From IMG/VR virus record IMGVR_UViG_3300020205_001013, positions 1-27,224 of that record: a stretch of 27,224 nucleotides of DNA, one strand, 5' to 3'. The position numbers and the translations under genes were made by a program. Below, one piece after another: positions 1 through 27,224 of this stretch (positions are counted from its first letter, which is position 1; each line of letters begins with the position of its first letter). The notes under the pieces are model-generated. The model saw nothing but the letters and a program-made list of their open reading frames with translations, ran no database searches and had not been told where the DNA came from. This DNA comes from a virus.

Positions 1-14
1 AATGCTTTGGCTCG

Positions 15-44
15 TTGGGTCATAAATCGTCCTATAATTATACT
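15..44 (+). promoter_or_regulatory. Possible weak sigma70-like promoter
   Basis: TTGGGT (15-20) and TATACT (39-44) are separated by 18 nt, with a further TATAAT at 33-38. This is upstream of the first gene and of its late promoter. In A+T-rich DNA such matches arise easily by chance, so this is only a candidate. The 1-105 stretch otherwise shows no assignable gene: one plus frame is open throughout and joins the first CDS, and the other two plus frames stop at about 25 and 51, so the end of a preceding gene could lie here. Confidence 0.2.
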
Positions 45-94
45 ACACTATAATTTAGCATATTTTAGAAAGCAAAGCAAGAGTTTTGAGTCGG

Positions 95-101
95 ATAAAT
101 A
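95..101 (+). promoter_or_regulatory. T4-type late promoter
   Basis: ATAAATA core, preceded by GG. T4 late promoters consist only of a TATAAATA-like element at -10, read by RNA polymerase carrying the gp55/gp33 late factors. The core ends 4 nt before the ATG at 106, so transcription would begin at or next to the start codon. Confidence 0.7.
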
Positions 102-105
102 CGAT

Positions 106-501
106 ATGAACTTCACAACCTTCTTTCAAAAAGGTCTTAACAAAACCTTAAAACTATTAAACGGAACTAATTTTTCCTATGCTGGCCCATGGATAACTGT
201 ATATCCAGGCACTGTTATTGACAGCTGGTATGTTGGTGAATTTATGAGTGCTGATTATACAATTTCGATAGATTTAGATTCATCGTCAAAAGAAATAATC
301 AAGTGCTTAGTAGTAGCAAGCCCGCAAACTGCCGCGGTTACAGTTTACGGACAAACATACATTAATGGAAATTTAGTAAATTTAACTGCAACCGTTAATA
401 ATTCTAGAGTATTTTTAACGGCTGATCCAGTTTCAGCACCATGTAAATTGATTTTTAGCGCAACATACTACCAATCTTTAAACACAGTGATCCCCGCATA
501 A
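106..501 (+). CDS. Small beta-rich virion structural protein (unknown role)
   Basis: The protein is 131 aa from ATG 106. The frame is open upstream to the window edge, but no earlier ATG is preceded by a ribosome-binding site. ATG 106 sits 4 nt behind a late promoter, so I chose it. After a short N-terminal helix-like stretch (MNFTTFFQKGL), the protein alternates hydrophobic and polar residues in a pattern expected of a beta sandwich (YTISIDL, IIKCLVVAS, AAVTVYGQ, KLIFSATYY). There is no signal peptide, membrane segment or catalytic motif. The position just upstream of two fibre-like genes, together with the late promoter, suggests a virion component such as a tail or fibre accessory. I recall similar small proteins beside fibre genes in marine T4-like phages, but the function is unknown. 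The TAA stop overlaps the next late promoter. Confidence 0.7.
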   Translation: MNFTTFFQKGLNKTLKLLNGTNFSYAGPWITVYPGTVIDSWYVGEFMSADYTISIDLDSSSKEIIKCLVVASPQTAAVTVYGQTYINGNLVNLTATVNNSRVFLTADPVSAPCKLIFSATYYQSLNTVIPA

Positions 502-504
502 ATA
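498..504 (+). promoter_or_regulatory. T4-type late promoter
   Basis: ATAAATA overlapping the TAA stop (499-501) of the preceding gene. The predicted leader to ATG 557 is about 45-50 nt and contains a GGAG ribosome-binding site at 548-551, so this is a promoter with a conventional leader, unlike the one at 95-101. It probably drives the fibre-like gene and the 2641-aa gene together. Confidence 0.7.
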
Positions 505-556
505 CATATAGTAGTCTTAGCGGATGTTGTAGTTGTTGTAAAAAAGCGGAGATCAC

Positions 557-1132
557 ATGATCGTAACATATATTCCTTTAGAGTCAAAAAGTGGCTTCAA
601 GAGTCCCGGCTTCACGGTCGATCCTGCTGGCAATTTAACAGCAACTTCAATCAATTCGTTAGGTAGTTTGCTAATTGGCGGACTTCCATTCATATCTGGC
701 TCAAATTTAGCCAACACAATTACTGGTAGTAATTTACAAACATTAGGTCGATTAACATCACTAAATGTTGGGTATGACCCTGTTAACAACAATGTGTTAA
801 CTGTTACTGCGCTAGGCATTACTAGTTCAGCACTAACGTCAGTAAACTTAAACAATGGTCTATTATCAATAGATCCAACAAATAATCCAAACAAATTAAC
901 AATAGGCCCAGTTGGGTCTACACCAGTTCGCTTAGATGTATCTGGAATAATTTATGCAACAGCAACAACCGAGTCAACCTCAACAACAACAGGATCAATA
1001 GTTGTAAGCGGTGGTGTTGGCATTGCTAAAGACCTTAATGTAGGCGGCGACACCTTTATTGCGGGTGATACTTACATTGGTGGACAGAACATTAAATCGC
1101 TGGCGGCCGCGCTTGCAGTAGCATTATCATAA
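557..1132 (+). CDS. Fibre-like virion structural protein
   Basis: The protein is 191 aa, and ATG 557 has GGAG 5 nt upstream. It is low in charge and rich in Ser, Thr, Gly, Asn and Val. Residues about 142-172 carry the pattern TGSIVVSGGVGIAKDLNVGG followed by DTFIAGDTYIGG, a glycine-spaced short-beta repeat (xVxGGVGIxxxLNVGG) that I recognise from phage fibre and baseplate-spike proteins, where it usually forms trimeric beta structures. There is no enzymatic motif. It lies 11 nt upstream of the giant structural gene and is probably co-transcribed with it, so a fibre, spike or fibre-attachment role is likely. The exact T4 counterpart cannot be given. Confidence 0.7.
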   Translation: MIVTYIPLESKSGFKSPGFTVDPAGNLTATSINSLGSLLIGGLPFISGSNLANTITGSNLQTLGRLTSLNVGYDPVNNNVLTVTALGITSSALTSVNLNNGLLSIDPTNNPNKLTIGPVGSTPVRLDVSGIIYATATTESTSTTTGSIVVSGGVGIAKDLNVGGDTFIAGDTYIGGQNIKSLAAALAVALS

Positions 1133-1143
1133 GAGAAAATTAA

Positions 1144-4100
1144 ATGGCAAAGAAAAGAATAACAAATTATGTGTTTCAACCAGGCGTATCTAAAAGCAGT
1201 AACGCCTATCCAAATGCTCACGCACTACTAGTTGCTAACAAATCTTTTATACAAAAAGAAGCAAGAGCATGGATTAGCCAACAAATCACTATTGATAGTG
1301 CTAATAACCTATATCCGGATGCTGTTAGACTATTGACGCTTAATAAACAATTTATTTTAGATGAAATATCAGCTTGGACAACTGCCCAGGTAGCAACTGC
1401 AACTGTTTCTTCAGTCTTTTTTGGATACGTATACGGCGCAACTGAAATTGCAAAATGTAAACGAGATGTAGGATATCTTGTTGATGCGTTAGCTTACGAT
1501 ATTCGATACGGTGGAAATGAACGAGTAAGTTTTGTTGCAAGCCAGTATTATCTAAGCGGCACAATACAAGTTATTAATGCTCAGGTTGAAACAGCAATTC
1601 AAACAAAGTTATGGAATTTAATCCAAGGCTTTGTAATGCAAAAGATTCTTTACTCTCCAACTGATCAAAGTCCAGTTACTAGTACACAAAATATAACAGG
1701 CAATGCTGGTGAAGCTGCCGCTGTCACTCGAGCGTTTGTGTTATCGCCAATGATTAGTAATGTTATTAACGGCGGATTATCAACATTACCAGCTACCATA
1801 TATTCACAATATAATTTTCCAGGATACACTTACGATTCAGACAAGTGTGAACGTGATGTAGGATATGTAATTGACGCATATTTGCATGATTTAAAATATG
1901 GCGGTAACGTTAGCACACGCCTAATTAGTAGCCGTTATTGGGACGGTGAAAATCCTCAAGTTGACGGTGATCGTAAACCTGAAATTGCAACACATACCTT
2001 TATTCGTGATTTAATAAACGATTATATTTTTAGAGGTGATTATATTGCAAAGTGCGAACGAGATATTGGCTATCTGTTAGACGGAGTTAAGTATGACATT
2101 ACTCTTGGTACAAATTACAATTCAATATTTTTAGGATTAGCAGAATATAACTCGTTAGACATTGATGATATTGTTGTTTCTACAATTCAAGCCGCTGCCT
2201 CTGCGGTAGCTAACTTAACCGAAGTATCTTCTAGTGCAACAGCATTATCAAGATCTAATGATTTCTTTTCCGAAGTAGTAGACATTGCTACTAACGGAAG
2301 AAGCTCGGCAAATGTACTAACCTATAGTAATCCAACAACTGCAACTGCAAGTAGAATTGCAGTAAAAGACAAACTAGTTGCTAACAGAGATTTCTTAGCT
2401 GAAGAAATTAACGCATGGGTAGCATTAAATTATCCAGCGTCAACACATGATCCTGCTAAATGTATTCGAGATGTACATTATGCAATTGATGCGCTTTGTT
2501 ATGATATGTTATATGGCGGGAATAGTGCAACATACGCACAGGCTAAATTTTTCTTCTACGGATTTGCTAGCGGCGCGGCCGGCATCAATTCAACACATAC
2601 TGCAACAACAATTGCGGCTTATAATTATTTAAAGTCTATTATAGACAATGTTGTACAAGGGCAAGCAATAGTACCAACAACTGTTGGATCAAATCCAAAC
2701 ACACTCGCACAAACTACTTCTGGTAACAATGCAACATTGAGTGATGCAACTGCTTGCCAAAATTTAGTTCAAATAACTACCAATGTAATTAGTGCGGCTT
2801 CACAATCAGCGGCGTTAACCTACCTTGCTGGGGTTACTAAAACATATCCGGATGTCACTTGGGCACCAACACCTTTACAAGATGCCGAAGATGCAATTAT
2901 ATTAGCTAAAGATTCTATCATTGCAAGCGTAGTAGGCTACCAACCGTTACAAATTACAGTACCAATACAATCATTACCTGCTCCAGGTGAAGCAGGCGCA
3001 ACTCCAAGAATTACGTCACTAGCGGGAATTGTTGTTACAGTTATTACCAACGGATTGGCATCATTACCGGCAATAGCAAACGGAGTAACATCTCTTAAAA
3101 TTCAAGGATATTACCCACTTGACAAGATACTGTTAATTACAAATTCAAAAACAAATCAAATTATTTACAACTTCAGCGATCCGCAGTTAGGTGCAACGGC
3201 AACTTTTGATGCACCGCATAACAGTAATGGGCGCGACCGTGATGAAGATTATCCGTCATATTTACAAACTACTGATACTATTACTGTTTTAGAATTAGAA
3301 GCAGACACAAGTACCGGATCATCTACGGATGATATTCAAATATTTGTTGAAGCAGAAGAACAAAAAACTAGACCATATGATTTTGGCACAGACGCTATTG
3401 AACGTATGCGTGTTGCACAACCACAGTCCATGCTTGACGCTGACTTTGAGTACGGACTACAGCCTACTAAGTGGCAGGCAATTGGAGTTGCTCGCGGATA
3501 TCCTTCAGTGTATGAAATTCCAGGCACTGATACTGCTGTTGTTTCAGTAACAACCGATGCATCAACTGGTACTGGTGGCGTTGGTAACTCATTGATTACA
3601 GTTACTACGCAAGGCCCGCATGGATTTAGTGCAGGCACGCCTATTACAATTCGAGCACTAGCAAACACTATATCTGGATTTAGTCGAGCAGAAGGTACAT
3701 TTATTATTATTTCTGTGCCTACTCCGGCAACATTTACATACTACGCTACCGCTAAAGTAGGTACAAGTAATGGCCAGGTGCTTGCAACTAGTTACTCACA
3801 GCTACGAAAAGGCGCCTTCTATACAGGAGCGTCAATTGGTTCTCCTACAATCAGCGTAAACAGTAACGGTCTTAATAGTTCGTTCAGTTCTAAGTTTATT
3901 ACACCGATAACTTCGGATCAGGTTGCAGTAGCGGCCACCTTGCCTTTATTAAACGTTCCTCTAAGTGGTACTGGTATAAACGCTGGCACTCAAGTTACTG
4001 GAACTGTTGGCCCGGGCGGTCTTGCAGTAACCGCTAATATTAGTGATCCAGTGTCAATTGGAGATACTTCAATTACAGTAGTTGATGCAACTGGTGTACT

Positions 4101-7100
4101 AGAGGGTATGGCCATTGATAACGGAACTGGCACTGCAATATTTGTAAGTACAGTATCTACTAATACTATTAGCTTTACTCAACCTTTAACTGCCAATCGT
4201 GGCGGCGCATCTCAATCATATACTAATAAGACTGGCACAAATATTATACCAGGCGGCACTGGCGCATTGTTTGATGTTGACCGAGTTTCTGGAGTATATA
4301 CAAATATTAATATTAGCGATCCAGGCCTTGACTACGTTGACGGTAGTCGATTAGTAATTCTAGGTACCGACTTAGGCGGTGCTAGTCCCGCAAACGATTT
4401 AACTATTAAAGTATCCTCAACAATTAATCTTGACACATTTAACAACGTGGTACAAAATGGTACTAGTGGTATAGGTACTAGTGCAGAGTTTAATATAACA
4501 CTTCTTTCAGGAGGAGCATACGAGGTAACTAACATTTCAACTTCTGGATCAGATTATGCAGTAGGTGATACAATAACATTATTAGGTACAAATCTTGGTG
4601 GTGCTACACCTGCAAATGATGCAACTGTTACAGTAGCAACAGTGACCCAAAACTATTCAGGTATTACTCAAGACAGCACAACTGGATTAGGCAGTACTGC
4701 AACATTTAATATTTCTAGAACTGGAGCAGTATATACACTAACTGTTTCTACAAAAGGTATTGATTACACACCAGGCGATACTGTTACAATATTTGGTACG
4801 CAACTTGGTGGCGCAACGCCTGCTAACGATTTAACATTCACTGTCACTGACGTAGATATCACTAATGGTATTAACGCTTTTGATACACAAATAGGCATTG
4901 CTACAGGCATTGGCGGCATTTATGGAGTTAGCAGTATTACCGGTATTTGTAACTTTGTTGGCGGCTTAATTAATACAGTTTCAGTTGTGTCAGGAACTAG
5001 TATTAGTGGTGAAAGAGAGTATGCGGCTATTATACAAGACGCAACTAGCGCATCAGGGTCAGGCGCAATATTTGACATTGCAACCAGCGGTGGAATTTAT
5101 GATGTAGTTATTGTTGATCCAGGTTTAACCTATGCATTTGGCGACACTATTACTATTTTAGGAACTCAATTAGGCGGATTAAGTCCTGCAAACGACCTAG
5201 AACTTACCGTGACTAGCGCAAGTTCATTTGGTGGCGGAATACTAGCATTCAATACAGCAGGAGTACCATCAAGCGTTGACGATAATTTTCTAGCAGTTTC
5301 TGTGACTAATATTGCTCCGGGCGACGGAGCATCCTTTGATATTAGCCGAGCAGGCGGATTATATACATCTGTGACAGTTAATCTGCCAGGACTTGGCTAC
5401 GAAGTCAACGACAGAATTGTATTGAACGGTGCAAATTTTGGCGGTGTAAATCCTACCAATAACGTCACACTGACTGTTACTAGCGTAAATGTATCAGACG
5501 GTAGTATTGTTACATCAACAGCCTCAGGTACTGCGGTATCGGGGTCAGCACTTGAGTTTTGGTCGGCAGTTGCATTAAGTGAACCTACTACTGCAAGTAT
5601 TCCAGATAATACAACACTTACTACGTCAGCTATTGCCACTATACAGATTAGATTTACTAGTCCGCACGGTCTAGTTCCAGGAGCAAACATACTAGTTGAT
5701 ATTTCAAGCGCAGGAACTAACCATGCTCTTGCTAAAGGTCCATTCTATGTTGAATCAGTTCCGAGTCCAACCACAATAAATTTCACAGCAAGAACGGTAG
5801 GCGTAGTTGACACCGGCGTTGCATTGGTTGGATTAGTATATGCTAGACCGGACAGTTATTTTATTCATAGACCGTATGACGGCGGTGTGCAGTTAGGTAC
5901 TGGCGGTCCACAACACGGCGCACAGGCAATTCGTATGAGTAAGAAATATATTCGTTACCAATCTGGTAAAGGTATTATGTACACTACCGGTGCGCTGTTT
6001 GCACCAAGCTATAATTTACAATCAATTAGCGCAGATGGAACATCTGTTGGTGCTTATATTACCGTAACAACAGATGACGTAGATCACGGTTGTCAAGTTG
6101 GCGGCAGAATTAGAATTATTGGTGTTGATACTGCCGGTTATAACGGCGAGTACATTATTAGCGATGTTATAACCGAGCGCCAATTTAAAGTACAAGCATA
6201 TACTACATTGGCAAATGTGTATGGTTCAATTACAACGGCGGCTCAAATGTCAATTGTTGGTTGGCATGGTGCCACAGTACGTGCTGGAACATTTGATGAT
6301 CAAAACGGTATGTTCTGGGAATATGACGGCACTGAATTAGCAGTTGGTAAACGTTCTAGTACATTACAATTATCTGGTATATCAAGTATTAATAGAGATA
6401 GTAATACATTAACTGGTTCTAATACACGGTTCCGTGATCAAGTTAAGGCAGGCGATCGTATTGTTATTAAGGGAATGACACACGTGGTTTCAAACGTGCA
6501 AAGTCAAACACAACTAACTGTCACTCCAGATTATCGTGGTGCAGTTAACGCTGTACAATCAAAAGTTTGTTTAGTACAAGATTTAATTATTAAACAAAGT
6601 GATTTTAACCTAGACCGCTTAGACGGAACTGGTCCAAGCGGATACAATTTAGACATCAGTAAAATGCAGATGATTGGTATGCAATGGTCATGGTACGGTG
6701 CTGGATTTATTGATTACATGTTAAGAGGTTCGGATGGTAACTATGTGTTTGCTCACCGTATTCGTAACAGCAACATTAACACTGAAGCATATATGCGTAC
6801 TGGTAACATGCCAGTGCGTTATGAAGTTATTAACGAAAGTGCCCTTGGTAAATTAAAATCATCAATTACTGCAACACAAACAACAATACCATTAATTGAT
6901 GCAAGCCAGTTTCCAAATGAAGCCGGCACTGTTTACATTGACAACGAATTAGTTCAGTTTGGTGGCAAGGTAAACAACACACTAATTAATTGTGTACGTT
7001 CAAGCCCAATGGTATTGTTTACCGGCGGAGCTCAGCGATCATTCAGAGCAGGACTTGCATCAGTACACGAATACAATACCGGAGTAATATTAGTAAGTAA

Positions 7101-9069
7101 CACAATTACTCCAATTATTAGTCACTGGGGTAGTGCAATGTTGACAGACGGACGCTTTGACGAAGATCGAGGCTATTTGTTTAACTATGCATCTACAGGT
7201 ATTCAAGTATCAACTACAAAACAAACAGCATTCTTAATTCGACTAGCACCAAGCGTATCTAACGCTATTATTGGTGATTTAGGAGAACGAGAACTTATTA
7301 ACCGTGCGCAACTATTGTTAAAATCAATTGCTGTAACATCTGACTCAGGTACAGGTGGTCTAGTGGTTGAAGGCGTATTGAATCCTCAAAACTATCCAGT
7401 TGATCCGGCTGCAATTTCGTGGTCGGGATTGGCGGGTAGTTCAGCAGGCGGCCAACCATCGTTTGCACAAGTAGCTCCGGGTGGTTCTGTATCATGGGCA
7501 GGCGGCGCAACTACTACAACCAGTACTGCAACAACTACAACGGCATTAACAGGTACTGCGTCAGTTCCAAACAACTCACTATTTGAGTCAGCAATTGGTT
7601 CAGCTGTGTTGTATGTAACCAAAGCAAGCTGGGACACACTAGGCGCGGCAGTTGGATTCTCTGTTGCGGCAAGCGAAACAAAATACCCAAGTGGTACTAC
7701 AGTTTCATCTGTAACTGCTAACCCTAGTCCAATTGCAACTACTCTAGGCGTTATTACAGGTACTGCAACTATTCCACCCAGTGTAAACTTTAAGACACCT
7801 GCTGGATCTAATCAATTATTCTTTACACAGGCTTCGTGGAATGCATTAGGCGCTGTTGCTGGGACTGCAATTTTTAGTCCAGACTTTGGTCCTGGAACAA
7901 CAGTTCAAAGTATTGCTGGCCCTAGCTTTGCCGCTGGACAGAGCTATTTTACTATTACAACAAGTACTAACTCATTGGTTCCGCATAATCCAGTTACAAC
8001 TAGTTTAGCAACTTATTATCTCCAAGCATTTAATAGCATTCAAGTTACTGCATATTTTAATGTGGGACAATCTATTGCTCCTTATCAAATTGGCGATAGC
8101 ATTACTATAAGTGGTAATCCGTCCAGGCCGCAAGTTAATGGTACTTGGTCTGTTACTGCGTGTACAACCTCGTATGTGCAGTTTAACATAGCTACTACAT
8201 TGAATACTAACGGCGGCTCAAACGGAACTGTAGTAAACAACAACGCTCTTAATACAGTATCATTCTTTATTACTGGCGCGGCAGGCTTAGGTGTAACAGC
8301 GTTAAACTTTACACAAGCAAGTTGGAATTTATTACCAATTGGTACTCGACTAGTTACTAACACCGTTAATGACAGTGCAAAATTTACAGCAGGCACGCAA
8401 ATTTCAGCAATTAGCGCAGTAAGAACATTTGCAGGTACTGCTTACTTTACAGTAACATTTAATTCAGGATTACTTGCCGCACAACCTGCAGGAACAGGTG
8501 TAACGTTTAATTTCACACCATATTACATTATAGGATTAAGCAAATCAGCAACTAGTACAATTGTTGCTAATGCTAGTGTAGCATTTACTCCTGCTGTTAT
8601 TGCAACTAATACGTCATTCTTATATTTTACACAAACGTCGTGGGAAGCACTAACATCAGGTTACGGTGCAACAACTGGAACTGAGATTGTTGACCCAACT
8701 AAATTTCCGTCAGGTACAAAAATTGCTAGTCTTAGTCCTCTAAGCTCATTTGGAGGAGTTGCTTACTATCGTGTTAACTTTACACAGTCGTCAGTAATTG
8801 CAATTTCGGCAGCAAGTACAATTACATTCCAATTTGGTTTGCCTCCTTATGCACAACCTGGTGAAACTGTATTCTCGTTCATTGCGGCACCAGGTGGCGC
8901 ACAAACATTGGACTTAGGTGAGTTGAAAGAATTAACTAATACTACACTAGGCGGCCGCGGAACTTATCCAAACGGTCCAGACGTGTTAGCCATTAACGTT
9001 TATCGTGCGTCAGGTGCCGGTAGTATACCTACTAACATTGTTGTACGTTGGGGTGAAGCGCAGGCTTAA
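1144..9069 (+). CDS. Giant modular virion structural protein (tail fibre/baseplate type)
   Basis: The protein is 2641 aa, starting at ATG 1144 behind a weak AAGAGAAAA site. Three repeat families are visible. (1) Residues about 104, 234, 303 and 439 begin four copies of KCxRDVGYxxDAxxYDxxYGGN, preceded in places by L-x-ANK-x-F-x-x-E-x-x-AW. (2) Residues about 1030-1452 hold five copies of a beta module ending LGG-A-x-PANDLTxTV. (3) Residues about 2150-2530 hold four copies of xFTQASWxxLG...FxxGTxVxSI. Between them (about residues 1570-1920) is a non-repetitive block with RPYDGGVQLGTGGPQHGAQ and MQMIGMQWSWYGAGFIDYM. I recall that block and the CxRDxGY repeats from large structural proteins of marine T4-like phages. 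There is no catalytic motif. It is probably an extended fibre or baseplate-attached protein. The gene ends one base before the convergent Nudix gene. Confidence 0.85.
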   Translation: MAKKRITNYVFQPGVSKSSNAYPNAHALLVANKSFIQKEARAWISQQITIDSANNLYPDAVRLLTLNKQFILDEISAWTTAQVATATVSSVFFGYVYGATEIAKCKRDVGYLVDALAYDIRYGGNERVSFVASQYYLSGTIQVINAQVETAIQTKLWNLIQGFVMQKILYSPTDQSPVTSTQNITGNAGEAAAVTRAFVLSPMISNVINGGLSTLPATIYSQYNFPGYTYDSDKCERDVGYVIDAYLHDLKYGGNVSTRLISSRYWDGENPQVDGDRKPEIATHTFIRDLINDYIFRGDYIAKCERDIGYLLDGVKYDITLGTNYNSIFLGLAEYNSLDIDDIVVSTIQAAASAVANLTEVSSSATALSRSNDFFSEVVDIATNGRSSANVLTYSNPTTATASRIAVKDKLVANRDFLAEEINAWVALNYPASTHDPAKCIRDVHYAIDALCYDMLYGGNSATYAQAKFFFYGFASGAAGINSTHTATTIAAYNYLKSIIDNVVQGQAIVPTTVGSNPNTLAQTTSGNNATLSDATACQNLVQITTNVISAASQSAALTYLAGVTKTYPDVTWAPTPLQDAEDAIILAKDSIIASVVGYQPLQITVPIQSLPAPGEAGATPRITSLAGIVVTVITNGLASLPAIANGVTSLKIQGYYPLDKILLITNSKTNQIIYNFSDPQLGATATFDAPHNSNGRDRDEDYPSYLQTTDTITVLELEADTSTGSSTDDIQIFVEAEEQKTRPYDFGTDAIERMRVAQPQSMLDADFEYGLQPTKWQAIGVARGYPSVYEIPGTDTAVVSVTTDASTGTGGVGNSLITVTTQGPHGFSAGTPITIRALANTISGFSRAEGTFIIISVPTPATFTYYATAKVGTSNGQVLATSYSQLRKGAFYTGASIGSPTISVNSNGLNSSFSSKFITPITSDQVAVAATLPLLNVPLSGTGINAGTQVTGTVGPGGLAVTANISDPVSIGDTSITVVDATGVLEGMAIDNGTGTAIFVSTVSTNTISFTQPLTANRGGASQSYTNKTGTNIIPGGTGALFDVDRVSGVYTNINISDPGLDYVDGSRLVILGTDLGGASPANDLTIKVSSTINLDTFNNVVQNGTSGIGTSAEFNITLLSGGAYEVTNISTSGSDYAVGDTITLLGTNLGGATPANDATVTVATVTQNYSGITQDSTTGLGSTATFNISRTGAVYTLTVSTKGIDYTPGDTVTIFGTQLGGATPANDLTFTVTDVDITNGINAFDTQIGIATGIGGIYGVSSITGICNFVGGLINTVSVVSGTSISGEREYAAIIQDATSASGSGAIFDIATSGGIYDVVIVDPGLTYAFGDTITILGTQLGGLSPANDLELTVTSASSFGGGILAFNTAGVPSSVDDNFLAVSVTNIAPGDGASFDISRAGGLYTSVTVNLPGLGYEVNDRIVLNGANFGGVNPTNNVTLTVTSVNVSDGSIVTSTASGTAVSGSALEFWSAVALSEPTTASIPDNTTLTTSAIATIQIRFTSPHGLVPGANILVDISSAGTNHALAKGPFYVESVPSPTTINFTARTVGVVDTGVALVGLVYARPDSYFIHRPYDGGVQLGTGGPQHGAQAIRMSKKYIRYQSGKGIMYTTGALFAPSYNLQSISADGTSVGAYITVTTDDVDHGCQVGGRIRIIGVDTAGYNGEYIISDVITERQFKVQAYTTLANVYGSITTAAQMSIVGWHGATVRAGTFDDQNGMFWEYDGTELAVGKRSSTLQLSGISSINRDSNTLTGSNTRFRDQVKAGDRIVIKGMTHVVSNVQSQTQLTVTPDYRGAVNAVQSKVCLVQDLIIKQSDFNLDRLDGTGPSGYNLDISKMQMIGMQWSWYGAGFIDYMLRGSDGNYVFAHRIRNSNINTEAYMRTGNMPVRYEVINESALGKLKSSITATQTTIPLIDASQFPNEAGTVYIDNELVQFGGKVNNTLINCVRSSPMVLFTGGAQRSFRAGLASVHEYNTGVILVSNTITPIISHWGSAMLTDGRFDEDRGYLFNYASTGIQVSTTKQTAFLIRLAPSVSNAIIGDLGERELINRAQLLLKSIAVTSDSGTGGLVVEGVLNPQNYPVDPAAISWSGLAGSSAGGQPSFAQVAPGGSVSWAGGATTTTSTATTTTALTGTASVPNNSLFESAIGSAVLYVTKASWDTLGAAVGFSVAASETKYPSGTTVSSVTANPSPIATTLGVITGTATIPPSVNFKTPAGSNQLFFTQASWNALGAVAGTAIFSPDFGPGTTVQSIAGPSFAAGQSYFTITTSTNSLVPHNPVTTSLATYYLQAFNSIQVTAYFNVGQSIAPYQIGDSITISGNPSRPQVNGTWSVTACTTSYVQFNIATTLNTNGGSNGTVVNNNALNTVSFFITGAAGLGVTALNFTQASWNLLPIGTRLVTNTVNDSAKFTAGTQISAISAVRTFAGTAYFTVTFNSGLLAAQPAGTGVTFNFTPYYIIGLSKSATSTIVANASVAFTPAVIATNTSFLYFTQTSWEALTSGYGATTGTEIVDPTKFPSGTKIASLSPLSSFGGVAYYRVNFTQSSVIAISAASTITFQFGLPPYAQPGETVFSFIAAPGGAQTLDLGELKELTNTTLGGRGTYPNGPDVLAINVYRASGAGSIPTNIVVRWGEAQA

Positions 9070-9070
9070 T

Positions 9071-9520
9071 TTATATCAGTTCAACAAGGTCAAAAACTGT
9101 TTGAAGTTTTGTGCGGATGGTTTTATTACTAAAACTATTCCGCAGACCTTGATGTAACGGTTTAGGCGCATGGTCAATGTTAACCCATGACCAACCGCAG
9201 TGTTCATCGCTTAGTTCAGGAACAAATTCGTTTTGAATAACACATAGGTAAGTGTGGAAGTTAAAAACTTTATCGTTAGAAACAAATGTTTCAATTGGAA
9301 TTGTTTTTAATACTTTTGGCATTGCACCAATTTCTTCAGTAACTTCACGTTGTAATCCCTGCCAAGGGTTTTCGTCTTGAAGGTTGGTACCGCCAACTAA
9401 TCCCCAAGTGCCAGAGTGTTTACCGTGAGCTTTTTGTAATAACAGGAATCGTCGTGTAGATTTAGCGTAGAACAATGCTCCGCTACAAACTATACGATCT
9501 TTTACAATTCCAGTCTCCAT
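9071..9520 (-). CDS. Nudix hydrolase
   Basis: The protein is 149 aa. A complete Nudix box (Gx5Ex7REUxEExGU) spans residues 44-66: G44, E50, then REVTEEIGA at 58-66, with the metal-binding glutamates intact. Nudix enzymes hydrolyse nucleoside diphosphates linked to another group (damaged dNTPs, ADP-ribose, NADH, dinucleoside polyphosphates). The substrate cannot be read from the sequence. The start at 9520 overlaps the end of gp15 by 19 nt and has an AGGTAGG site inside gp15, so translation is probably coupled to the neck/tail operon. It would therefore be made late with structural proteins, which is unusual for a nucleotide enzyme. The tail converges on the giant structural gene with a one-base gap. 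Confidence 0.9.
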   Translation of the reverse strand: METGIVKDRIVCSGALFYAKSTRRFLLLQKAHGKHSGTWGLVGGTNLQDENPWQGLQREVTEEIGAMPKVLKTIPIETFVSNDKVFNFHTYLCVIQNEFVPELSDEHCGWSWVNIDHAPKPLHQGLRNSFSNKTIRTKLQTVFDLVELI

Positions 9521-10962
9521 GATCCTACCTTATATTCACCTTCAAACGATTTAGCCCATTGTACGCCATTCCATACAAATTGTATTCTAAAGTTTGTTTG
9601 GCTCTTGTATATATTAGTTTGCCATAGTAAGGTATCAGTTTCTTGAGCGGCACTGAATATAACATGCCAAGCGGCACCATCATATTCGATAATATCATTT
9701 GCGTGTGCTACAAAAAGGCCCCAGGCCGGTGTGCTTTGTACGATATCTTCAACGATAAGAAATCTATCTCCTGCTACCGGATTAATCATCCCGTGTCCTG
9801 GATACACTTTTGTAGGATCTATAATAGCATCAAATGTACCTCTTGCAGTAGATTGATCAAATCCTGCATCTCCAAACATAAAGCCATCGGAGTCAATTAG
9901 CGTATCTGACGGAAACGTATCGTTGTCCCATACAACTGATAATATGGTAGGATCTAATGAACTAATTGCAACTGTTCCAACAACATCAGCACCATTAGAT
10001 TGCGTAATGAATAGTGTGCTAGAGCCGGCAATGTACTTTCCTGGATAGCGATTAAACACTTCTTGCCATTCAATTGGAGTGCCTTGGCGTACTGGAATAT
10101 CTAAACTAGGCTCTCTTGGTAATGAGCTCTCAGCATGATGTAATAGTATTGCTTGATTATTGTAAACTTGGATATTATAGTCAGTAATTGTCACAACTTC
10201 TCTAGCTAGTAATGTTGACAAGCTAGTCTCAGGCCCAACTAGCGGTTGCCCAAGTCCTTCAATATATTCATTGCTGTCAGTCTGCGAGCCACTATAAATG
10301 CTAGTGATAATTTTTGTAATAACACCAAGGTGTTTGACCTTAACTGGGGGACTGATCCATATAGGAGTTTCTAAAGTTAGGGTAGCAATATCAATTGTTG
10401 TGTCAGTACCAACCGGAACTGCTCTGCTAGACCATGACACTTGTGTTAGGTTTAAAATAGTTAAACTAGTCCAGTCAATATAGTTGTCACTAGTTTGTAA
10501 TTCTAAACTAGGATTAAACAGTACTAACATCTGTTCGAGTAATTGTAACTTTTGATCAGTGTTTGCAGTCCAAATATCGCACTTCATAGTCAGCTTAAAC
10601 GGGGTTGGCATTAGTCGTTCAACTGTATAGTTACGACCTTGCCCGGTAGTGTATACTGGATTTGCAGGATCTGCATTATTAATTTCACGTTCTCTAACGT
10701 GTACCTTACCAACAAAGCTACTATCACCTAATCGGTTAGTATCAATATCAAGCCCGCTAATATAAATGCTCATACGAGGCACTGAATTAACTTTATTTTC
10801 ACTATTTTGTCTAATTATACTTGCTACTTGTCTATCTGCATCACCGTACATAACTGGCACTTGGTGCAGAGTTCCATCACCATACTTTACTACAAAGTTA
10901 CTCAAGACACGAATTGTCTGCGTTAAGTAACGTCTAATTTGACCGTCATAAAAATGTTGCAT
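9502..10962 (-). CDS. gp15: gp15-like tail completion / sheath stabiliser protein, extended
   Basis: The protein is 486 aa. Residues 1-225 match the T4 gp15 layout: N-terminal FYDGQIRRYLTQTIRVLSNF, VPRMSIYISGLD at about 61-72, PTPFKLTMKCDIWT at about 119-132, then the LLEQMLVLFNPSLEL helix and ETPIWISPPVKVK. T4 gp15 (about 270 aa) forms the hexameric ring that caps the finished tail and joins it to the neck. Residues about 226-486 are extra here and contain Trp-rich modules (IIEYDGAAWHV, FVWNGVQWAKS) resembling modules in gp14 and the sheath. The ATG at 10962 overlaps the gp14 stop as TAATG, indicating translational coupling, with AGGCGG upstream. The upstream neighbour is gp14, as in T4. Confidence 0.88.
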   Translation of the reverse strand: MQHFYDGQIRRYLTQTIRVLSNFVVKYGDGTLHQVPVMYGDADRQVASIIRQNSENKVNSVPRMSIYISGLDIDTNRLGDSSFVGKVHVREREINNADPANPVYTTGQGRNYTVERLMPTPFKLTMKCDIWTANTDQKLQLLEQMLVLFNPSLELQTSDNYIDWTSLTILNLTQVSWSSRAVPVGTDTTIDIATLTLETPIWISPPVKVKHLGVITKIITSIYSGSQTDSNEYIEGLGQPLVGPETSLSTLLAREVVTITDYNIQVYNNQAILLHHAESSLPREPSLDIPVRQGTPIEWQEVFNRYPGKYIAGSSTLFITQSNGADVVGTVAISSLDPTILSVVWDNDTFPSDTLIDSDGFMFGDAGFDQSTARGTFDAIIDPTKVYPGHGMINPVAGDRFLIVEDIVQSTPAWGLFVAHANDIIEYDGAAWHVIFSAAQETDTLLWQTNIYKSQTNFRIQFVWNGVQWAKSFEGEYKVGSWRLEL

Positions 10963-12374
10963 TATAGATCCGCCTTTGGTCTAAGAGCTGTTGTTAAGCT
11001 CTGTCTCTGAGCTTCTCTATTGTTACATAAACTTATCTTCCAAGTTCCGGCGTATGGAATTATTTGTTGTTCAGCAGTGATAACAGGCAGGGTTATATAT
11101 ACCTTACTGCTTACGTTGGTCAGCATACCAGGATAGTCTGCGATTGTAAATGCAATCTCAGTAGTTTCTAATTTTAACACTAGATACTTGGCAGTTGCAA
11201 ATGTAAAGTCAATATTAGTGTTGAATAGGTGTACACCTTCAACAAGGTTAATCCAATCAATTGCAACAGCTTCGTTGTAAATGTGTGACTCATTATTAAT
11301 AAAACTAGTTTTAAGAGTTTGTCTAGAATTATTGTTAGTCATGTTCATGCGTACTGCATCTTCAATTTTAACCCAGCGTGTTCCATCAAATCGGAACAAT
11401 CTATTAGGTAAAAAATCGGTGCGCAAGAAGAAATCATCTGGCCCAGCACTATCAGGGAATTGTATTCCATGACCAAAATCATACCCGTTGCTTGGGAATC
11501 CGTCACCAACAAGGTAGCCAGTATAACCAGTTCTTACTGGGCGTTTGTTATTTTCAAGAGCAGTGTATGAAGTTATACTAGCATCTAGTTCTGTAGTAGT
11601 GTCAGCGGTATTTAAGACTGTTTTTCCGTCTAGGCCTACACCTAATGTATAAAATTGTCTTGTCTCGTAACCACTCTTTGGAGCATCAACTTCTGCTTGG
11701 TTAATAACTGCTAAATTAATTTCAAGCTCTTTAGATTTTGTACTTAATAAATCTGCAAGTGTTTGTCCTGTAGGATCACCATTAGAATCAAGCGCAGGTT
11801 TACTAAAAATGTCAGCAAACTGTTGGCTATCTGTGACCTTCTTAAGTTTTAATCTATACAAGTGCGGAAACCATGTGGAACTAAATCCTTCACTAGCACG
11901 GCCAACATCTTCAATAACATAGTACCTTGGAAGTGCTACATCAAAGTCATTGAGAGCAAACTGATCTCTTAAATGCGGTAATTCTATAACATCACCACTT
12001 AGGGGTTTTCTACCTATATACTTGATAAAATCGTTAATATGTACAGTCATGTACAATGTATCGTTGTCAATAAACAAACCAAATTGGCTTAGGTTAAAGT
12101 CAATATTTTGTACATTATACAGGCCGCGAATTCGATAAATTTCTTCACTGTATTTTCGATCTCTGTTTTCTAAGAATAACAAATCTTGGATATTTGTTTC
12201 CTTTACAGCATCGTAAACTGGCTGATCAGCAGTACCTATAGTAGGATTTTTAGGGCCTAGGTACTTGTGTAAGTATACATCTGTTCCACCAACCTGAAAC
12301 ATTTCAGAAATCTGACGGTCAATAAATTTATAATCTTGCCCTCTTTCGGGCTTATACAGTGATAGTCTTGGCAT
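10962..12374 (-). CDS. gp14: gp14-like neck protein, extended
   Basis: The protein is 470 aa against about 256 for T4 gp14. The N-terminal core (about 1-190) has the gp14 layout: YKFIDRQISEMFQVGGTDVYLHKYLG at 15-40, the LSQFGLFIDNDTLYMTVHI beta segment at 95-113, SGDVIELPHL at 126-135 and a final LYRLKLKKVTDSQQF at 172-186. gp14 joins gp13 at the neck, linking head portal and tail. An inserted module with FFLRTDFLPNRLFRFDGTRW lies around residues 310-330, followed by a C-terminal domain ending RQSLTTALRPKADL. The ATG at 12374 lies 4 nt behind a late-promoter core and no ribosome-binding site is visible. The gene is first in a minus-strand operon with gp15 and a Nudix gene, and is divergent from gp13, whereas T4 carries 13, 14 and 15 in one direction. 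Confidence 0.82.
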   Translation of the reverse strand: MPRLSLYKPERGQDYKFIDRQISEMFQVGGTDVYLHKYLGPKNPTIGTADQPVYDAVKETNIQDLLFLENRDRKYSEEIYRIRGLYNVQNIDFNLSQFGLFIDNDTLYMTVHINDFIKYIGRKPLSGDVIELPHLRDQFALNDFDVALPRYYVIEDVGRASEGFSSTWFPHLYRLKLKKVTDSQQFADIFSKPALDSNGDPTGQTLADLLSTKSKELEINLAVINQAEVDAPKSGYETRQFYTLGVGLDGKTVLNTADTTTELDASITSYTALENNKRPVRTGYTGYLVGDGFPSNGYDFGHGIQFPDSAGPDDFFLRTDFLPNRLFRFDGTRWVKIEDAVRMNMTNNNSRQTLKTSFINNESHIYNEAVAIDWINLVEGVHLFNTNIDFTFATAKYLVLKLETTEIAFTIADYPGMLTNVSSKVYITLPVITAEQQIIPYAGTWKISLCNNREAQRQSLTTALRPKADL

Positions 12375-12378
12375 ATGA

Positions 12379-12385
12379 TATTTAT
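12379..12385 (-). promoter_or_regulatory. T4-type late promoter for gp14 operon
   Basis: ATAAATA on the minus strand, preceded by CG and ending 4 nt before the gp14 ATG. The sequence between core and ATG (TCAT) contains no ribosome-binding site, so the mRNA is predicted to be leaderless. Confidence 0.75.
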
Positions 12386-12402
12386 CGTAAATAATATTAA
12401 CG

Positions 12403-12409
12403 ATAAATA
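12403..12409 (+). promoter_or_regulatory. T4-type late promoter for gp13
   Basis: ATAAATA preceded by CG. It ends 17 nt before the gp13 ATG at 12427. GGAG lies at 12415-12418, so the predicted mRNA has a short leader of about 12 nt that just includes the ribosome-binding site. Confidence 0.75.
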
Positions 12410-12426
12410 TGTATGGAGAACTTAAT

Positions 12427-13218
12427 ATGGCAGATAATTACCCATCAGATCCTAGTGAATCAGACAGTACAATAGAACGTAACAAGGTATTTGATTACGT
12501 GCGTACTATGCTGGGCGACGGCATGGTTGAAGTAGAGCTTGATCCTAAACATTATGAAACTGCACTAGATCGTGCAATTACAAAGTTTAGACAACGATCT
12601 AGCAATTCTGTAGAAGAAAGCTATATGTTCTTAGAATTAATACAAGACCAAAACGAATATAAACTGCCAAATGAAGTTGTAGAAGTGCAGAGCATATTCC
12701 GCAGAGCAATCGGTTCACGTAGCGGGTTAGGTTCCGGCGGAACATTGTTTGAACCATTTAATTTGGCCTATACCAATAGCTACTTGTTAACCGGTAGTAT
12801 GATGGGCGGTCTTGCAACATACGAAATGTTTGCAGGATACCAAAAACTAGTGGGTCGTATGTTTGGTAGTTACATTGAATTCAAATGGCGCCAAAGTAAT
12901 CACACACTTACAATTTTACAACGTCCGTTTGCCGCAGGCGAGCAAATTCTAATTCGTTGCCATAACTACCGCCCAGATTTTGTATTGCTACAAGACATTT
13001 ACGCAAAACAATGGTTGTACGATTATACCCTTGCAGTATGTAAGTTAATGCTAGGTGAAGCACGTAGCAAGTTTGGCAGTATTGCCGGCCCCGGATCTCC
13101 GATCACATTAAACGGCGCCGCCTTACAGGGGCAAGGCAAAGAAGAAGTCGAAAAGCTAGAAAAAGAAATTGGCGAACTTGTTTCCGGCGGAACTCCGATG
13201 ACATTTGTGATTGGCTAA
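12427..13218 (+). CDS. gp13: gp13-like neck protein
   Basis: The protein is 264 aa from ATG 12427, chosen because GGAGAA lies 6 nt upstream. An in-frame ATG at 12409 overlaps the late-promoter core and would be untranscribed. Features match gp13 of T4-like phages: an early helix with ERNKVFDYVRTMLG, VELDPKHYETALDRAITKFRQR, then FLELIQDQNEYKLPNEVVEVQSIFRR, a beta region (YIEFKWRQSNHTLTILQRPF), and a C-terminal helical part with KQWLYDYTLAVCKLMLGEARSKFG and GPGSPITLNGAAL. gp13 forms the neck ring with gp14 after DNA packaging. It is somewhat shorter than T4 gp13 (about 309 aa). Divergent from gp14, with which it is expected to interact. Confidence 0.85.
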   Translation: MADNYPSDPSESDSTIERNKVFDYVRTMLGDGMVEVELDPKHYETALDRAITKFRQRSSNSVEESYMFLELIQDQNEYKLPNEVVEVQSIFRRAIGSRSGLGSGGTLFEPFNLAYTNSYLLTGSMMGGLATYEMFAGYQKLVGRMFGSYIEFKWRQSNHTLTILQRPFAAGEQILIRCHNYRPDFVLLQDIYAKQWLYDYTLAVCKLMLGEARSKFGSIAGPGSPITLNGAALQGQGKEEVEKLEKEIGELVSGGTPMTFVIG

Positions 13219-13226
13219 CAAATAAT

Positions 13227-13255
13227 TTGACCTTGTAATAAAACTGTTATATACT
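13227..13255 (+). promoter_or_regulatory. Sigma70-type (early) promoter for dNMP kinase
   Basis: TTGACC (13227-13232), a 17-nt spacer and TATACT (13250-13255), followed by AGGAG at 13267-13271 and the kinase ATG at 13278. This is close to the bacterial housekeeping consensus with optimal spacing, and it contrasts with the late-type promoters around it. Confidence 0.75.
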
Positions 13256-13277
13256 AGTAGTTCATTAGGAGACTACT

Positions 13278-13976
13278 ATGATTATTGGTGTATGCGGGTT
13301 TATTGGTTCCGGTAAAGATACCATTGCAGATTATCTAACTAACTTTCATGGTTTCCGACGAGAAAGCTTCGCTAACACCCTTAAAGATGCAGTAAGTTAT
13401 GTATTTGGCTGGGACCGAACCATGCTAGAAGGACGTACTAAACAAGCTCGCGAATGGCGAGAACAAGTGGATCCGTGGTGGGCAGAACGTTTGAACATGC
13501 CTGACTTAACTCCTAGATTAATGCTCCAACTATGGGGCACTGAAGTATGTCGCAGAGGCTTCCACGATGATATTTGGATTGCTAGCCTAGAAAACAAACT
13601 CCGTACTAGCACTGATAACGTAGTCATTTCTGACTGTCGTTTCCCCAATGAAATCAAATCAATTCGTGAGGCTGGCGGTATTGTTGTACGTGTTGTCCGT
13701 GGTGTGGAACCTGAATGGTACGAAGATGCTGTCAATGCTAACCGAGGAGAAGTTGGTAATTACTCCTGGGCTACTAGTCGCGGCAGACTTGAAAAACTAG
13801 GTATTCATGCTAGCGAAACAGCTTGGGTTGGAACTAAATTTGATGCTATCTTAGACAACAACAACAGTATCGATGACTTATTTGAACAAGTTAAAGATCT
13901 GGTACTAAGTCACCTTGACGCCAGCGAATCCCCTCTTTATGTAGGACACGCTGACAGTTTGAGCATACAGTCTTAA
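13278..13976 (+). CDS. Deoxynucleoside monophosphate kinase (T4 gp1 type)
   Basis: The protein is 232 aa (T4 gp1 is about 241). The P-loop GFIGSGKDT at residues 7-15 follows a MIIGVC beta strand. Other family signatures are FANTLKDAV, the W-rich WREQVDPWWAERL, TPRLMLQLWGTEVCRRGF and VVISDCRFPNE followed by GGIVVRVVRG. The enzyme phosphorylates dNMPs to dNDPs for phage DNA synthesis in the cytoplasm. Its own sigma70-type promoter and AGGAG site suggest early expression, although it sits among late genes. The last 29 codons overlap the end of an HNH gene on the other strand. A stem-loop begins just after the stop codon. Confidence 0.9.
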   Translation: MIIGVCGFIGSGKDTIADYLTNFHGFRRESFANTLKDAVSYVFGWDRTMLEGRTKQAREWREQVDPWWAERLNMPDLTPRLMLQLWGTEVCRRGFHDDIWIASLENKLRTSTDNVVISDCRFPNEIKSIREAGGIVVRVVRGVEPEWYEDAVNANRGEVGNYSWATSRGRLEKLGIHASETAWVGTKFDAILDNNNSIDDLFEQVKDLVLSHLDASESPLYVGHADSLSIQS

Positions 13977-14226
13977 GGTTGATGGGGCGACAGTTGTTTA
14001 AGTCGCCATCAACATGAAATACTGCAAACACTTCCTTATGCTGTGATTTAAAGCCGCATTTATCACAAGTATTTTTTATTTTATAGCCAGAGCGATGCCA
14101 TCTGGCAATGCCAGCATACTTGCCGCCTTTAAGGCAAGCCTCACATAACTTTCTATAATAGGTCCTACCGTTTTTAACATAGTTAACGGCAGCTGGTCTA
14201 TATCCGCACGAACATAATGGTCTCAT
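13891..14226 (-). CDS. HNH homing-type endonuclease
   Basis: The protein is 111 aa. Cys pairs at C5/C7, C28/C31 and C54/C57 suggest zinc binding. The HNH core is HVDGDLNNCRPINLKTVCSNC: H71, D73, N77/N78, N83, C88, C91. Small stand-alone HNH enzymes of this kind nick DNA and spread between T4-like genomes as free-standing homing endonucleases. The 3' end overlaps the dNMP kinase by 86 nt in opposite orientation. The ATG at 14226 lies 4 nt after TTAAATA, a late-promoter variant, with no ribosome-binding site in the gap. The gene lies between two plus-strand genes, consistent with insertion. Cutting activity and target are unknown. Confidence 0.82.
   Translation of the reverse strand: MRPLCSCGYRPAAVNYVKNGRTYYRKLCEACLKGGKYAGIARWHRSGYKIKNTCDKCGFKSQHKEVFAVFHVDGDLNNCRPINLKTVCSNCQRVLHKEGIRWRQGDLVPDL
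13980..14015. other. Stem-loop after dNMP kinase stop, inside the HNH gene
   Basis: GTTGATGGGGCGAC (13980-13993) pairs with GTCGCCATCAAC (14004-14015): 12 base pairs with a two-base GG bulge and a 10-nt loop. It starts 4 nt after the kinase stop. No T-run follows on either strand, so it is not a standard intrinsic terminator. It could act as an RNA 3'-end stabiliser or block. On the minus strand it encodes the HNH core residues. Confidence 0.55.
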
Positions 14227-14230
14227 ATTT

Positions 14231-14237
14231 TATTTAA
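14231..14237 (-). promoter_or_regulatory. Variant late promoter for the HNH gene
   Basis: TTAAATA on the minus strand, ending 4 nt before the HNH ATG. The first base differs from ATAAATA. The spacing equals that of gp14 and of the genes at 106 and 24891. Confidence 0.45.
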
Positions 14238-14291
14238 GCCTTTTCTATCCCTTTTTCAGGGCGTATTACAAGTATAAAAAGCCAAAAAGCA

Positions 14292-14298
14292 CTAAATA
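14292..14298 (+). promoter_or_regulatory. Variant late promoter for the tail sheath gene
   Basis: CTAAATA, one base from ATAAATA. The predicted leader is about 30 nt and includes GGAG at 14323-14326 ahead of ATG 14336. It probably drives sheath and tube genes up to the terminator at 18385-18408. Confidence 0.55.
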
Positions 14299-14335
14299 CA
14301 ATTAGAATGAACATGTATTCACGGAGATTACAAAT

Positions 14336-17300
14336 ATGGCTCAATTAAGTTCACCAGGCGTAGCAGTTACAGTTGTAGATGAAAGTTTCTACACACCAGC
14401 GGCTCCCGGAACAACCCCTTTAATAGTAGTAACTAGTGCTGAAAATAAAACAAATGGTTCTGCAACTGGTACAGCACCTGCTACACTAAAAGCTAATGCA
14501 GGTAAAGTTTACCTACTAACAAGTCAGAAAGATTTAGCGGATAGCTTTGGTACTCCAATCTTTAAGACTGATAGTAACAATAACCCAATCCATGCAGGCG
14601 AGCAAAACGAATATGGTCTACAGGCGGCTTACAGTTATTTAGGTGTAAGTAATCGTGCATTTGTTGTTCGTGCCGATATTGACCTATCACAATTAGATGC
14701 TAAGTCAGTAGCACCAGCAGGCGCCCCGGCTGACGGCCAGTATTGGTTTGATACATCAAATACTAAGTTTGGTATATTCCAATGGAACGGTGCTGAAGCA
14801 ACAACTGCAACAGGTCAAACATTTAGTAATTCAATTCCGTTGGTTATTACTGACAGCACTAAAATTGGCATTAATGATGCTCCAAAAGACAGTGTTGGCG
14901 CAGTAGGTGACTATGCAATTGTAGCAATTGACGGCACTTATTCATTATATTTTAAGAAAGCAAAGACATTTACAGCCGCTGGTACTTGGGTAGCTGTTGG
15001 TTCTAACGCATGGGCCGCAAGCTGGCCAACTGTACAGGGTACAGTTGCAAGCCCAGTATTACTTGCAGGTGATGCATTAACACTGACAATTGGTGGAGCT
15101 CCATACAGCTTTACTGGACATACAAGTTTAACAACCCTAGTAGCAGACATTAACACAGCAATGGATGACAGCGATGGTGTAGGCACTGGCGACTTAGATA
15201 ATCCAGTTGTACCTCCTGGTATTTCTGCGGCAATTATTAATAACCGTTTAGAAATTTATTCAACTGGAACTGCAATCGCTGTTAGTGGAACATCTGCTAC
15301 TCCGATTGGTATTACTGTAGGTACTTACTATGCACCAGCATTAGAAATTAAACCGCATACACAGTTACCAACATACAAGCGTACAGATAATGTAGCATCA
15401 GTACAAGGTTATCCAACAGGCTCTTTATGGGTTAAAACAACCGAACCTAACTTAGGTTCACGTTGGAGAATTAAAATTTACAACGAGGCAACAGGCAGTT
15501 GGATTGAGAAATTTGCTCCGTTGTATGCAAACAGCGCAGCCGCATTAAAAGGACTTGATCCTACAGGTGGCGGACTAAACTTAATACAAGGCGCATTGTT
15601 TGTTAAAACTAATATTACAGAAACAGTTAATGCGGCTAATCGTCCAACAAATGCAGATTACAAAATTTATGCTCGTAAAACTTCTGGAGCAACAGAAATT
15701 GTTTCCGGTACTACGGTAACATTTGCTACCTCGGGTAGTAACTCGTTTACAATTAAAGAATCAGTTAAAGGTCAAACTGCTACTACTAACGCACTTACCG
15801 TAACATTTACTGGAAGTGAAGGAGTTGATGGCTTTTTAACACAATTAACACAAAAATTAGCTGATACAACATTTGGTGCTTCACCTTACACTTCTAAAAT
15901 TACAGCTAGCAAGGCTCTTGCAACCGGCGAAGTAACTTTACGTCACGCAGACGGCGGAGACATATATTTTACAGAGGTAACTGGAACTCCAATTGCAGAC
16001 TTGTTTACTCCGTTTACTATTGATCCACTAACAATGGCTGGTTTAGGAACACCTAATTTTTACACAGATGCAGGCCCTGAACAATACGTAGCCACATTAT
16101 GGAGCCCGTATGCTGATATTACCGCTAGCGCAGATGCTCCAACAACTGAAGCCGCTGATAATCAACTATGGTATAATTCAATGGTTGACGAAGTTGATAT
16201 TTTAATCAATAACGGCTACACCTGGGTCGGATATCGCTACCAAGCAGGCACCGGCCTATCAAACTATAGTTCTCCTTACTACGCGGCCCAAGATGATTCT
16301 AAAACAGATCCAGCTGGCCCGCTTGTTTCGGCAACTAAACCAAAGACACAAAGTGATGGTACTAATTTGGTCACAGGTGACTTATGGGTTGATACTAGCG
16401 ACTTGGAAAACTATCCTTCACTATACAAATATAATAGTAATACCGGTAAATGGGCAATAGTTGATACTGGCGACCAGACTACAGAAGATGGTATTGTATT
16501 CTTTGATGCACGTTGGAATACCGACGGTGAAGCGGCAACTCCAAGTACAATTAAAGAATTGTTAGTAAGTGATTTCTTAGATTTTGATGCTCCTGATCCT
16601 GCACTATATCCAAGAGGTATGTTGCTATGGAACTTACGCAGAAGCGGATTTAACGTTAAGAAATTTGTACGTGATTATGTTGATACTAACTTAGACAACG
16701 TTCGCCAAGATGGCGCACAGATGACTGATTACTATCCACACCGTTGGGTTACTGAATCAGGCAACCAAGAAAACGGCGCTGGTACATTTGGTCGTAAAGC
16801 ACAACGTAAAGTTATTGTTCAAGCGTTACAAGCACTTGTTAACAGCAATCAATCACTACGTGATGAAGAAAGCAGAATCTTTAACTTGTTAGCTTGCCCT
16901 GGATATCCAGAGTTAGTTGGCGAACTTGTATCATTAAATTACGATCGAGGCTTAACAGCGTTTGTAGTTGGCGATACACCTGCCCGTTTAACAGCAGATG
17001 CAACCAGTTTAAACAACTGGGGTAAAAACGTAGCAGGCGCAGTTGAAGACAATGATGAAGGTTTAGTGTCAAGCGATGAATACTTAGGTATTTTCTATCC
17101 ATGGGGTTTCACAAGTGATAACTTAGGTAATAACATTGTTGTACCGCCAAGCCACATGATGTTACGTACTATTGCATTAAATGATAATGTTAGTTATCCA
17201 TGGTTTGCACCAGCAGGCACACGCCGTGGTGGAATTACTAACGCTACCGCAGTTGGCTACGTTACAAGCGAAGGTGAATTCCAATCAGTTGCATTAAACA

Positions 17301-17734
17301 ACGGACAGCGTGATACATTAGCTGGTGTTAAAGTTAACCCAATTACATTTATTACAGGAACAGGTCTTGTAAACTACGGACAATACACTCGTGCTAAAAA
17401 TGCAAGTGCATTAGATCGTATTAACGTAGCACGTTTAGTAATTTACTTACGTCGTCAGTTTGCACAGTTGGCTAAACCATATGTGTTTGAACCAAACGAC
17501 AAAATTACTAGAGATGAATTGAAAGGTGCCGCAGAAAGCCTATTGTTAGAATTAGTAGGTCAACGTGCATTGTATGACTATATCGTAGTTTGCGATACAT
17601 CAAACAACACACCATCAAGAATTGATCGTAACGAACTATACCTAGACGTTGCAATTGAACCAGTGAAAGCAGTGGAATTTATTTACATTCCATTGCGCTT
17701 GAAAAACACTGGCGAGATCAAAGGCCTAGCATAA
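14336..17734 (+). CDS. gp18: Tail sheath protein, long form
   Basis: The protein is 1132 aa against 659 for T4 gp18. The N-terminus (MAQLSSPGVAVTVVDESFY) and the C-terminal part are typical of sheath: ALYPRGMLLWNLRRSGFNVKKFV, YPHRWVTESGNQENG, a FYPWGFTSDNLGNNIVVPPSH stretch, and a final LYLDVAIEPVKAVEFIYIPL. Subunits stack around the tube and contract to drive it through the host envelope. The middle (about 120-740) is enlarged and holds at least four related Trp modules: DGQYWFDTS (about 131), TGSLWVKTTE (about 360), DNQLWYNSM (about 608) and TGDLWVDTSD (about 678), each followed by an aromatic-Asn-Gly-x-W stretch. These probably decorate the outside of the tail. GGAG precedes the ATG, and the tail tube gene follows after 21 nt. 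Confidence 0.93.
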   Translation: MAQLSSPGVAVTVVDESFYTPAAPGTTPLIVVTSAENKTNGSATGTAPATLKANAGKVYLLTSQKDLADSFGTPIFKTDSNNNPIHAGEQNEYGLQAAYSYLGVSNRAFVVRADIDLSQLDAKSVAPAGAPADGQYWFDTSNTKFGIFQWNGAEATTATGQTFSNSIPLVITDSTKIGINDAPKDSVGAVGDYAIVAIDGTYSLYFKKAKTFTAAGTWVAVGSNAWAASWPTVQGTVASPVLLAGDALTLTIGGAPYSFTGHTSLTTLVADINTAMDDSDGVGTGDLDNPVVPPGISAAIINNRLEIYSTGTAIAVSGTSATPIGITVGTYYAPALEIKPHTQLPTYKRTDNVASVQGYPTGSLWVKTTEPNLGSRWRIKIYNEATGSWIEKFAPLYANSAAALKGLDPTGGGLNLIQGALFVKTNITETVNAANRPTNADYKIYARKTSGATEIVSGTTVTFATSGSNSFTIKESVKGQTATTNALTVTFTGSEGVDGFLTQLTQKLADTTFGASPYTSKITASKALATGEVTLRHADGGDIYFTEVTGTPIADLFTPFTIDPLTMAGLGTPNFYTDAGPEQYVATLWSPYADITASADAPTTEAADNQLWYNSMVDEVDILINNGYTWVGYRYQAGTGLSNYSSPYYAAQDDSKTDPAGPLVSATKPKTQSDGTNLVTGDLWVDTSDLENYPSLYKYNSNTGKWAIVDTGDQTTEDGIVFFDARWNTDGEAATPSTIKELLVSDFLDFDAPDPALYPRGMLLWNLRRSGFNVKKFVRDYVDTNLDNVRQDGAQMTDYYPHRWVTESGNQENGAGTFGRKAQRKVIVQALQALVNSNQSLRDEESRIFNLLACPGYPELVGELVSLNYDRGLTAFVVGDTPARLTADATSLNNWGKNVAGAVEDNDEGLVSSDEYLGIFYPWGFTSDNLGNNIVVPPSHMMLRTIALNDNVSYPWFAPAGTRRGGITNATAVGYVTSEGEFQSVALNNGQRDTLAGVKVNPITFITGTGLVNYGQYTRAKNASALDRINVARLVIYLRRQFAQLAKPYVFEPNDKITRDELKGAAESLLLELVGQRALYDYIVVCDTSNNTPSRIDRNELYLDVAIEPVKAVEFIYIPLRLKNTGEIKGLA

Positions 17735-17755
17735 TAATATAACGGAGCATACAAC

Positions 17756-18379
17756 ATGGCAATCGCAAGTTTATCAAAATTTACCGTACCGCTAGCGTCA
17801 GATCAAAGTGCTAGCGCACAAGGTATGTTAATGCCAAAGTTAAAATATCGCTTTAGAGTGATGTTTGAAAACTTTGGTACTTCAACACCAACAACAGAAT
17901 TAACCAAGCAAGTTCAAGATGCGGCTAGACCACAAGTCACATTTGAAAATCAAAAGATTATGGTTTATAATTCTACAATTAACTATGCTGGTCGCCCTGC
18001 ATGGAATCAGATGTCAATCAAATTACGTGATGACGTAACTGGTGCAGTATCTAAGCTAGTTGGCGAACAAATGCAGAAACAGTTTGACTTTTTTGAACAA
18101 AGTAGCGCGGCCTCAGGCGGCGACTACAAGTTCTTAATGCGTATTGAAATGCTAGACGGTGGCAACGGCGCACAAACCGCAAACGTTCTTGAAACATGGG
18201 AATGTTATGGTTGCTACGTACAAGCCGCTCAGTATAACGCATTAGGTTATGGCGCACAAGATATGTTAACTATTGATTTAACAATCCAACCTGATAACTG
18301 TATCCAAACTAGTGGCGGCGCGGCAGCTCCAACTTCAAGACGTTTAGGAACAGCGGCAACTGCATCTGGTACACGTTAA
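17756..18379 (+). CDS. gp19: Tail tube protein
   Basis: The protein is 207 aa against about 163 for T4 gp19. The family pattern is KLKYRFRVMFENFG, then a tail-tube beta region with RPQVTFENQKIMVYNSTINYAGR and WNQMSIKLRDDVTGAV, and the closing strands ETWECYGCYVQAAQYN and DMLTIDLTIQPDNC. Hexameric rings of this protein form the inner tube that carries DNA through the contracting sheath. A low-complexity Ala/Thr/Ser tail (AAAPTSRRLGTAATASGTR) ends the protein and may be flexible. The start has GGAG upstream. The gene directly follows the sheath gene, as in T4, and an intrinsic terminator follows 6 nt after the stop, closing this transcription unit. Confidence 0.9.
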   Translation: MAIASLSKFTVPLASDQSASAQGMLMPKLKYRFRVMFENFGTSTPTTELTKQVQDAARPQVTFENQKIMVYNSTINYAGRPAWNQMSIKLRDDVTGAVSKLVGEQMQKQFDFFEQSSAASGGDYKFLMRIEMLDGGNGAQTANVLETWECYGCYVQAAQYNALGYGAQDMLTIDLTIQPDNCIQTSGGAAAPTSRRLGTAATASGTR

Positions 18380-18384
18380 TAATT

Positions 18385-18408
18385 AAGCTCACTCAGGTGA
18401 GCTTTTTT
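18385..18408 (+). terminator. Rho-independent terminator after tail tube gene
   Basis: AAGCTCAC, loop TCAG and GTGAGCTT, followed by a run of T (TTTTTT at 18403-18408). The stem is 8 bp. It separates the sheath/tube unit from the next gene, which has its own late promoter. Confidence 0.88.
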
Positions 18409-18418
18409 ATGATTACTC

Positions 18419-18448
18419 ATTAACTACGTAGTTAATTTTATCGATAAA
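18419..18448. repeat. Two abutting perfect palindromes at a late promoter
   Basis: ATTAACTACGTAGTTAAT (18419-18436, 18 bp) is directly followed by TTTATCGATAAA (18437-18448, 12 bp). Both are exact palindromes with no gap. The second overlaps the ATAAATA core at 18444-18450. Candidate protein-binding site or RNA hairpin. Confidence 0.75.
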
Positions 18449-18450
18449 TA
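18444..18450 (+). promoter_or_regulatory. T4-type late promoter
   Basis: ATAAATA preceded by CG. It ends 5 nt (TTGTT) before ATG 18456. With the terminator just upstream, no obvious read-through RNA would supply a leader, so a leaderless message is predicted. Confidence 0.75.
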
Positions 18451-18455
18451 TTGTT

Positions 18456-19445
18456 ATGGCCTTTACACCTAACTCATTTTTATATCGTCCTTCTAACATC
18501 ACGTTGCGTGATCCACAACATGCCGCACGAGTTTTTACTGACGATCAGTTTAGATTAGCACCAAAGCATAAGTTTTTATTTCACGTAGCGTTCAGTATAA
18601 ATTCGGCTGCATTATCAAATGCTAGTTTAATTGATCGATACCGGAATGAAATTAATGTACTAGTAAAAAGCGCAGACTTACCAAACTTTACGTTAAGTGC
18701 AGAAACGCTTAACCAGTACAATAGAAAAAAGAACATACAAACAACACACAAATATAACCCTATTAATATTACATTTCACGATGATAACATGGGATTAATT
18801 AACCAGTTATGGCAGAATTACTATAGTTATTACTATGCAGACAGCAATTCAGCATGGGATCCAGCGGCATACAAAAGAAGTGCTACTCGTAGTAGTGACT
18901 TTATAACTACACCTTATGGATTTGATAACGGTAGCACATTACCGTTTTTTAATTACATTAAAATTTATCAAATGGCTAGACACGAGTACATAGGGTATAC
19001 TTTATATAATCCTATAATTACTAGTTGGAACCATAACAAAGTAGATTATGCCGGACAAGGTACAATGGAAAATACTATGGGTATTCAGTTTGAAGCAGTT
19101 ACTTACGAAAACGGTGACGTATCAACCGGCGATCCAGAAGGCTTTGGCTTAGAGCATTATGATGTAGAAAAAAGTTCTCTACAAGGTAATACTGATTCTC
19201 AACCTAGTGGTCCGTCATTTACTGGTCCCAACTCAGACACACTAGATTTATCAATAGTTGATACTGTAACACAACAACTTAACTCGTACCAAAATACTGT
19301 AGAAAAAACAAATACTAATACAACAAATATTTTAAAAACATCTACATCATTAGCACAGTCTAGCGCACTTAGTGGAATAGCATTTCCAACAGCACCAGTT
19401 AACACTAATAGCACAGTTGCATCATTAATTAAGTTAGGAAAATAA
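18456..19445 (+). CDS. Tail-tube-fold protein, probable gp54-like baseplate tube initiator
   Basis: The protein is 329 aa (T4 gp54 is about 320). The N-terminal 230 residues show a tube-fold pattern also seen in gp19: KHKFLFHVAFSIN, then VLVKSADLPNFTLSAETLNQYNRKK, then YNPINITFHDDNMGLINQLWQNYYSYYY, and later YIGYTLYNPIITSWNHNKVDY with MGIQFEAVTYENGDV. The C-terminal 100 residues are Ser/Thr/Asn-rich and look flexible. In T4, gp54 and gp48 have this fold and nucleate tube growth on the baseplate. Length and order favour gp54, but gp48 or a second tube protein is possible. There is no visible ribosome-binding site, and the ATG lies 5 nt behind a late promoter. One nucleotide separates it from the next gene. 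Confidence 0.6.
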   Translation: MAFTPNSFLYRPSNITLRDPQHAARVFTDDQFRLAPKHKFLFHVAFSINSAALSNASLIDRYRNEINVLVKSADLPNFTLSAETLNQYNRKKNIQTTHKYNPINITFHDDNMGLINQLWQNYYSYYYADSNSAWDPAAYKRSATRSSDFITTPYGFDNGSTLPFFNYIKIYQMARHEYIGYTLYNPIITSWNHNKVDYAGQGTMENTMGIQFEAVTYENGDVSTGDPEGFGLEHYDVEKSSLQGNTDSQPSGPSFTGPNSDTLDLSIVDTVTQQLNSYQNTVEKTNTNTTNILKTSTSLAQSSALSGIAFPTAPVNTNSTVASLIKLGK

Positions 19446-19446
19446 T

Positions 19447-19815
19447 ATGGCATCTAATCTACCCGTTGAAGTTTCCGTTGATTCAAGCGTTGAAGTAAAA
19501 ACTTTTTTTGACAAGTATTATTCAACACCTGTTAGTTTTCCCAGCAATCAAATAGACGCAGTTGTAGGATTCTTTACAAATAACGGATTTGGTACTGAAA
19601 GTGCAAACAGTATTAGTATAGTATTGTTAAACCAAGCCCGAGCTGATAATGTTAACGTCTTTGAATTAGTGGATAGTTTAAGATCGTTATCGAATGTACA
19701 ACTAAGTCAAGTTGTAGCGCAAGTATTAAACTCATATAGAGAAAAGACTAGCTTGCTTGGATACCGTGTGGCTCAAATTGTTGACAAATACGAAGATAGA
19801 AACATTCTAGTATAA
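19447..19815 (+). CDS. Conserved-looking small phage protein, unknown function
   Basis: The protein is 122 aa. After a short N-terminus (MASNLPVEVSVDSSVEVKTFFDKYY) it looks all-helical: NQIDAVVGFFTNNGF, SANSISIVLLNQARADNVNVFELVDSLRSL and LSQVVAQVLNSYREKT. There is no catalytic motif, membrane segment or cysteine. The start codon is one nucleotide after the stop of the tube-fold gene (TAATATG), with AGGAAAA upstream inside that gene, so the two are likely translationally coupled. It is followed one base later by gp4. I recall similar small proteins near head-completion genes of marine T4-like phages, but no function is known to me. A virion-assembly role is inferred from context only. Confidence 0.75.
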   Translation: MASNLPVEVSVDSSVEVKTFFDKYYSTPVSFPSNQIDAVVGFFTNNGFGTESANSISIVLLNQARADNVNVFELVDSLRSLSNVQLSQVVAQVLNSYREKTSLLGYRVAQIVDKYEDRNILV

Positions 19816-19816
19816 C

Positions 19817-20254
19817 ATGGCCTCAAAATTTGCCCGCGGTAAGTTTACCATGACTCAGCCAGAAAAGTACGTAGGTACTAAAATCCCAACATATAGATCA
19901 AGTTGGGAATGGAGTTTCATGCGGTTTTGCGATACTAATAAAAGTGTACAAAAGTGGGCAAGTGAAGCTGTTAATATTCCCTATCGTGACCCGTTAACTG
20001 GCAGACAAACTATATATGTGCCAGATTTCTTTATACAGTATGTAGACAAAAATAATAAAATGAACGTTGAATTAATTGAAATTAAACCGGCTAGTCAGAC
20101 TATTCTAGAACGTGTTGGTAAGAACAAATACAATCAAGCACAGTTTGTCAAGAATCAAGCCAAGTGGCAAGCCGCAACAATTTGGTGTAAACAACAGGGT
20201 ATAAAATTTAGAATTGTCAACGAAAATGATTTGTTTCATCAAGGCGGAGCATAA
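19817..20254 (+). CDS. gp4: gp4-like head completion protein (PD-(D/E)XK nuclease fold)
   Basis: The protein is 145 aa (T4 gp4, also called gp50, is about 150). Signatures are PEKYVGTKIPTYRSSWEWSF near the N-terminus and a PD-(D/E)XK arrangement: P69-D70, then E88-I89-K90 in VELIEIKP, followed by a helix ending KWQAATIWCKQQGIKFRIVNE. T4 gp4 acts late in head maturation, before tail joining. Its nuclease-like fold suggests trimming or sealing at the packaged DNA end, though the biochemical role is poorly settled. No clear ribosome-binding site is seen. It starts one base after the preceding stop, so coupling is likely. The small terminase follows 8 nt later. Confidence 0.85.
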   Translation: MASKFARGKFTMTQPEKYVGTKIPTYRSSWEWSFMRFCDTNKSVQKWASEAVNIPYRDPLTGRQTIYVPDFFIQYVDKNNKMNVELIEIKPASQTILERVGKNKYNQAQFVKNQAKWQAATIWCKQQGIKFRIVNENDLFHQGGA

Positions 20255-20262
20255 GTAATATT

Positions 20263-20745
20263 ATGAAGAAACTTGAAGATCTATTAAACTTGCCTGCTAG
20301 TAAAGACCTTATTAAAGCAGAAGAAAAGAAAAAACAAAAATCTGCTCCTCCACAGTCATTCCTGCGCGATATGTCAGAATTTGACAAAATTAGCGCCGCG
20401 TTGCCCGCAGTTAAAGGCCTAGGCGATGCTACAGACGCAGAGTTTGATTCTCTAGCGCAACGTGCCACTGATGCATACGACGACTTAATTGACCTAGGTA
20501 TGAATGTAGAAGCACGGTATTCAGCACGTATTTTTGAAGTTGCGGGCACGATGCTTAAGAATGCAATCGATGCAAAATCAGCTAAAGTTGACAAAAAATT
20601 GAAGATGATTGAGCTACAGCTTAAGAAACAAAAGATGGACCAAGACGCATTAGGCGGCGAAGATTCCGGTATTAATCTACAAGCAGACGGTTATATCGTT
20701 ACAGATCGTAATAGTTTAATAGAAAAATTAAAGAATATGAAATAA
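20263..20745 (+). CDS. gp16: Small terminase subunit
   Basis: The protein is 160 aa (T4 gp16 is 164). Its layout matches gp16: an N-terminal region with a Lys-rich segment (EEKKKQKSAPP, 20-30), a central helical oligomerisation part (YDDLIDLGMNVEARYSARI then FEVAGTMLKNAIDAKSAKVDKK, about 72-112), a continuing coiled-coil-like helix to about residue 128, and a C-terminal SLIEKLKNMK. The subunit forms a ring that recognises phage DNA and regulates gp17 ATPase and nuclease. The GGAG at 20246-20249, in the end of gp4, is the nearest ribosome-binding site, at a long 13-nt spacing. Unlike T4, where 16 and 17 are adjacent, four genes separate it from gp17 here. The stop codon overlaps the next late promoter. 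Confidence 0.8.
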   Translation: MKKLEDLLNLPASKDLIKAEEKKKQKSAPPQSFLRDMSEFDKISAALPAVKGLGDATDAEFDSLAQRATDAYDDLIDLGMNVEARYSARIFEVAGTMLKNAIDAKSAKVDKKLKMIELQLKKQKMDQDALGGEDSGINLQADGYIVTDRNSLIEKLKNMK

Positions 20746-20748
20746 ATA
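20742..20748 (+). promoter_or_regulatory. T4-type late promoter for the inserted cluster
   Basis: ATAAATA overlapping the gp16 stop codon. It ends 18 nt before ATG 20767, giving a leader of about 13 nt with only a weak TGGGAT site. It marks the start of a four-gene unit that ends at the terminator at 23243-23270. Confidence 0.72.
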
Positions 20749-20766
20749 CAATACTGGGATCAACAT

Positions 20767-21390
20767 ATGAAATCGTTTAAACACTACATTACAGAAAGCA
20801 AAAAGGTCTACGAATTTAAGATCAAAATTGCGGGCGACTGCCCAAAAGATTGCGCTAAGAAAATTAAAGAAGCATTAGATGTTTACAAAGTAGAATCATG
20901 CTCAAGTGGTAAAGGATTGCCAATTGCTGAGAATTATGTAGACTTTCCAACACTAAAGAATGTTGGAGTTACAGTATTTGATGTAAAAGTATCTTACCCG
21001 GCTAACGCATACCAAGTACGAACAGCAGTTATTGACCATTTAAAAAGAAGTGGTGACACTGTTAAAGTTCGTAACATGAAAGAAGAGGAAGAAGATACTC
21101 TTAATCACGAACACGATACAAAGTCAGGCGAGTCTTTATTGACAAAAGACTATGAAAAAAATGACGGACAACAACTAGTTGGTAATACACAATCTATGTC
21201 GTTGTTAAAAGAATTAGGTAAACACAGAACTACAGGTACTCCAGTTAAAGGTACTAATGATGCATTGTTAGCAAAAACTGCGCCTGTTGAGAAAAAGCAC
21301 GGTCCGGCAAAAGCTGCCAAAGTTGATGTTAAAAGTCCTGTGGGAAATAAAAAAGTTAAACTAACCCCTGTTAAAGTTAAAGGACAATAA
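20767..21390 (+). CDS. Putative capsid-targeted internal head protein with ferredoxin-like domain
   Basis: The protein is 207 aa. The N-terminus MKSFKHYITE-S closely resembles the T4 internal-protein leader (MKTYQEFIAE-A in IPII/IPIII), a capsid-targeting sequence removed by the gp21 protease at I/L-x-E. The same I-x-E occurs at residues 8-10. Residues 13-103 read as beta-alpha-beta-beta-alpha-beta: VYEFKIKIAG, a helix from C25-P-K-D-C29, VESCSS, VGVTVFDVKVSYP, YQVRTAVIDHLKR and DTVKVRN. This suggests a ferredoxin-like fold, with two cysteines about where metal-binding HMA domains have theirs. The C-terminal half is charged and Lys-rich, as for DNA-contacting internal proteins, and has a further LLKEL site. 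Packaging into the prohead is inferred. The function after entry is unknown. Confidence 0.65.
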   Translation: MKSFKHYITESKKVYEFKIKIAGDCPKDCAKKIKEALDVYKVESCSSGKGLPIAENYVDFPTLKNVGVTVFDVKVSYPANAYQVRTAVIDHLKRSGDTVKVRNMKEEEEDTLNHEHDTKSGESLLTKDYEKNDGQQLVGNTQSMSLLKELGKHRTTGTPVKGTNDALLAKTAPVEKKHGPAKAAKVDVKSPVGNKKVKLTPVKVKGQ

Positions 21391-21391
21391 T

Positions 21392-22006
21392 ATGAATTTT
21401 CAAGACTTGCTAGCAAAAATGAAATCAATTGATGAGTCATCAGTTGAAGTACCAGAACCGCCAACTAATCCAACTAGTTCTTCACCAGACAACGCTTTAC
21501 CTCCAGCAGGCGCAGAAATGTCAACTGTAGAGTGTGGTGACGATATGGAAAAACCAAACTCCCAATCTGATGTATTACTTGGTGAAAAAGATGTAGAAGA
21601 ATGCGGATTGCCTGGCATGTCTAGTATGCCATCGGGTATGATGGGTTCACCTAAACAAAGCGATTCAGTAACTATGAACGTTAGTATGAATGGCAGTGGT
21701 GCAGGTGGTATCCGTGATTTAATGGATATTCTACGTAATTTAGATGGTGAAAAATCAAGTGGTCACGCTGACGGTGCTGATATTGTATTAGGTGTTGAAG
21801 AAGATGGCGCTGACGGTAATTTTACCAACGCAACCACTGAGCCTAATCCTACAACTTATGATATGGATGCGATATTACCAACTGGCGACGACATCCATAG
21901 TAAAGGTCAAGAAGCACCTAAAGTTAATGGCGGCGGTAATCCCCTAGCAGAATCTTTAATGGCTAGATTATCAGCACACTATCAGTCTATTAAAGAAAGA
22001 CAATAA
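21392..22006 (+). CDS. Putative head-associated acidic, disordered protein
   Basis: The protein is 204 aa. Helical N-terminus MNFQDLLAKMKSIDE-S, with an I-D-E at 13-15 that fits the T4 prohead protease rule (I/L-x-E). The middle is Pro/Ser/Gly/Met/Asp-rich and probably disordered. It holds one short ordered-looking segment at about 93-117 (VTMNVSMNGSGAGGIRDL then MDILRNL). The C-terminus LMARLSAHYQSIKERQ (189-204) is a basic amphipathic helix with another I-K-E. It starts one base after the preceding stop (TAATATG), with AGGAC upstream. It could be a scaffold/core or internal protein. I recall the MNVSMN-like segment from marine T4-like phage proteins of unknown role. No enzyme motif is present. 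Confidence 0.6.
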   Translation: MNFQDLLAKMKSIDESSVEVPEPPTNPTSSSPDNALPPAGAEMSTVECGDDMEKPNSQSDVLLGEKDVEECGLPGMSSMPSGMMGSPKQSDSVTMNVSMNGSGAGGIRDLMDILRNLDGEKSSGHADGADIVLGVEEDGADGNFTNATTEPNPTTYDMDAILPTGDDIHSKGQEAPKVNGGGNPLAESLMARLSAHYQSIKERQ

Positions 22007-22007
22007 T

Positions 22008-22397
22008 ATGACTACAGCCGCAGAACAATACCGTGCGTTAGTTGCTAGATTAGAAGCAATAAACCCATCGGAGACAGTTAATGAAGAAGAGACTGCACCA
22101 GCACCAGCGGCCGCACTTGCTCCTGTAGGTGCAGTAGCTGATGCTCCTTCTGCGGCAACTGTAAATCCTGACAAATATAAACCTAATGATAAGATTCCAG
22201 AAATTAAAGCAGGAACACTAGCTCAAGCAAAACAAATTGCGCTAAAACAGTTAGGCCCAGGAAAGAAATTTCGTTTTTGCATGACATACGGAACTAAACT
22301 AGCAAATACTACTAAACAAGCCGGTATGGAAAAACCCCAGGACAACTGGAGTAGATTAGGCGGCACAAACGTAGTTAAGCCTGCGGAGAAAAAATAA
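22008..22397 (+). CDS. Putative head-associated protein, paralogue of the next gene
   Basis: The protein is 129 aa. N-terminal helix AEQYRALVARLEAI (5-18) followed by a Glu-rich stretch, a Pro/Ala linker (about 29-53) and a C-terminal module at about 70-108 ending KKFRFCMTYGTKL and KQAGME. The N-terminal helix is nearly the same as that of the following protein, and the C-terminal module shares the pattern F-x-[FW]-C-x-x-Y-x-T ... QAGM with it, so the two are probably diverged duplicates. Translation is coupled at both ends: TAATATG at its start and TAATG at its stop. A run of six A precedes the stop. No enzymatic function is recognised. A capsid or internal virion role is inferred from neighbours. 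Confidence 0.6.
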   Translation: MTTAAEQYRALVARLEAINPSETVNEEETAPAPAAALAPVGAVADAPSAATVNPDKYKPNDKIPEIKAGTLAQAKQIALKQLGPGKKFRFCMTYGTKLANTTKQAGMEKPQDNWSRLGGTNVVKPAEKK

Positions 22398-23224
22398 TGA
22401 ACGCAGAACAATATCGCGCACTAGTTAATAAACTAGAAAGCATACAACAACTTAACGAATTAGCCTACGGCCAAGAAGATCCTAAAAATCCAGGTTTTAT
22501 GTGGGTACCCGCTGACGGTACTACTCCACTTGGCGACGGTAGCAAACAAATGATTCAAACACAGTTTGGTGAATACTGGAATGCTAAAAAAGTTCCAATT
22601 GTAAAACCAGAAGTTGCACCGGAAGTTGTTGCTCCGGCAGTTGAACCAGCACCGGAAGTTGCTCCAGCACCGGAGGTTGCTCCAGCACCGGAGGTTGCTC
22701 CAGCTCCAGAAAAAGAACCAGAAGTTTTTCAACCACAAATTCGTGAACCAGAAATTGTTCCTGATAAGAAAAAACCTTGCGATCCCGATACACTAGCTAA
22801 AATTAAATACATGCCTAGTTTTAATAAAGCATTTGCGGCGGCTCGTGCGGCAGGATGTGAAAAATTTGATTGGTGTGGAGTATACACTACACAAGTAGAA
22901 CAAGCTGGCATGGACACTATCCCAGCTGCCGTGGGTAATCCAACAATTTATGCCCAAGGTATTAACATGGCTGTAAACAGAGCAAAATTAAAAGGCGTCC
23001 TTGCCCAAAACGGTCCTTATACACAGAAAGATGTTGCTAAAGTGATAAAAGGATTGCAAGACGGCACAATTGGATACCAATTAGATCCAAAATCACATAG
23101 TACAAGTGAAATTGAAACTTTTACTAGAATGCTGAGTGACCAGTTACTTAAAGGTGATAAACGTGCAAGTGCTGACTTTAAAACACCGCTTGATCAACGA
23201 ACATTTCCAGCACCAAAGAAATAA
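22397..23224 (+). CDS. Putative head-associated protein with Pro-Glu-Val-Ala repeats
   Basis: The protein is 275 aa, and ATG 22397 overlaps the previous stop as TAATG, with GGAG at 22385-22388. N-terminal helix MNAEQYRALVNKLESIQQLNE (the L-N-E at 19-21 fits the I/L-x-E protease rule), then an aromatic segment with GFMWVPADG. A Pro-rich linker (about 71-122) follows, with tandem PEVAPA units encoded by 18-bp DNA repeats. The C-terminal domain starts at about 128, with FNKAFAAARAAGCEKFDWCGVYTT at 142-165 and QAGMD at 169-173. I recall the AFxxARxxGxxxFxWxGxxYxT pattern as common in phage virion proteins of unknown function. It resembles the preceding protein at both ends. It is the last gene before a strong terminator. 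Confidence 0.62.
   Translation: MNAEQYRALVNKLESIQQLNELAYGQEDPKNPGFMWVPADGTTPLGDGSKQMIQTQFGEYWNAKKVPIVKPEVAPEVVAPAVEPAPEVAPAPEVAPAPEVAPAPEKEPEVFQPQIREPEIVPDKKKPCDPDTLAKIKYMPSFNKAFAAARAAGCEKFDWCGVYTTQVEQAGMDTIPAAVGNPTIYAQGINMAVNRAKLKGVLAQNGPYTQKDVAKVIKGLQDGTIGYQLDPKSHSTSEIETFTRMLSDQLLKGDKRASADFKTPLDQRTFPAPKK
22652..22705 (+). repeat. Three tandem 18-bp coding repeats
   Basis: Three units of CCGGARGTTGCTCCAGCW (22652-22669, 22670-22687, 22688-22705) that differ by one base each, coding for PEVAPA. Near-identity at third codon positions points to recent slippage or unequal-exchange expansion. Confidence 0.9.
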
Positions 23225-23242
23225 GATTTCGTCAGCAGTATC

Positions 23243-23270
23243 AAAAAGGGCTCTTCGGAGCCCTTTTTTT
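23243..23270 (+). terminator. Strong rho-independent terminator before gp17
   Basis: AAAAAGGGCTC, loop TTCG and GAGCCCTTTTT, then more T to 23270: an 11-bp stem closed by a stable UUCG tetraloop. A-run and T-run on both sides make it potentially bidirectional. It isolates gp17 from the upstream cluster. Confidence 0.93.
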
Positions 23271-23272
23271 GT

Positions 23273-23279
23273 GTAAATA
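23273..23279 (+). promoter_or_regulatory. Variant late promoter for gp17
   Basis: GTAAATA, one base from ATAAATA. It lies 2 nt after the terminator T-run and 5 nt (AAGTT) before ATG 23285. No ribosome-binding site lies between, so a leaderless gp17 message is predicted. Confidence 0.6.
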
Positions 23280-23284
23280 AAGTT

Positions 23285-24877
23285 ATGGCAAAATCATTAG
23301 AAGGCGTCTTAGTAAAAAAGGCGCATACAAAAGAAAAGTTTAACGAAGAGCAAATAACAGACTTGTTAAAATGCTCCGATCCTACTAACGGATACTTACA
23401 CTTTTCTCAAAACTTTTTCTATATTCAGCATCCTGTGAAAGGAAAGTTGTTATTCCAGCCGTATGAATATCAGGAAGGGTTATTATCAAGTTATCACGAT
23501 TTCCGATTTAATATTAACATGCTACCACGTCAAAGTGGTAAAACAACGTGTGCATCAGCATACTTGTTATGGTTTGCCATGTTCCACCCAGATCAAACTA
23601 TTCTAGTTGCCGCACACAAATACACAGGCGCACAGGAAATTATGGCACGTATCCGTTATGGATATGAATTGTGCCCTGATCACATACGATGTGGTGTAAC
23701 GAGCTATAATAAAGGCTCAATGGAGTTTGACAATGGATCACGTATTGTTTCTGCTACCACTACTGGTAACACTGGTCGTGGTATGTCCATATCACTTCTT
23801 TATTGCGATGAGTTTGCATTTGTGCAACCTAATATTGCTGAAGAATTTTGGACGTCAATAAGCCCAACACTAGCAACTGGTGGTAGAGCAATTTTAACTT
23901 CAACACCTAACAGTGACGAAGATACATTTGCTATTATCTGGAAAGAGTCACAAGATAAATTTGATACACATGGAAATGAACGAACTGATGACTTAGGACG
24001 AAATGGATTTCATGGATTCCGTGCAGAGTGGAATGAACATCCAGATCGTGACGAAGCATGGAAAGCTGTTGAAATGGGTCGAATTGGCGAAGAACGTTTC
24101 CGCCGAGAATACGGATGCGAGTTTTTAATTTATGATGAAACATTAATTAGTTCGCTTAAACTAACAGACATGTTAGGCAAAGAACCTGCCTTTAAGATGG
24201 GGCAAGTGCGGTGGTATAAAAAGCCCACGCCGGGCAACACTTATCTTGTGGGATTAGATCCTAGTTTAGGTACAGGTGGAGATTATGCAGGTATTCAAGT
24301 ATTTGAATTGCCTAGCATGATACAATGTGCTGAGTGGCAACATAATCTAACTATTGTGCAAGATCAAGTTAGGATTTTTCGAGACGTTGTAAAGTACATA
24401 CAAGAAGAGATTGGATACGAATTTAGTAATAACATTTATTGGTCAGTAGAAAATAATACCTTAGGAGAAGCCGCCCTAGTAGTTATTGCTAACTTGGGTG
24501 AAGAAACATTCCCTGGATTATTCTTAAGCGAGCCAGTACGCAAGGGGCATGTACGTAAATTCCGTAAAGGGTTCAATACTACACACGGTAACAAGATTTC
24601 AGCTTGCAGTAGATTAAAGTACTTTATTGAAGAAAACAAGATGATTGTACACAGTAAAATGCTGATAAGTGAACTTAAAACATTCATTGCGGCAGGTGTA
24701 ACCTTTAAAGCTAAAGAAGGGCAACACGATGACTTAGTCAGTGCGCTACTACTGATTGTGCGTATGACTGTAATTTTAGCAGATTGGGATCCGGCTGTAT
24801 TTGATAAACTCAGTATAGAAGGCCAATTAGACGATGATTGGGAAGCTCCGCTACCAATATTCATTTCCAGTAATTAG
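23285..24877 (+). CDS. gp17: Large terminase subunit (ATPase/nuclease)
   Basis: The protein is 530 aa (T4 gp17 is 610). N-terminal ATPase: an adenine-binding-type Q at FQPYEYQ (57-63), Walker A PRQSGKTT (81-88), Walker B LLYCDEF (171-177) with catalytic E176, and coupling motif TSTPN (205-209). C-terminal RNase H-like nuclease: D325 in LVGLDPSLGTGGD, E389 in VENNTLGE, and D482/D483 in HDDLVSALLL. The protein docks on the portal, pumps DNA into the prohead by ATP hydrolysis and cuts the concatemer when the head is full. All motifs are intact. The start is fixed by the next in-frame Met being at residue 79, next to Walker A. The gene has its own late promoter behind a terminator and is separated from gp16 by four genes. 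Confidence 0.96.
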   Translation: MAKSLEGVLVKKAHTKEKFNEEQITDLLKCSDPTNGYLHFSQNFFYIQHPVKGKLLFQPYEYQEGLLSSYHDFRFNINMLPRQSGKTTCASAYLLWFAMFHPDQTILVAAHKYTGAQEIMARIRYGYELCPDHIRCGVTSYNKGSMEFDNGSRIVSATTTGNTGRGMSISLLYCDEFAFVQPNIAEEFWTSISPTLATGGRAILTSTPNSDEDTFAIIWKESQDKFDTHGNERTDDLGRNGFHGFRAEWNEHPDRDEAWKAVEMGRIGEERFRREYGCEFLIYDETLISSLKLTDMLGKEPAFKMGQVRWYKKPTPGNTYLVGLDPSLGTGGDYAGIQVFELPSMIQCAEWQHNLTIVQDQVRIFRDVVKYIQEEIGYEFSNNIYWSVENNTLGEAALVVIANLGEETFPGLFLSEPVRKGHVRKFRKGFNTTHGNKISACSRLKYFIEENKMIVHSKMLISELKTFIAAGVTFKAKEGQHDDLVSALLLIVRMTVILADWDPAVFDKLSIEGQLDDDWEAPLPIFISSN

Positions 24878-24879
24878 TG

Positions 24880-24886
24880 ATAAATA
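24880..24886 (+). promoter_or_regulatory. T4-type late promoter
   Basis: ATAAATA, starting just 3 nt after the gp17 stop and ending 4 nt (CAAC) before ATG 24891, with no ribosome-binding site between. Leaderless transcript predicted. Confidence 0.72.
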
Positions 24887-24890
24887 CAAC

Positions 24891-27224
24891 ATGAATGCAA
24901 ATTTAGATAAGATTGCCCAAGACCTTTACGGTAAAATACAAACCCGCTTCCCTAATATCCAAATGGGGGACGAAAATGCCGGTGTACTAAGTAAAAAGGA
25001 AGATATTCCTAATGCTCGATTCTTTGAGTTCGAATACGAAGAAAACGGTGAATCATTAGGCACTATTGCTATTACCCTTGACGCACAAGACGGAATTGTG
25101 CTACAAGTTAGCGGAGATTTAGTCAACGATAACAGCAATACAACTCACCACAGTGCGTACAAGTTTATCCGCGGCTTTAGATCATTTGCAAAAGACAGAT
25201 TATTAAACTTCGATGTGCAAAACATCGGTAAGAGTAACTTAGATAAACGAGACTACGAGTTTCAGGCCAAACGTAAGGAAACTGCCATGCCCGCAATTAT
25301 GGAAAACAAGATGTACGGTAACGCCCGTATGAGTTATCAAGATTTAGGCGAAAATGCTAGACTAGTTGTTAAGCACACACAGCCAATCAATATGGAACTT
25401 GCCGCCGGACGTACAATGCACATTGATAGCATTTACATCGAAAACGCACAAGGCGAGAGATTCCGTTACCCAGCAAAGCATTTAAATGGTGCTCGTGCAT
25501 TAGCAGAACACATCAAAGCAGGCGGTAATCCATACGATCCAATTGGCAAACATATTTGCAGTCTAAGTGAAGAATTAGCAAGCCTACGCAAGTTCAAAGG
25601 TTATGTTAATCGCCAAGAACAAGTTAGCGAAGCAATGGGCAGTGTTACTGATCGTGTACTAGAACGCATTGAACAAATCAAAGAAACTATCCACAAGTTA
25701 CAACGTCCAGCATATTACCAATCATTTGTAGAAACATTTGAAGCTCAAGAAGAACAAATGATTCCCGAAGAAATTGCAAATGACCTAATTGATCGCTTAA
25801 CCATTCGTACATTCAACGAAGAACTAAAAGCAGTATTTCCATATATCTATAAGTTTGTTGACGAGTCAGAATTAGATGTATTAGAAATTGGTGCCGATGA
25901 TTTATTAGCTGAAAATCCTTTATTGCTAGGTCTTGGTAAAGCCGCACAAAAAATGGCTCCTGCTGCCACGTCAACAGCCAAAACTTTAACCAACCACGCT
26001 GGAATGGATCCAATTGCTATCAAAGCCTTTAACCACGGCGTGGAGCTAGGTAAGATTGCTAAACACAATCCAGCAGATCCTCGTATTGTAGATTTTAGCA
26101 TGTCCAAGTTAGGACTTCCAAAAGAATATTACGATCATTTTTCTTCAGGATTTCATCTAATTATGCCTAGAGGTATCCCAGAGGCGATCCAGCCAGAAGA
26201 TCAGTATGAGTCATTCTTAAATGATATTGTTCGAGAAGATAAAGACGAATTATTCAGTCCTAATAAGTCAGCACAACAAACAGCAATTAAACAATTAAAC
26301 AAAATTTTATCGCAACCGTTGATGGGCGGCCCGCAAGGCATCAATGCTATACAAAGCCTTAAAGGATTAATTGATGATCCTGAATTTTTACAATCATTGC
26401 AAGATATTGATCCAGAGTTAGATATACGTCCATTAGTACAACAGTTTATTTTACAAAAAGATCCTGAACTATCAATGCAGTTAAATTTTAGTGGTGAAGA
26501 TAATTCAACACCTGCACCAGAAGCACCTGCTCCATTAGCACCACCTCCAGAAGCACCACCAGCACCTGCGCCAGAAGCGCCTCCGGCTGAAGCACCACCT
26601 GCTGAAGCACCTCCGCCAGCCCCAGTAGCTGAAGCTACAGATGATAGTCCTCCATGGGATGTAGATCCTAAAGAGAAAAAGTCTAAACCAACAACACCGG
26701 GTAAGCACGGTCAGGGTTATAGTCAAGCACGACACTTAGCACGTCAAGGTATGGCAGATGCTATGAAGAAAGCAGTCAAGGCTGGTGCAAAATTAGAAAC
26801 ACAATTAGACTTTGGTTATGGTGTTAAAACTATACAAGAGATATTAGATGAGTGTGGTATGAGTCCTCAAGATGTTGGTATGGAAATGCCGGTTGAAGGT
26901 GGCCTGCCAGCAATGCTAAAATTTATCAGCGGTTTTTACAACAGAGACGAAGGTAACTTTCCATTAGGCGGCATGCGCATTAAAATTAAAATTAAAAAAG
27001 GTTTTGAGGATGGTGAGTTTGGCGACGCTAGCGATGATGACTTGATTAAAGTATTAAAGTTCATTGACATGAAAGATCCAAGTGACGAAGCAAATCATCA
27101 TGAACAACAACATGTCTTAAAATTGGCAGGAGTTATGCCGCAACCACAAATGCATGAGCCAGACGCACATGTTAGTCCTATTAGCGGACACTCAGATGCA
27201 CACGCCGATAGCCTAGCTAGAATC
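24891..27224 (+). CDS. Large conserved-looking phage protein of unknown function (3' end beyond window)
   Basis: Open from ATG 24891 to the window edge: 778 codons seen, no stop. Residues about 138-230 contain MYGNARMSYQ, then AAGRTMHIDSIYIENAQGERF and YPAKHLNGARALAEHI. I recall such a segment from a large protein of marine T4-like phages without known function. Residues about 235-330 look helical/coiled. Residues about 540-583 are a Pro/Ala/Glu-rich linker (PAPEAPAPLAPPPEAPP and on) ending near SPPWDVD. After it come a basic stretch (KHGQGYSQARHLARQGM) and an ordered-looking region with RIKIKIKKG. The visible end is His-rich (ANHHEQQH, SGHSDAHAD). There is no catalytic or membrane motif. A separate late promoter with 4-nt spacing suggests high late expression, so a virion or assembly protein is likely. 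Confidence 0.85.
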   Translation, partial: MNANLDKIAQDLYGKIQTRFPNIQMGDENAGVLSKKEDIPNARFFEFEYEENGESLGTIAITLDAQDGIVLQVSGDLVNDNSNTTHHSAYKFIRGFRSFAKDRLLNFDVQNIGKSNLDKRDYEFQAKRKETAMPAIMENKMYGNARMSYQDLGENARLVVKHTQPINMELAAGRTMHIDSIYIENAQGERFRYPAKHLNGARALAEHIKAGGNPYDPIGKHICSLSEELASLRKFKGYVNRQEQVSEAMGSVTDRVLERIEQIKETIHKLQRPAYYQSFVETFEAQEEQMIPEEIANDLIDRLTIRTFNEELKAVFPYIYKFVDESELDVLEIGADDLLAENPLLLGLGKAAQKMAPAATSTAKTLTNHAGMDPIAIKAFNHGVELGKIAKHNPADPRIVDFSMSKLGLPKEYYDHFSSGFHLIMPRGIPEAIQPEDQYESFLNDIVREDKDELFSPNKSAQQTAIKQLNKILSQPLMGGPQGINAIQSLKGLIDDPEFLQSLQDIDPELDIRPLVQQFILQKDPELSMQLNFSGEDNSTPAPEAPAPLAPPPEAPPAPAPEAPPAEAPPAEAPPPAPVAEATDDSPPWDVDPKEKKSKPTTPGKHGQGYSQARHLARQGMADAMKKAVKAGAKLETQLDFGYGVKTIQEILDECGMSPQDVGMEMPVEGGLPAMLKFISGFYNRDEGNFPLGGMRIKIKIKKGFEDGEFGDASDDDLIKVLKFIDMKDPSDEANHHEQQHVLKLAGVMPQPQMHEPDAHVSPISGHSDAHADSLARI

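Follow-up and report, generated by a model that had tools for sequence, protein, structure and literature searches.

The locus and its two palindromes

The window, that is the whole stretch of DNA analysed here, is an IMG/VR virus record of 27,224 bases that carries T4-type structural genes. Within it, a gene for a tail tube protein (17756..18379, plus strand; PHROG 4542, E 1.5e-52) is followed on the same strand by the stem-loop and T run of an intrinsic terminator (18385..18404) and then by a gene for a second tail-tube-like protein of 329 aa (18456..19445, plus strand; PHROG 4542, E 4e-14). Between the terminator and the second gene lie two perfect and abutting palindromes, one of 18 bp (ATTAACTACGTAGTTAAT, 18419-18436) and one of 12 bp (TTTATCGATAAA, 18437-18448), that overlap a T4-type late promoter, exactly as the preliminary description of this DNA had placed them. 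The core of this promoter, ATAAATA, is located at 18444..18450 on the plus strand and corresponds to -12 to -6 in the T4 convention as given in PMC2988020. The 18-bp palindrome (18419..18436, no strand assigned) is at about -37 to -20, and in relatives it takes the form of a quasi-palindromic, operator-like element. The first part of the 12-bp palindrome makes up a variable 7-bp spacer before the core (18437..18443, plus strand), and the ATG of the downstream gene would coincide with the predicted +1. Elsewhere in the window (12379-12409), two divergent ATAAATA cores stand back to back between divergent genes and have no such element.

Neither palindrome is rare by itself, since dinucleotide shuffles of the window often hold both kinds: a palindrome of at least 18 bp was present in 53 of 300 shuffles, and 12-bp palindromes numbered about 9 per shuffle on average. 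A palindrome of at least 12 bp within 2 bp of one of at least 18 bp was found in none of the 300. The expectation that such a site would have further copies did not hold within the window, where the 18-mer occurs once at up to three mismatches (one or more matches turned up in 5 of 100 shuffles), and held in relatives, where the element recurs at other loci.

Conservation of the 18-bp element at the tail-tube locus

Relatives of this locus (site A) were gathered by both flanking proteins, using the best 80 rows for each, and 91 distinct intergenic regions were extracted, the window's own included. An NTAAATA core is found in 89 of them and is absent from the extracted stretch in two (L075 and L139). 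In 86 of the 89 the element starts 25 or 26 nt ahead of the late core (A/C)TAAATA, the full distribution being 26 nt (47), 25 (39), 24 (2) and 23 (1). Its consensus is ATWAWSTRC|GYASWTWAT, and the copy in the window is close to this consensus. In the 25- and 26-spaced sets the element holds 1.50 and 1.56 bits per base, compared with 0.81 and 0.35 in the spacer, while identity of the downstream protein drops to about 41% among these relatives. The stretch 5' of the element, which includes the tail of the terminator, is likewise conserved (1.53 and 1.45 bits), and a hairpin with a T run was seen by eye at the terminator position in nearly all relatives. Positions T2, T15 and A17 of the element are invariant over the 89 copies, and A4, T7 and C9 have one exception each. 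The preliminary description had made the standing of the palindrome depend on whether close relatives keep it; they keep the 18-bp element, with diverged flanks and at a fixed spacing.

Perfect symmetry is found in 11 of the 89 copies. It is conservation that proves the 18-bp element to be real, and exact symmetry is not the conserved property. The 12-bp palindrome is present in 6 of the 91 regions, and we rejected it as a second element; the functional part that the preliminary description had assigned to it is not supported. It arises from CGATAAATA plus chance.

A perfect palindrome, as seen in the window, could suggest that the inverted repeat works through folding of the strand, as an RNA hairpin or a cruciform. 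We consider this very improbable. Apart from the scarcity of perfect copies, 27 arm pairs from site A and from sites B and C described below were tested for covariation, and one gave p 0.018 and none other fell below 0.06. Because changes in one arm are not compensated in the other and the element precedes the predicted start, an RNA role at the site-A promoter is unlikely, and the absence of covariation argues for a protein site rather than an RNA stem. With 11 of 89 copies perfect, no covariation and a locked spacing to the core, the cruciform and methylation-site readings of the preliminary description are not supported, and its doubt about an RNA hairpin was well placed.

Recurrence at the late sigma factor gene and at other late promoters

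The element was also found upstream of the late sigma factor gene of relatives (site B). On one side of it is a virion structural gene, with a gp53-type baseplate gene next in line, and on the other side is the late sigma gene, with an SbcD-like gene beyond it. From 80 loci we obtained 69 distinct upstream regions after contig-edge and identical ones were dropped. In all 69 the opposite strand has a late core at a distance of 26 nt, so that the element forms the -30 element of a late promoter there, and on the strand of the sigma gene it supplies the 17-nt spacer of a sigma70-type promoter, TTGACT-N17-TATAAT, together with the TAT of its -10. The -35 hexamer reads TTGACT in 55 and TTGACA in 11 (66 of 69), and the -10 hexamer is TATAAT in 62 of 69. 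The sigma factor encoded by these relatives belongs to the gp55 family (PHROG 12791/234; PHROG 12791 at 5e-73); no such gene was seen in the window fragment. It has about 279 aa (L244-L323), of which only residues 145-238 match the solved T4 gp55 (185 aa), and it therefore has a large conserved extra N-terminal region. Its structure model was too poor for use (pLDDT 64.8).

At site C, between the genes for gp25 and a gp6-type baseplate wedge protein, the element scores at least 9 in 57 of 63 distinct regions, at spacings of 26 (53) and 25 (4); of the remaining six, five have a weak copy at this offset and L369 has no element. Site D precedes a gene for a 202-aa protein (PHROG 11259), and here the element scores at least 7 in 5 of 6 regions with the same spacing. 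Matrices trained at one site recognised the others: the site-A matrix found 66 of 69 and the site-C matrix 69 of 69 copies at site B, and at site A the site-C matrix scored at least 9 in 88 of 89 and the site-B matrix did so in 78 of 89.

The site-A matrix was then scanned over ten long relatives and the window at a score of at least 9. It gave 133 matches, 26 of which have NTAAATA at 23-27 nt, and all 26 are at 25 or 26; they include sites before other genes. ATAAATA at 18-22 or 28-40 was not seen for any of the 133, and none of 107 matches of a column-reversed control matrix has TAAATA. Recurrence at several loci with fixed spacing refutes the notion of a chance palindrome, which the 53 of 300 shuffles containing one of at least 18 bp might otherwise favour and to which we give a negligible probability.

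How widely the element is used was surveyed in 166 late-type promoters of the same ten relatives and the window, which are called by motif only and come from relatives that are not independent, with a matrix trained on sites A, B and C together, offsets of 18-60 allowed and a score of at least 7; cross-training agrees. The element is present in 27 of the 166 (18 at 26, 8 at 25 and 1 at 40), and among the surveyed late-gene clusters its presence is all-or-nothing by gene family. It precedes the second tube-like gene in 11/11, the gp6 gene in 6/6, the site-B structural gene in 4/4 and the 202-aa gene in 5/6, and it was found at none of the other late-gene clusters, for example tail sheath (0/10), tail fibre-type (0/14) and single-strand-binding protein (0/5).

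A separate feature of these promoters is the short distance of only 4-5 nt from ATAAATA to the ATG in 31 of the 166, as in the window at 18444-18458; the predicted start is therefore at or next to the start codon, as in a leaderless mRNA. This class accounts for 0 of 51 late-type promoters in Phosso, 0 of 57 in Atu_ph07 and 1 of 37 in PA5oct.

Distribution among viral contigs and named phages

A search of the 2.9 million contigs of IMG/VR for the exact element with TAAATA at a gap of 0-28 nt returned 67 cases, at spacings of 26 (37), 25 (27) and 30 (3). Among the 64 cases at 25 or 26, 63 precede the tube-like gene and the 64th is cut by the contig end. The exact site-B promoter was found 38 times, always with a late core opposite; 37 of these precede the late sigma gene and the 38th is a cut contig. 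The bare exact element occurs in at least 80 IMG/VR stretches. A motif of host genomes was considered and rejected: in the 10 bacterial or archaeal genome stretches with the exact element, none has TAAATA 18-49 nt downstream.

By tail tube protein, the nearest named phages are Sinorhizobium phage Phosso, Agrobacterium phage Atu_ph07 and the PA5oct group. In Atu_ph07 the late-sigma gene has site B with a spacing of 25, and a further copy precedes, by 34 nt, a core in front of a gene for a tail protein. Phosso has elements at spacings of 25, 32, 35 and 36, the one at 35 preceding the tail tube gene; the column-reversed matrix gave none in either phage. PA5oct is ambiguous, with TAAATA within 18-44 nt in 9 of 120 matrix matches versus 3 of 147 for the reversed matrix; the nine include a weak copy with a spacing of 25 ahead of a gp25-like gene. 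In the stricter promoter set (score at least 7) the element is present in 0 of 51 promoters in Phosso, 1 of 57 in Atu_ph07 and 2 of 37 in PA5oct, and a search with a strict pattern gave a single site in Phosso and no site in the other two or in RaK2. Spacing thus varies outside the main group, in Phosso, in Atu_ph07 and in the three contigs at 30, and this and the low counts in the stricter promoter set weigh against the explanation that we favour below.

Two other arrangements were seen. In three places (G004:C1:65256, L599 and L600) the element is followed by a terminator hairpin and then by ATAAATA, with about 45 nt or more from the element start to the core. In four (L598, L603, L607 and L608) the element is directly 3' of a GATAAAT core, just before the AGGAGT...ATG of another gene.

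Candidate regulators

Three families were considered as the regulator and rejected: HTH_3 (PF01381) is found in 0 of 16 records, HTH_39 (PF14090) in 5 of 17 and in neither Phosso nor Atu_ph07, and MazE/AbrB (PF04014) in 4 of 17, one of them over the cut-off. A Pfam scan covered 129 of the 164 selected conserved clusters, and the 25 families listed, out of 52, include no further candidate for DNA binding.

The remaining candidate is a protein of about 94 aa that begins MSRPKP. It would bind the 18-bp repeat, activate the four late promoters and repress both the late-sigma promoter, from the site shared with the opposed late promoter, and its own, through an overlapping site, a proposal that we find rather doubtful. 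Of 74 relatives, 64 have an element-like sequence lying across the late core and the start of its gene (0 of 74 for the reversed matrix at that offset), and in 10 of 74 an additional copy with a score of at least 7 is found upstream of the core. A perfect element stands 30 nt before the core of this gene in three IMG/VR contigs. The protein was found in 15 of 50,697 records, namely in Phosso, Atu_ph07, the PA5oct group and Salicola phage SCTP-2. The gene copies of Phosso and Atu_ph07 are without a good element (scores of 3.9 and -4.0), and that of PA5oct has a weak one at a spacing of 29.

Upstream of the gene (L610-L689), TATGCGTA...TACGCATA may pair to form a hairpin in the leader, around the ribosome-binding site, and paired changes occur in it (TATACGTA...TACGTATA). 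This 5' UTR hairpin may partly explain the element-like sequence. For this reason, and because that sequence overlaps the late core, its link to a regulator is weak, and we treat the protein as a lead only. It has no Pfam or PHROG match. A structure model of good quality (pLDDT 88.1) was obtained, and Foldseek and VIA searches with it gave no match to a known DNA-binding fold: the best PDB match in Foldseek has E 1.4, VIA Z is at most 5.4, and the viral matches are unnamed phage proteins.

Proposed mechanism

The sequence comparisons establish an inverted-repeat element, its 25/26-bp lock to the late core, its restriction to four late promoters and its placement in the late-sigma promoter. These features suggest a dedicated, putative control protein, and they fit the view in the preliminary description of an operator or DNA-binding-factor site, the element recurring in relatives at further late promoters and in the promoter of the late sigma gene. 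We put at about even the chance that the element binds a sequence-specific, probably dimeric regulator that aids a few late promoters and occludes the late-sigma promoter.

A dimer of this regulator would sit at -37/-38 to -20/-21 of the four late promoters, a place where no part of the late RNA polymerase of T4 reads sequence, and could help the late RNA polymerase to use a small set of tail and baseplate genes. That the spacing is locked points to contact with RNA polymerase and hence to activation; it is from this rigidity that we infer activation rather than repression. At the late-sigma locus, the same bound protein would fill the spacer that separates the two hexamers of the sigma70-type promoter and thereby silence this promoter, repression being suggested by the position of the site between -35 and -10. 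Late-gene output would in this way be linked to the supply of sigma by negative feedback.

A pure repressor operator, holding the late-sigma gene and a few late promoters off for reasons of timing or to keep low-copy baseplate parts scarce, is possible and on balance unlikely. It would account for the element inside the late-sigma promoter, for the element-like sequence over the start site of the ~94-aa gene in 64 of 74 relatives, and for the fact that the recognisable regulated genes encode baseplate and tube parts. Yet a repressor needs no lock at 25/26 bp, and the lock is present in 86 of 89, 69 of 69 and 57 of 63 copies at sites A, B and C.

More unlikely still is a MotA-like middle/late hybrid, in which an activator at -30 would let the host sigma70 polymerase use ATAAATA before the late sigma is made. 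The element is centred at about -29 and the MotA box at -30 (PMC2988021), and the presence of the element at the late-sigma gene would suit such a scheme. However, the core is the late motif and not TATAAT, and the long inverted repeat is unlike the TGCTTtA box of MotA, which acts as a monomer according to the account in PMC2988021.

Comparison with known systems

In promoters of the MerR type the operator lies within an overlong spacer of 19-20 bp, whereas the spacer at site B is 17 bp. In phage switches of the lambda type one operator serves two opposed promoters, and the late-sigma locus has the same arrangement; it differs in its strictly lytic-type context of virion and late-sigma genes, in having one operator and in having no known repressor fold.

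Like the MotA box of T4, the element is a phage sequence centred near -30 that takes the place of a -35 element. It is distinguished from MotA middle promoters, as these are described in PMC2988021, by the lack of TGCTT, by the inverted repeat and, at sites A and C, by the late-type core ATAAATA. The DsbA sites of T4 are similar in that a phage DNA-binding protein binds at late promoters, the binder being putative in our case. According to PMC2988020, these A/T-rich sites overlap two late promoters, and DsbA binds with low affinity, has no effect in vitro and is non-essential. The GapR family to which DsbA belongs (PF10073) was detected in none of 17 records, although many of these are fragments.

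For the related phage CBB, an ATAAATA late motif has been reported, and the excerpted text of that report (PMC5259590) mentions no upstream element. Our literature search, which covered titles and the beginnings of abstracts outside subscription journals and preprints, returned no description of the element.

The closest comparison is with the late promoters of T4, served by gp55, gp33 and gp45, which share with the promoters described here the ATAAATA core, a gp55-family sigma (encoded in relatives) and structural genes downstream. As summarised in PMC2988020, T4 late promoters have no conserved -35 region, gp33 reads no sequence, and late transcription uses a sliding clamp that binds no specific site. 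They are the textbook case of clamp-activated promoters lacking an upstream element. The other late-gene clusters in our survey conform to this pattern, with no conservation upstream of the core, and the four promoters with a gene-specific upstream element depart from it. Since T4 late promoters have no conserved -35 region, we regard these four as a new variant of the T4-type late promoter. With the element at some late promoters and inside the late-sigma promoter, this phage group could adjust a portion of its late programme and exert feedback on the supply of its late sigma factor. Among cultured relatives, recognisable copies are found in Atu_ph07 at the late-sigma site and in Phosso at other genes. 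On the boldest reading, in which the ~94-aa protein is the regulator, a clade of jumbo phages, giant relatives of T4, would have equipped T4-type late transcription with an additional, gene-specific layer of control.
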